A DNA stretch of 64,000 nucleotides from Burkholderiaceae bacterium 26 (GTDB lineage: Bacteria > Pseudomonadota > Gammaproteobacteria > Burkholderiales > Burkholderiaceae). The position numbers and the translations under genes are program-made. This document shows, piece by piece, positions 1-64,000 of the stretch. Every line of letters starts with the position of its first letter. The stretch's first letter is position 1. The stretch is from positions 62,001 to 126,000 of the forward strand of contig JYOB01000002.1 of assembly GCA_000955795.1 (NCBI GenBank). Direction: 5' to 3'. The notes beneath the pieces are model-generated. The model searched no databases. It was not told where the DNA came from and saw nothing but the letters and a program-made list of their open reading frames with translations.

Positions 1-354
1 GCTTTCCATACCGCCCGCAACCACAACGTCCAGCGACCCTGCGAGCAGCGCGTCGTACGCGTTCATGGCGGCGCGCATGCCCGAACCGCACATCTTGTTG
101 ACCGTGGTGCAGCCGACTGACAGCGGCAGGCCCGCGCCCAATGCGGCCTGACGTGCCGGTGCTTGCCCCTGCCCCGCAGGCAGGACGCAGCCCATGATGA
201 CTTCTTCAATCTGTTCCGGTTTCAAACCCGCACGCTCGACTGCCGCGCGGATGGCAGCGGCGCCGAGTTGCGGAGCAGTGAGGCTGGCGAGTTCGCCCTG
301 GAAGGCGCCCATTGGGGTACGGGCGGCGGAGGCGATGACGATGCGGTCGGACAT
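1..354 (-). CDS. Acetyl-CoA acetyltransferase (thiolase), N-terminal part
   Basis: This is the first 118 codons of a thiolase whose C-terminus lies beyond the left edge. Thiolases cleave or condense acetoacetyl-CoA and related 3-ketoacyl-CoAs in the cytoplasm. The protein starts [18 protein letters not shown], a typical thiolase N-terminus, and Cys89 in NKMCGSG is the nucleophile that takes the acyl group. The ATG at 352-354 has AGGAG nine bases upstream (364-368). With isovaleryl-CoA dehydrogenase and liuR nearby, a role in the end of leucine or ketone-body breakdown is plausible, but the substrate cannot be read from this fragment; PhaA/BktB/AtoB-type enzymes share these motifs. Confidence 0.93.
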
Positions 355-543
355 TTCTGCAATCTCCTGGAACTGTGCTTGGGACAGGTTCTGCACTTGT
401 GGTGCAGGGTTTGTGTGTCTCTTGCTTTTTGCGTGGGCCTTGGTGGTCCATCTGCGTTTCGTCCCCTGCCGGGGGCGACTCACTTTCTCTGTCTTGCCAA
501 AGAAAGTAAGCAAAGAAAGGCGTGCCCAAGATGGCGACCCCTT

Positions 544-636
544 CCTTGAATTTTCGTAACCGGGCGGAGACGGGAAAAACTCGCTTCGCTCAAACAGTTT
601 CCCGTCTTGCTTCCGCCCGCTTACGAAAATTCAAGG
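544..636. repeat. Large intergenic hairpin A
   Basis: CCTTGAATTTTCGTAA (544-559) pairs perfectly with 621-636. Inner arms GGGCGGA (562-568) with TCCGCCC (612-618), and ACGGGAAA (570-577) with TTTCCCGT (598-605), extend the stem. The loop is about 20 bases and contains CTCGCTTCGCTCAAACAG (580-597), which recurs as an exact reverse complement in hairpin B. In RNA or single-stranded DNA this would be a very stable cruciform-like element. No coding function is apparent. Confidence 0.85.
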
Positions 637-785
637 CGCCATCTAGGGCAGGAACGTCAACGGCCAAACCGTTGGTGCGCATGTCCTGTCAGGCGCTTGT
701 TTGTTGCTGTGCTGCCGTTTGCTTCGCCCCGCGTCTTGCCGCGTACTCACTACTGCGTTTGTGCTGCGATGGTGTAGCCGTTAAT

Positions 786-891
786 GCCCTAGATGGCGCC
801 TTGAATTTCTGTTGCAGGGAGGAAAAAGAGGGGAGGCTGTTTGAGCGAAGCGAGTTTGCCTATCCTCCCTCCCTGCGACATAAATTCAAGG
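786..891. repeat. Large intergenic hairpin B, inverted relative of hairpin A
   Basis: CCTTGAATTT (799-808) pairs with AAATTCAAGG (882-891) and CAGGGAGG (815-822) with CCTCCCTG (868-875). Bases 837-854 are the exact 18-base reverse complement of 580-597 in hairpin A. The flank GCCCTAGATGGCGCCTTGAA at 786-805 is the reverse complement of the flank of hairpin A near 630-649. The two units are therefore copies of one element in opposite orientation, about 150 bases apart, with diverged middle arms. Confidence 0.82.
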
Positions 892-946
892 AGTCTTTCG
901 AAACCAGGGATGAACCACCAACAAAACCCCATCCCCAAAAAGAAAT

Positions 947-1627
947 TCAGAACCCCACCGGACTAGGCGTACTCCCTTCCTTCCCATAATTCAGCCAAGC
1001 CTCACCAAGCTGAGCATGCAGTTCCTCATTGGAATTTGCCGCCATCCCCAGATTGCGCAACATCCCGTCCTTCACGCCGTAAATCCAACCGTGAACGGTC
1101 AGCGGCTGCCCGCGATCCCATGCGTCCTGCACGATCGTCGTCAGGCACACGTTGTTGACCTGGTGGATCACGTTCAGCTCGCACAGCCGGTCGTGCTGAT
1201 CCTGCTCACGGACCACCGTGCCGAGATACGTCTCGTGTTGCTCGGCCACGTCACGCACGTGACGAATCCAGTTGTCGGCCAGCCCGAAACGTTGCTTCGT
1301 CAGCGCTGCCTTCACACCCGAACAGCCGTAGTGGCCCACCACCGTGATGTGCCGGATCTTCAGCACTTCCACCGCAAACTGCAGCACCGACAGACAGTTC
1401 AGGTCTGAGTGCACCACCACGTTGGCGATATTGCGGTGGACGAACACCTCGCCGGGCGGCAGACCGATGATCTGGTTGGCAGGCACGCGCGAATCCGAGC
1501 AGCCGATCCAGAGGTATTCCGGGTTCTGCTGGTTGGCCAGGTTGGAGAAAAAATCCGGGTCTTCAGCGTGGACGCGCTCGACCCATTTCCGGTTGTTCTC
1601 GAACAGCTCTTTAATGCGATGTGGCAT
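947..1627 (-). CDS. can: Beta-class carbonic anhydrase
   Basis: A cytoplasmic zinc enzyme that interconverts CO2 and bicarbonate and supplies bicarbonate to carboxylases. It is 226 aa, the usual length of the Can family. Zinc ligands are visible as Cys43 (in CSDSR, with the Asp45/Arg47 dyad), His99 and Cys102 (GHYGCSG). The C-terminal part NVIHQVNNVCLTTIVQDAW also fits the family. The ATG follows only a weak purine stretch (GGGAAA). It lies 23 bases downstream of aceK on the same strand and may be cotranscribed with it; the link could be anaplerotic metabolism during growth on acetate or fatty acids, which is inference. Confidence 0.96.
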   Translation of the reverse strand: MPHRIKELFENNRKWVERVHAEDPDFFSNLANQQNPEYLWIGCSDSRVPANQIIGLPPGEVFVHRNIANVVVHSDLNCLSVLQFAVEVLKIRHITVVGHYGCSGVKAALTKQRFGLADNWIRHVRDVAEQHETYLGTVVREQDQHDRLCELNVIHQVNNVCLTTIVQDAWDRGQPLTVHGWIYGVKDGMLRNLGMAANSNEELHAQLGEAWLNYGKEGSTPSPVGF

Positions 1628-1650
1628 GGTTTCCCGTCGTGTTGAAAGGG

Positions 1651-3486
1651 TTAAGCGGCGGCGCGCTGCAGCGTCGTGTTGTCTTGCGCTGCGTTGTCGG
1701 GCGCGCTCGCGCCGTAGCGATTGACGAAGCGTTCGGCTGCGTCATACGCGTAGAAATCGTGCATCTGCCCGGAGAGCAGGCGCTCCTTGTACCCCTGCCA
1801 CATGGAGGCTTCGAAGAAGTCTGCGTGGTGTTTGAGGAAGGCTTCGCGCACGCGCGGGTCGCCAAGCAGGAACGTGCGGTATGTCTCTGGAAAAATGTCG
1901 TGCGGGCCGACGCTGTACCAGACCTCGCCGGACATCTCTTCTTCTTCGGTGCGCGGCTGGGGAACGGTGCGGACGTTGCAGTCGGTGAGATATTCGATCT
2001 CGTCGTAGTCGTAGAAGACCACGCGGCCGTGGCGCGTCACGCCAAAGTTCTTGTACAGCATGTCGCCCGGGAAGATGTTCGCGGCGATGAGTTCCTTGAT
2101 GGCGTTGCCGTATTCGATGATGCCGTGTTCGACTTGCGCATCGGTGCCTTCGTGCAGCCAGATGTTCAGCGGTGTCATGCGGCGCTCGATGTAGACGTGG
2201 CGGATGACGATCTCTTCGCCGCCGTCGTCGCTGCGCTGGTATTCGACCATTGAGGGCGCGTGCTTCTCCAACTCCTTGATGAGGTCCTCATCAAAGCGCG
2301 AGAGCGGGAAGGCCACGTCGGAATACTCCAGCGTATCCGCCATGCGCCCTACACGATCGTGGCGCTTCACTAGCTGGTACTTGCTCTTGATCAGCTCGCG
2401 CGTGGTTTCCTTCGGCGGCGGGAAGTAGTCCTTGATGACCTTGAACACGTACGGGTACGAGGGCAGCGTGAACACCAGCATCACCAAGCCCTTGATGCCG
2501 GGCGCGATGATGAACTTGTCCGACGAGTGCTGCAGATGATGCAGGAAGTCGCGATAGAACAGGTTCTTGCCCTGCTTCTGCAAGCCGAGCGAGGTGTAGA
2601 TCTCGGCGCGCGGCTTGCGCGGCATCAGGTCACGCAGGAAGGTCACGTAGGCAGACGGAATCTCCATGTCCACCATGAAATACGAGTGCGTGAACGAGAA
2701 TAGGATCAGCAGTTGTTCTTGCTGCAGTAGCACCGTGTCGAGCGAGAGCTGGCCCGCGGCATTGCGCAGGATTGGCACGGCCAAGGGGAACGTCTTGTCG
2801 CCGTTGATCACGCGGCCAATGATGTACGCCGCTTTGTTGCGGAAGAACAGCGACGACAGCACATGGATCTGGAAATTCGGCGCGATGCGGAAGTCGCCGA
2901 AATGCTCGCCCACCGCGCGCACGATGTAGCCGATGTCGCGCTCGAGATCTTCAAACGGCGCGTTGAGCTGGAAGTTGTGGACGATGCGCTCGAAGCAGGG
3001 GCCCAGGCCATCGCGCGTGCCGGGGTAATAGGCGCGGTACGTCGGCTTGGTGGGCGACTCTTCGTTCTCGATGTATTCCGTCGAGATGGCCGGGCGCACG
3101 AAGATGAAATCGTTGTTGAAGTACGAGCGGTGCAGGATGCGCGTACATACCGAGTTGAAGAAGGTCTCGGCGCACTCGGGCTGGTGATGGTTGGTCAACA
3201 GGCCGATGAAATGCAGCTTGATCTGTCGCCAGATCTCGTCGTCGATGTTCTCGGCGTCGTATTCGTCTTCCAGGATGACGGACGCTTCGCGCACGCGCTC
3301 GTCGTAGTAGGCGATGCGGTCCCGCTGCAGTTGCTGCAAGCCGGCCCAGTCCCCGGTCTCGAACGCGGTCTTGGCCTGTACGCTCACTTCCCGGAACAAG
3401 CGGTAGTGCTTGTCGAAGCCGTCGAGCATCGTGCGGGCGACGTCAAAGGCGATCTGCGACGAGAGGAGCTTGGGGAAATGGGACAT
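1651..3486 (-). CDS. aceK: Isocitrate dehydrogenase kinase/phosphatase
   Basis: Bifunctional enzyme that phosphorylates and dephosphorylates isocitrate dehydrogenase, diverting isocitrate into the glyoxylate shunt during growth on acetate or fatty acids. At 611 aa it is slightly longer than the E. coli protein. The N-terminal regulatory half is followed by the ATP-binding kinase/phosphatase half with the [20 protein letters not shown] segment and [13 protein letters not shown]. The start is the ATG at 3484-3486 ([15 protein letters not shown]). The frame stays open upstream through 4344, but that part is out of frame with the real ivd gene and is not coding. The gene lies away from any aceA/aceB in this window. 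Confidence 0.97.
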
Positions 3487-3644
3487 GGCGTGTGCGCGGG
3501 GAGGGCAGGGAAGCGGCGAAACCAGCAAACCAGGCAGACCTAGATTGTAGGGTCTTCGGTGCCGTGTTCGCGTCCTGAAACCGTTGCGCCTCCTTATCCG
3601 TTTGGCTGATGGCCCCGTGCCACCAGCCCGCCTGCTCCTGCCCG

Positions 3645-4826
3645 TTACATCGTCTCTGCGTACAGCTCCCGGCCGATCAGCATGCGGCGGATTTCCGACG
3701 TGCCGGCGCCAATTTCGTACAGCTTGGCGTCGCGCCACAGGCGGCCGACCGGGAATTCGTTGATGTAGCCATTGCCGCCCAGGATCTGGATGGCTTCGCC
3801 GGCCATCCAGGTAGCCTTCTCGGCCGTGTAGAGGATCACACCGGCGCAGTCCTTGCGCACCTGGCGCACGTGGTCGCGGCCCAGCGAGTCGAGGTTCTTG
3901 CCCACCGTGTACAAGTACGCGCGGCATGCCTGCAGCGTGGTGTACATGTCGGCCATCTTGCCCTGGATGAGCTGGAATTCGCCAATGCTCTGGCCGAACT
4001 GCTTGCGGTCGTGGATGTACGGCGTGACCACGTCCATGCAGGCCTGCATGATGCCGATCGGGCCGCCGGAGAGCACCGCGCGCTCGTAATCCAGGCCGCT
4101 CATCAGCACCTTGGTGCCGCCGTTTTCCTGGCCGAGGATGTTTTCCACCGGCACTTCCACGTTCTCGAACACCAGCTCGCCCGTGTGCGAGCCGCGCATG
4201 CCGAGCTTGTCCAGCTTCTGCGCCACCGAGAAGCCCTTCATGCCCTTTTCGACGATGAACGCCGTCATGCCGCGCGCGCCCAGTTCGGGTTCGGTCTTGG
4301 CGTAGACGACCAGCACGTCGCAGTCGGGGCCGTTGGTGATCCACATCTTGGTGCCGTTGAGCACGTAGCGGTCGCCTTTCAGCTCCGCGCGCAGCTTCAT
4401 GCTGACGACGTCAGAGCCGGCATTCGGCTCGCTCATCGCTAGCGCACCGACCCATTCGCCAGACACCAGCTTGGGCAAGTACTTGGCCTTCTGGGCTGCC
4501 GTGCCGTTGCGGTGGATCTGATTCACGCACAGGTTCGAGTGCGCGCCATACGACAGGCCAACCGACGCCGAGGCGCGGCTGATTTCTTCCATGGCGATCA
4601 TGTGCGCCAGGTAGCCCATGTTGGCGCCGCCGTACTCCTCGGCCACTGTGATGCCGAGCACACCCAACTCACCCATCTTGCGCCACGCGTCCATCGGGAA
4701 CTGGTCGGTGCGGTCGATTTCGCCGGCACGCGGTGCCAGTTCGCCCTGCGCCCAATCGCGCACAGCCGAACGCAGCATCTCGATGTCTTCGCCCAAGTCG
4801 AATTTCAGGCCGGGCAGATCAATCAT
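3645..4826 (-). CDS. ivd: Isovaleryl-CoA dehydrogenase
   Basis: FAD-dependent acyl-CoA dehydrogenase of leucine breakdown, converting isovaleryl-CoA to 3-methylcrotonyl-CoA and passing electrons to ETF. Length (393 aa) matches the family. The FAD/substrate motif MSEPNAGSD is at 131-139, ITNGPDCD follows at 163-170, and Glu248 in [12 protein letters not shown] is in the position of the catalytic base typical of isovaleryl-CoA dehydrogenases. The C-terminal [20 protein letters not shown] is diagnostic. A perfect 24-bp palindrome overlapping a promoter lies about 150 bases upstream and liuR is the next gene, so LiuR control is very likely. The rest of the liu pathway (methylcrotonyl-CoA carboxylase, HMG-CoA lyase) is not in the window. 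Confidence 0.95.
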
Positions 4827-4948
4827 GGTGGTCTCCTTGGGCGCGGCTCAAGCCGCTGGTGTCTCTGAGTAATGGGTCCGGCGCTGTGCGGTGTGCGCCG
4901 CTTGTGGCGGGCGCACCGGTGCCGGAAGGGTGCTTCAAGGTGTTGCGT

Positions 4949-4976
4949 ATTGTATTGACGTTTACGTAAACGTCAA
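4949..4976 (-). promoter_or_regulatory. Promoter of ivd overlapped by the LiuR operator
   Basis: Read on the minus strand, TTGACG (plus 4971-4976) and TACAAT (plus 4949-4954) form near-consensus -35 and -10 boxes separated by 16 bases. The whole spacer lies inside the 24-bp palindrome, so a bound regulator would cover the RNA polymerase contacts. The resulting leader to the ivd ATG would be roughly 115 bases. Confidence 0.7.
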
Positions 4977-4977
4977 T
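4954..4977. promoter_or_regulatory. Predicted LiuR operator upstream of ivd
   Basis: A perfect 24-bp palindrome with half-site ATTGACGTTTAC followed by its complement GTAAACGTCAAT. It lies between the liuR stop codon and the ivd start and resembles the LiuR consensus known from proteobacterial leucine-degradation genes. A near copy occurs at 5597-5620, which supports its being a real protein-binding site. Confidence 0.85.
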
Positions 4978-5004
4978 GCCAGGTCGTTACGTAGATTTGC
5001 GGAA

Positions 5005-5502
5005 TCAGGCGGCCTTGCGTCGCTTGGGCGGCTTGCCCGTTCCGGCCTGCGCCTCTTCCAGCAAGCGGCGGCACTGGCGCTCATGCTGGTCGATCTCGGC
5101 CAGTTGCGCGTTCAGATCTTCCAGTTGCTGCGTGAGCACCGCACGGTGTTGCGCCAGCGACGCCAGGAAGCGTTCCAGTTGCGGCACCGTATCGCGCGGC
5201 GACTCATACAGATCCAGGATCTCCTTGATCTCGCCCAGCGACAGACCGAGCCGCTTGCCGCGCAGGGTCAGCTTCAGGCGCGTGCGCTCGCCGGCCGAAT
5301 ACACCCGGCGACGCCCGCCCGGGCCTTGGCGATCCGGCGCCAGCAGGCCCTGGTCTTCGTAGAAGCGGATGGCGCGCGGCGTGATGTCGAACTCGCGGGC
5401 AAGGTCGGTGATGGTGAAGCTTGCGTCGGCAAGCTCACCGGCATCGCCCGATTCAAGATCGGCGGCGAGCGCAGCGGCGGCAGACGGAGTGGAGGCAGAC
5501 AT
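5005..5502 (-). CDS. liuR: MerR-family regulator LiuR
   Basis: DNA-binding regulator expected to control leucine/isovalerate catabolism genes. The protein is 165 aa from the ATG at 5500-5502. An N-terminal MerR winged helix (TITDLAREFDITPRAIRFYEDQGLL, then RRRVYSAGERTRLKL) is followed by a dimerisation coiled coil (residues about 95-150) and a basic tail, and no metal-binding cysteines are arranged as in metal sensors. The frame is open to an ATG at 5562, so the start is uncertain; neither has a clear ribosome site. It sits directly upstream of ivd on the same strand, with matching palindromes on both sides of the gene. Confidence 0.85.
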   Translation of the reverse strand: MSASTPSAAAALAADLESGDAGELADASFTITDLAREFDITPRAIRFYEDQGLLAPDRQGPGGRRRVYSAGERTRLKLTLRGKRLGLSLGEIKEILDLYESPRDTVPQLERFLASLAQHRAVLTQQLEDLNAQLAEIDQHERQCRRLLEEAQAGTGKPPKRRKAA

Positions 5503-5596
5503 GCGGCGGGGAACGGAATAACGACAGAGGTGTGATGACACATGCACGCCAGGCTGCGACATTAAGTTTTCGCTTAAGATGGAAGACCGGCGGCAA

Positions 5597-5620
5597 ATTG
5601 ACGTTTACGTTAGCGTCAAT
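5597..5620. promoter_or_regulatory. Second predicted LiuR operator, upstream of the MBL-fold gene
   Basis: ATTGACGTTTAC followed by GTTAGCGTCAAT: the same 24-bp palindrome as at 4954-4977 with two mismatches between its arms. It lies between divergent liuR and the MBL-fold gene, so it could serve liuR autoregulation, the MBL gene, or both. The TTGACG inside it may act as a -35 box, but no convincing -10 is seen in either direction. Confidence 0.75.
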
Positions 5621-5687
5621 GACGCCAAACCGCAATCGCAAAGACCGCCCCGAAGCACCCAAAGGCGGCGACCGAGACCACATCCCC

Positions 5688-6767
5688 ATGAACGCGCTCG
5701 AACACCAACTCGACTATCCTTTTGGCGACACGCTTCCCGAAGGCGGCACGCGGTTTGAAGTCGCCCCCGGCGTCTACTGGCTGCGCATGCCGCTGCCCTT
5801 TGCGCTCGATCACATCAACCTCTGGCTGCTGCGTGATCGGCAGGACGGGCAGGAGGGCTGGACGATCATCGATTGCGGCATCAACCACGAAGCAATTCGC
5901 GGGTACTGGGAAACGATCTTCGCGAACCACCTCGACGGCCTGCCGGTGCTGCGCGTGCTGGTCACGCACTGCCATCCGGACCACGTTGGCCTCTCGAACT
6001 GGCTGTGCGAAGGCGGCGACGAAAAACGCTGGAACGTGCGCCTGTGGATGAGCCTGGGCGACTACGCCTTCGCGCGCATGCTGGTGGGCGGCACCGGCGC
6101 ATCGAATGCCGGCGGCGAATTTGCCGCGCGCCATTTCGAGCGCCACGGCTTGACGGACCCGACCTCCATCGAAGGTATCCGCAACCGCAAGGATTACTAC
6201 AGCACGCTCGTGCCGGGCGTGCCCAGCCAGTACCGCCGCCTGATGGACGGCGATGTCGTTTCCATCGGCAAGCACAAGTGGCGTGTCATCACTGGCTTCG
6301 GCCATGCGCCCGAGCACGTCGCGCTTTACAGTGAAGATGCCAACGTGCTGATTTCCGGCGACATGGTCCTGCCGCGCATTTCCACCAACGTGAGCGTGTT
6401 CGATCTGGAACCCGAAGCGGATTCGCTCACGCTGTATCTGGATTCGCTGGGCAAGTACGAGCCGCTGCCGGCCGACGTGCTGATCCTGCCATCGCATGGG
6501 CGGCCGTTCCGCGGGTTGCATACGCGCATCCAGCAACTACGCGACCACCATGCCGATCGGCTGGCTGAAACGTTGGCTGCGTGCAAGGCCGCGCCGCAAT
6601 CGGCACGCGACATCGTCAACGTCATCTTCAAGCGCCAGTTCGATGTGCATCAGATGACCTTCGCGATGGGCGAGGCGCTTGCCCACCTGCATGCGCTGTG
6701 GCATCGCGGCGAACTGGTGCGCGAAACCGGCGCGGACGGTATCGTTCGATTCCACGCAGCTGCATAA
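5688..6767 (+). CDS. MBL-fold metallohydrolase
   Basis: Metallo-beta-lactamase-fold hydrolase of 359 aa. The zinc motif is HCHPDH (His94, His96, Asp98, His99), with later histidines in GFGHAPEHVALY and the bridging Asp in VLISGDMVL. The C-terminal part (about 290-359) carries a winged-helix-like tail ending HLHALWHRGELVRE, as in LACTB2-like proteins. An earlier in-frame ATG at 5619 overlaps the operator and is less likely to be the start. The natural substrate is unknown. The LiuR-like operator upstream suggests a link with acyl-CoA or leucine metabolism, possibly as a thioesterase; that is inference. Confidence 0.85.
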   Translation: MNALEHQLDYPFGDTLPEGGTRFEVAPGVYWLRMPLPFALDHINLWLLRDRQDGQEGWTIIDCGINHEAIRGYWETIFANHLDGLPVLRVLVTHCHPDHVGLSNWLCEGGDEKRWNVRLWMSLGDYAFARMLVGGTGASNAGGEFAARHFERHGLTDPTSIEGIRNRKDYYSTLVPGVPSQYRRLMDGDVVSIGKHKWRVITGFGHAPEHVALYSEDANVLISGDMVLPRISTNVSVFDLEPEADSLTLYLDSLGKYEPLPADVLILPSHGRPFRGLHTRIQQLRDHHADRLAETLAACKAAPQSARDIVNVIFKRQFDVHQMTFAMGEALAHLHALWHRGELVRETGADGIVRFHAAA

Positions 6768-6801
6768 ACTCAATAACCCGTGCCTTTCAACGGAGCCGCC
6801 C

Positions 6802-7188
6802 ATGGCTGACCAGCATGACGTTCTCGACGACAGCGCCGTCGTCCTGCCATTTCCCGCGCAAACGCCGACCGCGCCGTATTACGCGGTGATTTTTTCCTCC
6901 ACCCGCACCGACGGCGACAACGGCTACGGCGCCATGGCCGACCGCATGGTGGAGTTGGGCCGCAGTATGCCGGGGTTTCTCGGCATCGAGTCCGTACGCG
7001 ATGAACTGGCCGGCGACCAGGGGCGACCGGGCATCACCGTGTCGTATTGGTCGTCGCTGGAGGCCATTCGCGAGTGGAAGAACCAAGGCGACCACCTTGC
7101 CGCGCAGAAGCTGGGGCGCGAGCAGTGGTACGCGTCGTACCACCTGCGCATTGCCAAGGTGGAGTACGACTATGGGTTCGAGCGATAA
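6802..7188 (+). CDS. Antibiotic biosynthesis monooxygenase (ABM) domain protein
   Basis: A 128-aa protein with a dimeric alpha-beta ABM fold: YYAVIFSSTRTDGDNGYGAM begins the domain, then GFLGIESVRDELAG, ITVSYWSSLEAIREWK and a final beta strand. Proteins of this kind (YqjZ-like) are often of unknown substrate; the conserved ISYW-x(5)-A-I-xxWK motif is clear. It starts 34 bases after the MBL-fold gene and probably shares its transcript, so it may also be under LiuR control. No catalytic function can be assigned. Confidence 0.82.
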   Translation: MADQHDVLDDSAVVLPFPAQTPTAPYYAVIFSSTRTDGDNGYGAMADRMVELGRSMPGFLGIESVRDELAGDQGRPGITVSYWSSLEAIREWKNQGDHLAAQKLGREQWYASYHLRIAKVEYDYGFER

Positions 7189-7210
7189 CGCATCGCTGTG
7201 GCCAACAAAA

Positions 7211-7237
7211 AACCCGCCAACCGGCGGGTTCTTTTTT
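7211..7237. terminator. Bidirectional terminator
   Basis: AACCCGCC (7211-7218) pairs with GGCGGGTT (7223-7230) around a 4-base loop, followed by CTTTTTT and preceded by an A-run. It lies between convergent genes and can stop transcripts from both sides. Confidence 0.88.
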
Positions 7238-7260
7238 GGCTGCGGCCGGATGGTTCAACC

Positions 7261-8106
7261 CTAGCGCAGGGTCTTCGCAAACTGCCCCAGGTATCGCACG
7301 CCGTCGATTGCGCGGCTGCCGTACCACGACACCATTTCGCCATCGACGAGATAGACCGGTTTGCCGATCTGCTTTTCCAGCGCGTCGACATGCTCTTCGG
7401 TAAAGCTGTAAGGCTCGGTGGAGAGCAGCACGCAGTCGATGTTGCGTACCACCTCATCGCTCCAGCGGAACGTCGGGTAGCGCGTGTCCGGCCGGTTGGG
7501 GCGGGCGCAATCGCCGCTCTTGTCGGTGCCGCATTGCACGGGCGCCGGATCGTCCGGCCACGTATGGCAGTTCACGAGCTTGAGCATGCGCGAGATGTAC
7601 GTGTCGCGCGACACCGTCATCCACGGGTCTTGCCAGATGGCGTACAGCACGCGGTGCGGCAGAAAGTGGCGGTCGCGCAGTGCCTCCAGCTCCTGCCTGA
7701 GCGCATCGGATAGCTTCTGCGCCTGCGCTTCGCGGCGAAAGATACCGCCCAGCAGCTGGTATAGCGCGAGGTTGTCTTCCGGCGAGCAAGGATGCGTGAC
7801 GATGATGTGCGGGATGAATTCGCGCAGCTTGTCGACGGTCGGGCGCGTGTTCTCGTCAATGTTGACGATGACGTGCGTGGGCGCCAGTTCGCGCAACTTG
7901 TCGAGTTTGACGGTCTTGGTGCCGCCGACCTTCGGTACGTTGCGCACCGCTTCGCGCGGGTGGATGCAGAAGCCGGTGCGGGCGACCAGTTGATCGCCCA
8001 GGTCAAGCGAGAACAGCAAATCGGTAATCGAAGGGACCAGGCTGGCGATGCGCGGTGTGGTGTCGACAGGGGCGTGCGCGATGCCAGCCGCATCGGTGTA
8101 AGTCAT
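7261..8106 (-). CDS. BtuF-like helical-backbone metal-receptor protein
   Basis: A 281-aa protein of the cobalamin/iron-complex binding fold (RIASLVPSITDLLFSLDLGDQLVARTGFCIHP), as in BtuF. It has no signal peptide or lipobox, so unlike the periplasmic receptors it looks cytoplasmic. It carries an extra cysteine-containing stretch (CGTDKSGDCARPN, about 193-205). There is no ABC permease or ATPase beside it. The start codon overlaps the stop of the upstream SDR gene by four bases (ATGA), indicating translational coupling. Such solitary soluble homologues are often annotated cobalamin-binding proteins; the ligand here is unknown. Confidence 0.8.
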   Translation of the reverse strand: MTYTDAAGIAHAPVDTTPRIASLVPSITDLLFSLDLGDQLVARTGFCIHPREAVRNVPKVGGTKTVKLDKLRELAPTHVIVNIDENTRPTVDKLREFIPHIIVTHPCSPEDNLALYQLLGGIFRREAQAQKLSDALRQELEALRDRHFLPHRVLYAIWQDPWMTVSRDTYISRMLKLVNCHTWPDDPAPVQCGTDKSGDCARPNRPDTRYPTFRWSDEVVRNIDCVLLSTEPYSFTEEHVDALEKQIGKPVYLVDGEMVSWYGSRAIDGVRYLGQFAKTLR

Positions 8107-8903
8107 GACGAAATCTCGGGGTTGCGGGGTTTGCGCCCGGCGCGCGCAAATGCAAAGTCATAGAGCCCGCGCGGCAGCACGTGCAGCAGCTTGGCGACGA
8201 TGCCCATCGGCCATGGCAGCACCGTGAAGCGCACGCCGCGATGGATCGCATTCACAGCTTTCTGTGCGAAGCGGTCCACCGGCATCAGGAAGGGCATCGG
8301 ATACGGATTGTGTTCGGTCATCGGCGTCTGGATGTAGCCGGGGGCGATCGTCACCACGCGCAAGCCAAGCGGGCCGAACTCCACGCGCAGACTCTCCATC
8401 AGCTTGATCACCGCCGATTTGGAGGCGCTGTACGCCGCCGCGCCGGGCAGCCCGCGCACGCCCGCCACGCTCGCAATGCCGACCAGCGTGCCGCCAGGCT
8501 GCCCAGGTTTGGCGCGTGCCAGCATCGGCCCGACGAACGGCTGGAACGTGTTGAGCACGCCCATCCAGTTGGTGTCCATCACGGTGGCAAAGGCTTTCAG
8601 GTCGCCGGGTTCGCGCAAGTCTGTGCCGACCGAGATGCCTGCGTTGGCGATCACCACATCGGGCAGCCCAACTGTGGCGATAAAGGCGTTGGCCACGTCG
8701 CGCATTGAATCAGCGCTACGCACGTCGGCCGCGTAGCAATGGCAGCGGCTCTGGATACCGGCAGGCAGCGTCTGCACAAACTCATGGAGCGCGTCGACAC
8801 GTCGTGCGACCAGCCCGATCTTGGCGCCCTGCGCTGCGTACTGACGTGCCAGTGCCTGCCCGATCCCGCTGGAAGCGCCCGTGATGAAGACGATCTCGCT
8901 CAT
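8103..8903 (-). CDS. Short-chain dehydrogenase/reductase
   Basis: A 266-aa classical SDR. Cofactor motif TGASSGIGQALA (residues 8-19), NAGIS at about 90-94, catalytic Ser in VGIASVAGVRG and YxxxK as YSASK. The C-terminus (HRGVRFTVLPWPMGIVAKLLHVLP) resembles oxidoreductases acting on lipid or steroid-like substrates, but the substrate is not identifiable. The ATG at 8901-8903 (MSEIVFITGASS) is chosen because the Rossmann fold begins at once; the frame runs open upstream to 9026 with no fold-like content. It is coupled by ATGA overlap to the BtuF-like gene downstream. Confidence 0.9.
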   Translation of the reverse strand: MSEIVFITGASSGIGQALARQYAAQGAKIGLVARRVDALHEFVQTLPAGIQSRCHCYAADVRSADSMRDVANAFIATVGLPDVVIANAGISVGTDLREPGDLKAFATVMDTNWMGVLNTFQPFVGPMLARAKPGQPGGTLVGIASVAGVRGLPGAAAYSASKSAVIKLMESLRVEFGPLGLRVVTIAPGYIQTPMTEHNPYPMPFLMPVDRFAQKAVNAIHRGVRFTVLPWPMGIVAKLLHVLPRGLYDFAFARAGRKPRNPEISS

Positions 8904-8947
8904 GTCGATGTCCTGTTGGTATGAAGATGCGAAGAAGGCCGAGGCAC

Positions 8948-8973
8948 AAAAAACGCCCGCACAGGGGCGGGCG
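8948..8973 (-). terminator. Terminator after dsbA
   Basis: GCCCGC-type stem: CGCCCGC (8954-8960) pairs with GCGGGCG (8967-8973), six-base loop. On the minus strand the stem is followed by a run of six T (plus 8948-8953). It fits termination of the dsbA transcript before the SDR gene. Confidence 0.8.
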
Positions 8974-9022
8974 TCGATGGCGGTGTCACGCCCGGGCAGA
9001 GGCCCGGAAACGCGGCAACCCG

Positions 9023-9679
9023 TCACATCTTGCGGTTGCGCACCTGGTCGACGAGGTAGTCGAGCGTTTGGGCGGCGCCCACGTTGCTGCCTGCATCTGC
9101 CGGCGAGGTGGTGTACTTGCCCTGCACGACCACGGTCGGTACGCCTTCGATCTTGTACTGATCGGCCAGCTGCGCGGCGCGTTTGGTATTGGCGTTCACA
9201 CTGAACGAGTTGTAGGTGTCGCGGAACTGCTTTTCATCGACGCCGTTTGCGGCCATGAACTTGGCGATGTCATCCAGTTCGGACATCGAGCGGTAGTTCT
9301 TGTGCAGCTGGTCGAACACGCGGTCATGCAGCGTCTTGCCGCTGGCGTCCTTGGCGTCGAGCTTGCCCAGCGCTTCCAGCGTGTAATAGATGCGGGTATG
9401 CGGCTCCAGCTTGGCATTGAAGGCCACCGGCACGCGCTTGATCACCACGTCCTTGCCTTGCTTGGCGACCCACGCCGTCCAAGTGTTTTCAAAGTCGTAG
9501 CAGTGCGGGCAGCCGTACCAGAAGAACTCCGTCACTTCGATCTTGCCTGCGGGCACGGGCTGCGGCGTTTGCAGCACTTTGTATTCCTTGCCGGCGGTCG
9601 GCGCGGCATTGGCCGGCGCGGTCATCAGGAAGCCGGCGCCAGTGGCGAGGGCGATCAGGAAAGCAGCGAGTTTTTTCAT
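9023..9679 (-). CDS. dsbA: Thiol:disulfide interchange protein DsbA
   Basis: Periplasmic oxidase that introduces disulfide bonds into exported proteins. 218 aa with a signal peptide (MKKLAAFLIALATGAGF, cleavage after ANA near residue 25), a thioredoxin fold with Cys57-Pro-His-Cys60 in FFWYGCPHC and the cis-proline in EGVPTVVV. Length and CPHC are typical of DsbA. It is monocistronic or follows the SPOR-domain gene; a terminator lies downstream. Its partner DsbB is not in the window. Confidence 0.96.
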   Translation of the reverse strand: MKKLAAFLIALATGAGFLMTAPANAAPTAGKEYKVLQTPQPVPAGKIEVTEFFWYGCPHCYDFENTWTAWVAKQGKDVVIKRVPVAFNAKLEPHTRIYYTLEALGKLDAKDASGKTLHDRVFDQLHKNYRSMSELDDIAKFMAANGVDEKQFRDTYNSFSVNANTKRAAQLADQYKIEGVPTVVVQGKYTTSPADAGSNVGAAQTLDYLVDQVRNRKM

Positions 9680-9802
9680 GGTGAATGGACGACGGATTAG
9701 ACGACGAACTGGACGAAGTAACGGAAAAACCAGCGAAATCGAGTGCTGAACCGCTCGACGCGGGTGTCAGCGTAACTGAATCTCAGGTTTCTGACCGATC
9801 AC

Positions 9803-9826
9803 AGCCCGCGGGGTTCAAAGCGGGCT
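9803..9826 (-). terminator. Possible terminator after the SPOR-domain gene
   Basis: AGCCCGC (9803-9809) pairs with GCGGGCT (9820-9826) around a ten-base loop. There is no T-run on either side, so function as an intrinsic terminator is uncertain. Confidence 0.35.
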
Positions 9827-9840
9827 GCGCGGACTGCACG

Positions 9841-10551
9841 TTACTGGCGGGCGAAGCGGATGACCGACGATTCCACGCCTGTCGATTGCAGGCGGCTGCG
9901 CACGGCGGTCATCTCGTCGAGCGAGTTGAACGGCCCCAGGCGCACGCGATACATGGTGGCGCCGTTCACCTCGCGCTGCGTCACCTTGGCTTCAAAGCCT
10001 TGCATGGCCAGATTGCCCTTCTGGCGCTCAGCGTCTTCGGAGGATTTGTAAGCGCCAACTTGCAGGAAATACCCCGTCTTGGCGGCATCCTGGCGAGCAA
10101 TCTCGGCAATCGGGTCCGTCACCGGCTTCTCGTTTGAGGCAGTGACCGGCGGCTTGGGCGGCTTGGCGCCCGGTGCGCTTGCCATCTGCGGGGTCGAGCT
10201 CGGTTGGGCCGGGTGAATGGTGATGCCCGGCGGCGGATTGTTCTGCTCGGCGGTCTGATCGACCGGCTTGGCCGGCACGCGGCTCCATAGCGGCGCGTTC
10301 GGGTCCGCCGCCTGCGGGGCGCTGGCCTGCGGCGCGGGTTGTGCCGGCGCCGGAAGCGTGTTGACCACGTTGCCCGCTTCGCTCGGCTTGGGTTGCGCGC
10401 CGCCACGCGACACGAACGGTACCGGGGCCTTGGTGATGTACACCGCTACCACCACGGCGATCGCCAAACCGACGATCAAGCCCAGCACCAGACCCAGAAA
10501 CGTGCCGCCCCGTTGCGAGCGGGCACGGGAAGATTGCGTATTGCGTGCCAT
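9841..10551 (-). CDS. SPOR-domain cell-division protein, FtsN-like
   Basis: A 236-aa bitopic membrane protein. A short cytoplasmic N-terminus with positive charges is followed by one transmembrane helix (residues about 18-41, GLVLGLIVGLAIAVVVAVYI), a long Pro/Ala/Gln-rich periplasmic linker, and a SPOR domain (about 155-236: GYFLQVGAYKSSEDAERQK ... YRVRLGPFNSLDEM). SPOR domains bind denuded glycan strands at the division septum. The layout is that of FtsN, and the position directly downstream of argS matches betaproteobacterial genomes. It starts 60 bases after argS ends and may be cotranscribed with it. Confidence 0.88.
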   Translation of the reverse strand: MARNTQSSRARSQRGGTFLGLVLGLIVGLAIAVVVAVYITKAPVPFVSRGGAQPKPSEAGNVVNTLPAPAQPAPQASAPQAADPNAPLWSRVPAKPVDQTAEQNNPPPGITIHPAQPSSTPQMASAPGAKPPKPPVTASNEKPVTDPIAEIARQDAAKTGYFLQVGAYKSSEDAERQKGNLAMQGFEAKVTQREVNGATMYRVRLGPFNSLDEMTAVRSRLQSTGVESSVIRFARQ

Positions 10552-10611
10552 GTCGATCCTTCTAGAAGCGCCCGATTATAAGAGCGCCGTGTGATGCCAA
10601 ATCGTGCGCAT

Positions 10612-12402
10612 TTACATCTTTTGCGGCGCGGACACGCCGATTACCGCCAACCCGTTGCGCAGCACCTGACGCGTGGCGGCCAGGAGCGCCAGGCGGGCAC
10701 GCTTGACGGCCTCGTCATCGACCAGCACGCGATCGGCGTTGTAGAACGCGTGGAAATCGCCCGCGAGGTCGCGCAGGTAGAAGGCCACGGCGTGCGGGGC
10801 CAGTTCGCGTGCGGCATCGGCCAGCATGTCGGGGAATGCGGCCAGGCGTTGCACCAGGGCTGTCGCCTGCGGGCTGACGTCCGGGCCCGTCACCGCAGCC
10901 AGATCGGCGTTGGTGAGCGACGCAGGATCAACGCCTGCGCGTTCGAACACCGAGCAGATGCGCGCGTGAGCGTACTGCACGTAGTACACCGGGTTCTCGT
11001 CGCTTTGCTTGAGCGCCAGATCGACGTCGAAGACGAACTCGGTATCGGCCTTGCGCGACAGCAGGAAGAAGCGCACGGCGTCGCGGCCACGCGTGAAGCG
11101 CGCGGGCCAGTTCGGCTCACCGGCATCCACACAAGCGCGAATGGTGTCGACGCCGGCTTCGCTCTCTGCGTCACCGTTGGACCATTCGATCAGGTCGCGC
11201 ACGGTCACGTACGAGCCGGCGCGCTTGGAAATCTTGACCTCGGCGCCGTCCTTCATCACCGTGACCATCTTGTGCAGGACGTAATCCGGATAGCCCTTCG
11301 GGATGCCGATGTTCAGGCCCTGCAGGCCGGCGCGCACGCGGGCGATGGTGCCGTGGTGGTCGCTGCCCTGGACGTTGATGACCTGCGTGAAGCCGCGGCC
11401 CCACTTGGTCGTGTGGTACGCAACGTCGGGCACGAAGTAGGTGTAGGCGCCGTCGGACTTGCGCATGACGCGGTCCTTGTCGTCACCGTCGTCGGTGGTG
11501 CGCAGCCACAGCGCACCTTCCTGCTCGTACGTCTTGCCGGCAGCAACAAGCGCGTCCACCGTCTGCTGCACCTTGCCTTCGGTGTAGAGCGACGATTCCA
11601 GGTAGTAGCGGTCGAACTTCACGCCAAAGGCTTGCAGGTCGATGTCCTGCTCGTTGCGCAGATACGTGACGGCAAAGCGGCGGATGGCTTCGATGTTTTC
11701 CACATCGCGCTCGCCCGTCACGGGTTCGCCATCAGAGGCGCGTACGGTCTTGCCGGCGAGGTAATCGGCGGCGATGTCGGCAATGTAGTCGCCGTTGTAG
11801 GCGGCTTCGGGCCAGTTGGCGTCACCGGGTTTGAAGCCGCGCGCGCGGGCCTGCACGGAGACGGCCAGGTTGTGGATCTGCACTCCGGCGTCGTTGTAGT
11901 AGAACTCGCGGTGGACCTTGTGGCCTTGCCAGTCGAGCAGGCTCGCCAGCGCATCGCCCAGCGCGGCCTGGCGGCCGTGGCCGACGTGCAGCGGGCCGGT
12001 CGGGTTGGCCGAGACGAATTCCACCAGCACGGGCGCGCCGTCATGTGTATTGGCGGCGCCGTAGCGGTCGCCTTCCGCAAACACGGCGGCAATCACGTCG
12101 GCGCGTGCGGCGGCCGACAGGCGCAGGTTGATGAAGCCAGGGCCGGCGATCTCAACGGCGGACACCAGGCGTTGGCCGCGGGCATCGGCGCGGATGGCGT
12201 CGGCGATCTTGCCGGCCAGCTCGCGCGGATTGGTGCCCAGCGGCTTGGCGAGCTGCAGCGCGACGTTGCAGGCGATGTCGCCGTGCGCGGCCTGCTTGGG
12301 GCGCTCCAGGACGATCTCCGGTCGGGCTTGGCCCTCGGGCAGCAGGGAGCCGACGGCGTCGGACAACAAATGGGCGATCGTCTGTTTGTGGGAGGGCAGC
12401 AT
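10612..12402 (-). CDS. argS: Arginyl-tRNA synthetase
   Basis: Class I aminoacyl-tRNA synthetase charging tRNA-Arg, 596 aa. The N-terminal Add1 domain (residues 1 to about 110) is followed by [20 protein letters not shown] containing HVGH, the arginyl form of the HIGH motif. The C-terminal DALR anticodon-binding domain ends [10 protein letters not shown]. The KMSK-like region lies in [19 protein letters not shown] at 12400-12402 has GGAG-like purines upstream (CTGCC on plus). The opposite strand carries a very long open frame that is only its shadow. Confidence 0.98.
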
Positions 12403-12579
12403 AAAGAAACCATGACGCCGGCAGTGCTGAAATGGATTGAAATCCAGTTCTGGCGCCGCCAGTTGCGTTGTTCGGGGAAAAGTACGAAATTTTATCAGGT
12501 GAGCCGTGGTCTCAGAGGTATCCGCCCCCAGTCATGGCAATCTGCGGCTCCCCCACCCAACCAAGGGAAACAAGAAATC

Positions 12580-12903
12580 ATGATCACCTTTACTTCGCAC
12601 GCTTCGCAAAAATTCTCGATGCAGAAGGATCTCGCCATGGTGTTGCTGGGCGTGATCGGCAAGACGCTGGGCGAGCGCGGTGTCATCACGCCCGAAGAAA
12701 TGCCCCACGCCATCGATCGCCTCAAGCGCGCCATCAAGGATGACACGCACCAGGCACATATCAAGGTGGCCGAACTTTCGGCGCCCGAGCTGGACGAAGA
12801 CGGCGAAGAAGAGCCGCCGCATCTCGGCCAGCGCGCCTATCCACTGCTGCACATGCTGGAAGAATCGCTGGTCGAGAAGTCCAGCGTGCTCTGGGGCGTC
12901 TGA
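12580..12903 (+). CDS. DUF1840 domain protein
   Basis: A 107-aa protein conserved in betaproteobacteria, function unknown. It begins MITFTSHASQKFSMQKDLAMV, includes GVITPEEMPHAIDRLKRAI and ends with an acidic stretch (DEDGEEEPPHLGQRAYPLLHML) typical of DUF1840. The ATG at 12580 is preceded by AAGGGAA. It is divergent from argS and convergent with the ferritin-like gene, so it is transcribed alone. Confidence 0.88.
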   Translation: MITFTSHASQKFSMQKDLAMVLLGVIGKTLGERGVITPEEMPHAIDRLKRAIKDDTHQAHIKVAELSAPELDEDGEEEPPHLGQRAYPLLHMLEESLVEKSSVLWGV

Positions 12904-12920
12904 ATTTCGGGCGCAGGCCC

Positions 12921-12960
12921 AAAAAAAATGCCCGGCCGCCAAACGGGGCGGTCCGGGCAT
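12921..12960. terminator. Strong terminator between DUF1840 and the ferritin-like gene
   Basis: ATGCCCGG (12928-12935) pairs with CCGGGCAT (12953-12960), with an inner CGCC/GGCG pair. On the minus strand the stem ends in eight T (plus 12921-12928), so it mainly terminates the minus-strand ferritin-like transcript; it may also slow the plus strand. Confidence 0.85.
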
Positions 12961-13031
12961 CCGGCCACACGGGCCGGGAGCGGGGGAGGGGGCTGGCGCG
13001 TTGGCCGGTGTCTCGTCCTGCTGCGTTTGCG

Positions 13032-13589
13032 TTATTGGTCGTGGAGCATGTCGGACAGTTCGTCCGCGTGTTCTTCCTCAACGGCCAGAATCTGTTCCAG
13101 CACGCGCCGCGTGGTGGGGTCTCGGTCCCCGATGTAGCGGATCATCTCAAGGTAGCTGTCGATCGCGATCCGCTCGGCAACCAGGTTCTCCCTGATCATC
13201 TCGACCAAGCCGTCGGCTTCCACGTATTCAGAATGGCTGCGCGTGGACAGGCCTTCCGGGTTGAAGTTGGGCTCGCCGCCCAGTTGCACGATGCGCGTGG
13301 CGATGCTGTCGGCGTGCGCTTGTTCCTCGTTGGCGTGCACGAGAAATTCTGCGGCGATCGGTTCGGCGTTGATGCCCTTGGCCATGAAGTGATGGCGCCG
13401 GTAGCGCAGCACGCAGATCAGCTCCGTGGCCAGCGCCTCGTTCAGCAGCCGCAGCACGGTTTCCCGATCGGCTTTGTAGTCTTCGGTCACCGCGCCTTCC
13501 TCGATGTGCTTGCGGGCACGTTCGCGCAAGGTTTTGATGTCGGTGAGGAAGCCGCTTTCCGAGGGGGCGGCGACGTTGGTCCGGCTCAT
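13032..13589 (-). CDS. Ferritin-like (bacterioferritin/Dps type) protein
   Basis: A 185-aa four-helix ferritin-like protein. Diiron-type residues are visible: Glu in LNEALATELICVLRYRRHHF, then HANEEQAHADSIATRI (ExxH) and a second pair in LVAERIAIDSYLEM and VEEEHADELSDML. It probably stores or detoxifies iron, or protects DNA as Dps-like proteins do. The ATG at 13587-13589 has AGGAG eight bases upstream, and the open frame further upstream belongs to no domain. It follows the DUF883 gene by 34 bases on the same strand, which puts it in a stress-related group. Confidence 0.85.
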   Translation of the reverse strand: MSRTNVAAPSESGFLTDIKTLRERARKHIEEGAVTEDYKADRETVLRLLNEALATELICVLRYRRHHFMAKGINAEPIAAEFLVHANEEQAHADSIATRIVQLGGEPNFNPEGLSTRSHSEYVEADGLVEMIRENLVAERIAIDSYLEMIRYIGDRDPTTRRVLEQILAVEEEHADELSDMLHDQ

Positions 13590-13623
13590 GTGTTTGCTCC
13601 TGCGGGGTGATTGGCGGGGTGGT

Positions 13624-14052
13624 TTATTCGCTGGCGTCGCGTCGGCTGCTGCCGCCGGCCAGCGCCACAACCAGCCCGATCGCCGCGCCAATCGCCACGG
13701 CTACACCAACGGACTTGAATGGCGCCGCGGTAATGGTTTCTTCGGTGCGATCGAGCGCCCAGTCCATGCGTTCGCGGGCTTGCTGCGCGCGGTCGTTGGC
13801 GGCGCGGCGCAGCTGGTCGGCACGCGCATGCAGCGTGCGGCTGGCGCGCCTGGCTTCGGCGCTGCCTTCGTCGGTCAGTGTATGGATGGCGTTTTCAAGC
13901 GAGCGCAGCAGGCTCTGCACGTCTTCCACGGCGGGGCGAGCGGCGTAGCGGGCGTGGTCGACGGCGTCGCTGGCACTGTTCATGGCGCGGTGCGCGCGAT
14001 CATTGACGTCATCAATTCGGCTTCGGACGCGTTGGCTGGCAAAGAGTGACAT
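13624..14052 (-). CDS. DUF883 (ElaB/YqjD-like) inner-membrane protein
   Basis: A 142-aa protein made of a long amphipathic coiled coil with a C-terminal transmembrane helix (SVGVAVAIGAAIGLVVALAGG, about 112-133) and a charged tail SSRRDASE. In E. coli the ElaB/YqjD relatives are stationary-phase tail-anchored proteins that bind ribosomes. The ATG at 14050-14052 has GAGGAG upstream on the minus strand, so the shorter start is preferred over the frame that runs open to 14145. It is followed by the ferritin-like gene. Confidence 0.85.
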   Translation of the reverse strand: MSLFASQRVRSRIDDVNDRAHRAMNSASDAVDHARYAARPAVEDVQSLLRSLENAIHTLTDEGSAEARRASRTLHARADQLRRAANDRAQQARERMDWALDRTEETITAAPFKSVGVAVAIGAAIGLVVALAGGSSRRDASE

Positions 14053-14195
14053 GGTGAAGCTCCTCATCGTGGCGCCGCGGGACGCACGCACTGGCGGCGC
14101 GGGTGGTTTGGGTGCGATTTCGGCTTTTGCGAAAGCGGGCCGCATGTCAATGGCTTAGCAAGACACGGGCCGCGCTCGCGCCTGGGCGGTCTGCG

Positions 14196-14369
14196 CTAAT
14201 CGACGGCCTTGAAGACCGTGACGCCCAGCACCAGAAACAGCACGAACAGCACCACGAAGATGAAGAACAGGACCTTGGCGATACTCGCCGCGCCTGCGGC
14301 GATGCCGGTAAAGCCCAGCACGCCGGCCACCAGGGAAATGATGGCAAAGATGAGTGCCCATTTCAGCAT
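14196..14369 (-). CDS. DUF1328 small membrane protein (YtjA family)
   Basis: A 57-aa protein almost entirely of two hydrophobic helices ([20 protein letters not shown] and [18 protein letters not shown]) with a Gly/Ala turn between, the DUF1328 pattern. The ATG at 14367-14369 is chosen because the family always begins MLxWAL; the frame extends upstream without family similarity. Family members are often stress-inducible; here it lies upstream of DUF883 and ferritin-like genes on the same strand. Confidence 0.88.
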
Positions 14370-14507
14370 GTTGTCGTCTCCGGTTCGGATGGATGGGATG
14401 CAGGGCGGCGGCGCGTTGCGTGAGGCCGGCGCCCTGTCGCGTACTCCCACGCACATCGCGTGCCTGACCGGGGTGCGCCCCAAGTGTCGCCCGGGGCGCC
14501 CACGCGG

Positions 14508-14513
14508 TATCAT
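14508..14513 (+). promoter_or_regulatory. Possible -10 box for the histidine kinase gene
   Basis: TATCAT in a GC-rich context 63 bases before the preferred kinase start; the bases 17 upstream (TGTCGC) are a poor -35. If real, transcription would begin near 14520, which would exclude the earlier in-frame ATG at 14519. Confidence 0.3.
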
Positions 14514-14575
14514 CCGAATTGCCAAAAAAACACAAACGCAACGCGCGCCGCGTCGGGCGGTTTGACGCGTTTCCT

Positions 14576-16033
14576 ATGGGTCTGCATGCCATGCGGTCAT
14601 CCTTGCGCTCCACTCTGCTGCTCGCCGGCGGCATTCTGCTGACGCTCGGGGTGCTGATTGCCTCGGAGACGGGCAACATCCGCCTGAGCCAGGGCTATCG
14701 GCAGGTGATTCAGTCGCAGCAGGCTGAAACCGCCATCAACGAACTGCTTGCCGAGCTGGTGAACGCCGAGGCCGGGCAGCGCGGTTTCCTGCTCACGGGC
14801 AAGGACGAATATCTCGATCCGTACAACAAGGCCATTCCGCATATTCATGCGTTGATGGCAGAAATCCGTGATCACTACGCCAACGATCCGGATGCGCTCA
14901 AGCTGTTCTCGGAGACTGCGCTCCAGGTGAGCCGCAAGCTTACCGAGATGGAACTCACGCTGATCTACGGCAAGCGTGACCTGGAAGTTGCGCTCGATCT
15001 GGTGCGCACCGATTTCGGCAAGGCATCGATGGAAGCGGTGCGGCAGGGGCTGGATCGGCTGCGTCAGCGCGAGATCGCCACCGTGGCCCGCAGCCTAGAA
15101 CACGCCGAGCGCGATCTGGCGCTGTCGCGCTACGGCATTGCGCTCATCACGGCGGTCAACATCATCCTGCTGGTGGTGCTGGGCATGCAGCATGCCAAGC
15201 GTCTTGCCGTGACGGAGCGCGAGCGCGACATGGCGGAGGAAGAAAGCCAGAAACTCGACCGCATGGTGCGTGAGCGCACGCGGCAGTTGTCCGACTTGGC
15301 CGCCCACTTGCAGCGCGTGACCGAAGACGAGAAGACGCGTCTCGCGCGCGAGCTGCACGACGAGCTGGGCGCCATCCTCACCGCCACCAAGATGGACCTG
15401 CACTGGCTGCGTTCACGCATTCACGCCAACGAGCCGGCCATGAGCGAAAAGATCACGCGCGTGATGGCCCACGTGGATCAGGGCATCCAGATCAAACGCC
15501 GCCTGATCGAAGACCTGCGCCCGACGATTTTGCTCAACCTGGGTTTGGTGGAGGCGCTTTCGCAATTGACGGAGGACGTCGGCACGCGCAACGGCTGGCA
15601 TACGGAAGTGAGCCTGCCCGACGACATGCCCAAGCTGACCGACGATGCGGCCATCGCGCTGTATCGCATCGTGCAGGAATCGCTGACCAACGCATCGAAA
15701 TACGCGCATGCGACCACGGTGTCGGTGGCGCTCGATGTGGATGACCAGGGCGTGCGTTTGCGCGTGCGCGACAACGGCCGTGGCTTCCCGGCCGATATCG
15801 AGCGGCGCCGCATGGTCGGCCATCACGGCCTGCTGGGGATGGAGCAGCGCGCCATTGCGCTGGGCGGCACGCTCGTCATCGATTCAATGCCAGGCGGTGG
15901 TGTGACGATCATCGTTGAGCTGCCTCCCACCGATGCCGTATTCGACCGAGGTGCGGCCAACGAGCCGTCTGGCATGCAGGCGCTGACTGGCGGTATTGCG
16001 CCCGCGCCGGGCCACGGTGGTGCGACGGTGTAA
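14576..16033 (+). CDS. CHASE3-domain NarX/DesK-type sensor histidine kinase
   Basis: Inner-membrane sensor kinase of 485 aa from this start. TM1 is at about 12-30, a periplasmic CHASE3 domain at about 35-180 (AGQRGFLLTGKDEYLDPY is its hallmark), TM2 at about 188-204, then a coiled coil, a HisKA_3 dimerisation domain with phospho-acceptor His261 in ARELHDELGAILTA, and an HATPase_c domain (N-box VQESLTNASKYA, G-box DNGRGF and HHGLLGMEQRA). Kinases of this class normally pair with NarL-type response regulators; one lies 840 bases beyond its 3' end on the opposite strand. Earlier (14519) and later (14591) ATGs are possible. The signal is unknown. Confidence 0.9.
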   Translation: MGLHAMRSSLRSTLLLAGGILLTLGVLIASETGNIRLSQGYRQVIQSQQAETAINELLAELVNAEAGQRGFLLTGKDEYLDPYNKAIPHIHALMAEIRDHYANDPDALKLFSETALQVSRKLTEMELTLIYGKRDLEVALDLVRTDFGKASMEAVRQGLDRLRQREIATVARSLEHAERDLALSRYGIALITAVNIILLVVLGMQHAKRLAVTERERDMAEEESQKLDRMVRERTRQLSDLAAHLQRVTEDEKTRLARELHDELGAILTATKMDLHWLRSRIHANEPAMSEKITRVMAHVDQGIQIKRRLIEDLRPTILLNLGLVEALSQLTEDVGTRNGWHTEVSLPDDMPKLTDDAAIALYRIVQESLTNASKYAHATTVSVALDVDDQGVRLRVRDNGRGFPADIERRRMVGHHGLLGMEQRAIALGGTLVIDSMPGGGVTIIVELPPTDAVFDRGAANEPSGMQALTGGIAPAPGHGGATV

Positions 16034-16062
16034 GTCGCCCCGCGTGATGTCAACGCCCAAAC

Positions 16063-16093
16063 AAAAAGCCCCATCGCGGGGCTTTTTGTTTTT
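16063..16093. terminator. Bidirectional terminator after the histidine kinase
   Basis: AAAAAGCCCC (16063-16072) pairs with GGGGCTTTTT (16078-16087), five-base loop, then GTTTTT. The A-run on the left makes it usable for the convergent entericidin-like gene too. Confidence 0.9.
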
Positions 16094-16115
16094 GATGCCG
16101 GTGTAGCTGACGGCG

Positions 16116-16256
16116 TTACATCTTCTGCTTGGCGTTGTCGGCCGAGTTCTCCAGCTTCTGACCACCGGTCTGGAGGTCCTTGCCGGCACCGGCCATGGTG
16201 TTGCAGCCGGCCAGGAATACACACGTCAGTGCAAGTGCGGCACACAAGGTCTTCAT
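16116..16256 (-). CDS. Entericidin-like small lipoprotein
   Basis: A 46-aa lipoprotein gene too short for routine gene finding. The protein begins MKTLCAALALTCVFLAGCNT, a lipoprotein signal with lipobox LAGC (lipidated Cys18), followed by the entericidin pattern MAGAGKDLQTGGQKLENSA and tail DNAKQKM. Entericidins A/B of E. coli form an antidote/toxin lipoprotein pair induced in stationary phase; only one copy is seen here. The ATG (16254-16256) has AAGGAGCG upstream on the minus strand. It lies between the histidine kinase and the two response regulator genes. Confidence 0.88.
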   Translation of the reverse strand: MKTLCAALALTCVFLAGCNTMAGAGKDLQTGGQKLENSADNAKQKM

Positions 16257-16329
16257 CGAACGCTCCTTGGGGGTGAGAAATGGCGTTGGGCGCGCGCCAC
16301 GACAGCCGACGCGGCGGGCGCGAAGAATC

Positions 16330-16770
16330 TCAGGGGTGAAAGTGCTGCGCGGGCTGCTGGCGGGGGCGGCCGACGCCGGCGCGCTCTTCGATCACCTCGA
16401 ACACCTTGTCGAGTTCGAGCGATTTGTCGAAGAAATAGTTGGCGCCTGCCTCAAAGCAGCGCTGCCGATAGGTCGGCACTTGCGCGTGGTTGGTGTAGAC
16501 GATGCGCACGCTGGGCGACGCTTGATCGCGCAACGTTTGGAGGACCTTGAAGCCATTGCCCTGCCGCAATTGCAGGTCGACGATCACGACGTCGTAGTTG
16601 CCTTGCCCGAGAAGGCCCAGCGCCAAGTCTTCGGTGTCTGCCCACTCGACCGTCGCTACGAACGCGGAGGCCTTGAGGTATTCCAGCACCATGCCGCGAA
16701 GCACCGGGGAGTCCTCGATCAGGAGGACACGCAGGCCACGGGTGGAGAGGGTGACGGCTTGATCCAGCAT
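16330..16770 (-). CDS. Receiver-only response regulator
   Basis: A 146-aa single-domain CheY-like protein. Acidic pocket Glu19-Asp20, phospho-acceptor Asp65 in VVIVDLQL, conserved Thr in IVYTNHAQV and Lys in FFDKSLELDKVFEVI. There is no output domain, so it acts through protein contact or as a phosphate sink/shuttle. It lies beside a NarL-type regulator and a CHASE3 kinase, which makes a branched phosphorelay likely. The ATG at 16768-16770 is the only reasonable start. Confidence 0.88.
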   Translation of the reverse strand: MLDQAVTLSTRGLRVLLIEDSPVLRGMVLEYLKASAFVATVEWADTEDLALGLLGQGNYDVVIVDLQLRQGNGFKVLQTLRDQASPSVRIVYTNHAQVPTYRQRCFEAGANYFFDKSLELDKVFEVIEERAGVGRPRQQPAQHFHP

Positions 16771-16872
16771 GGGTTGATGTTAGCCAGCGGGTTGCCGAGG
16801 TGGTATCAGGCGTTGTCCTACATGCCAGTTGGGTTTGCGGCGCGCCGAGGCGGTTTGGCGCCCAACCGGGTG

Positions 16873-17505
16873 CTACTCGACCAAGCCGTTTTTGATGGCG
16901 TAATACGTCAGATCGGCATTGGATTTCATGCCCATCTTTTCCAGAATCCGCGTGCGGTAAGTGCTCACCGTCTTGACGCTAAGGAACAGCTCTTCCGCGA
17001 TGATCGATACCGATTGCCCGCGCGCCAGCTTGCAGAAGATCTGGAATTCGCGCTTGGAAAGTGTCTGGTGCAGGGGTTGATCGGTCGGCTTTTCCAGACC
17101 GCCAATCAGCAGCTCGGCCACCGTCGGGCTCACATAGCGACGGCCTTGCGACACGGTGCGAATGGCCTTCACCAGCTCATCCGGCGCGCTTTCCTTGGTC
17201 AGATAGCCCGATGCACCCGCGCGAATCAGGTTGATGGCGTACTGGTCTTCCGGGAAGGTCGACAGGATCAGCACCGGCAGATCAGGATGGCGCTGGCGAG
17301 CGAGCTTGAGGGTGTCGATGCCGTTGCGATCGGGCATGGAAATGTCGAGCACCACGACGTCAAAGGCGCCGGTGCGGAGTTGCTCCATCACCTCTTCCCC
17401 GCTGGCCGCTTCCCCCGCGACTTCGATGTCCCGCTCTTCGGACAGGAACTGTCGAAGGCCGGCACGGACGATCTCGTGGTCGTCCGCAATCAGGACGCGA
17501 ATCAT
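16873..17505 (-). CDS. NarL/FixJ-type response regulator
   Basis: A 210-aa DNA-binding response regulator. Receiver domain 1-120 with Asp9-Asp10, Asp54 in VVLDISMP and conserved LSTFPEDQYAINLIRAGASGYLTKESAPDEL. A LuxR-type helix-turn-helix follows at about 147-205 (LSKREFQIFCKLARGQSVS, then LSVKTVSTYRTRIL). The start at 17503-17505 has AAGGAG five bases upstream and begins exactly at the receiver domain. An alternative ATG at 17652, with GAGG upstream, would add 49 residues. It is the probable partner of the CHASE3 kinase. Confidence 0.9.
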   Translation of the reverse strand: MIRVLIADDHEIVRAGLRQFLSEERDIEVAGEAASGEEVMEQLRTGAFDVVVLDISMPDRNGIDTLKLARQRHPDLPVLILSTFPEDQYAINLIRAGASGYLTKESAPDELVKAIRTVSQGRRYVSPTVAELLIGGLEKPTDQPLHQTLSKREFQIFCKLARGQSVSIIAEELFLSVKTVSTYRTRILEKMGMKSNADLTYYAIKNGLVE

Positions 17506-17815
17506 GCTGCTCCTTATGAGCGCGCTGGGCGGGCTGCCCGGCTCTGCGCGCTGCGCTTGTTGGTTCGATACGACAGCAATTGTATCGGACTGTTGCGCCG
17601 AAACGGGGCTCCTCTTGCTGGCGCGGGCGGTGGGAGTTGTCAGCGTTTCCATAAAAGACCTCAGGAATGTGCATGAATCGCAACATGTCGATGCCTGCCA
17701 CTGAGCAATCCACGTGCCTGGGCGTGTGCGCCCAAAGAAAACGGGGCGGAAGAGTTCCGCCCCGGGGTCGCTAGGGTGCGCCGGGCCGTGCCCGGCTATC
17801 CCGTGTAGTGACGTG
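17506..17815. other. Gap between NarL-type regulator and secreted Ala/Lys-rich gene
   Basis: About 310 bases. The left half is an open extension of the regulator frame (to 17652) that may or may not be translated; the middle must hold its promoter; the right end has the hairpin described at 17742-17764. Nothing else was recognised. Confidence 0.5.
17742..17764 (-). terminator. Terminator after the secreted Ala/Lys-rich gene
   Basis: CGGGGCGGAA (17742-17751) pairs perfectly with TTCCGCCCCG (17755-17764) around a three-base loop; on the minus strand TTTTCTTT follows. Confidence 0.8.
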
Positions 17816-18229
17816 TTACTTGGTCTGGGTAGTGGCCGTGGCGTTTGCGCCGGCGTCGGCGCTCAGGCCAGGAGTGGTCTCAGCCTTTGCAGCCTTGCCC
17901 GACTTCTCTGCCGACTTTTCCGTCTTGCTGACCGACTTGCCGACCTTGCTGGCGGTCTTGTCGATGCCGGCTTCCGCCTTGGCCTTGTGTTCGTGCGCGG
18001 CCTTGGCGCCGTGCTCAGCCTTGGTGTCCAGTTGGCTCTTGGCGGACTCGGTGTCCAGTTTGGCGCCCGCATCGGCCTTCAGGCCTGCGCCAGTATTGCC
18101 TTGCGCCGGAGCCACGACAGCCGTGCCGTTGGTTTGCAGCGATGCGCCGGCCGACGGGGTTTGCGCGTTGGCGTAAGCCGAAGCAGCAGCGATGGCGATG
18201 GCGGACAGGGAGATCAGCAGCTTGTTCAT
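17816..18229 (-). CDS. Secreted Ala/Lys-rich protein of unknown function
   Basis: A 137-aa protein with a signal peptide (MNKLLISLSAIAIAAASAYA, cleavage after ANA near 22). The mature part has very low complexity: Gly/Ala/Thr-rich to about 60, then a charged Ala/Lys/Glu/Ser heptad-like region (about 65-120, e.g. KSVSKTEKSAEKSGKAAKAE) that should be helical. This resembles LEA-like or histone-H1-like stress proteins, and I do not recognise a named family. The AAAGGAG before the ATG (plus CTCCTTT at 18239-18245) supports this start. It follows the two-component genes and has its own terminator. Confidence 0.7.
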   Translation of the reverse strand: MNKLLISLSAIAIAAASAYANAQTPSAGASLQTNGTAVVAPAQGNTGAGLKADAGAKLDTESAKSQLDTKAEHGAKAAHEHKAKAEAGIDKTASKVGKSVSKTEKSAEKSGKAAKAETTPGLSADAGANATATTQTK

Positions 18230-18470
18230 GGAAGAGACTCCTTTCGTTCTGAACGGCCACGCGAAGGATTCGTCGCGGCATCACTCTGTGTGTGTTGAGT
18301 GAATGGGTTCAGTCTATGGAGCCCTTCCGGTTACGACTGTTAGGGGGTGTAAGCCTTTGTAATGTAAGGATCGCCCCTCTTGAAACCCCGGCGAAGCCAA
18401 TGCCGGTAAGGGTTTGCGGACGTAAGACACAGTGTGGATCACGCCATGTCTTAAACGTCTTGTCACAGAA

Positions 18471-21197
18471 TCAGAGATTCGGCGCGAGGGCGCGCTCCAC
18501 AAACGCGCGGTCTTCACCGCTGCGGGCGATCATGTCGTCCACTTGATCCTGTCCGATCTTGCCCAGCGTGAAGTACGTGCTGTCGGGGTGCGACAGGTAG
18601 AAACCCGAGACGGACGCAGCCGGCGTCATCGCCAGCGCTTCGGTCAGGTTCATGCCGATCTCCTGCGCGTCGAGCACGCGGAACATGTCGCGCTTGACCG
18701 TGTGCTCCGGGCAGGCCGGGTAGCCGGGCGCGGGGCGGATCCCCTTGTACTCCTCGCGGATGAGCGCGTCGTTGTCGAGCGTTTCATCCGCCGCATAACC
18801 CCACAGGTCGCGACGCACGCGGGCGTGCAGGCATTCGGCAAAGGCTTCGGCAAAGCGATCGGCCAGGGCCTTGAGCATGATCGCGCTGTAGTCGTCGTTG
18901 TCGGCTTCGAACTGCTTCTCGCGCTTTTCCACCCCAATGCCGCCCGTCACGGCAAACAGACCGATGTAATCGGCAATGCCGGTGCTCTTGGGCGCGATGA
19001 AATCCGCCAGGCAGCGGTTCGGGCGCATCACGCCATCGATGATCGGGCGCTCGCTTTGCTGGCGGATGTTGCGCCAGGTGAGCGCGACTTCCGAGCGCGA
19101 TTCGTCGGTGTAGATCTCGATGTCGTCGTCGTTGACGGTGTTGGCGGGCAGCAGCGCGATCACGCCGTTGGCCGTGAGCCAGCGCCCGGCGATCAGCCGC
19201 GCGAGCATGCTCTTGCCGTCGGAGAACACGCGGCGGGCTGACTCACCCACGATTTCGTCGTTGAGGATGTCCGGGAATTTGCCGGCCAGGTCCCACGTCT
19301 GGAAGAACGGGCCCCAGTCGATGTACTGCGCGAGTTCGTTCAGGTCGTAGTTGCGGAACACGCGGCGGCCGATGAACTTGGGCTTGGGCGGCGTGTAGTT
19401 CGACCAGTCGATCTTCGTCTTGTTGGCGCGCGCGGCGGCCAGCGACACCATCGGCTGGGCCTTCTTGTTGGCGTGCTGCGTGCGGATGCGGTCGTAATCC
19501 GCATGCAGCTCTTCGACGTAGCGCGCGGCGCCTTCGTCCGACAGCAGGCTCGAGGCCACGCTCACTGAGCGCGAAGCGTCCGGCACATAGACGACCGGGC
19601 CTTCGTAATTTGGGGCGATCTTCACGGCGGTGTGCACGCGGCTCGTCGTCGCGCCGCCGATCAGCAGCGGGATCTTCTTCACGCGGAAGTATTCGTCGCG
19701 CTGCATTTCCGATGCCACGTAGGCCATCTCTTCGAGCGACGGCGTAATCAGGCCCGACAGCCCGATGATGTCCGCGCCTTCCACCTTCGCCTTCGCCAGA
19801 ATCTCGTTGCAGGGCACCATCACGCCCATGTTGACGACTTCAAAGTTGTTGCACTGGAGCACGACGGTGACGATGTTCTTGCCGATGTCGTGCACATCGC
19901 CCTTGACCGTGGCGATGACGATTTTGCCGCGCGAGCGTACGTCGCCGCCGGCCGCTGCAATCTGGCGCTTTTCTTCTTCGATGAATGGAATCAGGTGCGC
20001 CACCGCCTGCTTCATGACGCGGGCGGATTTCACCACCTGCGGCAGGAACATTTTCCCGGCGCCAAACAGGTCGCCGACGATGTTCATGCCGTCCATCAGC
20101 GGGCCTTCGATTACCTGGATCGGGCGACCGCCTGCAGCAAAGATTTTCGCGCGGACTTCTTCGGTGTCTTCGACCACGTAATCGTTGATGCCATGCACGA
20201 GCGCGTGGGCCAGGCGCTTTTCCACCGGCTCCTGGCGCCAGGCGAGGTTTTCTTCGCGCTTGGTGCCGCCGCCCTTGTAGCGGTCGGCAATTTCCAGCAG
20301 GCGATCGGTCGCATCCGGGCGGCGGTTGAGCACCACGTCTTCCACGCGGTCGCGCAGTTCGGGGTCGAGGTTCTCGTACACACCCAACTGGCCGGCGTTG
20401 ACGATGCCCATGTCCATGCCCGCCTGAATCGCGTAGTACAGGAACACGGTGTGGATCGCCTCGCGCACCACGTCGTTGCCGCGGAACGAGAACGACACGT
20501 TGGATACGCCGCCGCTCACCTTTGCGTACGGCAGGTTCTGCTTGATCCAGCGCGTCGCTTCGATGAAGTCGACCGCGTAGTTGTTGTGCTCTTCGATGCC
20601 GGTGGCCACCGCGAAGATGTTCGGGTCGAAGATGATGTCTTCCGGGGCGAAGCCGACCTTGTTGACCAGGAACTCGTAGCTGCGTTTGCAGATTTGGGTC
20701 TTGCGCTCGAACGTGTCAGCCTGGCCTTGTTCGTCGAAAGCCATGACCACGGCGGCCGCGCCGTAGCGCCTGATCAGCTTGGCATGGTGCGCAAACTGTT
20801 CTTCGCCTTCCTTGAGCGAGATGGAGTTGACGATCGCCTTGCCCTGCACGCATTTCAGACCCGCCTCGATCACGTCCCATTTGGACGAATCGATCATGAT
20901 CGGCACGCGCGCGATATCGGGCTCCGAGGCGATCAGGTTCAGGAAGCGAACCATCGCCGCCTTGGAATCGAGCATCGCCTCGTCCATGTTGATGTCGATG
21001 ACCTGCGCGCCGTTTTCGACCTGCTGGCGCGCCACGGCCAGCGCCTCGTCGAACTGGCTGTTCAGGATCATGCGCGCGAACGCCTTCGATCCGGTGACGT
21101 TGGTGCGCTCGCCGACGTTGACGAACAGCGTGTCCTCGCCGATGTTGAACGGTTCGAGGCCCGAAAGACGCATGGGGCGCATGGAGTGGTCGGTCAT
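18471..21197 (-). CDS. metH: Methionine synthase, folate/cobalamin/AdoMet part (split MetH, second gene)
   Basis: C-terminal two thirds of cobalamin-dependent methionine synthase (908 aa). In order: pterin-binding methyltetrahydrofolate domain (about 18-280), B12-binding cap (about 315-410), B12-binding Rossmann domain with GDVHDIGKN (Asp434, lower axial ligand His436, Gly439), and the AdoMet reactivation domain with [12 protein letters not shown]. Added to the 346-aa partner gene, the total of 1254 aa closely matches the single-chain E. coli enzyme. It needs the zinc/homocysteine domain from the upstream gene. The ATG at 21195-21197 is followed by [17 protein letters not shown]. The two halves are separated by a VOC gene. 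Confidence 0.96.
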
Positions 21198-21214
21198 GAT
21201 GGTGCGGGGTTCGG

Positions 21215-21568
21215 TCAGGCGGCGGCGTATTCGCCGAACTTCAGCAGGTTGCCGTGCGGGTCGATCACGTAGAGCTCTTTCATGCCCCACGCGCGCACCG
21301 CCGGCGGCGCGAGCTCCAGCCCGCGCGCGGTGAATTCTTCAAACAGGGCCTGCGTGCTCGGTACACGCAGGTAGCACGACGTGTGCTCGGCAATGCGGCG
21401 GTCGTCGCACAGCCAAAAATGGATCTCGGCGCCATCGCGGCTGACGATCAGGTAGTCGCCTGCAATCAATTCCTGCGAGAAGCCAAGCCGCTCCGTATAG
21501 AAGCGGGCCGACTCCTGCAGATCCAGCGAGGCCAGTACGGGAATGGTGCTGTCGATGCGTGCGGTCAT
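21215..21568 (-). CDS. VOC-family (glyoxalase/bleomycin-resistance fold) protein
   Basis: A 117-aa vicinal-oxygen-chelate protein with two paired beta-alpha-beta-beta-beta units: [22 protein letters not shown] at 9-30 and the second half ending [17 protein letters not shown]. It resembles bleomycin-binding proteins more than glyoxalase I. ATG at 21566-21568. It lies inside the split metH, 17 bases from the second part and 26 bases from the first, all on one strand, so it is almost certainly cotranscribed with methionine synthase. A role in methionine or cobalamin metabolism is possible but not shown by the sequence. Confidence 0.85.
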
Positions 21569-21594
21569 GTCGATGGCGGGAGTGATGCCCGAGC

Positions 21595-22635
21595 TCAAGC
21601 GGCTTCCTTGTACTGGCCCGGCCATGCGCGCGGCTTGCGATTCGCCACGCGCTCGGCAATCGCCTTGATGTGCTCTGGCGTCGTGCCGCAGCAACCACCC
21701 ACCAGGTTCACCAGGCCGGCCGATGCAAACTCGTCGACCAGGCTGGAGGTGACCTCGGGCGTCTCATCAAAACCGGTGTCGCTCATCGGGTTGGGCAAGC
21801 CGGCATTCGGGTAGCACGAGACGGCCGTGTCGCAAATCTTCGCCAGCTCGGCAATGTACGGGCGCATCAGCGCGGCGCCCAGCGCGCAGTTCAGGCCAAA
21901 GGTGATCGGCTTGGCGTGGCGCAGGCTGTTCCAGAAGGCCTCCACGGTTTGGCCAGAGAGAATGCGGCCGGAGGCGTCGGTAACGGTGCCGGAGATCATC
22001 ACGGGCACGCACTCGCCGGTGTCTTCGAAAAGCTGATCAATGGCGAACAGCGCCGCCTTGGCGTTGAGCGTGTCGAAAATCGTCTCGACGAGGAACACGT
22101 CCGCGCCGCCTTCGAGCAGCGCTTTGCCCTGCTCGTAATACGCGTCGCGCAGCAGGTCGAAGCTGACGTTGCGGGCGCCCGGGTCGTTCACGTCGGGCGA
22201 AATGCTGGCGGTCTTGGGCGTCGGCCCAAAGGCGCCCGCCACGAAGCGGGGCTTGTCCGGCGTGCTGTATTTATCGCAGGCCTCGCGTGCCAGGCGGGCG
22301 GCCACGACGTTCATCTCGTACGCCAGCTCTGCCATCTTGTAGTCTTCCTGCGCGATGGTCGTCGCACCGAAGGTATTGGTTTCGATCAGGTCGGCGCCGG
22401 CCGCTAGGTATTGCTCGTGGATTTCACGGATGACGTCGGGTCGCGTGAGCACCAGCAGCTCGTTGTTGCCCTTCACGTCGATCGGGTGGTCGGCAAAGCG
22501 CTCGCCGCGGTATTGCGCCTCGGTCAGCTTGTAGCGCTGGATCATGGTGCCCATCGCGCCGTCCAGTATCAGGATGCGCTCGCGCAGCAGCGCGGGCAGG
22601 TTGGCGGCACGGGTGTAGGGCAGGGGCGCGGTCAT
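21595..22635 (-). CDS. metH: Homocysteine S-methyltransferase domain of methionine synthase (split MetH, first gene)
   Basis: A 346-aa TIM-barrel domain that binds and activates homocysteine through zinc. The three zinc cysteines are Cys250 (GLNCALGA) and Cys315-Cys316 ([10 protein letters not shown]), and the N-terminal [13 protein letters not shown] and TNTFGATT motifs match MetH rather than BHMT. It lacks the folate, cobalamin and AdoMet domains, which the gene two positions downstream supplies. Such a split is common in Burkholderiales. ATG at 22633-22635; no B12 or SAH riboswitch was recognised in the 150-base leader. Confidence 0.95.
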
Positions 22636-22745
22636 GGGAGGGGCTCCGAGGTGCTGCGGCCGGTCAAATATTCAGAATTTGCGGCCAAAGGTGAATTTTA
22701 CCAGTCGCATCAATGACTTGCCGCTGTTGTGGGCAATCGCGCTCC

Positions 22746-22751
22746 TATAAT
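22746..22751 (+). promoter_or_regulatory. Possible -10 box for the rhodanese gene
   Basis: A perfect TATAAT 35 bases before the rhodanese ATG. The nearest TTG-type -35 (TTGCCG, 22718-22723) is 22 bases away, too far for a standard promoter, so only the -10 element is supported. Confidence 0.4.
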
Positions 22752-22786
22752 CCACATCACGCCCTTTGCCCGCCCTGCCGCCTGCC

Positions 22787-23179
22787 ATGCAACTGCTCGA
22801 TCCCACAGACGCCCACGCCTTCCTGGAACGCACGCCCGCCGCGCTTTTTGTCGACTGCCGCAGTGAAATGGAACACCTGTTCGTGGGCCATCCGGCCGGC
22901 GCCCATCACGTTTCATGGAATGACGGCCCGCATTGGGAGGTGAACCCCGAGTTCGTGCCGACCGTGCGCAAACTGACCGGCCATGGCGTCGAGCGTCCCA
23001 TTGTGCTGATCTGCCGGAGCGGCAATCGCTCAGCCGCTGCGGCGCACGCACTGGAAGAGGCGGGTTTCCGTGATGTCTATGTCGTGCGCCACGGCTTCGA
23101 GGGGGACCTAGACAGCACGCGCCATCGCAACACGCTCAACGGCTGGCGTCATGCGGGCCTGCCGTGGGAGCAATGCTAG
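22787..23179 (+). CDS. Rhodanese-domain protein
   Basis: A 130-aa single rhodanese domain. The active-site loop ICRSGNRS places the persulfide-forming Cys76 in the usual CxxGxR context; FVDCRSEMEHLFVGHPAGAHHV is the N-terminal half. Likely cytoplasmic sulfurtransferase; the sulfur donor and acceptor are unknown. It is divergent from the metH operon and has its own terminator. Confidence 0.93.
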   Translation: MQLLDPTDAHAFLERTPAALFVDCRSEMEHLFVGHPAGAHHVSWNDGPHWEVNPEFVPTVRKLTGHGVERPIVLICRSGNRSAAAAHALEEAGFRDVYVVRHGFEGDLDSTRHRNTLNGWRHAGLPWEQC

Positions 23180-23213
23180 AAGGACGCTATCGAACCGATA
23201 GTCGATCGACACA

Positions 23214-23254
23214 TAAAAAAACGCCCGGCAGCGCCATGCTCCGGGCGTTTTTTG
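23214..23254. terminator. Bidirectional terminator between rhodanese and DUF3567 genes
   Basis: ACGCCCGG (23221-23228) pairs with CCGGGCGT (23241-23248), with an inner AGC/GCT pair, flanked by a seven-base A-run on the left and TTTTTT on the right. Confidence 0.9.
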
Positions 23255-23292
23255 TTGATCCGTCTGGCGGGCGATCTTGCCCGCGCGATAGG

Positions 23293-23550
23293 TCAGTGCA
23301 TCGTCACCGGCTGCGTCATCACCGTGTCGAATTTGCCGAGAAAGTCGTCGACTTCTTCAACGGTGGGCTCGCTGGCGATCAGCTTTTTCACATCCTCGCG
23401 GAAATGCTCGGCCAGCTCGCCGCCGAGGAAGATTTCACGTTTGAGGTTCTTGTCCACGATCTCGTAGCCACCCGCTGCCAGCATGGCGTGTTGGCCGTCT
23501 ACACCGAACTCAACAACACAGTAGTTGTCGCTGTTGTAGATCATTTGCAT
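23293..23550 (-). CDS. DUF3567 protein
   Basis: An 85-aa protein of a betaproteobacterial family of unknown function. MQMIYNSDNYCVVEFG at the start, GGYEIVDKNLKREIFLGG in the middle and EEVDDFLGKFDTVMTQP near the end fit DUF3567. The ATG (23548-23550) has GGAGGTG upstream, which decides against the longer open frame to 23679. It is monocistronic and convergent with the rhodanese gene. Confidence 0.85.
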   Translation of the reverse strand: MQMIYNSDNYCVVEFGVDGQHAMLAAGGYEIVDKNLKREIFLGGELAEHFREDVKKLIASEPTVEEVDDFLGKFDTVMTQPVTMH

Positions 23551-23869
23551 GGTGCACCTCCGAGGCGTCAATCGTCTTGCTGTTGTGGGGACTGCTCTAC
23601 TGCTGCACCGGGTAGATGGGGCCCACGACCACGACTTCAAGGGCCGATCAACTCCCGCCTCCTGACCGTTCTGCCCCATCTGCTCCTTGGGCTTAATGAT
23701 CGGTCACAAAGTTCGCGAAGGCGAGGCGAAATGTGTGACGTGCGTTGTGATCGCGTAACAAGACCTTTCCGCTCCTGCACCGAAAGAAGCAACCGGCCTT
23801 CCGCCGTTTGGCGGGTAGACGACGGGCCGTGTGCGGGGCGCTTGCAACTATCGACAAGGCAAGCAGGCC
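23551..23869. other. Gap upstream of DUF3567
   Basis: About 320 bases between DUF3567 and the alpha/beta hydrolase gene. It must hold the DUF3567 promoter on the minus strand. No convincing gene, hairpin or repeat was found; the stretch is moderately AT-richer than the genes near 23690-23770. Confidence 0.4.
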
Positions 23870-24709
23870 TTATGGCGTGTCACATTGGCTCCCGCATCCT
23901 GCGTGCCCGAAGAACTCATCCAGATCGGCGAGAAAGGCCTCCTCCTGTTCGATAGGGGCCAAGTGTGCTGCGTCGGGAATCACTTTCAAACGGGCGTCGG
24001 GGATGTGCGAGGCGATCTCCTGCGCTACTTCCACCGGCGCACCGGTGTCTTGTTCGCCGGTCATGACGAGCGTTGGACAAGCGATGCGTGCAAGCGAGCT
24101 GCGTGTGTCGAGCGCCTTGATGGCCAGGCATGCACCGACATAGCCGTGCGGTGGCGTGGCGCGCAGCAACTCGCGAATGCGTTCAACAACGTCGGGGTGG
24201 GCTTCACGAAACGGCGTGGTCAGCCAGCGCTGTATCGTGGGTTCGACAATGCCGCTCATGCCGTGCGCTTCGACTTGGCCGATGCGTTCGTCCCACATGG
24301 CGTGCGCTGACACCGGCGTGTAGCACACGGTGTCGCACAGCGTGAGCGAGAGCAGTCGCTGCGGGTGCCGCACCCCCAAAATTTGCCCGACCATGCCGCC
24401 CATCGACAGGCCAACGAAATGCGCCTGTTCAATCGACAGCGCATCAAGCAGGGCGGCCACATCGTCCGCTAATTGGAACAGCGTGTAGGCGCCGTGCGGC
24501 GCGCTGGTCTTGCCATGGCCGCGTGCGTCATAGCGCAGCACACGGTGGCGGCTGGCCAAGCGTTGGGCGATGCTGTCCCACAGTTGGTGGTCCACGCCCA
24601 GCGCGTGCGCAAGCACGACCCATGGGCCATCTGCACCGTCGGTACGGTAGTGGATATCGATGCCGTTGGCGCGCACCGTGCCGGAGTTGGAGAGGGCGTT
24701 GGCGTCCAT
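23870..24709 (-). CDS. Alpha/beta hydrolase, 3-oxoadipate enol-lactonase-like
   Basis: A 279-aa alpha/beta hydrolase. Nucleophile elbow GLSMGG with Ser102, oxyanion region LAHALGVDHQLWD, RYDARGHGKTSAP, later the acid in TGEQDTGAP and the catalytic His in PDAAHLAP. These motifs are those of PcaD-type enol-lactonases of aromatic catabolism, but no other beta-ketoadipate gene is nearby, so the substrate is uncertain. The ATG at 24707-24709 has AGGAGG upstream; the DUF3108 gene ends one base before, suggesting an operon. Confidence 0.82.
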   Translation of the reverse strand: MDANALSNSGTVRANGIDIHYRTDGADGPWVVLAHALGVDHQLWDSIAQRLASRHRVLRYDARGHGKTSAPHGAYTLFQLADDVAALLDALSIEQAHFVGLSMGGMVGQILGVRHPQRLLSLTLCDTVCYTPVSAHAMWDERIGQVEAHGMSGIVEPTIQRWLTTPFREAHPDVVERIRELLRATPPHGYVGACLAIKALDTRSSLARIACPTLVMTGEQDTGAPVEVAQEIASHIPDARLKVIPDAAHLAPIEQEEAFLADLDEFFGHAGCGSQCDTP

Positions 24710-24710
24710 G

Positions 24711-25793
24711 TCAGCCTCCTTCCTGGGACTGGTAGACCAGATCGAATTGCATGCCGTTGGGCTCGGTCTGGCGCAGGCGTACTGGGAGCCAACCGTGATC
24801 GGCAGACAGCCAGATCTCTACACGCCGTTTGTCATCTGCACGGCGCGGCAGTCGTATGAAGTGTTGTGCACGAATCGTGCCGTTCGGCGTGTCGATGGTT
24901 TCCTCGCCGACATGCTGGACGCGGGCTACTTCCACGCTGTCGGTATCGGCGATCGGGAATTCCAGCGTAAGGCCCGGGCTGGCAATGCGCGCGGGGCCGC
25001 CCCGGGCCAATCCGGTCAATTGCAGGAAGACGCTGAAGCGGTCTTGCGTGCCCTCGGGCAACGGAAGCACGGCCGGCGAGCGGGTGAAAGTGACCGTGGG
25101 TGCGCCCTGCACGCCGGACGCCGGTGTGGGCTCGACAGCGTAGTGGAACGTCGTCACGTCGTGTTGTCGGCGCCCGCGCACTTCTTCGTAGCGCGCGGGT
25201 GTTAGGCCATATGGGCCGACGGTGCCGGCGCTGCGAAACGCGAGTTTGCCGAAGAAGAGCGGCAACGGAATTTCCACGGCGAGCGTGTAAGTTTTGCCAT
25301 CGGTGGCCCAGCGGATCACGCCATCTTCGTTGCGCACGCCGTTGACGTAAGTGGCGTACCGCAGCGTGGTCGATGGTGGCAGCGAGAATGCGTCGCCCGG
25401 CGGTGCAGGCGGCCCGCCCGGGCCTTCGCCGCTCAGATCCTTGACCACGCCGGTATCGCCCGAGGCTTGAGCGCCAGCGCTGGTGAATTCGGATGGATCC
25501 ATGCTTGCCAGATCGGGCGCCGGCGACGTGGGTGTCGGCGCGAGAGCAGGCGGGGTATGCGCACGCGGACGGGGCGGAGCCGGGCGGGGCTTGGGCGCAG
25601 CCGGGGGCGTTGGCGGCTGCACGGGCTCGGGATGCAGCAACAGCGCGGGGATGATCTGCTCAGGCGCCGGCGGCCACGTCACCTGACGGCTGCGCGCGAT
25701 CCACACGACGGCAATGACGTGCAGCACGAGCACGGCCAGCAGCACGAGCCCGAACCGGCCAAGCCGATAGATGCGACGCCTGCGGGGTTGCAT
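24711..25793 (-). CDS. DUF3108 protein with membrane anchor and proline-rich linker
   Basis: A 360-aa envelope protein. Basic N-terminus, one transmembrane helix (residues about 13-33, FGLVLLAVLVLHVIAVVWIA), a long Pro/Ala-rich linker (about 45-115) and a C-terminal DUF3108 beta domain (about 135-360) ending with LPVRLRQTEPNGMQFDLVYQ. Such proteins are placed in the periplasm; function unknown. The ATG at 25791-25793 (MQPRRRRIYRLG) is chosen; a TTG at 25847 would overlap the IclR gene. It lies between the hydrolase and IclR genes on the same strand. Confidence 0.75.
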   Translation of the reverse strand: MQPRRRRIYRLGRFGLVLLAVLVLHVIAVVWIARSRQVTWPPAPEQIIPALLLHPEPVQPPTPPAAPKPRPAPPRPRAHTPPALAPTPTSPAPDLASMDPSEFTSAGAQASGDTGVVKDLSGEGPGGPPAPPGDAFSLPPSTTLRYATYVNGVRNEDGVIRWATDGKTYTLAVEIPLPLFFGKLAFRSAGTVGPYGLTPARYEEVRGRRQHDVTTFHYAVEPTPASGVQGAPTVTFTRSPAVLPLPEGTQDRFSVFLQLTGLARGGPARIASPGLTLEFPIADTDSVEVARVQHVGEETIDTPNGTIRAQHFIRLPRRADDKRRVEIWLSADHGWLPVRLRQTEPNGMQFDLVYQSQEGG

Positions 25794-25812
25794 GCTGTCG
25801 GTATTCAGTTCG

Positions 25813-26685
25813 TCAGGATTGCGGGGCGATGGGTGCAACGTATCCAAGATCGGCGGAAAGCTGTTGTGCGGCCAGCCGCAAGCGCCGCTCCAGCGGGCTG
25901 CTCCAAGTGGTGTCGAAGGTGCTTTGTGCGCCCAACGCGATCAGCACGAGACACAATTGGCCGTTGGCGTCGAACACAGGCAGCGACATCGCGTTGATGC
26001 CCGGCAATACGCCGCCGTGGATGCGCGAGGCGCCATGCAGGCGCACGTCGGCGCAGATGGCGTCGTAGGCTTCGAGCGTTTGCGGCAGCTCGGGGTTCTC
26101 AGTGCTCGGGGTATTCCCTGCTGCCGTAATGCGGTCGAGTTCGCGCTGGATGAACGAGCGCGTTTGCGCACGCGGCAAGTAAGCGCCGAACACGCGGCCG
26201 GTGGCCGAGTTCAGCATCGGCATCACGTCGCCCAGGCGCAGGCTGACCGTTACGGGATGACTGGCTTCTTCCCAGTGAACGATGGCCGGGCCCTGGTTGC
26301 CCCAGACGGCCAGGCCGATGGTGTGATCGATCTCGTCGCGCAGCGCGGCGGCTGCGGGCCGGGCGCGGCGCATCGGATCTTGCCGGTTCAGGCTAACCAA
26401 CCCCATTTCCAGCGCGAACGGGCCCAGGTCGTAACGGCCTTCGGGCGTTTGCGTGACGAGCCCCAGGCGCGCAAAGCTCACCAGATAACGGTGCGCCTTG
26501 GCGGGGTTCATGGGCGCGGCACGCGCCAGGTCGCGCAGCATCATCGGGCCATCGGTGTGCGTGAGCACTTCCAGCAGCCGGAAGCCGACTTCGATGGACT
26601 GGATGCCCGAGCGCGCGGGCGCATCCAGCTCGCCATCGGCATCGGACTCCAGGTCGAGATCGGTGTCGGCGGGCAGCGGTGACAT
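25813..26685 (-). CDS. IclR-family regulator (first copy)
   Basis: A 290-aa transcription factor. N-terminal winged helix (GIQSIEVGFRLLEVLTH, then LRDLARAAPMNPAKAHRYLVSF) and a C-terminal IclR effector domain (VHWEEASHPVTVSLRLGDVMPMLNSATGRVFGAY). IclR proteins usually respond to an aromatic or small organic acid. It is divergent from the FAH-family hydrolase gene with an 82-base gap that must contain its operator. The ATG at 26683-26685 is preferred; another ATG lies at 26739. Confidence 0.9.
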   Translation of the reverse strand: MSPLPADTDLDLESDADGELDAPARSGIQSIEVGFRLLEVLTHTDGPMMLRDLARAAPMNPAKAHRYLVSFARLGLVTQTPEGRYDLGPFALEMGLVSLNRQDPMRRARPAAAALRDEIDHTIGLAVWGNQGPAIVHWEEASHPVTVSLRLGDVMPMLNSATGRVFGAYLPRAQTRSFIQRELDRITAAGNTPSTENPELPQTLEAYDAICADVRLHGASRIHGGVLPGINAMSLPVFDANGQLCLVLIALGAQSTFDTTWSSPLERRLRLAAQQLSADLGYVAPIAPQS

Positions 26686-26767
26686 GGTGAGGGGTGATGG
26701 GTCGGTTCGGGCCAGTTTAGCCGATGCAAGGTGTACCATCCGCGCAGCCTTTTTTCATACAACGCAC

Positions 26768-27760
26768 ATGAAACTCGCCACCCTCAAGGATGGCTCGCGC
26801 GACGGTCAGCTGGCCGTGGTCTCGCGCGACCTGAAGACCGCTCACTTCGCCACGCACATCGCCGGCACGCTGCAGCGCGCGCTGGACGACTGGGCCTTCC
26901 ATGCACCGCAGTTGCAGGATCTGTACGACCAGCTCAACGCGGGCCGTGCGCGCCACCCGTTTGCGTTTGACGCCGGCAACTGCATGGCACCGCTGCCGCG
27001 CGCGTACCAATGGGCCGATGGCTCGGCCTATGTGAACCACGTTGAACTGGTGCGCAAGGCGCGCGGCGCCGAGATGCCCCCCGAGTTCTGGACCGACCCG
27101 CTGATGTACCAGGGCGGCTCGGATGACTTGGCTGGCGCGCATGACCCCATCGTCTGCCGCAGCGAAGCGTTCGGCATCGATTTCGAGGCAGAGGTGGCCG
27201 TTATCACCGGCGATGTGCCGATGGGCACCGAGCCGGCCGTCGCTGCCGAGGGCATCCGCCTGATCGTGCTGGCCAATGATGTGTCGCTGCGCAATCTGAT
27301 TCCGACGGAGCTGAGCAAGGGTTTCGGCTTCTTCCAGAGCAAGCCGGCCACGTCGTTCTCACCCGTGGCCGTCACGCCCGATGAATTGGGCGGGGCCTGG
27401 CGCGAACGCAAGGTGCATCTGCCGATGACGGTGCGCTGGAATAACAAGAAGGTTGGCCAGCCCGAGTGCGGCACCGACATGGTGTTCGACTTCGGCCAGC
27501 TGATCGCGCATATCTGCAAGACACGCAATGTGCGCGCGGGCAGCATCGTCGGCTCGGGCACGATTTCCAACGTGGACCGCAGCAAGGGGTACGCGTGCAT
27601 CGCCGAGAAACGCATGCTCGAAACCCTCGAATCCGGCGCGCCCGTCACCGAATACATGCGCTACGGCGACACCGTAAAGATCGAGATGTTCGACGCCAAT
27701 GGCGTGTCGATTTTCGGGGCGATCGATCAGGAAGTCGTTGCGCCGGGCACGCAAGCGTAA
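26768..27760 (+). CDS. Fumarylacetoacetate hydrolase-family protein
   Basis: A 330-aa member of the FAH superfamily, which cleaves carbon-carbon bonds in diketo acids. Metal ligands are in GIDFEAEVAVI (Glu-x-Glu) and VLANDVSLRNL (Asp), with KPATSFSPVAVTPDELG and GSIVGSGTISN further on. The N-terminal extension (MKLATLKDGSRDGQLAVVSRD) is that of fumarylacetoacetase-like enzymes of tyrosine or homogentisate breakdown, but hmgA and maiA are not here. It is flanked by two IclR regulators, one divergent and one convergent, probably controlling it. ATG at 26768. Confidence 0.88.
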   Translation: MKLATLKDGSRDGQLAVVSRDLKTAHFATHIAGTLQRALDDWAFHAPQLQDLYDQLNAGRARHPFAFDAGNCMAPLPRAYQWADGSAYVNHVELVRKARGAEMPPEFWTDPLMYQGGSDDLAGAHDPIVCRSEAFGIDFEAEVAVITGDVPMGTEPAVAAEGIRLIVLANDVSLRNLIPTELSKGFGFFQSKPATSFSPVAVTPDELGGAWRERKVHLPMTVRWNNKKVGQPECGTDMVFDFGQLIAHICKTRNVRAGSIVGSGTISNVDRSKGYACIAEKRMLETLESGAPVTEYMRYGDTVKIEMFDANGVSIFGAIDQEVVAPGTQA

Positions 27761-27763
27761 GGC

Positions 27764-28672
27764 TTACGCGGATTCCGCTGCCGTCTTCGGACGGCGCCCC
27801 CGCTTTGGCGCCGCGGCACCCGTTGTCAGCGCCTGCCCGTGATACCCCAGGCGCAGCGACAGCGTCCGCCCGGCTTCGCGCAGCAGCCGCGAGGCGGGCC
27901 CTTCCAGGCTCGAATCGAATACGCTGGACAAGCCCAGCGCCGTGATCGCCCCCGCCAGCTTGCCTTGTGAATCGAGCACCGGCACGGCTACCGAATCGAT
28001 GCCGTGCACCAACGTGCCGCCGATGCGCGCCACGCCCTCCTGCCGCACCGCCTGCCAGCGCGCGCGGCAGTTCAGCCAGTCGGTCAGGCCGGCCTTGCCG
28101 GCGCCGGGGCCGCGCAGTTCGCGGTCGATGAGCGAGACGATCTGGATTTCGGGCATCCAGGCGGCGCACGCCTGGCCCGTGGCGGAGTTCAGCAGCGGCA
28201 TGACCGAGCCAACCCGCACGTTGACCGCCACCGGCCGGCCGCTGTCTTCCCAGCGCACGATGACGGGGCCGCGCGCGGTCCAGATCGACAGAAACACGCT
28301 TTCGTTCAGCCGTTCGGCCAGCTTGGGTAGCAGGTTGCTGCCCTCACGCACGAAATCCACGTCGGACAGCGCCGACAGCCCGACCTGCAATGCCTGTGCG
28401 CCCAGCCGGTAGCGGGCGGAGGCGGGATCCTTCTCCACAAAACCCATGCGTTCCAGCGATACCAGATAGCGGTGAACCTTTGCGCGCGGCATGCCGAGCT
28501 GCCGGCCCAGTTCAGAGACGGCGTGTGCGCCACCGGCATGCGCCATCGCCGAAAGCACGGTCAGCGCAATCTCGGCGGACTGGATGCCAGCGCTGGTGCG
28601 TTCAGGCGCGGCGTCGTCTGCGGGCAATTCGTCAGGCGATGTATCCGGCGGCAGGGGAGCGTCGATGGGCAT
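27764..28672 (-). CDS. IclR-family regulator (second copy)
   Basis: A 302-aa IclR-type regulator: winged helix (SAEIALTVLSAMAHAGGAH, LGRQLGMPRAKVHRYLVSLERMG) and effector domain (IVRWEDSGRPVAVNVRVGSV, HGIDSVAVPVLDSQGKLAGAI). The C-terminal tail is basic (PKRGRRPKTAAES). It shares architecture and several motifs (SVMPLLNSATGQ) with the IclR protein 1 kb away, so the two are probably paralogues. It is divergent from the luciferase-like monooxygenase gene with a 105-base gap and ends three bases after the FAH-family gene. Confidence 0.9.
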   Translation of the reverse strand: MPIDAPLPPDTSPDELPADDAAPERTSAGIQSAEIALTVLSAMAHAGGAHAVSELGRQLGMPRAKVHRYLVSLERMGFVEKDPASARYRLGAQALQVGLSALSDVDFVREGSNLLPKLAERLNESVFLSIWTARGPVIVRWEDSGRPVAVNVRVGSVMPLLNSATGQACAAWMPEIQIVSLIDRELRGPGAGKAGLTDWLNCRARWQAVRQEGVARIGGTLVHGIDSVAVPVLDSQGKLAGAITALGLSSVFDSSLEGPASRLLREAGRTLSLRLGYHGQALTTGAAAPKRGRRPKTAAESA

Positions 28673-28777
28673 CTTGAAGTCTCGGGTGTCGCTTTATAAG
28701 ATACGCGTTACGTAAAAAGATACAACCGGCGCGGCGGCCCCTGCGCGCTGGAAAAGACCTCGAACCCGGGAGACGCC

Positions 28778-29782
28778 ATGAAGCTGTCGATCTTTTCCGT
28801 GCAGGACCACTACCCCGACCGGCCCCGCAGTCTGCCGCAACTCTACGCAGACGTCATCGCCCAGGCGCGTCATGCCGAAGCGCTCGGCTACGACACCTTC
28901 TGGGTGGCCGAGCATCATTTTCACGAGTACGGCGCCGTCCCCAACCCGGCGGTCTTTCTCTCGCATCTGGCCGCGCAGACGCAACGCCTGCGGCTGGGCA
29001 CGGCCATCTCGATCCTCACCTTCCATCATCCGGCCACCGTGGCCGAGAGCTACGCGATGGTCGATGCGCTCTCAGGCGGGCGGCTGTCGCTGGGCGTGGG
29101 CTCCGGCTACCTCAAGCACGAGTTCGAAGGCTACGACGTCGACCCCGCCATCAAGCGCGAGCGCTTTGACGAAGCGTTGATGCTCGTCGAGCGCTTGCTC
29201 GCTGGCGAGCGCGTGCACCATGCGGGCAAGTTCCACACGCTGCGCGACGTGCGCCTCAACGTGCTGCCGGTGCAGGCCCGCGTGCCGATCCACGTGGCGA
29301 TCCTGCGGCGCGAGGCGGCGTATCACATTGGCCGGCAGGGGCGGCGCATGCTGTTCGTGCCGTACGCGTCGGTCGACAGCTTCGACGACATCCGCACGTT
29401 GATGGACGATTACCGGCGCGGTTTGGCCGAAGCGGGCATTGCCGACACGTGCGGCATGGCAGCCGTCGCGCTGCACACGCACGTGGGCCCTACCGAAGCC
29501 GCCGTGCGCGCGACGGCCGCCGACGCGTTCGACCTGTACGTCGCCACGCGCCTCTACGCGCGCCGCCAAACCTACGACGATGTGCTGGCAAGCGGCCTGT
29601 CGCTGTTCGGCACGCCCGACGCGGTGGCCGAGAAGCTCGCTCGGCTGTCCAACATGGGCGTCGACCACGTGATGGCGCTGCATAACTTCGGCCTGATGCC
29701 GCAATCGGCCGTGCTCGAATCGATGCGCGCGTTGATGGAGGAGGCGTTGCCGCGTGCCGGCATCACTGCGCTCGCTGCCTGA
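28778..29782 (+). CDS. Luciferase-like flavin-dependent monooxygenase
   Basis: A 334-aa LLM-class oxidoreductase (TIM barrel) using reduced flavin and oxygen. MKLSIFSVQDHYPDRPRSL at the start, WVAEHHFHEYGAVPNP (residues about 45-60), LRLGTAISILTFHHPATVAE and SGGRLSLGVGSGYLKHEFEGY are typical. The substrate is not known. CGGGAGA precedes the ATG. Its promoter faces the second IclR gene, which probably regulates it. No flavin reductase gene is adjacent. Confidence 0.88.
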   Translation: MKLSIFSVQDHYPDRPRSLPQLYADVIAQARHAEALGYDTFWVAEHHFHEYGAVPNPAVFLSHLAAQTQRLRLGTAISILTFHHPATVAESYAMVDALSGGRLSLGVGSGYLKHEFEGYDVDPAIKRERFDEALMLVERLLAGERVHHAGKFHTLRDVRLNVLPVQARVPIHVAILRREAAYHIGRQGRRMLFVPYASVDSFDDIRTLMDDYRRGLAEAGIADTCGMAAVALHTHVGPTEAAVRATAADAFDLYVATRLYARRQTYDDVLASGLSLFGTPDAVAEKLARLSNMGVDHVMALHNFGLMPQSAVLESMRALMEEALPRAGITALAA

Positions 29783-29866
29783 ACCTGTCTAGCCTGGGCG
29801 ACTCCGCATCGCCAAACCGTCGCAAAACCGCTACGCTCTTTGCCAAACCACGGGAGGAGACCCCCA

Positions 29867-31030
29867 ATGCAGCGACCGAAGTGGCGGCACGCAGGCGTAC
29901 TGGCTGGTTTGGCTTTGCTGTCTTCCGCCGCGCTGGCGGACATCCGCATCGGGGTGACGGTGTCGGCCACTGGGCCGCAGGCCTCGCTGGGGCAGCCCGA
30001 GAAGAACGCCACCACGCTGTGGCCACGCGAGATCGGCGGTGAGCGCGTCGACGTGATCGTCCTTGACGATGCGTCGGACACCACGCGCGCTGTCACCAAC
30101 ACGCGCAAGCTGATGAGCGAGTCCAACGTGGACGTGATCGTGGGTTCGTCCACGACGCCGAATACGCTGGCGATGATCGACGCGGCGGCCGAGGGCAAGA
30201 CGCCCGTGATCTCGCTGGCCTCATCCGCCAGGTTGGTCGAGCCGATGGATGCGAAGCGGCGCTGGATCTTCAAGACGCCGCATTCGGATTCGCACATGGC
30301 ATCGCTCATTGCCGAGCACGCCACCGCGCACGGCGTGAAGACCATCGCCTACATCGGTTTTGCCAATGCGCTGGGCGAGGCCTTCCTGGCGGAGGTGCAG
30401 CGCTTTGCTGATCTTAAGCACATCCGCATCACCGATACCGAGCGTTTTTCGCCCACCGACAACAGCGTGACCGCGCAGGTGCTGCATCTGCTGGCCAACA
30501 AGCCCGACGCGGTGGTGATTGGCGGCTCCGGCACGCCCGCCGCGCTGCCGGCCCGTGCGCTGGCCGAGCGGGGCTACACCGGCAAGATCTACTTCAATCA
30601 CGGCGTTTCCAACAACGATTTCGTCAGGCTGTGCGGCAAGGATTGCGAAGGCGCCTACGTGCCGACCGGCCCCGTGATGGTCGCCGCGGAATTGCCCGAC
30701 ACCAACCCCGCCAAGAAGCAGGCGCTGGATTTTGCGCGCCGCTACGAGGCCGCCTTCGGCAAGGGCAGCGTGTCGATCTTTGCCGCCTACACGGGCGATA
30801 TCGGCTTGCTGCTGCAGCGTGCGGTGCCGGTGGCGCTCAAGCGGGCCAAGCCGGGCACGCCGGCCTTTCGCGAGGCGCTGCGCGATGCGCTGGAGCAGGT
30901 GCGCGACCTGCCCACCAGCACCGGCGTGGTCAACATGAGCCCGCAAGACCACGTGGGCCTGGACCAGCGCGCCCGCGTGATGGCGCAGATCCGCAGTGGC
31001 CAATGGCGCCTGGCCGATACAGCGAAGTGA
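29867..31030 (+). CDS. ABC-transporter substrate-binding protein, LivK-like
   Basis: A 387-aa periplasmic binding protein of the type 1 (branched-chain amino acid) fold. Signal peptide about 1-24 (VLAGLALLSSAALA), then DIRIGVTVSATGPQASLGQPE and IIVGSSTTPNT-like motifs. Ligand may be an aromatic acid or amino acid. No LivHMGF permease or ATPase genes are adjacent, so it must share a transporter coded elsewhere. GGGAGGAG lies upstream of the ATG. It is followed by the enoyl-CoA hydratase-like gene after 68 bases. Confidence 0.9.
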   Translation: MQRPKWRHAGVLAGLALLSSAALADIRIGVTVSATGPQASLGQPEKNATTLWPREIGGERVDVIVLDDASDTTRAVTNTRKLMSESNVDVIVGSSTTPNTLAMIDAAAEGKTPVISLASSARLVEPMDAKRRWIFKTPHSDSHMASLIAEHATAHGVKTIAYIGFANALGEAFLAEVQRFADLKHIRITDTERFSPTDNSVTAQVLHLLANKPDAVVIGGSGTPAALPARALAERGYTGKIYFNHGVSNNDFVRLCGKDCEGAYVPTGPVMVAAELPDTNPAKKQALDFARRYEAAFGKGSVSIFAAYTGDIGLLLQRAVPVALKRAKPGTPAFREALRDALEQVRDLPTSTGVVNMSPQDHVGLDQRARVMAQIRSGQWRLADTAK

Positions 31031-31098
31031 CGATAGCGCACATCTCGCGTTGCACGCGCGATCTCATCCGCTATGCTTGATCCATTACCTCGGACGCC

Positions 31099-31917
31099 AT
31101 GACCTCGCTCGCTCCCCGCTTTGCCCGCTACCAGGCGCTGACGCTCGTCCAGCACGGCCCCATCCTTGAAATCGTGATGGGCGCGGCGCAGTCGGCCAAC
31201 CGCAAGCTGTCCACGGCCGATGCCGGCCTGCACCGCGAGCTGGCGGAGATCTGGCGCGATGTGTCCGCCGAGCCCTCGGTACGCGTCGCACTCATCCGCG
31301 GCGAGGGCAAGGGCTTCTCGGCCGGCGGCGATCTGCACCTCGTCGAGCAGATGGCCGAAGACTTCGACGTGCGCACCCGCGTCTGGCACGAGGCACGCGA
31401 CCTTGTCTACAACGTCATCAACTGCGACAAGCCCATTGTCAGCGCCATGCACGGCCCGGCCGTGGGGGCAGGGCTGGTCGCCGGATTGCTGGCCGATATT
31501 TCCATCGCCGCCAGGGACGCCCGCATCGTCGATGGCCACACCCGCCTGGGCGTGGCAGCGGGCGACCATGCGGCCATTGTCTGGCCGCTGTTGTGCGGCA
31601 TGGCCAAGGCCAAGTATTACCTGCTGCTGTGCGAGTCCATGACCGGCGAGGAGGCCGAGCGCATTGGGCTGGTCTCGCTGGCCGTGCCCGAAGCGGACCT
31701 CGTCAACCGCGCATTCGAAATCGCCGAGCGCTTGGCGGCAGGTTCGCAGACGGCCATCCGCTGGACCAAGTACGCGCTGAACAACTGGTTGCGCATGGCG
31801 GGCCCGAGTTTTGATACGTCGCTGGCGCTTGAATTCATGGGTTTTGCGGGCCCCGACGTGCGTGAGGGCATTGCGAGCCTGCGCCAGAAGCGTCCGCCCA
31901 CGTTTGATGGCGCCTGA
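31099..31917 (+). CDS. Enoyl-CoA hydratase/isomerase-family protein
   Basis: A 272-aa crotonase-fold protein. The first oxyanion-hole motif is [10 protein letters not shown] (about 73-82) and the second is [13 protein letters not shown]. In place of the usual second catalytic glutamate segment it has [12 protein letters not shown], so Asp/His replace the standard residues and hydratase activity is uncertain; other crotonase reactions are possible. Together with the binding protein, monooxygenase and FAH-family gene it suggests a CoA-linked catabolic route. Its end is 49 bases before phaM. Confidence 0.86.
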
Positions 31918-31966
31918 TGGGAAACACGCCCGCACGCCCGACCCCGACCGATTTGTAGGAGACACC

Positions 31967-32848
31967 ATGTTCACCCAGATGCCCAATTTCGCTGAAGGCG
32001 GTTTCGATTTTCTGCGCAAGCTGTGGGGCGGCGGCTTTGCCGGGATGGCTGGCGGCATGCCCAACATGGCCAGCTTTGCCGCGCCGCCGATGGATCTAGA
32101 GGAAATCGACAAGCGCATCCATGACCTGCGCGCTGTTGAGAGCTGGCTGCAACTGAACGCCAGCCTGCTGCGCACGGCAATCCAAGGGCTGGAAGTGCAG
32201 CGCGCCACGCTGGTCGCCTTGCAGACCTTCGGCTCCGCGCTGTCGCCAGATGCCATGAAGTCCGCGTTCGACGGGCTGACGCCGGGTGCGACTTCCACTG
32301 ACGAAGAATCCAAGCCCGCGTGGCCGCACACGGCCGCCACAGCCAAGCCGGCCGAAGACGAACCGCCGCCCGAAGACGAGGCCGAGGCCGAGGCAGAAGA
32401 AGACACGGACGACGACCAAGCCGAAGCCCGCGCCGAAAATGCACAGGCTCAGGCCCAGGCCGCCGCGCAGGCGCAAGCTGCTGCACGTGCCGCCGCGGCT
32501 GCGCTGGATCCCTCGCCGTGGTGGAACATGCTGCAGCAGCAGTTCAACCAGATCGCCAGTTCGGCTGCCGCCGCCATGCCGATGCCGCAGAACTTGATGC
32601 CGGGCTTCCCAGGCGGCTTCCCCGGGTTTGCCGGTGCGCCGGGCGCGGAAGGGTTGGATGCGGCGCCGGAAGACATCGAAGAGAAGACGGCGCCGGCCAA
32701 GCCCAAGCGTGCTGCCGCCAAGCCGGCGCAGAAGCCGGTCACCAAGACGCCTGCGGGCAGCACGGCCAAGCCAGCCACCAAGAAAGCGGCTGCCAAGAAA
32801 GCGCCGGCGAAATCTGCGCCGCGCAAGCCCGCCAACGACACGCCCTGA
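31967..32848 (+). CDS. phaM: PhaM-type polyhydroxybutyrate granule and DNA-binding protein
   Basis: A 293-aa protein matching PhaM of Cupriavidus necator, which binds PHB synthase PhaC, activates it and ties granules to the nucleoid. The N-terminal domain ([37 protein letters not shown]) is conserved; then an acidic Ala/Glu segment (115-145), an Ala/Gln helix (about 145-170), a Met/Pro/Phe/Gly patch ([18 protein letters not shown]) and a histone-like C-terminus rich in Ala-Lys-Lys/Pro (about 235-293, e.g. [19 protein letters not shown]) that should bind DNA. TAGGAGA precedes the ATG. The phaCAB genes are not in the window. Confidence 0.88.
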
Positions 32849-32851
32849 TCG

Positions 32852-34036
32852 ATGTCGCCGGACTGCACTGCGCTCTTGATGATGGGCGGCGGCGCGCGGG
32901 CCGCCTATCAGGTTGGTGTGCTGCGCGGCATCGCGGGGTTGGCGCAGGAGTATGCGCCGGGTGTGGCACGCACGCCGTTCGACGTCATTTGCGGCACCTC
33001 GGCGGGAGCGATCAACAGTCTGGGCCTAGCACGCGGTGCGCAGGATTTCACACTCGCCACCGAGGCGCTCACCCAGCTCTGGGGCAGTCTGCACGCCGAT
33101 CGTGTCTATCGAACGGACGTCGGCCGCGTGGGCTCGAGCGGCGCCCGGTGGCTGACCGCGCTGGCGTTCGGCTGGATGACCGGCCGCACGCCGCGCGCAC
33201 TGTTCGACAACACACCGCTGCGCGAACTGCTGGAATCGCAACACGACGGGAAGCAGGTGCAAGCCGCATTCGAGGCTGGAGCGCTGCGCGCGCTGGCCAT
33301 CACCGCGCTGTCATACACCACTGGGCGCCACGTCACGTTCTATCAATCGCCGCACGTGGTGCTGCCGTGGCGGCGTTCGCAGCGGATTGCGGTATCAGAC
33401 GAGATCGGCGTGTCGCACATGCTCGCGTCGTCGAGCATCCCGTTCATCTTCCCCGCCGAGCCTGTGCCGCTCGAAGGTAATGACGAATGGTTCGGCGACG
33501 GCACGATGCGCCAGATGTCGCCACTGAGCCCGGCCATTCATCTGGGCGCGACTCGCATTCTGGTGGTGGGCGCCGCGTCGCGCTCGCAGCCGGGCTGGTA
33601 CGACACGGTGCCGGCGTCCGGCTATCCGTCGCTCGCCCAGATCGCGGGGCAGGCGCTGGCGAGCATCTTTCTAGACGGGCTCTCGGCCGATATCGAACGG
33701 CTGCAGCACGTCAACGCAGTGGTGGCCCGCAACCCCGAGATTGCCGACGCGCGCGACGGCTGGCGCAAGATCGAAGTGCTGGTGATGGCGCCGTCTGAGC
33801 GCATCGAGCTGATTGCGTCGCGCCACGTGCAGCGCTTGCCGGGCACGGTGCGCGCGCTGCTCAAGCCGTTGGGCGGTACCGAGGCGCGCGGTGCGGCATT
33901 CGCCAGCTATCTGCTCTTCGAACCCGAGTTCACGCAGGAACTGATCGACCTGGGCGAGCGCGATGTACAAGCCCGCCGTGACGAGCTGGCCGCGTTCCTG
34001 TACGGCGCGATTCCGGACACGATGCGCGCAGCCTGA
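32852..34036 (+). CDS. Patatin-like phospholipase/acylhydrolase
   Basis: A 394-aa patatin-fold protein with Ser-Asp dyad: oxyanion loop GGGARAAYQ (12-20), nucleophile Ser50 in GTSAG, catalytic Asp216 in FGDGTM. No signal peptide, so it is probably cytoplasmic or peripheral. It may hydrolyse phospholipid or acyl chains. It begins three bases after phaM, so cotranscription is likely and action on the PHB granule surface is possible. Intracellular PHB depolymerases have other folds, so a granule role is inference. Its stop codon abuts that of the convergent glutathione peroxidase gene with no terminator. Confidence 0.88.
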   Translation: MSPDCTALLMMGGGARAAYQVGVLRGIAGLAQEYAPGVARTPFDVICGTSAGAINSLGLARGAQDFTLATEALTQLWGSLHADRVYRTDVGRVGSSGARWLTALAFGWMTGRTPRALFDNTPLRELLESQHDGKQVQAAFEAGALRALAITALSYTTGRHVTFYQSPHVVLPWRRSQRIAVSDEIGVSHMLASSSIPFIFPAEPVPLEGNDEWFGDGTMRQMSPLSPAIHLGATRILVVGAASRSQPGWYDTVPASGYPSLAQIAGQALASIFLDGLSADIERLQHVNAVVARNPEIADARDGWRKIEVLVMAPSERIELIASRHVQRLPGTVRALLKPLGGTEARGAAFASYLLFEPEFTQELIDLGERDVQARRDELAAFLYGAIPDTMRAA

Positions 34037-34732
34037 TCAGCGCGACGAGCGTGTCGACGGTTCAGCCAACAGCGCATCGATGCGCTTGATGAGCGCTGGG
34101 TCGCTCGGCTCGACGCTGCTCGGGAACACCGCCGCCACGCGGCCGGTGCGGTCCAGCAGATATTTGTGAAAGTTCCACTTGGGCGGCTGGCCCGTCTGCG
34201 TTGCGAGCCACGAATACAGCGGCGACGCACCCGCGCCAACCACCGCCGTCTTCGAGAACATCGGGAATTTCACGCCGTACGTGTTGTAGCAAAAGTCGGC
34301 GATCTGCTTGCTGTTGCCGGGCTCCTGTTGAAAGTCGTTCGACGGAAAACCCAGCACCGTCAGGCCCTTGTCGCGGTACTTGGCGTACAGCGCTTCTAGC
34401 CCTTCGTACTGATGCGTGTAGCCGCAATAGCTGGCGGTGTTGACTACCAGCACGACGCGGCCGGCGTACTGGCAGAGGTCTTGCGGCGCATCATCCTGCA
34501 AACGCTTGACGCGAAAGTTCAGGCTGGTAGGGCAGGCGCCTGGCGCGGCCGATGCTTGCGCAGTGGTTGCGGCACTCGAAGTGGCAGCGTGCCCCGTGCG
34601 CGGCAGCAGCAATGCGATGACCGCAATGGCAATCGCAATCGCGATCATCAGCAAATGATGTCGACGCAGCACCCCCGACGCATGCAGTTGCAGGCGCGGG
34701 CGTCGCCCGGAAACGGTGGCGGAAAACAACAT
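34037..34732 (-). CDS. Glutathione peroxidase-family protein with N-terminal membrane helix
   Basis: A 231-aa thiol peroxidase. A hydrophobic helix at about 28-45 (LMIAIAIAIAVIALLL) acts as a signal or anchor, so the enzyme is periplasmic. The GPx domain has active-site Cys103 in NTASYCGYTHQYEGLEALY (Cys in place of Sec), GFPSNDFQQEPG with the conserved Gln, and the Trp/Asn pair in PPKWNFHKYLLDR. Ordinary bacterial GPx proteins lack this N-terminal extension. It probably reduces lipid or organic peroxides, using a thioredoxin-like donor. Confidence 0.88.
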   Translation of the reverse strand: MLFSATVSGRRPRLQLHASGVLRRHHLLMIAIAIAIAVIALLLPRTGHAATSSAATTAQASAAPGACPTSLNFRVKRLQDDAPQDLCQYAGRVVLVVNTASYCGYTHQYEGLEALYAKYRDKGLTVLGFPSNDFQQEPGNSKQIADFCYNTYGVKFPMFSKTAVVGAGASPLYSWLATQTGQPPKWNFHKYLLDRTGRVAAVFPSSVEPSDPALIKRIDALLAEPSTRSSR

Positions 34733-35136
34733 GGCGAATCTCCAAAAGCGGACGCTCAGCCGGCGGGCCGGAGTTTGTCTTTAGTCTAGGGTATAACGCC
34801 CCGGGGTCGCACCAGGTGAAATGTGCGGTATGCGTTGCGCGCCATTCGCCCCACGAATTGCAGCGCTTCCTATACTGGAAACCTTGCTGGGCGGTGCCCG
34901 GTCCGACACAAAAGACGACGGCCAGCGTGCTGTCGATCACATCGCGGTGTACCGCGAGACAACGCGCGGCCGCATCGCGCGTCAGGGGGTCGCCAAGCCA
35001 CGTTGCGGTTGTGGCGCCGGCAGGCCTGTTGTCACGAGGAAACGGGCAGACACAGAACTTTGCTCCGGCAACCCTGAAAATCGGGGGTTGGTCAAGCATG
35101 TCTGCTAGAATCCGCCTGCAAATTCAAAGGCTTACC
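34733..35136. other. Gap upstream of the diiron ferritin-like gene
   Basis: About 400 bases. The left side must hold the glutathione peroxidase promoter and the right side the promoter described at 35103-35111. A frame stays open through most of the right half and joins the downstream gene, but no start or codon pattern supports translation. Bases 34765-34800 include an AT-richer CTTTAGTCTAGGGTATAACG stretch of possible promoter character. Nothing else was recognised. Confidence 0.4.
35103..35111 (+). promoter_or_regulatory. Extended -10 promoter of the diiron ferritin-like gene
   Basis: TGCTAGAAT has the TG-N extended -10 with TAGAAT; there is no good -35. Transcription would start near 35118 and leave about 19 bases before the ATG at 35137, which also argues against the upstream ATG at 35098. 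Confidence 0.45.
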
Positions 35137-35991
35137 ATGCTCTATCCCGAATTGTTCAAGTCGTTGGAAGCGGTCCGCTGGAATATGGAAAAGGATATTC
35201 CGTGGGATACGTTCGATGCGTCGCTGTTGACCGACGCGCAAGCGCAGACCATCAAGATGAATGCCATCACCGAGTGGTCAGCCCTGCCTGCCACCGAGAT
35301 GTTCCTGCGTGACAATCGCCACGATTCCGATTTTTCGGCGTTCATGAGCGTGTGGTTCTTTGAAGAGCAGAAGCACTCGCTGGTGCTGATGGAATATCTG
35401 CGCCGCTTCCGCCCCGAACTCGTACCGACCGAAGAAGAGCTGCACAACGTGCGCTTCGAGTTCGATCCGGCCCCGCCGCTGGAAACGCTGATGCTGCACT
35501 TCTGCGGCGAGATCCGCCTGAACCACTGGTATCGCCGTGCCTCTGAATGGCACACCGAGCCGGTCATCAAGGCGATCTACAAGCATCTGTCGCAGGACGA
35601 AGCCCGCCACGGCGGCGCCTACCTGCGCTACATGAAGAAATACCTGGGCCAGTTTGGCGACAGCGCGCGCAGCGCATTCGCCAAGATCGGTGTGCTGATG
35701 GCTTCGGCGCGCCGCACCGAAAAGCCGCTTCACCCGACCAATCTGCACGTGAACAAGGCGTTGTTCCCGCAAGACACGGTGCAATCGCGCCTGCCGAACC
35801 CGGACTGGCTGGAGCACTGGCTGGACGAGCAGATCAAGTTCGACGCCGGCTGGGAAAAGAAGGTCATCGAGCGCATCCTGCACAACATGGGTCTGCTGTT
35901 CGAGCGTACCTTCGAAACCGTGCAAGACCTGAACCGCTACCGCAAGGAACTCAACGCACGTCTGCTCGGCTCGGCCGAACAAGCCGCCTGA
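35137..35991 (+). CDS. Diiron ferritin-like domain protein
   Basis: A 284-aa all-helical protein with two ExxH iron-ligand motifs, EEQKHSL (in SVWFFEEQKHSLVLMEYL) and DEARHGG (in LSQDEARHGGAYLRYMKKYL), the signature of diiron-carboxylate oxidases such as acyl-ACP desaturase-like and COQ7-like proteins. It is conserved in Burkholderiales with no settled function. AAAGG lies before the ATG. It is transcribed alone and has a strong terminator. Confidence 0.85.
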   Translation: MLYPELFKSLEAVRWNMEKDIPWDTFDASLLTDAQAQTIKMNAITEWSALPATEMFLRDNRHDSDFSAFMSVWFFEEQKHSLVLMEYLRRFRPELVPTEEELHNVRFEFDPAPPLETLMLHFCGEIRLNHWYRRASEWHTEPVIKAIYKHLSQDEARHGGAYLRYMKKYLGQFGDSARSAFAKIGVLMASARRTEKPLHPTNLHVNKALFPQDTVQSRLPNPDWLEHWLDEQIKFDAGWEKKVIERILHNMGLLFERTFETVQDLNRYRKELNARLLGSAEQAA

Positions 35992-36011
35992 TCCTTGCCA
36001 CTGGCAGTGAG

Positions 36012-36043
36012 CGGCCCATCGATTCGATGGGCCGTTTTGTTTT
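36012..36043 (+). terminator. Terminator after the diiron ferritin-like gene
   Basis: CGGCCCATC (36012-36020) pairs with GATGGGCCG (36026-36034), five-base loop, then TTTTGTTTT. Confidence 0.9.
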
Positions 36044-36065
36044 CCACTCCGATTTCGCTTTCGCC

Positions 36066-36563
36066 ATGACCGCTCGCCAGCCTGCGCCCGCCTTTGAACA
36101 GAAGATCTGCGACTCCGCCGACGTGGAGGCCCGCGTGCGCGCCTTGCCGCGCCCAGTGGTCTTCACCAACGGCGTGTTCGACATCCTGCATCGCGGACAC
36201 GCCACGTATCTGGCGCAGGCGCGCGCACTGGGCGCTTCGCTGGTGGTGGGCGTGAACACCGACGCCTCGGTACGGATGCTGGGCAAGGGTGATGACCGCC
36301 CGCTCAACACGCAGGCCGACCGCCTGGCCGTGCTGGCTGCGCTGGAGGCGGTGAGTCTGGTGGTGTTGTTTGCCGAGCGCACCCCGGTCGAACTCATCCA
36401 GCGCGTGCGTCCCGACATCTACGTCAAGGGCGGCGACTATGACATCGATGCGCTGGAAGAAACGCGTGTCGTGCGCAGGTGGGGCGGTACGGCCCTGGCG
36501 ATTCCGTTCGAGCATGACCGCTCGACGACGGCGCTGCTCAAGCGCGTGCGCGCGTCGTCCTGA
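36066..36563 (+). CDS. rfaE2: D-glycero-beta-D-manno-heptose 1-phosphate adenylyltransferase
   Basis: A 165-aa nucleotidyltransferase that makes ADP-heptose for the LPS inner core. Nucleotide-binding motif HRGH at 42-45 in NGVFDILHRGH, then VVGVNTDASVRMLGKGDDRP and YVKGGDYDIDAL. It corresponds to the C-terminal domain of the E. coli bifunctional HldE; here the kinase domain must be a separate gene, as in other betaproteobacteria. The ATG at 36066 sits 23 bases after the terminator, so its promoter overlaps that region or reads through it. Confidence 0.94.
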   Translation: MTARQPAPAFEQKICDSADVEARVRALPRPVVFTNGVFDILHRGHATYLAQARALGASLVVGVNTDASVRMLGKGDDRPLNTQADRLAVLAALEAVSLVVLFAERTPVELIQRVRPDIYVKGGDYDIDALEETRVVRRWGGTALAIPFEHDRSTTALLKRVRASS

Positions 36564-36567
36564 ACGC

Positions 36568-37344
36568 TTAGCGCGATGCCGTGACCGCCGCGCAAGCGTG
36601 CAGGTCTTCGGCGCCCAGCGTTTTCTTAAGTGCGGCCAGTTGGGCTGCGACGCCCGACGCCGCATCGGCGGTGGTCGTCACACGCAGCGAGGTCTGCGAG
36701 CCGAGCCGGCGCGTTTGCGTGACCACGGCCGTGCGCACGTCCTTGGCGCGCAGTTCATCCAGACGCTGTTGCGCGCGCTCCTTATCGCGGAACAGGCCAA
36801 GCGATACCACAAACGTATTGCCTTCCTGCACGATGGCTGAATCCGCCACGTTGCGGCGCTTGAGTTCTGCCACCTTGCGATCGGCGTCGTCGCGCGTGTC
36901 GCGGGCCGGCATGTGGACCCACCAGCGGTTGTCTTCCTGACGCGTGATGCGCTCAACCTGCACGCCCGCCAGTTGCTTGAGCTGATCGATGCCGCGCGTG
37001 GCCTGTGCTTCTGTCAGGCCGCCGAGTTCGGTGCAAGTGCCGCCGCTGTCAGCGGTGGTCAGAGCCGTACGCTCGATGTTCGCCTGCGGGCCCGATGCGG
37101 CGGGCGAGGAAGCCGACGGCGGCGAGTCCGGCGCCGATTTCGGTACGGCGGTGGCCGGTGCAGAAGCGGGTGCCGGTTCGAGAATACGGATTGCTTCGGT
37201 CCGGATTTGGCGGCGCATGCGATCGGGTTCGCGCTCGCTCTCGAACCAGGCCTTGGACACTTCGGGCCCGAATACGCCGGTATTGGCCGCGAGCAGAACG
37301 CCATTGACGAGCAGCAGGAGCAGCAGGGCGAGGCGAAGCGTCAT
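36568..37344 (-). CDS. SPOR-domain envelope protein
   Basis: A 258-aa bitopic protein. TM helix at about 3-20 (LRLALLLLLLVNGVLLA), a charged segment, a Pro/Ala/Ser-rich linker (about 55-95) and a SPOR-like domain (about 115-195: GVQVERITRQEDNRWWVHMP, VVSLGLFRDKERAQQRLDEL), then a helical tail. It is likely targeted to septal peptidoglycan. The ATG at 37342-37344 is preferred over a GTG at 37392. The family commonly follows coaX/birA in betaproteobacteria, as here. It ends four bases from the convergent rfaE2 gene. Confidence 0.82.
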   Translation of the reverse strand: MTLRLALLLLLLVNGVLLAANTGVFGPEVSKAWFESEREPDRMRRQIRTEAIRILEPAPASAPATAVPKSAPDSPPSASSPAASGPQANIERTALTTADSGGTCTELGGLTEAQATRGIDQLKQLAGVQVERITRQEDNRWWVHMPARDTRDDADRKVAELKRRNVADSAIVQEGNTFVVSLGLFRDKERAQQRLDELRAKDVRTAVVTQTRRLGSQTSLRVTTTADAASGVAAQLAALKKTLGAEDLHACAAVTASR

Positions 37345-37445
37345 GGTGCGAACGGACGTGGATTCGGATGGTGGCTCGGAATGCAGGAACACAGCAGCAA
37401 CAACGGTAAGACGTCAGACGAAAACTGCAGCCCGGCCGACCGAGG

Positions 37446-38327
37446 CTACGCCAACGTCGCGGCGCCTTCCCGGCTCGCGCGCGCCAGCACCTGAAGGCCG
37501 AGCAGCACGAGATTATCGTGCATCTGGAACGGCATGCGCAGATGCGGCCCCAACGCGGCGCGTGCTCCGCCGCTCAGCACGCAGCGTGCCGGGCCGGGGT
37601 ATTGCTTCTGCAGTGCCATCCACGTCTGCGCAATTGCACCCGCCTGGGCGATAACACAGCCCAGCGCGATGGCGTCCTGCGTATTGTCGGCCCAGGGCGG
37701 CGCAACGACGTCGCCGGCACTCAGGTAGCTGACATCGACTTCGGGCAACTGCGCCGTGTTGCGTGACAGCGCGCGCATCATCAACGTGAGGCCGGGAAGG
37801 ATCAGGCCGCCGGCAAACAGGCCATCGGGCGTGACGATGTCGAGGGTCGTGGCGGTGCCTGCCGTCACGAGCAGCAGGGCCGTGTCGGGCCACAAGTGGC
37901 GGGCGCCGACCGCGCCCACCCACCGATCAGTGCCAAGCTGCGTTGGGTCGCGATACCCGTTGCGCAGGCCGGCGGTGGCATCTTCCGATGCCGCAATGCG
38001 CACGCGTGCCCCGTCGAACACGCGGGCGATGCGCGCGGTGAGTGCATCGCGCAGCGCCGGGCCAGCCACCGCGCTGATCCACACCTCGGGTGGGGCAACG
38101 CCGGCGGCGTGGCAATCGCGCCAGTCTTCCACCAGTTCAGCCAATCGATCGTGTGCGCGGGCGCCGGCATGCTGCCAGGGCGTGCCGCCCGGTTCTTCGG
38201 GCAGGGCGAGTTCGGCATCGGCACCACCGGCAATCCACGCCCACTTGATGCGTGTATTTCCCGCGTCGATCAGCAATAGCGGACGGGCGGGGGCGGCGTG
38301 CGCGGCAGAGACTTTCAGGCGCGTCAT
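37446..38327 (-). CDS. coaX: Type III pantothenate kinase
   Basis: Cytoplasmic ASKHA-fold kinase that phosphorylates pantothenate, the first step of CoA synthesis. It is 293 aa. Phosphate motif [14 protein letters not shown] with Asp21, GTDRW at 132-136, and [16 protein letters not shown]. The N-terminus ([16 protein letters not shown]) is longer than usual. Its ATG overlaps the birA stop codon by four bases (ATGA), so the two genes are translationally coupled, as in other betaproteobacteria. Confidence 0.95.
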
Positions 38328-39205
38328 GGCTGCTCCGCGTCTGCGCTGCGCAAGGAAACCTCGCCGCTGTGCACCCACTGCACACGTCCGCCGGATTCGA
38401 TCGCCAGGCGGCCTTGTGCATCGATGCCATGCGCCACGCCCTCGAGCACCATGGTGCCGTCCTGCCACAGGCGCACCCGCTCGCCGGCAAAGGCATCGCG
38501 GGCGGCAAACGGCGCAACGAATGGCGCCAGGCCCTGTGCGCCGAAGCGCTGCAGGTGTTCACCCAGCGACGTGAGCAGCGCCGAGAACACGGCATTCGGC
38601 TCTGGCGCATCCACCAGTTCTTCCACGCCCGACAAGCCGCGGCCCAGCGTGCTTTCCAGCACGCGCGGCCGTTCCAGGTTCAGGCCGATGCCGATGACGG
38701 CCCAGGTCCGGCCCGGCTCTGTCCGCACGGTCTCGACCAGGATGCCGGCCAGCTTGCGCCCCGCTATTTGCACATCATTGGGCCATTTCAGTGCGAGCGC
38801 CTGTCCGCTCCCGCCCCGGGCTTCCGCGTACCCAGCCACGGCGTCGGCCACGGCCACACCCACGGCCAGGCTCAGTCCGCCGAGCTGCGCGGGCTCGCCC
38901 GCAAAGGCACAGGCGATGGAGAAGGTCAGGCCGTGGTCGCCACCCCACGGGCGACCTTGGCGACCGCGCCCGGCGGTCTGGCGCTGCGCGGCCAGCACGC
39001 GCGCGCCCAGCAGCGGCGCGGCGCCGGCTGGGGCGGGAATCGTCGTGTTGGCAGGCCAGGCGGCATCACGCACGGCGGCCATCAGGTCGGCGCTGGTGGA
39101 GCCGGTGGTCTCAACGACATCGACAGGCCAGCCGGCAGCCGGGCCGCTGGGCTGGATGCGCTCGCGCGCAAGGCGCCACCGCGCGGAGGGTTCGGCAAGA
39201 GACAT
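38324..39205 (-). CDS. birA: Biotin--[acetyl-CoA-carboxylase] ligase
   Basis: Biotin protein ligase, 293 aa, that joins biotin to the acceptor lysine of carboxylases. Biotinyl-AMP loop [28 protein letters not shown], and a C-terminal SH3-like cap ([19 protein letters not shown]). It lacks the N-terminal winged helix of E. coli BirA, so it is a catalytic-only ligase without repressor function. Stop overlaps the coaX start. Confidence 0.95.
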
Positions 39206-39391
39206 AAAAAACGGGCGATCAAGTTCGCGCTAAGAATGCGCGCATTGTACGAGCGGTGCTGCAAACACGGGACCGGCGCTTGCTTCAAGCGATGCAAAGG
39301 CCTCACAGTGTGGCAGCCAGTGTGACAGCGTTTGGCGGCGCGTTGGCTACAATTCGACCGATATCCGGCATCACCGCTTACGGAGAACCGT

Positions 39392-40516
39392 TTGATCACC
39401 AGCCGTACACCGCAGCTTGAGGTGCGCGTTGTCGATGGACGCTCTGTCGCCTTTCTTTCCGGCGACTGGACCACGCTCGCGCTGGCCGAGCGCGCCGGCG
39501 TGCGTAGCGCGCGCCAGCAGATCCGCGCCGGGCTGGACAACGCCAACGCGTGGTGCCTGACCGAAGTTGGTCGTATCGACCACTTTGGCGCGCAATTGCT
39601 CTGGCGCGCCTGGGGCAACCAGTGGCCCGAACATCTGGATGCCCGTCCCGACCAGCGCCGCATGCTCGATCGCGTGGCCAAGCTCGACCCCGGCGGCTGG
39701 AGGCAGCGCTTGGCGCCGCGCATGAACCCGGTGGCGATTCTCGGCGAGGGCATGCTCGACTTCTTCGATCACGCCCGTAACGGCATCGCCATGGTCGGCC
39801 AATTGATGTTCGACTTCGGCAGGTTCGTGCGCGCACCGCATCGCGGGCCATGGCGCGAGATCTCCGCCAACATCTACAGCACGGGCTACAAGGCGCTGGG
39901 CATTACGGCGCTGGTAGGCTTCCTGATCGGCATCGTGCTGAGCTATCTGTCGGCCAACCAGTTACGCGTGTTCGGGGCCAGCATCTTCATCGTCAACATT
40001 TTGGGGATGGCCATCATCCGCGAGCTTGGGCCGGTGCTGGCTGCGATTCTGGTGGCCGGGCGTTCAGGTTCAGCCATCACCGCGCAGATCGGCGTGATGC
40101 GGGTGACTGAAGAGCTGGATGCGATGCGCGTGATGGGCATCTCCCACGGCTTCCGGCTGATTCTGCCCAAGGTGATTGCGTTGGCGATTGCCATGCCGCT
40201 GCTCGTGGCGTGGACGGATCTGCTGGCGCTGGCGGGCGGCATTCTTGCGGCCAAGTTCCAGCTTGATATCAGCCCGACGTATTTCATCACCTCGCTGCCC
40301 GATGCGGTGCCGGTAGCCAACCTGTGGCTCGGCATCGGCAAGGGCGTGGTGTTCGGCATGCTGATTGCGCTGGTGGCGTGCCACTTCGGTCTGCGCATCC
40401 AGCCCAACACGCAGAGCCTGGGCGAGGGCACGACTACGTCCGTGGTGGTGTCGATCACCATCGTCATCCTCGCGGATGCCGTGTTCGCCATCCTCTTCAA
40501 GGACGTCGGGATATGA
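39392..40516 (+). CDS. MlaE-type permease of an MCE lipid ABC transporter, with N-terminal STAS-like domain
   Basis: A 374-aa inner-membrane protein. Residues about 5-115 form a STAS-like domain (VAFLSGDWTTLALAERAG, CLTEVGRIDHFGAQLLWRAW); the MlaE permease domain (about 120-374) has five or six helices with the motif ILGMAIIRELGPVLAAILVAGRSGSAI and EELDAMRVMGISHGFRLI. The domain fusion distinguishes it from E. coli MlaE, where the STAS protein MlaB is separate. The start is TTG at 39392 with CGGAG upstream. Its stop overlaps the ATP-binding gene start (ATGA). It moves phospholipids or related lipids between the membranes. Confidence 0.9.
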   Translation: MITSRTPQLEVRVVDGRSVAFLSGDWTTLALAERAGVRSARQQIRAGLDNANAWCLTEVGRIDHFGAQLLWRAWGNQWPEHLDARPDQRRMLDRVAKLDPGGWRQRLAPRMNPVAILGEGMLDFFDHARNGIAMVGQLMFDFGRFVRAPHRGPWREISANIYSTGYKALGITALVGFLIGIVLSYLSANQLRVFGASIFIVNILGMAIIRELGPVLAAILVAGRSGSAITAQIGVMRVTEELDAMRVMGISHGFRLILPKVIALAIAMPLLVAWTDLLALAGGILAAKFQLDISPTYFITSLPDAVPVANLWLGIGKGVVFGMLIALVACHFGLRIQPNTQSLGEGTTTSVVVSITIVILADAVFAILFKDVGI

Positions 40517-41391
40517 CGCGCCCCCGCCATCCGCATATCGAGCACGCCGGGGCGCCGCCGGCGATCACGCCCGCGCGTGAACGCGTGATCGAGGTGCGCA
40601 GCGTTACCAAGCGCTACGGCAAGGTGACCGTGCTCGACAACATCGATCTGGACGTGTTTCGCGGCGAAGTGCTTTCCGTCGTCGGCGGCTCGGGCAGCGG
40701 CAAGACGACGCTGCTGCGCCAGGTGGTGGGGCTGGAGAAACCCACCTCGGGCACGATCCACATCTTTGGCGAAGAGCTGACCTGCCAGGTGGGCAACGAT
40801 CTGCAGTCGATGCGCAACCGCTGGGGCATGCAGTTCCAGCACGGCGCGCTGTTCTCTGCGCTGTCCGTGATCGACAACGTGGCGTTGCCGATGCGCGAAT
40901 TGCGCACATTGCCCGACGCGTTCGTCCAGCGCGTGGCGATGCTCAAGCTGCAGATGGTGGGGCTCAAATCGACCGATGCCGACAAGATGCCGTCGGACCT
41001 GTCGGGCGGCATGATCAAGCGCGTGGCGCTGGCCCGGGCGCTGGCTCTGGAGCCGGAACTGGTGTTTCTTGACGAGCCGACCGCCGGGCTGGACCCGCGC
41101 GCGTCGGACGATTACGTTGCGCTCATCCGCGAGTTGCGCCAGGAGCTGGGCCTGACTGTGGTGATGGTGACGCACGATCTCGACACGCTGGTAGCGCTGT
41201 CCGACCGCATTGCCGTGCTGGCGGATCGCAAGGTGGTGGCGGCCAAGCCGCTGGAGCAGATCATTCAGATCGATCATCCGTTCATCAAGGAGTACTTCCT
41301 GGGTGAGCGGGGCAAACGGGCCCTGATGGCGCTGGGCCCGCAGATGACGGAGGCGGTGGCTGCAGCCTCGCTTTCGACGCAGGAGGATTGA
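40513..41391 (+). CDS. MlaF-type ATP-binding protein
   Basis: A 292-aa ABC ATPase. Walker A GGSGSGKT, Q-loop in WGMQFQHGALFSAL, signature LSGGMIKR, Walker B LVFLDEPTAGLDP and His in VTHDL. The GALFSALSV segment is characteristic of MlaF/MkL-type ATPases. It overlaps the permease gene by four bases and the MCE gene by one, so the operon is tightly coupled. The N-terminal 25 residues are poorly conserved. Confidence 0.94.
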   Translation: MTRPRHPHIEHAGAPPAITPARERVIEVRSVTKRYGKVTVLDNIDLDVFRGEVLSVVGGSGSGKTTLLRQVVGLEKPTSGTIHIFGEELTCQVGNDLQSMRNRWGMQFQHGALFSALSVIDNVALPMRELRTLPDAFVQRVAMLKLQMVGLKSTDADKMPSDLSGGMIKRVALARALALEPELVFLDEPTAGLDPRASDDYVALIRELRQELGLTVVMVTHDLDTLVALSDRIAVLADRKVVAAKPLEQIIQIDHPFIKEYFLGERGKRALMALGPQMTEAVAAASLSTQED

Positions 41392-42359
41392 TGGAAAACA
41401 AGGCCCACGCATTCCTGGCCGGGCTGTTCACGATCGGGCTGGTCATCTTCATCGGGCTGGCCGTCATGTGGTTCAACCGCGACCAGACCGTGCGCGTGCC
41501 GTACGACGTGGTCACGCGCTCCACCGTCAACGGGCTGAACCCGCAGGCTTCCGTGAAATATCGCGGCCTGGACGTCGGCAAGGTCGACAGCATCCGCTTT
41601 GACGACAAGGTGCCGGGGCAGATCGTCGTGCGCGTGCTGGTCGACAAGGATGCGCCCATCACCACCACGACGTATGGCCGCTTGGCGTACCAAGGTGTGA
41701 CGGGCCTGGCCTACGTGCAGCTCGACGACCGCGGCTTCGACAACAGCCAGCACGCGCCCAGCCCGGTGCGACTGGCCACATCCCAGAAGGACCCTGCTCG
41801 CATTCGCATGGATGCCGGCTTCCTCGACGAACTGGACAAGCGCGGCGACCAGATGCTCTCCAAGCTCGATCAGACGCTGAACTCGCTGTCGATCATGTTT
41901 GACGACGAGCATCGCCAGCAGATCACGGCGTCGCTGCAATCGTTCCAGAAGACGATGGACGCCTACAGCACGCTCGCGCAGCAGGCTGAGCCGACCATGC
42001 GCCGTCTACCCAAGATTGCCGACAACCTCGATTCCACGCTGGTGGCCACGCGCAAGCTCACCCAGTCGCTGTCCGACCCGAAGGGGCCGTTGATGACGAC
42101 GCTTTCCGGCGCCGGGACCGATCTGACGGCGGCTACGCAATCAATGCAATCCGCCGCCAATGTGCTGACCTACGAAACGCTGCCGCAGCTCAACGGCTTT
42201 GCGCGTGAGGCTCGCCAGGCAGTGCGCGGCTTCGACCATGCCGTGACGGACTTCAACGCCCGGCCGCAGAGCGTGCTGTTTGGCCCCGCGCCCGGCGTGC
42301 CCGGTCCCGGCGAGACCGGCTTCACCGCGCCCGCCGCCCGCGCTGCGGCCCAGCCCTGA
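41391..42359 (+). CDS. MCE (MlaD-like) lipid-binding protein
   Basis: A 322-aa protein with one N-terminal transmembrane helix (about 7-28, AFLAGLFTIGLVIFIGLAVMW) and an MCE domain (about 38-120: YDVVTRSTVNGLNPQASVKYRGLDVGKV). A long helical region (about 140-280) follows and a Pro/Ala-rich tail. It is longer than E. coli MlaD and has the extended helical needle of PqiB/YebT-type or Mce proteins. AGGAGG lies just before the ATG at 41391. Confidence 0.92.
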   Translation: MENKAHAFLAGLFTIGLVIFIGLAVMWFNRDQTVRVPYDVVTRSTVNGLNPQASVKYRGLDVGKVDSIRFDDKVPGQIVVRVLVDKDAPITTTTYGRLAYQGVTGLAYVQLDDRGFDNSQHAPSPVRLATSQKDPARIRMDAGFLDELDKRGDQMLSKLDQTLNSLSIMFDDEHRQQITASLQSFQKTMDAYSTLAQQAEPTMRRLPKIADNLDSTLVATRKLTQSLSDPKGPLMTTLSGAGTDLTAATQSMQSAANVLTYETLPQLNGFAREARQAVRGFDHAVTDFNARPQSVLFGPAPGVPGPGETGFTAPAARAAAQP

Positions 42360-42368
42360 GGAGATTCC

Positions 42369-43034
42369 ATGCCGATGTTGTCTGCTGTGTTCCGCCGCTC
42401 GCACGTGCTGCCTGCTTTGATGGCGCTGTCGCTTCTGGCAGCTTGCTCCAGCGCGCCCGTGGCGCCCGCCGCGCTGTATGACTTTGGGCTCGCGCCGGCC
42501 GCCAGCGCGGGCGCACGCCTGCCCACCGCCTTGCGCGTGGCCGACGTGGCCGGCCCCGGCTGGATGGACGGCAATGCCATCTACTACCGCCTCGCCTATG
42601 CGCAAAGCCAGCGCACCGACGCGTACGCCAACAGCCGCTGGGTGGAATCGCCCGTGAGCCTGTTCGACGCGCGTTTGCGCAATGCGGCGGCCGCGCGCGG
42701 CCATGTGGTGGGCTATCCCACGCCCGATGTGCCGAGCCTGCGTATCGAGCTGGTCGACTTTTCACAGGTGTTCGACAGGCCCGAAACCAGCCGGGGCGTG
42801 GTGCGCCTGCGGGCAACGGTGTCGCTGGCGCGGGGGGTGATCGACCAGCGCGTGGTGCAGGCCGATGCGCCTGCGCCCAGCCCTGACGCTGCGGGTGGGG
42901 TGACGGCGCTCACGCAGGCGTCCGACAAGGCCATCGGCGAGGTGCTCGACTGGGTGGCGGGTTTGCCGCTGGCGGCGTCAACCTCTGCCGTGCCTGCAAC
43001 GCCCGGCGCTGCATTTGGCACGCGCCGGCGCTGA
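42369..43034 (+). CDS. ABC-type transport auxiliary lipoprotein (PqiC/YmbA-like)
   Basis: A 221-aa outer-membrane lipoprotein. Lipobox LLAAC with lipidated Cys26, then the family pattern YDFGLAPAA, AIYYRLAYAQSQRTDAYANSRWVESP and VDFSQVFDRPETSRGVVRLRAT. In PqiABC systems the lipoprotein PqiC receives lipid at the outer membrane; here it probably plays the same role for the MlaE/F/D-like proteins just upstream (nine-base spacing). Confidence 0.88.
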   Translation: MPMLSAVFRRSHVLPALMALSLLAACSSAPVAPAALYDFGLAPAASAGARLPTALRVADVAGPGWMDGNAIYYRLAYAQSQRTDAYANSRWVESPVSLFDARLRNAAAARGHVVGYPTPDVPSLRIELVDFSQVFDRPETSRGVVRLRATVSLARGVIDQRVVQADAPAPSPDAAGGVTALTQASDKAIGEVLDWVAGLPLAASTSAVPATPGAAFGTRRR

Positions 43035-43051
43035 TACCTCAGCCTCTCCAC

Positions 43052-43070
43052 CGGATGGAGGAACCATCCG
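43052..43070 (+). terminator. Hairpin after the lipid-transporter operon
   Basis: CGGATGG (43052-43058) pairs with CCATCCG (43064-43070) around AGGAA. No T-run follows, so it is only a weak terminator candidate. Confidence 0.4.
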
Positions 43071-43150
43071 TGATGAGCGGCATCGGACGCTATCATGGGC
43101 GGTTTCTTCCGGGCATGTCCGCTCCTCCTTCTAGATAGCTGCTTCTTCCG

Positions 43151-44341
43151 GTGACGGACTTCCACTCGCAACCCGCCGTACCCACTCCGCATCGCCACTC
43201 GCCGCTTGCACGCGCCGGGCTGGGGTGGTTCGTGCTGTTGGTCGTCTACGCAAGCCTGTATCCGTTTGCCGGCTGGACAGACGCCGGCGTCTCGCCGTTT
43301 GCCTTCCTGAGCGCACCGCTGCCGCGCTACAACACCGGCTTCGACATGCTCACCAACGTGTGGGGCTACATGCCACTGGGCATGCTGACGGTGCTGGCGC
43401 TGCATCCGCGCATCACGGGCTGGCGTGCGGTGTTGCTGGCGCTCCTGGCGGGGTTGCTGCTCTCGGGCGCCATGGAAGCGATCCAGACTTATCTGCCAAC
43501 GCGCGTTTCCTCCAACGTCGATCTGGCGACGAATACGCTGGGCGCGCTGCTGGGTGGCATCGTCATGCTGCCGTTTGCGGCGCGGCTGATCGACCGCGGC
43601 GGGCTGCGCCGCCTGCGCCGCCGCTGGTTCGAGCCGCATGCCACCTTTGCGATCCTGCTGATGCTGGCGTGGCCGTTTGCACAGATTTTTCCGCAGGAAT
43701 TCCTCTTCAGCATGGGCGGGGTGATCCGCAGCATCCTGCTCGATCCATCGCCGGATGCGTTTGTCGTCAATTTCCTCAACGGCTGGTTTCCGGAGCTCTT
43801 CGACTGGCAGGACAAGCTGACGGCGCACCCGGAAGCACTGCAGCGCCAGGAACTGCTGGAAGCGCTCATCACCGCTTGCAGCTGGATCGGCACGGGGCTG
43901 CTGGCCAGCGTGGCCATGCGCCGGGGGGCGCCCACGCTGCGGCTGTTGGCTGCGCTGCTGGCCGGCGCGCTGCTGGTGAAGGCGGGGGCGACACTGCTGC
44001 AGTTTCCGCTGGGCGGCGCGTGGGATTGGCTCTCATCCGGCGCGCGTTTCGGGCTGGTCGTCGGCTCGCTGGTGCTGGTGCTGCTGGTGCGCCTGCCGCG
44101 CTGGCTGCGCGGCGCGCTGGCCATGGCCCTGCTGATCGCGCTGATCATCTTGTCCAACGTGCTGCCGCCGAGCCCCTATTCGTGGGTGTCGGCGCAAAGC
44201 TGGCGGCTGGGGCGGTTCGTCCATTTCAACAGCCTGTCGCAATGGATCGGCTGGCTGTGGCCGTTTCTCGGCCTTGGCTACCTCGCCTGGCGCGCCGAGC
44301 AGACGCAGCTGCAGCGGCGCGCCAGACGTCAGGCGCGTTGA
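43151..44341 (+). CDS. VanZ-like membrane protein
   Basis: A 396-aa polytopic protein with about ten hydrophobic segments. The N-terminal half holds the VanZ-like motif: FVLLVVYASLYPFAGW, NVWGYMPLGMLTVLAL and SGAMEAIQTYLPTRVSSNVDLATNTLGALLG. Function of these stand-alone VanZ proteins is not known. The start is a GTG at 43151 with no clear ribosome site, so it is tentative. Its 3' end overlaps the convergent MFS gene by 13 bases. Confidence 0.82.
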   Translation: MTDFHSQPAVPTPHRHSPLARAGLGWFVLLVVYASLYPFAGWTDAGVSPFAFLSAPLPRYNTGFDMLTNVWGYMPLGMLTVLALHPRITGWRAVLLALLAGLLLSGAMEAIQTYLPTRVSSNVDLATNTLGALLGGIVMLPFAARLIDRGGLRRLRRRWFEPHATFAILLMLAWPFAQIFPQEFLFSMGGVIRSILLDPSPDAFVVNFLNGWFPELFDWQDKLTAHPEALQRQELLEALITACSWIGTGLLASVAMRRGAPTLRLLAALLAGALLVKAGATLLQFPLGGAWDWLSSGARFGLVVGSLVLVLLVRLPRWLRGALAMALLIALIILSNVLPPSPYSWVSAQSWRLGRFVHFNSLSQWIGWLWPFLGLGYLAWRAEQTQLQRRARRQAR

Positions 44342-45573
44342 GCACGCGCTGTCGCCGATGCCGCCTCTGGTGACGCCACGCGCCGCACCGCAATCAGCGC
44401 CGCCAGTGCCGCAAGGTATACCGCGGCCATGGCGACAAAGCCTGCACGCCACCCAAACAGACCCGTCGACAACCCCGCCACGCCCAGGCCGATGAGCGCG
44501 CCGCCCTTGGCTGCGCTGCTGCACAACCCCAAGGCAAAACCTTGACGATCTTCCGGGCTGGTTTCTGCCACCAGGCTGTTGAGGACCGGCAGCAGCCCGC
44601 CCAGGCACAGACCCCACGCCAGGCGCGCAGCGATGAACGCGGCTTCCCCTTGCGCAAAGCCTTGCCAGAGCGCAGTAAGGCCGCAGACGGCGGTCAACGC
44701 ACAAACGCGCCCCAGCGTGACGTGCACGGGCAAGCCTGCAAAACGCTTGGCCCACCAGCGCGCAGACAACGCCAGTGTCGCGGCCGTAGCGCTGTAGGCC
44801 AGACCGGCCAGCATCACCGACCGATGCAGCGTCTCGGTGATATACGGCGCGAGGAAGCTTTGCGGCATGACGCGCGCGGCCTGCACTGCCACCATGCCAA
44901 GCAGCAGGCCGATCACCAAACCGCCCAGCGGAGCGCGACGTGCCTGGCGAGCATCGGCGTTCGGCTCGGTCTCGGATCTCGGAGCGCGCTTGATCGCGGG
45001 TAGGCAGAACATCGCCAGCGGAATGCACGCCAGGATGACCACCGCGCCCGCCGTGTTGGCCATGCGAAAGCCCATCCACCCCACGAGCCACGCACCGACC
45101 GGTGGCGCCATGAAGCTGCCGCACGCCGTGACGGTCTGCAGATCGGCGAAGACGCGCCGGCGCATGTCGGCGGGCGCCACGCGCATGGCGTAGATTTGCG
45201 CGGCTGCAAGGAAGCCCGCCAGCCCGCCTTGCACCGTGCGCGCCAGCAGTACGCTTGCTGCTGAGTCTGCATAGACCGACCACAGCTGTGATGCCGCCAG
45301 CGCGACCAGCGCCCGCAGGATCATCGGCTTGGGCCCGACGCGGTCGGCCAAGCGGCCCCACCATGGCGCGGTGACGAGCGTGGCGGCCATCGGCGCAAAG
45401 TACGCTGCGCTAGCCACCCACGCGAATGGCACGTGCGGCACCGGCGACAGCTCACGCAGGAACAGCGGCCAGAACGGCCCCGTCATTTCCATCGCGCCCA
45501 TTGAAAGGGCCTGGATGACGAGGAGCCACCGGATGGCCGCCCGCCACGCGTCCACAGTCGTTGCCGGGTTCAT
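44329..45573 (-). CDS. MFS exporter of the siderophore unit
   Basis: A 414-aa major facilitator with about 12 helices. The motif WWGRLADRVGPKPMIL (about 70-85) is the MFS loop 2-3 signature, and GGLAGFLAAAQIYAMRVAP follows. Its start overlaps the end of the NIS synthetase gene by four bases (ATGA), so the pair is translationally coupled. By that context it most likely exports the siderophore, like LbtB next to LbtA in Legionella or FslB next to FslA in Francisella. Confidence 0.86.
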   Translation of the reverse strand: MNPATTVDAWRAAIRWLLVIQALSMGAMEMTGPFWPLFLRELSPVPHVPFAWVASAAYFAPMAATLVTAPWWGRLADRVGPKPMILRALVALAASQLWSVYADSAASVLLARTVQGGLAGFLAAAQIYAMRVAPADMRRRVFADLQTVTACGSFMAPPVGAWLVGWMGFRMANTAGAVVILACIPLAMFCLPAIKRAPRSETEPNADARQARRAPLGGLVIGLLLGMVAVQAARVMPQSFLAPYITETLHRSVMLAGLAYSATAATLALSARWWAKRFAGLPVHVTLGRVCALTAVCGLTALWQGFAQGEAAFIAARLAWGLCLGGLLPVLNSLVAETSPEDRQGFALGLCSSAAKGGALIGLGVAGLSTGLFGWRAGFVAMAAVYLAALAALIAVRRVASPEAASATARAQRA

Positions 45574-47537
45574 GCGCGAGCTGCTGCGGCCAGCGGATTG
45601 GGCAGCGCGGCATGCATGTCGTCAGACTGGTCGCGCAGACGCATGCGGACGAACGTCTTGAACGTCCATGGCGCTTCGAGCAGCGCGTGGCGCTCGCGCA
45701 TCCAGGTGTCGGCATCCAGCGCTGGGCGGTTGGCTTCGAACACGGCGTGCATGGCGTCATGCCACTGGCGTAGCCCGACGACGCTGCCGTGCTCGGGAAA
45801 CAGCGCCAGCGCCAGTTCACCGATATGGCACAGCAGGAAGGCGTGGATCAGCTTCTTGCGCGGGATGTCCCGATCGGGATACGTGGTGTGGCCGGCACGG
45901 AACGGCTCGATCGAGAAGCCCTGTGCCTGCAGCGTCGGCAGCGCGATCTTCACGTCGCCAAAGTCGCGCACAACCAGCCGCACCGGCATGCCGGCCGCGT
46001 CGATGACGACGAAGGTGTTCTGCTGATGCGCCTCCAACGCAATGCCGTAACGCAGATACAGGCCGACGATGGCCAGAATGGCGACGCGCAGGTAAGCCTC
46101 GAAGAAACGCGCGGCCCGCTCGGCACGCGTGCCGTCGGCTTGGCGCGCCAGCACGGTGTCGAGCAGCAGGGGCGCCGCTGCCTGCGTCATGTCGGCGGTG
46201 AAGTCCGGCGTGAAGAGGGCACCGACCGGCAGCAGCCGCGCGTTGCCGGCAATGCGCGTGGTGGGGTTGTCGCGCACGATCATCGACAGATGCCGGGCGC
46301 GATCGTCATCCGTGCCAGCCACGTGTATACCGTGGCGTTCGGGCACGATCGACAGGACGCTCGCCAAGCCTGCATCGATCGCGAGAATGCGTTCCAGCAG
46401 GGCGCTCACGCGCGGCCCCATCACTGCCGATTTTGGCGATACGGTGCGCTCAACGCTGGTCAGCCGCATGCTGACCGGCAGCTTGAGCATCGGGCCGCCC
46501 GGCGCGTCGGTCGCGGCCACGGTACGGAATGACATTGTCGGGCGGGCGGCAATGCTGATGTCCGGCAGGTTGATCAATTCGCCGGCGGCGAATTCAGCGG
46601 CGAAGGTCTCGCCGAGCGTCGTGTCGCGCTGCCAAGGGTGAACGGGCAGCGGCAGCCACGCTTCGGGCGCAAGCTGGCGTGCCAGCAAGGCTTTGCGAAA
46701 CGCCGCCATGGCTTCGGGGAAGGTCGCTGCGAACCAGTTGGCGTACGGCTGCACACCGTCCATCGTGGTGACCTGCAGGCGATGCGCCGCGACGGCCACC
46801 ACGCCGATGGGCACCTGAGCCTCGAACTCTGGTGAGAGCGCGATGACCTGTTCAGGCGCGAGCCCCAACCGTGTCTTGTAGGCTGGATGCCACGGATGCC
46901 CGCCGGTGCCCCACTGCTCGGTACGCGCCAGGGCGTGCGGCGTGCCATCGCCGCAGAGCAGGGCCAGCGCGTCCTGCGACGCCGCAACGCGATGCTCGGC
47001 GGCTAGACGCTCGCCCCAGCCCAGTCGATAGGCCTGGCACAGCGTGTCGTTGTCCTGGCTGTTGTCCAGTTCCGTCGCAAGCCGGGCGATGGCGGCCAGG
47101 CGGTGGGCGTCGGTGGCATCGCCAATGTCCAGCATGGGCGCGAGCCAGTGGAGCAGGGCGGATGGACGTTCAATGGGCGTCGGCGGGCGGTCGTGCGCCA
47201 GCACAGCGACGTCGCCCGTCAATGTCCAGCTGCCGAGCGCGCCCGGCCGCAAGCCGGTGAAGCGCAACAGCACGCGCTGCTGCCAGATCGGCAGCAACGT
47301 CACATCGGCGCGGGTATCGGCGATGAGTTGATCTGCATTGAGCAGCGCTTCACGAAACAGCGCCTGGAGCAGGCGCGACAGCACCCGCCGCCGTGCCAGT
47401 TGTTGTGCCGCTGACCAATGCTCGGCCTGCACGCCAACTTCGAGCAGCGCGGGAATGGATTCAAGACGGAAGTTGCCGGCCGCGGCGGCAGCGGATGCGG
47501 TTTGGGTCTTGGCGGCGGTATCGGATCGACGTTGCAC
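45570..47537 (-). CDS. NIS siderophore synthetase (IucA/IucC family), rhizoferrin/legiobactin type
   Basis: A 655-aa NRPS-independent siderophore synthetase that joins citrate or a similar acid to an amine. Typical motifs: HPWHPAYKTRLGLAPEQV, PVHPWQRDT, SFRTVAATDAPGGPMLKLPVSMRLT and EAHQQNTFVVID. The start is a GTG at 47535-47537 with GTAGGAG upstream; a frame open to 47663 adds no conserved sequence. One synthetase plus one MFS exporter is the layout of lbtAB and fslAB, which make rhizoferrin-type siderophores, and enantio-rhizoferrin has been reported from Ralstonia pickettii. The product assignment is therefore reasonable but unproven. Confidence 0.9.
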   Translation of the reverse strand: MQRRSDTAAKTQTASAAAAAGNFRLESIPALLEVGVQAEHWSAAQQLARRRVLSRLLQALFREALLNADQLIADTRADVTLLPIWQQRVLLRFTGLRPGALGSWTLTGDVAVLAHDRPPTPIERPSALLHWLAPMLDIGDATDAHRLAAIARLATELDNSQDNDTLCQAYRLGWGERLAAEHRVAASQDALALLCGDGTPHALARTEQWGTGGHPWHPAYKTRLGLAPEQVIALSPEFEAQVPIGVVAVAAHRLQVTTMDGVQPYANWFAATFPEAMAAFRKALLARQLAPEAWLPLPVHPWQRDTTLGETFAAEFAAGELINLPDISIAARPTMSFRTVAATDAPGGPMLKLPVSMRLTSVERTVSPKSAVMGPRVSALLERILAIDAGLASVLSIVPERHGIHVAGTDDDRARHLSMIVRDNPTTRIAGNARLLPVGALFTPDFTADMTQAAAPLLLDTVLARQADGTRAERAARFFEAYLRVAILAIVGLYLRYGIALEAHQQNTFVVIDAAGMPVRLVVRDFGDVKIALPTLQAQGFSIEPFRAGHTTYPDRDIPRKKLIHAFLLCHIGELALALFPEHGSVVGLRQWHDAMHAVFEANRPALDADTWMRERHALLEAPWTFKTFVRMRLRDQSDDMHAALPNPLAAAARA

Positions 47538-47749
47538 GAGGGCTCCTACGGGACATGAGCGTGTGCAGGCGAGCGGGGCTCGGCCCTGCAACACAGGGGG
47601 TCCAGATGTAGGGGCCGCTTCAGAGACAGGCGGGAATGCAACGCCCTCCCTGAGGGGCTGCAAGGGAGGCTCGTTCTTCTAGGTATGTGCGCCACGCAAA
47701 CAGCCTGGTCGGCTGCGCGGTGGCGCCATTTGGTGCGCTGCAGTGTAGA

Positions 47750-47764
47750 TGAGAATGATTCGCA
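47750..47764. promoter_or_regulatory. Fur box of the siderophore operon
   Basis: TGAGAATGATTCGCA matches 12 of 14 defined positions of the 7-1-7 Fur consensus TGATAATNATTATCA. It is about 210 bases upstream of the NIS synthetase GTG and in the gap shared with the phospholipase C gene, so iron repression of the siderophore unit is expected. Confidence 0.78.
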
Positions 47765-47859
47765 CTTGCAACACTATTCCATCAATGTGCGAGATCGGGT
47801 GACGGAGCCGACGCGTGCCGTCTTCACGTAACCGACATGAATCCTTTCTACCTTAGCGC

Positions 47860-48138
47860 GTGGTGAGTAGACGGCGCGCGCAGCACAGTCGGACTCGCCG
47901 ATGTCATCTGGAGGTCATCTGTGTCTGCCAACCGAAATGCCAGCGCTTCACGCCGCGTGCCTGCGTTTGTGGCGGTGCTGCCGCGCTGTTCGCGCTCGTG
48001 TTGAACGGTTGCGATGCTTCTGACCCACATGTGCCTGCCGTGGTGCGCGCGCCGGCTTCCGCGCCGCCCGCCTCGCCGCCGCACGCGGTTGCCTCGCAAA
48101 ACGGCTTGGCACCGCCTGTGATTCATACCGTCGACTGA
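47860..48138 (+). CDS. Possible small lipoprotein
   Basis: An uncertain 92-codon frame with GTG start. After a basic, cysteine-containing N-terminus it has a short hydrophobic stretch ending ALFALVLNGC, which would be a lipobox, then an Ala/Pro-rich tail ending HTVD. If real, a start closer to the hydrophobic stretch is needed, but no ATG is available there. No ribosome site is seen. It may be an exported small lipoprotein, or chance. Confidence 0.3.
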   Translation: MVSRRRAQHSRTRRCHLEVICVCQPKCQRFTPRACVCGGAAALFALVLNGCDASDPHVPAVVRAPASAPPASPPHAVASQNGLAPPVIHTVD

Positions 48139-48219
48139 CTTTGTTCGTTGCGTTCAGTCAGTCGCTGCCCCGTGTTGTTCCCCCCCACCCCCCAAATACA
48201 CAGACATCAGGACGAGAAC

Positions 48220-50322
48220 ATGACCTCCAACAGTCGCCGTGGTTTTCTCCGTTCCGCCGCCCAGTTGGCTGCCGCATCCGCAGCCATGGGCGCGGTGCCC
48301 GAAGGCATTCGCAAGGCGCTGGCGATTCCCGCTCATAACGCGCACCGCAATATCGAAGACGTGCAGCACATCGTGATCCTCATGCAGGAAAACCGCTCGT
48401 TCGACCATTACTTCGGCACGCTCAAGGGCGTGCGTGGGTACGGCGATACGCGCACCGTCACGCTGCCGACGGGCAAGAGCGTGTGGCACCAGCCGCTGGC
48501 CGGAGGCGTGGGCGAAGTGCTGCCGTTCCGCCCGAGCGCGCCGGATCTGGGCTTGCAGTTCCTGCAAGACCTGCCGCACGGCTGGAACGACACGCACCTT
48601 GCCGTCAACGGCGGGCGTTACGACGGCTGGGTCCCGCACAAGGGCACCACGACGATGGCGTACCTGACGCGCCAGGACATTCCGTTCCACTACGCGCTGG
48701 CCGACGCCTTCACCATCTGCGACGCCTATCACTGCGCCACGCCCACGTCGACCGATCCGAACCGTTACTACATGTGGACGGGCTACGTCGGCAACGACAA
48801 CGTCGGCGGCGGTCCCGTGATCGACAACGCAGAAGCCGGCTACGGCTGGTCGACGTATCCGGAAGTGCTGGAGGCTGCCGGCATCTCGTGGAAGATCTAT
48901 CAGGACATCGGCACCGGGCTGGACGCCGCCGGCTCCTGGGGCTGGACGAGCGACGCCTACATCGGTAACTACGGCGACAACTCGCTGCTGTACTTCAAGC
49001 AATACCAGGACGCGCAGCCGGGCAACCCGCTGTACGACAAGGCGCGCACCGGCACCAACGCCTCGGCGGGCGACGGCTACTTCGACATCCTCAAGCGTGA
49101 TGTGCAGAACGGCACGTTGCCGCAGGTGTCATGGATTGCCGCGCCCGAGGCTTTCTCGGAGCACCCGAACTGGCCAGCCAACTACGGCGCCTGGTATATC
49201 GATCAGGTCTTGCAGGTCCTCACCTCCAACCCCGAGGTGTGGAGCAAGACCGCGGTGTTCATCACCTACGACGAGAACGACGGTTTCTTCGATCACCTCG
49301 TCCCGCCGTTTGCATCGTCGGGCAGCAATGGGCTGTCGACAGTCGACACCACGGGCGAATACTTCCCGGGCAACAGTACATACGCAGCCGGCAGCTACGG
49401 CCTGGGCCAGCGCGTGCCGATGCTTGTGGTATCGCCGTGGTCAAAGGGCGGCTACGTGTGCTCGGAAACGTTCGACCACACGTCGATCATCCGTTTCATC
49501 GAGCAACGCTTCAAGCGCACGCACCGCGTGAAGTCGCCGAACATCTCGAAGTGGCGTCGCGCCGTGTGCGGTGATCTGACATCCGCGTTCAACTTCGCCA
49601 CGCCCAACGAGGTGGTGCCTGCATTGCCGAGCACCGCCGCCTACGTGCCGAAGGACAAGCTGCGCCACGCCAGCTACGTGCCGCTGCCGCCGCTGGTGCA
49701 GGCCGTACCGAAGCAGGAAGCCGGTGTGCGCCCGTCGCGCGCCCTGCCGTACGAACTGTTCGTGCGCGGCCGCCAGGATGAAGCCGCCGGCAAGTTCCAA
49801 CTGGAATTCGTGAACACCGGCGACGTGGGTGCAGCTTTCCTCGTCTACACCGCCGGCAGCTCCGACGCGCCGCGCACCTACACGGTAGAAGGGGGCAAGC
49901 GCTTGTCGGACAAGCTGGCCGTGAGCGCGGGCGGCGCCTACGACTTCACGGTGCACGGCCCGAACGGCTTCCTGCGCCGCTTTGCCGGCAAGCTCGCGCT
50001 GTCGGGCCTGCTGCGTCCGCATGGCCATGCGTTGGAAGTGAAGGAAGGCTATGACGTGGCCAACGGCAACCTGCAACTGCGCCTCATCAACCACGGCCGT
50101 GCGCCCACCGTCTTCACAATCAAAAGCGCTTACACGGGCGAGAGCGTGCAGCGCGAAGTGCGCGGCGGTGACGATGCGTCGGTGTACCTGGACCTGCGCA
50201 GCCAGCACGCCTGGTACGACTTGACCGTCACGGCCAGCACCGATGCCGGCTTCGAGCGTCGCCTTGCCGGTCACGTTGAGACAGGCCGCGTCAGCGCGTC
50301 TGATCCGGCGCTGAGCGCATAA
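48220..50322 (+). CDS. Tat-exported phosphocholine-preferring phospholipase C
   Basis: A 700-aa secreted phospholipase of the PLC/acid phosphatase (PlcH/PlcN) family that cleaves phosphatidylcholine to diacylglycerol and phosphocholine. Tat signal SRRGFLRSAA (residues 4-13) directs folded export. Catalytic region: HIVILMQENRSFDHYFGTLKG near the N-terminus, CDAYHCATPTSTDPNR, and FITYDENDGFFDHLVPP. Two C-terminal DUF756-type beta domains (about 520-610 and 615-690) follow, as in Pseudomonas PlcN/H. ATG at 48220 with AGGACGAG upstream. It is near betA/betB, which would use the choline it yields after dephosphorylation. Confidence 0.94.
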   Translation: MTSNSRRGFLRSAAQLAAASAAMGAVPEGIRKALAIPAHNAHRNIEDVQHIVILMQENRSFDHYFGTLKGVRGYGDTRTVTLPTGKSVWHQPLAGGVGEVLPFRPSAPDLGLQFLQDLPHGWNDTHLAVNGGRYDGWVPHKGTTTMAYLTRQDIPFHYALADAFTICDAYHCATPTSTDPNRYYMWTGYVGNDNVGGGPVIDNAEAGYGWSTYPEVLEAAGISWKIYQDIGTGLDAAGSWGWTSDAYIGNYGDNSLLYFKQYQDAQPGNPLYDKARTGTNASAGDGYFDILKRDVQNGTLPQVSWIAAPEAFSEHPNWPANYGAWYIDQVLQVLTSNPEVWSKTAVFITYDENDGFFDHLVPPFASSGSNGLSTVDTTGEYFPGNSTYAAGSYGLGQRVPMLVVSPWSKGGYVCSETFDHTSIIRFIEQRFKRTHRVKSPNISKWRRAVCGDLTSAFNFATPNEVVPALPSTAAYVPKDKLRHASYVPLPPLVQAVPKQEAGVRPSRALPYELFVRGRQDEAAGKFQLEFVNTGDVGAAFLVYTAGSSDAPRTYTVEGGKRLSDKLAVSAGGAYDFTVHGPNGFLRRFAGKLALSGLLRPHGHALEVKEGYDVANGNLQLRLINHGRAPTVFTIKSAYTGESVQREVRGGDDASVYLDLRSQHAWYDLTVTASTDAGFERRLAGHVETGRVSASDPALSA

Positions 50323-50340
50323 GCGGTACCCACGCAAAAA

Positions 50341-50379
50341 CGGCCCGCCGGCGTGGTCTGCCGGCGGGCCGCTTTTTTT
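50341..50379 (+). terminator. Strong terminator after phospholipase C
   Basis: CGGCCCGCCGGC (50341-50352) pairs with GCCGGCGGGCCG (50360-50371), seven-base loop, then CTTTTTTT. The preceding A-run could also serve the minus-strand small gene. Confidence 0.93.
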
Positions 50380-50393
50380 CCGACGCTTCTGCG

Positions 50394-50504
50394 TCAGAGC
50401 TGCTTCGTGTACGTGCGTGCTTGATACAGCGCCAGCGCGCTCAGCCCGACGATCACCACGATCGCCAGCACATCGGCAAACGGATAGCCCCAATATTGCG
50501 TCAT
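50394..50504 (-). CDS. 36-aa membrane protein, last gene of the permease cassette
   Basis: A very short gene of 36 codons, MTQYWGYPFADVLAIVVIVG at the start, a single transmembrane helix (about 10-27) and a polar tail ending TYTKQL. AAGGAG lies upstream of its ATG (50502-50504), and that ATG overlaps the stop of the preceding gene as ATGA, a strong sign of translation. I do not recognise a family. It may be a small subunit or regulator of the permease encoded by the same operon. Confidence 0.75.
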   Translation of the reverse strand: MTQYWGYPFADVLAIVVIVGLSALALYQARTYTKQL

Positions 50505-50803
50505 TGCGTTGTCTCCTTCGGTTCGATGTCGAGCAGGCCGGTATCGGCCATGCGTTGACGGCCAAACTCGGTGATGGCGTAGCGGAAGTGCACCTTGCCG
50601 GTGGCTTCGTCCAGCGTGTCTTCAGCCGTTTGCACCAGGCCGCCGGAGTAGAGATCCGCGAGGATGGCGCGAATGCTGCCCGTCCAGTATTCGTCTTCGG
50701 GTTTGCTGTATTCAATGCAGGTGCGATGGGCGATTTCGCTGTCCCACAGCGTGTCGTTGCTCGCGAGCAGTTGCAGAATGTAGCCCTTCATGTGCAGCTT
50801 CAT
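50501..50803 (-). CDS. 100-aa winged-helix-like protein of the permease cassette
   Basis: A 100-aa protein of no recognised family. Its pattern looks like a winged helix: KGYILQLLASNDTLWDSEIA (helix 1 and turn), a helix around HRTCIEYS, DEYWTGSIRAILADLYSGGL (possible recognition helix), then a wing-like AEDTLDEATGKVHFRYAITE. ATG at 50801-50803; a second ATG at residue 5 is possible. It overlaps the permease gene upstream by four bases and the 36-aa gene downstream by four, so the three are translated together. It could be a cassette-specific regulator; that is inference. Confidence 0.7.
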   Translation of the reverse strand: MKLHMKGYILQLLASNDTLWDSEIAHRTCIEYSKPEDEYWTGSIRAILADLYSGGLVQTAEDTLDEATGKVHFRYAITEFGRQRMADTGLLDIEPKETTQ

Positions 50804-51870
50804 GCGTGCGTCTCCGTGGTTGCAGGTGCCACGCCGCCGCGGATCACTTCCAGGTTTTCGGAGCTTTCCGACACCATCACGAAGCCGCCGAAGATCACCA
50901 GCGCCAGCCCAATCAGGAAGTACCACTCCGGAAACTGCAGCGTGAAGATGGCGGTGAAGAAGGTGGCGAACATCGCGTAGAACGCGCCCAGCGCCTGACC
51001 GCGCCCCACGCCGATCAGCGGGAATGACTTGTACCAGGCCACCGCGCAGAACGAGAAGGTGACGCCGCCCACGACCAGCCACAGCAGCGCCTTGCTGTGG
51101 ACAATACCCGAGGCAATCTCCGTAACCGGCACAGGCACATGCGCAAACAGCGCGATGGCCGGCAGGATGAAGACGACCCAATAGATGGCCTCGGCGGTGT
51201 AACGGATGGAGACCCCGCAGTCAGGGTCGGTCACGTCCATGGCGCGGCCCACGATCGCGCCTTCCAGGCCCCAGCCGATCGCCGCCATGGCGCCGCCCAG
51301 GTAGCCGATCCACTGATTGCCGCCGCTGTGCGATTCGGCCATCAGTGCCGGCGCGTAGATCGCCACGCCGCCCAGGATGATGATGGCGATGCCCACCGCC
51401 GCCCGCGCGCTGATGCGCTCGTTGTACCAAAGCTTGGCGACCGTCGCGCCCACCACCGGATATAGCAGCCCGGCCACTGCCGCGAACACGGCGCCGACAT
51501 AGCCCATCGCCAGATAGGAGCCGAAGTTGGCCATCAGTCCGCCGACGACTGCCGCAATGAAGTACCAGCGCGAGATCTTACGGAACTGGCCGATGGTGCG
51601 GAAGTAATCGCCCAGCTTGCCGAGGGAGCCGAGCCACACCCACTGGAAGAGCGTCACCATGACGCTATGGAACGCCGTGATGACGGCCGCGCAGACAAGG
51701 AAGACGCGCGGATCGGAAAGGTCCATCGTGGCAAACGGAGATTCATGCCAGACGGCCGTGCCCGGCACATACCAGGCGCCCCAGAGGATGGCCGCCCATA
51801 GCGCCCAGCGGTAGCCCCATTGCAGCGTGCGTCGATGATGTGCCGCGCGGGCGGCAGAGGAAGAGGCCAA
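50800..51870 (-). CDS. DMT-superfamily (EamA-like) permease
   Basis: A 356-aa membrane protein with about ten helices and the internal duplication expected of DMT transporters: ALWAAILWGAWYVPGTAVWH in the first half and SFCAVAWYKSFPLIGVGRGQ in the second, with VGAVFAAVAGLLYPVVGATVAKLWYNERI as the EamA repeat. The start is TTG at 51870 with AAGGAG upstream. Substrate unknown. It lies between phospholipase C and betBA and is coupled to two small genes, so choline, phosphocholine or betaine transport is worth testing, but nothing in the sequence defines the substrate. Confidence 0.8.
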   Translation of the reverse strand: MASSSAARAAHHRRTLQWGYRWALWAAILWGAWYVPGTAVWHESPFATMDLSDPRVFLVCAAVITAFHSVMVTLFQWVWLGSLGKLGDYFRTIGQFRKISRWYFIAAVVGGLMANFGSYLAMGYVGAVFAAVAGLLYPVVGATVAKLWYNERISARAAVGIAIIILGGVAIYAPALMAESHSGGNQWIGYLGGAMAAIGWGLEGAIVGRAMDVTDPDCGVSIRYTAEAIYWVVFILPAIALFAHVPVPVTEIASGIVHSKALLWLVVGGVTFSFCAVAWYKSFPLIGVGRGQALGAFYAMFATFFTAIFTLQFPEWYFLIGLALVIFGGFVMVSESSENLEVIRGGVAPATTETHA

Positions 51871-51936
51871 AACGATCTCCTTGTTCTGTAGGCGCCAGGT
51901 GCAGAGAAAACACGTGTGACGCCTTAGTTACTGGAG

Positions 51937-51950
51937 GTTAAGAAATTAAC
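51937..51950. promoter_or_regulatory. Inverted repeat upstream of the permease cassette
   Basis: GTTAA-GAAA-TTAAC, an AT-rich 14-bp inverted repeat about 70 bases upstream of the permease TTG, in a 190-base gap after the PAS regulator. Flanking TAGTTA and TAACTA are also inverted. It may be an operator for the PAS or winged-helix protein. Confidence 0.4.
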
Positions 51951-52058
51951 TATGAGTTCTTTGGAGTCTATGCCGGCCCTCCAGGCGTGCCGGAAAAAGT
52001 CGCAATGATTGACGGGATTGTCAGAAGTTGACGTCTGGGACGTCAGGCAAGACCCAGG

Positions 52059-53504
52059 CTACGACGTGCCCATCTCCAGCACCGTATCCACCACACTAAT
52101 CAGGTGCAGCGGTGCGTCGGTGGCCGGGTCGCGCGCCAAGGACGTGGTCATGCGCACTGGCACTGCCGAGCCATCGCCGCGTACCAACTGCAGCGAGAGC
52201 GCATACGCGGGCACCGTACCGGCCAGCAACTCGCCGTATTGACGCAGATGACTAGCGAGGTCGTTGCGGTGGGTAAGGTCCAGCAGCGTGCGTTGCTGCA
52301 GCGCCGTTTCAGGCTGGCCCAGCAGCGTGCACAGCCACGGGTTGGCGCGCAGGCAGCGGCCTTCCAGGCTGACCTGGGCGATACCGACCGGCGCCTGCTC
52401 GAACAACGTCCGCAGCTTCGCCTCGCTGTCGCGGAAGGCCGCTTGTGCTTCCACTTCAGCGGTAATGTCCTGCGCCGCGCCGATCATCGTAGGCTTGGCT
52501 GCGGAAGGGTCCTGCGCTTCGCCTTCCTCACGAAGATGGCGACGCGAGCCGTCGGGCAGGGTGATGGTGTATTCGACGCGATACGGCTGCCGTGAGGCGA
52601 CGGCCCGGTCCAGCACGGCCTGCACACGGGCGCGATCCGCGGGAACGATGGCGTCCAGATAGCGCGCCATCGTCACCGGCGTGGATTGCGGCGCCCAGCC
52701 GAAGATGCGGTAAGCCTCATCCGTCCAGCGGCAGGCGTCGCTGCCGGGCTCCCAGATCCAGCTGCCGAGGTGTGCGATCTGTTGCGCCTTGGCCAGCAGC
52801 GCCTCCGAATCACGTAACGCGGCTTCGGCCGTGTGGCGCTCGGTTGTGTCCAGGCTCAGGCCGATCATCTTGACCGGGCGGTCCTGCGCGTCACGCACGA
52901 GCGTCGCACGTGAGACGATCCATCGCACAACGTCGGGCGCGGGGGCAATGCGGAATTCATGCTCGTAGACGCCCCCCGCACTCAGGTTCTGCGAGACCGC
53001 GGCCTGCACACCCGGCACGTCTTCGGCGAGGACGCACTGCCAAAAATCTTCCAGCGTGCGGATCGGCCGGCCAAACAGGCGCGCGACATTCGGCGAATAG
53101 GCGACCGCGTCCGTCAGCAGGTTCCACTCCCACGTGACCACGCCGGAAATCTCCTGCGCGAAGGTCATGCGTGCCTCGCTTTCCATGATTGCGGCGATGT
53201 GCTTTTGGCGGCCTTCGCGGGCGCGGGCGTCGGTCGTCAGGCTCGCTTCCAGGTCGGCCAGGGCGCGGTCGCCGTAGCGCAGCCAAAGCCAGTTCACGCT
53301 CAGGAAGCGGGCCAGCGCCAACAGATTGGCGTATTCGATCTCGCCGCCGCGCGTCCATTTGTGGACAGCGGAGGGTGACACCCCCAGCGCTGCCGCCACT
53401 TGCTTGAGCTGGATGCGGCCACGCGTCAGCACGCCTTTGAGGCGGCCGGCAAAGCTGTCTTCATCGAGCGGGCCGTCTGGCGGCGAAAGTGCTGCGGCGG
53501 TCAT
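52059..53504 (-). CDS. XRE helix-turn-helix regulator with three PAS domains
   Basis: A 481-aa regulator. An N-terminal Cro/CI-type helix-turn-helix (about 18-70: LTRGRIQLKQVAAALGVSPS, VHKWTRGGEIEYANLLALAR) is followed by three PAS domains (about 110-235, 238-360, 365-481), the first two ending in typical PAC segments (PVKMIGLSLDTTERH, KPTMIGAAQDITAEVEA). There is no kinase, GGDEF, EAL or HD output, so DNA binding is the output and the PAS domains sense the signal. It is divergent from betB and stands beside the permease cassette, and no betI exists nearby; a choline or redox/energy sensor is a reasonable guess. Confidence 0.85.
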   Translation of the reverse strand: MTAAALSPPDGPLDEDSFAGRLKGVLTRGRIQLKQVAAALGVSPSAVHKWTRGGEIEYANLLALARFLSVNWLWLRYGDRALADLEASLTTDARAREGRQKHIAAIMESEARMTFAQEISGVVTWEWNLLTDAVAYSPNVARLFGRPIRTLEDFWQCVLAEDVPGVQAAVSQNLSAGGVYEHEFRIAPAPDVVRWIVSRATLVRDAQDRPVKMIGLSLDTTERHTAEAALRDSEALLAKAQQIAHLGSWIWEPGSDACRWTDEAYRIFGWAPQSTPVTMARYLDAIVPADRARVQAVLDRAVASRQPYRVEYTITLPDGSRRHLREEGEAQDPSAAKPTMIGAAQDITAEVEAQAAFRDSEAKLRTLFEQAPVGIAQVSLEGRCLRANPWLCTLLGQPETALQQRTLLDLTHRNDLASHLRQYGELLAGTVPAYALSLQLVRGDGSAVPVRMTTSLARDPATDAPLHLISVVDTVLEMGTS

Positions 53505-53774
53505 GGAGTGGATTTACTGGGAGTGATTCGCGACAGTATAGCGTGCCGAATATAGCAAAAATCTATTCAAATTTGATGTTGTTAGGTCATAACGATTGGC
53601 CTGAAGCAACTAATTTTTCCTAGACTAGTCCAAAATTCTCCAAAGGTAAATAAAAACACCAACAGTGAATTTACGGGTCGCCGCATCCGATTGGCGTCTG
53701 ACAGGACACCATGGTGCCGGCATTTCGGGCGCCGACTTCTTTGTGCGCCCCCATCATCCATAGGGGTACTCGAT
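53505..53774. promoter_or_regulatory. Divergent control region between the PAS regulator and betB
   Basis: About 270 bases, clearly AT-richer than its surroundings (53520-53680). It contains the 8-bp palindrome GACTAGTC near 53623 and the small palindrome AAATTT near 53570, but no clear -35/-10 pair was identified. It must hold the promoters of both flanking genes and is the most likely binding site of the PAS regulator. Confidence 0.5.
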
Positions 53775-55298
53775 ATGACGCAAGCTTCCCTTTCAACCGA
53801 TTTCCGTTCTGCCACCCTGGCTCCTCGTCTTGATCTCTACATCGACGGTCAGTGGGTGCAGCCCGAAGGCGGCGTGTACCGCGACATCGTCGATCCCGCC
53901 ACCGAAAACGTCCTGACGCAGGCCGCCGATGCCTCCGTGGCCGATGCGCAGCGCGCCATTGCTGCCGCCCGCCGCGCATTCGACGAAGGCCCGTGGCGCC
54001 AGACCGGCACGCGCGAGCGTGCGCGCCTGCTCAATCGCATTGCCGACGCCATCGACGCCGACGCCGAGAACCTGGCGACGCTCGAATCGCTCAACACCGG
54101 CAAGACCATCATCGAAAGCCGCTGGGACATGGACGGCATTGCTGCGACGTTCCGCTACTTCGCGGGCCTGGTCGCCACGGAATCCGGCCTGATCAACGAG
54201 GCACCGGACACCGTCATCAGCCGCACGCTGCGCGAGCCGGTGGGCGTGTGCGGCCTCATCACGCCGTGGAACTACCCGCTGCTGCAAGCCGCTTGGAAGA
54301 TCGCGCCGGCGCTGGGCGCGGGCAACACCGTCATCGTCAAGCCGAGCAACCTGACGCCGCTGACCACGCATCGCTTTACCGAGCTGCTGATTGAAGCTGG
54401 CGTGCCGGCGGGCGTGTTCAACCTCGTCACGGGCGCAGGTGAAGCTGGTGCCGAGCTGTCGCGCAACCTCGATGTGGATCTCGTGTCGTTCACGGGCGGC
54501 GCTGTTGCAGGCGCGGCAGTCATGAGCGCCGCTATCGGCAACTTCAAGAAGATCGGCCTGGAGTTGGGCGGCAAGAACCCGAACATCATTTTTGACGATG
54601 CGGATTTCGATACCGCCGTCGATTACGCAGTCAACGCGGCGTTCTTCCATGCGGGCCAAGTGTGCTCGGCCGGATCGCGCCTGATGCTGCAGGATGGTAT
54701 CCACGACCGCTTTGTCGATGCGCTGGTCGAGCGCGTCAAACGCATCCGCGTGGGCAATGGCTTCGCTGAAGGCACGGAGATGGGCCCAGTGCAATCCGCC
54801 TTCCAGCGCCAGAAGATCATCAACATGATTCAGGCCGGCGTGCAGGAAGGCGCGGTGCTGCGTTGTGGCGGCAAGGCACCGGAAGGCGAGGCATTCCAAC
54901 GAGGCTTCTGGCTGGAGCCGACCGTGCTGACCAACGTGCGTGACGACATGAAGATCGCCACCGAAGAAATCTTCGGCCCGGCACTGACCGTCGAGCGCTT
55001 TTCCACCGAAGAAGAAGCGGTGCGCCGTGCCAACGCCACGCCGTTCGGTTTGGCAGGCGCTGTGTGGACGGCCGACCTGAACCGCGCCAACCGCGTGACC
55101 CGCGCACTGCGTTTCGGCACCGTGTGGGCCAACGACTATCACCCGTACTTTCCCGAGGCACCGTGGGGCGGCTACAAGGCCAGCGGCATTGGCCGTGAGC
55201 TGGGCCGCGGCGGTCTGGACGAATACACCGAACTCAAGCACAGCTACATCAACCTCGCTCCGCAGCCGATGGGCTGGTTCGGTGCGGACGCTGAGTAA
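53775..55298 (+). CDS. betB: Betaine aldehyde dehydrogenase
   Basis: NAD(P)-dependent aldehyde dehydrogenase oxidising betaine aldehyde to glycine betaine, 507 aa. Motifs: TPWNYP (Asn166), Glu263 in LELGGKNPN, nucleophile Cys297 in [12 protein letters not shown] and [11 protein letters not shown]-terminal [16 protein letters not shown] fits the family. The ATG at 53775 is preferred, with AGGGG upstream. It is followed 17 bases later by betA, so both steps of choline oxidation are in one operon. It lacks a betI partner. Confidence 0.9.
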
Positions 55299-55315
55299 GA
55301 ACGGGAGGGCATGTT

Positions 55316-57037
55316 TTGACCACGAATACCGCACAGGAATATGACTACATCATCGTGGGCGCCGGCTCGGCTGGCTGCGTGCTGGCTGCGCGCCTGACCG
55401 AAGACCCGGACGTGACCGTGCTGCTGCTCGAAGCAGGCGGTCCCGACCACCGCTGGGATTTCCGCACGCAGATGCCCGCGGCGCTGGCGTATCCGCTGCA
55501 GGGCACCACGTACAACTGGGCCTACGAAACCGAGCCCGAGCCGCACATGAACAACCGCCGCATGTCGCAAGGCCGTGGCAAGGGGCTGGGCGGCTCATCG
55601 CTCATCAACGGCATGTGTTTCATTCGCGGCAACGCGATGGACTACGAGCGCTGGGCGAGCGATTTTCAGTTGGACGATTGGACCTATGCCGACTGCCTGC
55701 CGTACTTTCGCAAATCGGAAACGTATGACAAGGGCGCCAACGACTGGCATGGCGATTCCGGCCCGCTGCAGGTGACCACGCCCAAGCACGACAACAGCCT
55801 GCTGTTCCACGCCTTTATCGAAGCCGGCGAGCAAGCCGGTATCCCGGCCACCGACGATCTGAACGGCTATCGCCAGGAAGGTCTGGGCCCGATGGACCGC
55901 ACCGTGACCGCCAAGGGCCGCCGCGCCAGTACATCGCTGTGCTATCTCGACAACGCACGCAAGCGGCCCACGCTGACCGTGCTGCCGCGCGTGCTGGCTG
56001 ATCGCGTGATCTTCGACGGCACGCGTGCCGTGGGCGTCGAGGCGCTGATGGATGGCAACCGCGAAACATGGCGTGCGCGCCGCGAGGTGATCGTCACCAG
56101 TGGCGCCATCGCTTCTCCGCAGTTGCTGCAGCGCTCAGGCGTGGGCAATGCGGATGACCTGCGTGCGATGGGCATCCACTCGGTCGCGCACCTGCCGGGC
56201 GTGGGCGAGAACCTGCAGGACCACCTGGAGATGTACATCCAGTACGAGTGCCTACGTCCGGTGTCGATCTACGAAAACACGCTCTGGTACAACAAGCCGA
56301 AGGTTGGGCTGGAGTGGTACATGCACGGCACCGGCGCCGGCGCCAGCAACCACTTCGAGGCGGGCGGCTTCATTCGCAGCGATGACAGCTTCGAGTGGCC
56401 GAACATTCAGTACCACTTCCTGCCGCTGGCCGTGAACTACGACGGCAGCAACCCGGTGAAGATGCATGGGTTCCAGTGCCACGTGGGTTCGATGCGTTCT
56501 CCGTCTACCGGTTACGTGAAGCTCGCTTCGCGCGATCCGCGTGACAAGCCGCGCATCCTCTTCAACTACATGGCGCACGATGTGGATTGGCGCGAGTTTC
56601 GCGCCGGCGTGCGGATCACGCGCGACATCATCGCGCAGCGTGCCTTCGATCAATATCGCGGTCGCGAAATCAGCCCCGGCCCGAGCGTGCAGACCGACGC
56701 CGAGATCGATGCCTTCGTGCGCCATCACGCCGAGACCGCCCTGCATCCGTCTTGCACCTGCAAGATGGGTTCAGCAGACGATCCGATGGCAGTGGTTGAC
56801 AACGAAGGCCGCGTGCACGGCTTGGAGGGCCTGCGCGTGGTCGACGCGTCGATCATGCCGCGCATCGTTACCGGCAACCTGAATGCGCCGACGATCATGA
56901 TGGCGGAGAAGATCGCCGACCGGATTCGCGGTGTGGCGCCGCTCGCGCGCTCCGATGCGGCGTTCTATGTGCATGGGAAATCGCCGCTGCAGGCGCCAGC
57001 CAAACCGCTGGTCGCCAGTGAACTGGTGGTGCCCTGA
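55316..57037 (+). CDS. betA: Choline dehydrogenase (GMC oxidoreductase)
   Basis: FAD-dependent membrane-associated enzyme oxidising choline to betaine aldehyde, 573 aa. N-terminal FAD-binding GAGSAG (15-20), [20 protein letters not shown] and [18 protein letters not shown] signature, then catalytic His in HPSCTCKMG and [12 protein letters not shown]. The start is TTG at 55316 with GGGAGGG six bases upstream; no in-frame ATG is available near. Stop overlaps the next gene by one base (TGATG). Confidence 0.93.
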
Positions 57038-57846
57038 TGCGCTGGCGCAAGGTCGCGACGATGGTGGGCGGGGCGGCGGCGTGTGCTGCTGTGCTGCCCG
57101 CGCTGGCGGATGACGTGCCGGCCAGCGAGGACAAGCGCTGGTCGGCCAATGCATCGGTTGTTTCGCAATATGTGTCGCGCGGCCTGCGCCAGACATGGGG
57201 AAAACCTGCCCTGCAAGCCGGCGTTGATTACACCGCGCCAAGCGGTTTCTATGCCGGTGTGTGGGGCTCCCAAGTCAGTGATCACGTCATCGCAGGTGCG
57301 CATGCCGAGATCGATACCTACCTCGGCTATGCCGCGACCGTTGCGCATGGCGTGGAGTTGACCACCGGGCTCTACCGCTACTGGTACCCCGGTACACGCT
57401 ACGACAAGGCTGTCGGCGGCGGCCCCGCCACCGGCTACGACTACACGGAATGGATGGTCGGCGCCGGCTGGCGCGGCGTGTCGGTCAAGCTATGGACCAC
57501 GCTGTCGAACTACTTCGGCTTCGATGGCAATTCGCTGGCTGACGGCATCGATCGCGGCAGCCGCGGTTCCACCTACGCCGAAGCCAACCGGGCCGTGCCC
57601 TTGCCCAACGACTTCACACTCGGCCTGCACGTCGGCCACGAGCACGTGCGCAACCACAGCGCATTCAGCTTCACGGATTACCGCATTGAACTCTCGCGGC
57701 CCATCAACAAGTTCCTGACGCTGTCTGCTGCTTTGACTGGTGCGGATGCATCTGCCTATGCGCATCAGCTCTCCGCGCGCAATGGAGCAGATCGCATGAC
57801 GCTCGGCCGACGCACGGTCGCACTCAAGTTGACGGCCACGTACTGA
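57037..57846 (+). CDS. TorF-family outer-membrane protein
   Basis: A 269-aa beta-barrel protein of the TorF putative porin family. Signal peptide about 1-25 (MVGGAAACAAVLPALA), then alternating strands beginning SANASVVSQYVSRGLRQTWGKPAL and ending LTATY, a typical beta-barrel C-terminus with terminal aromatic Tyr. The ATG overlaps the betA stop codon, so it is in the bet operon and may serve entry of choline or a related nutrient. Channel activity has not been shown by sequence alone. Confidence 0.85.
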   Translation: MRWRKVATMVGGAAACAAVLPALADDVPASEDKRWSANASVVSQYVSRGLRQTWGKPALQAGVDYTAPSGFYAGVWGSQVSDHVIAGAHAEIDTYLGYAATVAHGVELTTGLYRYWYPGTRYDKAVGGGPATGYDYTEWMVGAGWRGVSVKLWTTLSNYFGFDGNSLADGIDRGSRGSTYAEANRAVPLPNDFTLGLHVGHEHVRNHSAFSFTDYRIELSRPINKFLTLSAALTGADASAYAHQLSARNGADRMTLGRRTVALKLTATY

Positions 57847-57911
57847 GCGGCGGGCGACGGCGCTCTACCTGCAACCCTTTCTCCACAACCTCTGCTTTCA
57901 AAGCACACACC

Positions 57912-58214
57912 ATGGCCTCCCTGGGTTTTACCGACGTTGTCGGTCTGGTCGGCGTCGCCGCTTATGTTTCTGCGCACTTTGGCGTGCAGGTCCTGCATAA
58001 GCCGCCGACTGGCGCATTCGCCGTTCGCCTCAACCTGCTTGGGCCGATTTGCATCCTGATTTCGCTGATGGGCTCGTTCAATCTTGCGTCGTTTCTCACT
58101 CAGTTCTTCTGGCTGGCGCTGACGCTAATGGGTTGGTGGCGCAATAAGCAGGCGGGGCGCCCGGTAGCGGAACCCGCTGGCGCGCCGCGCCCGGGGCACC
58201 CGGCGCAGCAGTAG
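57912..58214 (+). CDS. CBU_0592-like small membrane protein
   Basis: A 100-aa protein with three hydrophobic segments: DVVGLVGVAAYVSAHFGVQ, LNLLGPICILISLMGSFNLA and SFLTQFFWLALTLMGWW, then a polar Pro-rich tail. The pattern is that of the CBU_0592 family of small membrane proteins of unknown function. ATG at 57912 is 65 bases after the TorF gene, so it may be the last gene of the bet operon; a terminator follows. Confidence 0.75.
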   Translation: MASLGFTDVVGLVGVAAYVSAHFGVQVLHKPPTGAFAVRLNLLGPICILISLMGSFNLASFLTQFFWLALTLMGWWRNKQAGRPVAEPAGAPRPGHPAQQ

Positions 58215-58230
58215 GTTCGCCCTGCCAGCC

Positions 58231-58259
58231 AAAAACCGCGTCTACGTGCGCGGTTTTTC
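58231..58259 (+). terminator. Terminator of the bet operon
   Basis: AAAAACCGCG (58231-58240) pairs with CGCGGTTTTT (58249-58258), eight-base loop, ending in five T. Confidence 0.9.
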
Positions 58260-58468
58260 TTTGTTTGAAAGCGTGAGGGCCTTCGTTGAAATGTGATTTA
58301 AGAGGCTCTCAATCAATGCAATGGGTTAAGCCATCGAATAATTGTTGAGTAAAAAAGAACAGTCTTTTCCTTGATCGATTATTTATTCATTGAGGGCAAC
58401 GATCTATTCTGATCACAAGCGCAACGAACTGAGCGCAACCGAATATCCAGACAGATCAGGAGCCCATC

Positions 58469-58930
58469 ATGAACACCCGTCTCGCAACCGCTTTCTCCCG
58501 TAACGCTTTGCTGGCCCTGGTGGCCACGGTTTCGGCTTCCGCCGCTCTTCTGACGGCTCAGCCGGCCGCCGCTGCTGTCCAAAGCAGTGCTGATCCGTAC
58601 ACGCAAGGTGCCGTCGCCAAGGCTGATCCGTACACTCAGGGCGCTGCTGCCAAGTACGACGTCTATACCCAAGGTGCCGATCGCCAAGCCGATACCTACG
58701 GCTATCTGTCGTGGAAGAACGACCGCTTCGATCCGTACACTCAAGGTGCTGTCGGCAAGGCTGACCCATACACCGATGGCGCAATCGCCAAGGCCGATCC
58801 GTACACCGACGGCGCTGCCGCCAAGTACGACGTCTACACGCAGGGTGCTGATCGTCAGGCCGACACCTACGACTATCTGTCGTGGAACGGCGATGCCTCG
58901 TATCCGAAGGATGCCGCTTCGCGCGTCTGA
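58469..58930 (+). CDS. Secreted protein of 11-residue DPYTQGA repeats
   Basis: A 153-aa exported protein. Signal peptide about 1-36, then a mature part made of 11-residue units: DPYTQGA at 42 and 53, DVYTQGA at 64, DTYGYLSW at 75, then DPYTQGA at 88, DPYTDGA at 99 and 110, DVYTQGA at 121 and DTYDYLSW at 132. Units 42-75 recur at 99-132 with a 57-residue offset, so the gene holds an internal duplication whose codons have diverged largely at synonymous sites. I recognise similar repeats in Burkholderiaceae hypothetical proteins, with no assigned function. CAGGAGC lies before the ATG; a strong terminator follows. Confidence 0.75.
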   Translation: MNTRLATAFSRNALLALVATVSASAALLTAQPAAAAVQSSADPYTQGAVAKADPYTQGAAAKYDVYTQGADRQADTYGYLSWKNDRFDPYTQGAVGKADPYTDGAIAKADPYTDGAAAKYDVYTQGADRQADTYDYLSWNGDASYPKDAASRV

Positions 58931-58948
58931 TCGAACCGCATCAAAGCA

Positions 58949-58984
58949 AAAGGGCCTTGGGGTGCAACCCAAGGCCCTTTTTGT
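58949..58984. terminator. Terminator between the repeat-protein gene and lipA
   Basis: AAAGGGCCTTGGG (58949-58961) pairs perfectly with CCCAAGGCCCTTT (58968-58980), six-base loop. T-runs flank it on both strands, so it can serve both convergent genes. Confidence 0.92.
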
Positions 58985-59008
58985 TTGTGCAGTGGCGCTG
59001 CTTCGTGA

Positions 59009-60010
59009 TCAGACCACGCCGGCTTCGTGTGCTTGCTGATCCGCATGGTACGAGCTGCGCACCATGGCGCCCACGGCCGCGTGCGTGAAGCCCATCTCAT
59101 ACGCCTTCTCTTCGAACATCTTGAAGGTGTCCGGGTGCACGTAGCGCAGCACCGGCAGGTGGTGGCCCGACGGCGCCAGATACTGGCCGATCGTGAGCAT
59201 GTCGATGTCGTGCTCGCGCATGTCGCGCATGACTTCGAGGATTTCCTCATCGGTCTCGCCCAGGCCGACCATCAGACCCGACTTGGTCGGCACGTTCGGG
59301 TTGCGGGCCTTGAAGTCCTTCAGCAGCTTGAGCGAATGCGCGTAGTCGGCGCCGGGGCGGGCCTGCTTGTACAGGCGGGGCACCGTTTCGAGGTTGTGAT
59401 TCATCACGTCGGGCGGGCATTCCTGCAGGATGTCCAGCGCCTTTTCCAGGCGGCCGCGGAAGTCCGGCACCAGCACTTCAATGCGCGTGGCCGGCGACAG
59501 GGCGCGCGTACGCGAAATGCAATCGACGTAATGCTGAGCGCCGCCGTCACGCAGGTCGTCGCGGTCGACGCTCGTGATGACGACGTAGTTGAGCTTGAGT
59601 TCGGCGATCGTCTTGGCCAGATTTTCCGGCTCGTTCACGTCGAGCGGGTCTGGGCGGCCGTGCCCGACGTCGCAGAACGGGCAGCGGCGCGTGCACTTGT
59701 CGCCCATGATCATGAACGTGGCCGTGCCCTTGCCGAAGCACTCGCCGATGTTCGGGCAGCTTGCCTCTTCGCACACCGTCACGAGGTTGTTGGCGCGCAG
59801 GATGTCCTTGATTTCGTAGAAGCGCGAGTTGCCGGTGGCGGCACGCACGCGAATCCAATCCGGCTTTTTGAGCTTCTCGGCCGGCACGATCTTGATGGGA
59901 ATGCGTGCGGTCTTGTCGAGCGACTTCTGCTTGGCCGTCGCGTCATACGGCTTGTTCGACGGGGTGGCAGGGGTGGCGACTTCAGTGGCGCCGGCGGCGG
60001 AATCGGTCAT
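59009..60010 (-). CDS. lipA: Lipoyl synthase
   Basis: Radical-SAM enzyme that inserts two sulfurs into octanoyl-carrier proteins to make lipoate, 333 aa. The auxiliary cluster ligands are in [12 protein letters not shown] and the radical-SAM cluster in [11 protein letters not shown] at 60008-60010 has GGAGAACACG upstream; an earlier in-frame ATG at 60043 is less likely. It lies 42 bases after lipB on the same strand. Confidence 0.97.
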
Positions 60011-60052
60011 CGTGTTCTCCGCACGGGCTCGCGGCTCGTGCATTTCCGGGCG

Positions 60053-60742
60053 CTATGCGGTAGCGGCCTCGGCGGGGTGCGCTTGCGCGCGTTGCTGCAA
60101 TTGGGCGACCAGCGCATTGGCCAGGCCGCGGGAAACGGGTTGCCAGTCGTTCGCATCGACGGCGCGTCCGGACGCATCACGGGCGCCGGCGGTCACCATA
60201 TCGACGGTTTCCAGGCCGGCATAGCCACACGGGTTGATCTGCGTGAAGGGCGACAGGTCCATCGCTAGGTTCAGGCTCACGCCGTGGTAGCTGCAGCCGT
60301 TGCGGATCTTCAGGCCCAGCGCGGCTATCTTGGCGCCCGCATGCGGCCCGCTCGACAGGTAGATGCCGGGGGCGCCAGCCTTGCGTTCGGAGGCGACATT
60401 ATACGTGGCGAGCGTCTCGATGACGGCCGCCTCGATGGCGTCGACCAGCGCCTTCACGAATAGTCCGCGTCGGCGCAAATCCAGCAAAAGGTAAGCGACG
60501 ACTTGGCCGGGGCCGTGGTAGGTGATCTGGCCGCCACGATCAACTTTCACCAGCGGGATGTTGCCGGGAGCCAACAGATGTGCCGGATCGCCCGCCAAGC
60601 CGAGCGTGAACACCGGCGGGTGTTCGACCAACCAGATCGTGTCGGGCGTATCGGGGCCCCGCTGCGCGGTGAATGTCTGCATTTCGTCGAAGCAGGCGGC
60701 GTAGTCCTGCAAGCCGCGCTCGACGATGTCAATCGGAATCAT
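60053..60742 (-). CDS. lipB: Octanoyl-[acyl-carrier protein]:protein N-octanoyltransferase
   Basis: Transfers octanoyl from ACP to the E2/H lipoyl domains, 229 aa. Motif [18 protein letters not shown], catalytic Lys in [19 protein letters not shown] and Cys in [14 protein letters not shown], the Cys/Lys dyad of LipB. The gene pair lipB-lipA is probably one transcript. Confidence 0.97.
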
Positions 60743-60813
60743 GCCCGCGAGTGTAGCGCAGGGCCGCTAACGGCGCCCCGCGCCTTTGCCCGCTTCGCTT
60801 GCAGGGTCGAGCA

Positions 60814-60850
60814 AAAAAATGCCGGCGCGATGGGAGGCATCGGCGCCGGC
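60814..60850 (-). terminator. Terminator after the DUF2917 gene
   Basis: GCCGGCGC (60821-60828) pairs with GCGCCGGC (60843-60850); on the minus strand the stem is followed by ATTTTTTTG, so it ends the DUF2917 transcript before the lipB gene. Confidence 0.82.
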
Positions 60851-60901
60851 GTCGGCTTTTGCGGCAGATGCCGCAAAGGAGGCTAGGAACAGGTTTCGGG
60901 C

Positions 60902-61261
60902 TCAGGCGGCCACGACCGGTGTGTCGGCGTGCTCGTTCCAGCCGAGTGCGGCGAGTGTGTGGCGCCATCCGTTCGTGACGTGCCACGGCTGGCGCGGCAT
61001 GTGGCCGTCGGTGGCTTCCACGGCCAACGCGACTGGGCCGAGGGCTTTCGGGTCGACCGAGACGACGATTTCTTCACCGCGTTTTACGGCAACGCTGCCG
61101 CCCGCGTGCAGCCATTCGTCGCCGGCTTTGTTCTCGTGTGTGATCCATACGTCGTGCCCGCAGGCTTCTTCGACGCGCAGATTCTGGTTGGCCGGCATGC
61201 GCAATGCCACCACTTCGCCGGGCTGCAGAGTGAATACAATTTTTGTTAGTACAGCTTTCAT
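60902..61261 (-). CDS. DUF2917 protein
   Basis: A 119-aa protein of the DUF2917 family, probably a small beta-rich (cupin-like) fold: FTLQPGEVVALRMPANQNLRVEEACGHDVWITHENKAGDEWLHAGG. Function unknown. The ATG at 61259-61261 has AAGGAG upstream. It is divergent from a LysR regulator with a 150-base gap, a common pairing in Burkholderiaceae that suggests regulation by that LysR protein. Confidence 0.85.
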   Translation of the reverse strand: MKAVLTKIVFTLQPGEVVALRMPANQNLRVEEACGHDVWITHENKAGDEWLHAGGSVAVKRGEEIVVSVDPKALGPVALAVEATDGHMPRQPWHVTNGWRHTLAALGWNEHADTPVVAA

Positions 61262-61318
61262 GATCGGCTCCTTCACGGCAGTGGGATGGGGCCTTGCCGT
61301 TGAAGGAATTCTAGGTGC

Positions 61319-61336
61319 TTGGTTGCCTTGTACCAA
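61319..61336. promoter_or_regulatory. LysR-type operator candidate
   Basis: TTGGT-N8-ACCAA inverted repeat in the gap between divergent DUF2917 and LysR genes, close to a possible TATATT box near 61343. It resembles LysR binding boxes (T-N11-A type). Confidence 0.5.
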
Positions 61337-61411
61337 ACGATATATATTGCGTTTCTTGATAGTGCAGCTCACATAAAAATCACGCTGACCTACGAAAATC
61401 CGGAGGGAAAG

Positions 61412-62374
61412 ATGACCGAAATCCGCGAACCGATGCGCTTGCCGTCACTTGGCGCGCTGCGGGTGTTCGAGGCGGCGGCCCGCTATGAGAGTTTTTCGCG
61501 TGCGGCGACGGAGCTGTTCGTTACGCACGGCGCCGTCAGCCATCAGATGCGCACCCTGGAGGATGAGCTGGGCGTGCCGCTGTTCGAGCGGCGCGGCAAG
61601 CGCGTCATGCTCACCCACGCGGGCCGTGCATACGCCGATCGCGTGCGCGAGGCGCTCGACCAGATCGCCCAGGCCACGCACCAGCTGCGCGCCGGCAACC
61701 GCGACAACCGCCTGGCCATCAGCACGATGCCGTCGTTTGCCGCGCGTTGGCTGACGCCGCACATCGGCACCTTCATCGAGCGCCATCCCGAGTTGGAAGT
61801 GGAGCTGTTCTCCAGCCCCGCGCTGGTCGACTTCGCGCGCGAAGAGGTGGACGTGGCATTGCGCATGGGTTCGGGCAACTATCCGGGCCTGTACGTGGAA
61901 AAGCTGCTCGACGATGTGTTCTTCCCGATCTGCAGCCCCGCGTTCAACGGCGGACGGTTGCCACGCACGCTGGCCGAGATGGCGAGCATGACCTTGCTGC
62001 GCAGCGAGGGTGAGGCATGGAAGCCGTGGTTCGATGCGGCCGGCCTTGAGGGGTTTGTCGAGCCACGCGGCGGGCTGATGTTCCAGGATTCGTCGTTGCT
62101 ATTGCAGGCCGCGGCAGCGGGGCAGGGTATTGCGCTGATCCGCCCGACGTTGGCCTTCAATGACCTGCTGACCGGTCGCGTGGTGCGCCTGTTCGAGACG
62201 ACGATCCCATGCCCATGGAACTATTACTTCGTGTGCCCGCACAGCGCGCTGCAGACGCCGAAGATGCAGGCGTTCCGCACGTGGCTGCTGCCGGAGATTG
62301 CGGCGTTCAAGCTCAAGCTGGCGGGGCTGATGAACGACAACGCGGTGTGCCTGGGGCACGTCTCGAAGGGCTGA
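61412..62374 (+). CDS. LysR-family regulator, GcvA-like
   Basis: A 320-aa LysR transcription factor. N-terminal winged helix: LPSLGALRVFEAAARYESFS, AATELFVTHGAVSHQMRTLE, FERRGKRVMLTHAGRAYADRV; effector domain thereafter (RLAISTMPSFAARWLTPHIG, DVALRMGSGNYPGLY). The profile is that of GcvA-type regulators. ATG at 61412 has CGGAGGGA upstream. Divergent from DUF2917. Function not known beyond likely control of its neighbour. Confidence 0.92.
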   Translation: MTEIREPMRLPSLGALRVFEAAARYESFSRAATELFVTHGAVSHQMRTLEDELGVPLFERRGKRVMLTHAGRAYADRVREALDQIAQATHQLRAGNRDNRLAISTMPSFAARWLTPHIGTFIERHPELEVELFSSPALVDFAREEVDVALRMGSGNYPGLYVEKLLDDVFFPICSPAFNGGRLPRTLAEMASMTLLRSEGEAWKPWFDAAGLEGFVEPRGGLMFQDSSLLLQAAAAGQGIALIRPTLAFNDLLTGRVVRLFETTIPCPWNYYFVCPHSALQTPKMQAFRTWLLPEIAAFKLKLAGLMNDNAVCLGHVSKG

Positions 62375-62402
62375 GCCCGGCCATCGAAAAAAACGCGCTG
62401 AC

Positions 62403-62440
62403 AAAGCAAACGCCCCGGCATGACCGGGGCGTTTTGCTTT
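62403..62440. terminator. Bidirectional terminator between LysR and YbeD genes
   Basis: AAAGCAAACGCCCCGG (62403-62418) pairs with CCGGGGCG...TTTGCTTT (62424-62440) with one bulge and a five-base loop. It stops both convergent transcripts. Confidence 0.88.
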
Positions 62441-62463
62441 CTGCTTGGTGGCGAAGAGGTGCG

Positions 62464-62763
62464 TTACAGCACGATCTTCACCATCGGGTGGCTTGTCAGC
62501 GCCTGGTACAGCGCGTCGAGCTGTTCGCGGCTCGTCGCACGCACGATCACCGTCAGGCCCAGGTAGTTGCCGCTGGAAGACGGGCGTTTTTCCAGGCGCC
62601 CCTCGTGGAACTCCGGGTCGTGCAGACGAACCACCTCGACAATGGTCGCGGCAAAATCGTCATGCATCGGCCCCATCACCTTGATGGGGAAATCGCTCGG
62701 GTATTCGATGAGCGACTGTTCGGGCGGAATGTGGCCCGGCGGGGGAGTGTGAGAGGAGGTCAT
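62464..62763 (-). CDS. ybeD: YbeD (DUF493) protein
   Basis: A 99-aa cytoplasmic protein of the YbeD/DUF493 family with a ferredoxin-like (ACT-like) fold: SLIEYPSDFPIKVMGPMHDDFAATIVEVV, YLGLTVIVRATSREQLDALYQAL and VKIVL. It follows dacA by 20 bases, as in E. coli where dacA-ybeD-lipB are adjacent. Its function is unknown, possibly related to lipoylation. Confidence 0.9.
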   Translation of the reverse strand: MTSSHTPPPGHIPPEQSLIEYPSDFPIKVMGPMHDDFAATIVEVVRLHDPEFHEGRLEKRPSSSGNYLGLTVIVRATSREQLDALYQALTSHPMVKIVL

Positions 62764-62783
62764 GTCGAAGTAAATGAGGGCGA

Positions 62784-63986
62784 TTACTTCTTTTTAAACC
62801 ACAGCTTGACCGCGTCGATCGTGCGGCCGACGAAGCCGGCTTCCGGCACCGCTTCGAGCGCCACCACCGGGAACTCCGACACTACGGTCGAGCCGTCCAT
62901 CACCTTGACCGTGCCCAGTTGCTGGCCTTGCGCGATCGGGGCGATCAGCGGGTCCTTGCGCTCGAGCACAGGCTTCAGGCGCGCACCTGCGCCCTTGGGC
63001 ACCGTGATCCACTTGTCTTCCGACACGCCCAGTTTCACGTTTTTGGCCTGGCCCTTGTACACGTCGGGCGTCTGCAGCGCTTCCTTGGCCTTGTACAGGC
63101 GCACCGTATCAAAGAACTGATAGCCGTAGTTCAGGACTTTCAGGCTCTCCTGTGTGCGGATAGCGTCGCTCTTGGTGCCGACGATGACCGACAGCAGGCG
63201 ACGATTCGCGCCCGGCACGTCCGGCAGCGGGCGGTTGGCCGAGGTGACGAGGCAGTAGCCGGCCGACTTGGTGTGGCCGGTCTTGCCGCCATCGACCGTC
63301 GGGTCGAGCCACAGCAGGCGGTTCCGGTTGGACTGCTTGATGTTGTTATAGGTGAAATCCTTCTGCGAATAGAACTTGTAGTCCTGCGGGAAATCCTTGA
63401 TCAGCGCCGAAGTCAGGATCGAAAGATCACGTGCGGTGGAGTAGTGATTCGGATCGGGCAGGCCCGCGGCGTTCGCGAAATGCGTGTTCTTCATGCCCAG
63501 ACGCTCGGCTTCGCGGTTCATCAGCATCACGAAGTTGGTCTCGGTGCCGCCCACGGCCTCGGCCAGCACCAGGGCTGCATCGTTGCCCGACTGGATGATC
63601 AGACCTTGCGTCAGCTCTCGCACAGAAACAGGCTTGCCGGCCTGCAGGAACATGCGCGATTCGTCGGTCTTGACCGAGCGCACGGTCTCGGTGGGCGTGA
63701 TCATCTGGTCGTACTTGAGCTTGCCGTCGCGCACGGCTTCGAAGACCAGATAGGCCGTCATCAGCTTGGTGAGCGAGGCGGGCTCGATGCGTTCGTCCAT
63801 GTTCGCGCCGCCGAGCACCTGGCCGCTGGTCACGTCAGTCAGCATCCACGAGCGGGCCGCGACCTGCGGGGCAGGTACCGGTTGCGCCATGGCGGGCAGC
63901 GCGGTGACCAGCACGGCGGCTGCTACAGCGGTTGCGGCGGCGGAATGGAGGGCGAGGGGCGTGAAATGGGCGAAGCGGGTCTGCAT
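62784..63986 (-). CDS. dacA: D-alanyl-D-alanine carboxypeptidase (penicillin-binding protein 5/6 type)
   Basis: A 400-aa periplasmic serine peptidase that trims the terminal D-Ala of peptidoglycan stem peptides. Signal peptide about 1-35, catalytic tetrad SLTK (in EPASLTKLMTAYLVFE), SGN in IIQSGNDAALVLAEA, and KTG in VDGGKTGHTKSAGYC. A C-terminal PBP5 domain and amphipathic tail (VKLWFKKK) anchor it to the inner membrane. The start at 63984-63986 is near the window edge but complete. It heads the dacA-ybeD transcript. Confidence 0.96.
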   Translation of the reverse strand: MQTRFAHFTPLALHSAAATAVAAAVLVTALPAMAQPVPAPQVAARSWMLTDVTSGQVLGGANMDERIEPASLTKLMTAYLVFEAVRDGKLKYDQMITPTETVRSVKTDESRMFLQAGKPVSVRELTQGLIIQSGNDAALVLAEAVGGTETNFVMLMNREAERLGMKNTHFANAAGLPDPNHYSTARDLSILTSALIKDFPQDYKFYSQKDFTYNNIKQSNRNRLLWLDPTVDGGKTGHTKSAGYCLVTSANRPLPDVPGANRRLLSVIVGTKSDAIRTQESLKVLNYGYQFFDTVRLYKAKEALQTPDVYKGQAKNVKLGVSEDKWITVPKGAGARLKPVLERKDPLIAPIAQGQQLGTVKVMDGSTVVSEFPVVALEAVPEAGFVGRTIDAVKLWFKKK

Positions 63987-64000
63987 GTCGGGTCCTGCGG

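What the first reader, a model, noticed from the sequence alone, without database searches (positions are those of the whole stretch)
50394..51870. Coupled three-gene cassette: DMT permease, winged-helix-like protein and 36-aa membrane protein
The permease, a 100-aa possible DNA-binding protein and a 36-aa single-helix protein overlap by ATGA at each junction. Such exact coupling of a permease with two unknown small proteins suggests a stable complex or a local regulator. I know no description of this cassette. It is the most promising candidate for an undescribed system here.
Basis: partly seen in the sequence, partly recalled or inferred. Interest (0 to 1): 0.72.

Follow-up and report, generated by a model that had tools for sequence, protein, structure and literature searches.

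The report
Three-part choline/trimethylamine importer cassette
Three neighbouring genes (a choline-transporter-like membrane carrier, a small winged-helix protein and a 36-residue membrane protein) stay together in distant bacteria beside several different pathways that break down choline or trimethylamine, so they probably form one undescribed three-part uptake system.

Summary
The trio is real: a DMT/EamA permease, a 100-aa protein (P100) and a 36-aa one-helix protein (S36), minus strand, with ATGA overlaps. It is not local. A scan of named genomes with the permease alone kept 80 of 123 relatives; 78 of those 80 loci have all three genes and the other two end inside the missing gene. They span Pseudomonadota, Bacillota and an Actinomycetota bin. 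In one clade P100 is fused to the permease's C-terminus. The permease's closest solved relative, by sequence and predicted fold, is the choline importer LicB. Neighbours handle one chemical class by unrelated routes: betA in 13 of 80 loci, trimethylamine monooxygenase in 20, a trimethylamine-dehydrogenase-like flavoenzyme in 28, pyrrolysine-type methyltransferases in 2; 15 have no marker. Within the genus the 12 of 16 genomes with an intact trio are exactly those with the close betA copy. Best reading: an importer of trimethylammonium compounds (choline here) with P100 as cytoplasmic partner and S36 as membrane subunit. The carrier kind is known; two constant small partners appear new. ATGA coupling is not conserved, adjacency is. 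Transport and complex formation are untested.

The parts
50800..51870 (-). DMT/EamA permease, LicB-like (356 aa, TTG start)
50501..50803 (-). P100, winged-helix protein (100 aa)
   Evidence: AlphaFold2 mean pLDDT 91.6; winged-helix matches; found beside the permease in 79 of 80 loci, the 80th cut by the contig end
50394..50504 (-). S36, one-helix membrane protein (36 aa)
   Evidence: Hydrophobic stretch of 19 residues, mean hydropathy 2.37; 36-38 aa in the 39 aligned members; pN/pS 0.25 in the genus
52059..53504 (-). HTH-PAS protein, probable regulator of the choline cluster (inference)
   Evidence: HTH_3 and PAS domains; its relatives occur in the same 13 loci as the close betA
53691..55298 (+). 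betB-like aldehyde dehydrogenase (frame as listed; the true start may be further in)
   Evidence: Best NCBIfam model TIGR01804 616.5 bits, below its cut-off 668.6
55316..57037 (+). betA, choline dehydrogenase
   Evidence: TIGR01810 870.8 bits, cut-off 732.1
57037..57846 (+). TorF-family putative porin, possible outer-membrane entry (inference)
   Evidence: TIGR02001 128.9 bits, cut-off 47.15; relatives in 17 of the 84 loci clustered
48148..50322 (+). phosphocholine-specific phospholipase C, convergent neighbour
   Evidence: TIGR03396 866.9 bits, cut-off 580.25
50338..50378 (.). terminator-like hairpin with T runs on both strands between S36 and the phospholipase C gene
   Evidence: read directly from the sequence

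Best explanation
The three genes encode one uptake system for trimethylammonium compounds, choline in this window. The LicB-like carrier with about ten helices moves the substrate across the inner membrane. S36 is a single-helix subunit packed against the carrier. P100 is a cytoplasmic winged-helix domain that binds the carrier's inner face and gates, senses or stabilises it. BetA and BetB then oxidise the choline, and TorF may let it through the outer membrane. SHOWN: the genes, their conservation as a set, kinship to LicB, the predicted winged-helix fold, the natural fusion, the neighbours. INFERRED: substrate, direction, complex formation, topology and the roles of P100 and S36.
Against: No transport or binding data. 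LicB itself is not known to need partners (recalled), and the Methanohalobium relative, 40% identical, has no P100 or S36 in the 12.9 kb looked at. The fusion is probably one event. The P100 fold is that of DNA-binding regulators. 15 of 80 loci have no marker. The 43 weaker relatives of the scan were not seen. Docking of P100 could not be judged: low confidence of that part in the fused model. Other choline transporters of this genome were not looked for.
Confidence: 0.62

Rival explanations
1. P100 is a DNA-binding autoregulator of the carrier operon, perhaps held at the membrane by the carrier as a substrate-sensing signal; S36 is a small anchor or relay. The carrier works alone.
For: Winged-helix fold close to RosR, PadR and MarR-type regulators; weak PadR/GntR Pfam matches, best E 0.015-0.027 in 6 of 52 members each; small regulators are often encoded beside what they control (general knowledge).
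Against: Fusion to the carrier in one clade; acidic protein with little positive charge on helix 3 and wing; several loci have another regulator close by, HTH-PAS in 13 and NarX/NarL/PAS types elsewhere.
Confidence: 0.22
2. S36 and P100 are assembly or stability factors of the carrier, not lasting subunits.
For: Constant company with the carrier; small one-helix proteins can act so (recalled).
Against: The fusion keeps P100 permanently on the carrier.
Confidence: 0.1
3. The carrier exports an intermediate or a toxic amine instead of importing the substrate.
For: The DMT superfamily includes exporters (general knowledge); direction is not readable from sequence.
Against: Closest solved relative is an importer; placed with the first step of four different catabolic routes.
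Confidence: 0.06

Closest known systems
LicB choline importer of Streptococcus pneumoniae (PDB 7b0k, 7paf)
   Different: About 20% identity in the structural alignment; LicB belongs to choline decoration of the cell surface, not choline breakdown, and no P100 or S36 partner is known for it (recalled)
MttP, putative trimethylamine permease of methanogens
   Same: DMT superfamily, encoded beside trimethylamine methyltransferase (passages of PMC11708041; PMC5688252); L064 and L084 have the cassette in the same kind of setting
   Different: No MttP sequence was compared here; the one archaeal relative seen lacks both small proteins; MttP function is stated as unproven
EamA-family protein of the Eubacterium limosum choline demethylation locus
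   Same: DMT carrier in a choline locus, reported by its authors as closest to MttP and LicB (passage of PMC12155760)
   Different: The passage mentions no small partner; its sequence was not compared here
TmaT, sodium/trimethylamine symporter
   Same: Trimethylamine uptake (abstract and passages of PMC11708041)
   Different: BCCT family, not DMT
Small one-helix subunits such as CydX or KdpF (recalled, from no call)
   Same: Short conserved membrane peptide encoded with a large membrane partner
   Different: Different partners; no kinship was tested

Membership tests
DMT superfamily, EamA | Pfam EamA above the gathering score | tested here: met
   40.8 bits, cut-off 28.2
LicB-like choline importers | significant profile match to LicB | tested here: met
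   E 1.9e-11 with a 52-row profile; E 2.8e-4 with the window protein alone
LicB-like choline importers | LicB fold | tested here: met
LicB-like choline importers | choline-binding residues conserved | not tested
   LicB paper not held
LicB-like choline importers | transports choline | not testable with these tools
   needs an uptake assay
PadR/MarR-type DNA-binding regulators | winged-helix fold | tested here: met
PadR/MarR-type DNA-binding regulators | family model above its cut-off | tested here: not met
   PadR 14.3 bits, cut-off 27 for the window protein; best Pfam E among 52 members 0.003, to another family
PadR/MarR-type DNA-binding regulators | binds DNA | not testable with these tools
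   charge argues weakly against
Any described family for S36 | significant Pfam or NCBIfam match | tested here: not met
   39 members in Pfam, best E 0.0099; NCBIfam only for the window protein, best E 0.17

The most novel reading that the evidence does not exclude
A three-subunit DMT transporter: a LicB/MttP-like carrier that works only together with a winged-helix domain turned into a cytoplasmic gate or sensor and a 36-residue membrane subunit whose conserved FWG(Y/F)-type N-terminus sits at the outer face and helps handle trimethylammonium cations; and thereby a widespread bacterial trimethylamine/choline importer shared by at least four unrelated catabolic routes.
Probability: 0.4. Interest if true: 0.82.

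Novelty: new variant of a known kind. Interest (0 to 1): 0.68.

Why it matters
Trimethylamine uptake is poorly known: a 2024 paper names only MttP (unproven) and TmaT (passages). A cassette found beside tmm, TMADH-like, mttB and betA genes is a directly testable candidate in marine, soil and methylotrophic bacteria. If the small proteins are subunits, this would be a multi-part DMT carrier, a winged-helix fold working on a transporter, and a 36-residue subunit easily missed by annotation (no feature is listed at its place in the two annotated plasmid records seen; those gene tables are incomplete).

Tried and rejected
Rejected: 'the small frames are chance'; 'exact ATGA coupling is the key feature' (33 of 71 and 11 of 71); 'confined to the genus'. 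'P100 and S36 occur apart': in 370 genomes of the class the P100 profile hit 5, the S36 profile hit the same 5 plus two marginal ones (E 7.8e-5 and 8.1e-4, inside frames of 479 and 342 aa) that I take for chance.

Partial or no use: the mixed alignment A8 placed P100 rows inside the carrier and was not used for folding. In the fused model the P100 part is weak (block means 45-61), so docking is unknown. Distances of carrier and P100 correlate at 0.86, carrier and S36 at 0.70 (1225 pairs, 50 rows); this mostly reflects shared ancestry and is not used as proof. The tree is a quick one with long branches at L113 and L115. Complexes could not be predicted. Of 5 plasmid hits I looked at 4; the fifth is another record of the same Paracoccus species.

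Literature: listings showed no description of this trio; only a held open-access library was searched. Passages seen: PMC11708041, PMC8399692, PMC9699525, PMC12155760, PMC6514802, PMC13390433, PMC5688252, PMC4543880. None was read whole. The LicB paper is not held.

Full report
OBSERVATION. The three frames and both ATGA overlaps are as described. The permease starts at TTG with AAGGAG in front; S36 has AAGGAG in front of its ATG. Behind S36 lies a terminator-like hairpin shared with the convergent phospholipase C gene. The genome held is 5.68 Mb in 44 contigs; the nearest named permeases, 98% and 97% identical, are from Ralstonia sp. NFACC01 and R. pickettii.

SURROUNDINGS. Next on the same strand is an HTH-PAS protein; then, on the other strand, a betB-like aldehyde dehydrogenase (below its model's cut-off), betA (above) and a TorF-family porin; on the far side a phosphocholine-specific phospholipase C. 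This is a choline-use region.

CONSERVATION. In the genus P100 matched in 13 of 16 genomes and the permease in 12 of 16. The thirteenth, G263, keeps S36 and only the ends of P100 and of the permease. The close betA copy (92% or more) is in exactly the 12 with an intact trio; the best match in the other four is about 45% identical. A scan of one genome per species with a permease alignment of six sequences used two short peptide patterns (WG..WA.W and A.LWGAWY); 123 relatives, best 80 kept. Profiles of P100 and S36 built from eight sequences each then found all three genes in 78 of 80 loci. L088 ends inside a reading frame that begins like S36 and L097 inside one that begins like P100. So none of the 80 shows a true absence. 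In L104 S36 lies 791 bases beyond P100, in L044 296 and in L043 150. The seeds of the scan carried the trio, but the scan used only the permease; the 43 weaker relatives were not seen. Groups: many families of Pseudomonadota, six Bacillaceae or Paenibacillaceae genomes, a bin labelled Thermincola and an Actinomycetota bin. The cassette is patchy: P100 in 5 of 370 genomes of the class, 2 of 397 of the phylum and, with the single sequence, 2 of 250 of the order, the own genome counted each time.

FUSION. S36 follows as a separate gene in all three. They form one clade, SH-aLRT 99, so this is probably one event. It puts P100 on the carrier's C-terminus, which I infer to be cytoplasmic from the ten-helix layout.

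CONTEXT. Of 80 loci, 65 carry at least one marker in the fetched flanks: betA above 60% identity 13, Tmm 20, TMADH-like flavoenzyme 28, TMAO permease 26, methyltransferases 2, GmaS 4; 39 of 52 after thinning at 92% permease identity (representatives identified). The Tmm and TMAO-permease representatives exceed their NCBIfam cut-offs; the TMADH-like one (728 aa) matches only related flavoenzyme models below cut-off, so that name rests on size, setting and recall. L064 has trimethylamine and dimethylamine methyltransferase genes each interrupted by an in-frame TAG, and a corrinoid protein, as expected of pyrrolysine genes. L084 shares those gene clusters with L064 and has PylB. tmm and permease genes overlap by 4 bases in 15 of 17 co-directional pairs; in L071 and L074 tmm is on the other strand. 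On the permease tree, with unlabelled rows left out, the five context labels need only 4 changes, the least possible; with them as a sixth label, 12 against a shuffled mean of 46.6; near-copies help such clustering. So the cassette stayed together while the enzyme beside it changed a few times. Choline, trimethylamine and TMAO share the trimethylated nitrogen (established chemistry).

LOCI WITHOUT A MARKER (15). Six Bacillota loci have an acyl-CoA-dehydrogenase-like enzyme; L045, L047 and L048 have NarX/NarL and PAS genes, two of them with ETF; L085 has ETF, a GcvT-like and a PAS gene; L083 a PAS gene; L065, L072, L096 and L112 none of the representatives searched.

COUNTER-CASES. The Methanohalobium permease (40%) has no P100 or S36 in 12.9 kb. 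G643 has an open P100 frame, an S36 spread over two frames and permease pieces in several frames about 11 kb away: decay or assembly error, undecided.

MECHANISM AND NOVELTY. An importer of trimethylammonium compounds with two accessory proteins fits best. The substrate class rests on LicB kinship and context; the accessory roles on the fusion and the constant company. What P100 does is open, and a regulator is the main rival. The carrier kind is known (LicB, MttP); the two partners were not described in any search made, hence a new variant of a known kind.

Noticed in passing
window 57037-57846; 17 of 84 loci: A TorF-family porin recurs near the cassette (cluster 9), also in G643 and Azoarcus pAZKH: a possible outer-membrane pore for the same compounds.
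   Followed up: partly
L067, L069, L070, L093, L110, L111: Bacillaceae and Paenibacillaceae cassettes lie near an acyl-CoA-dehydrogenase-like flavoenzyme, in L110 also a cupin protein and an FAD-synthetase-like gene: perhaps a further amine-breakdown route.
   Followed up: partly
L014 (genome G263): One genome of the genus keeps only S36 and the ends of P100 and the permease next to a lipA-like gene, and lacks the close betA: permease and choline genes seem to have been lost together.
   Followed up: partly
window 52059-53504: HTH-PAS protein without an enzymatic output domain in the Pfam scan, present in the 13 betA loci: a likely choline-cluster regulator with PAS sensing.
   Followed up: no
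window 45570-47663: IucA/IucC-type siderophore synthetase related to the rhizoferrin enzyme FslA, below that model's cut-off.
   Followed up: no
L123, L138 (genome G643): S36 and the permease are interrupted while P100 is open, near TMADH-like, GcvT-like and NarX/NarL genes.
   Followed up: partly
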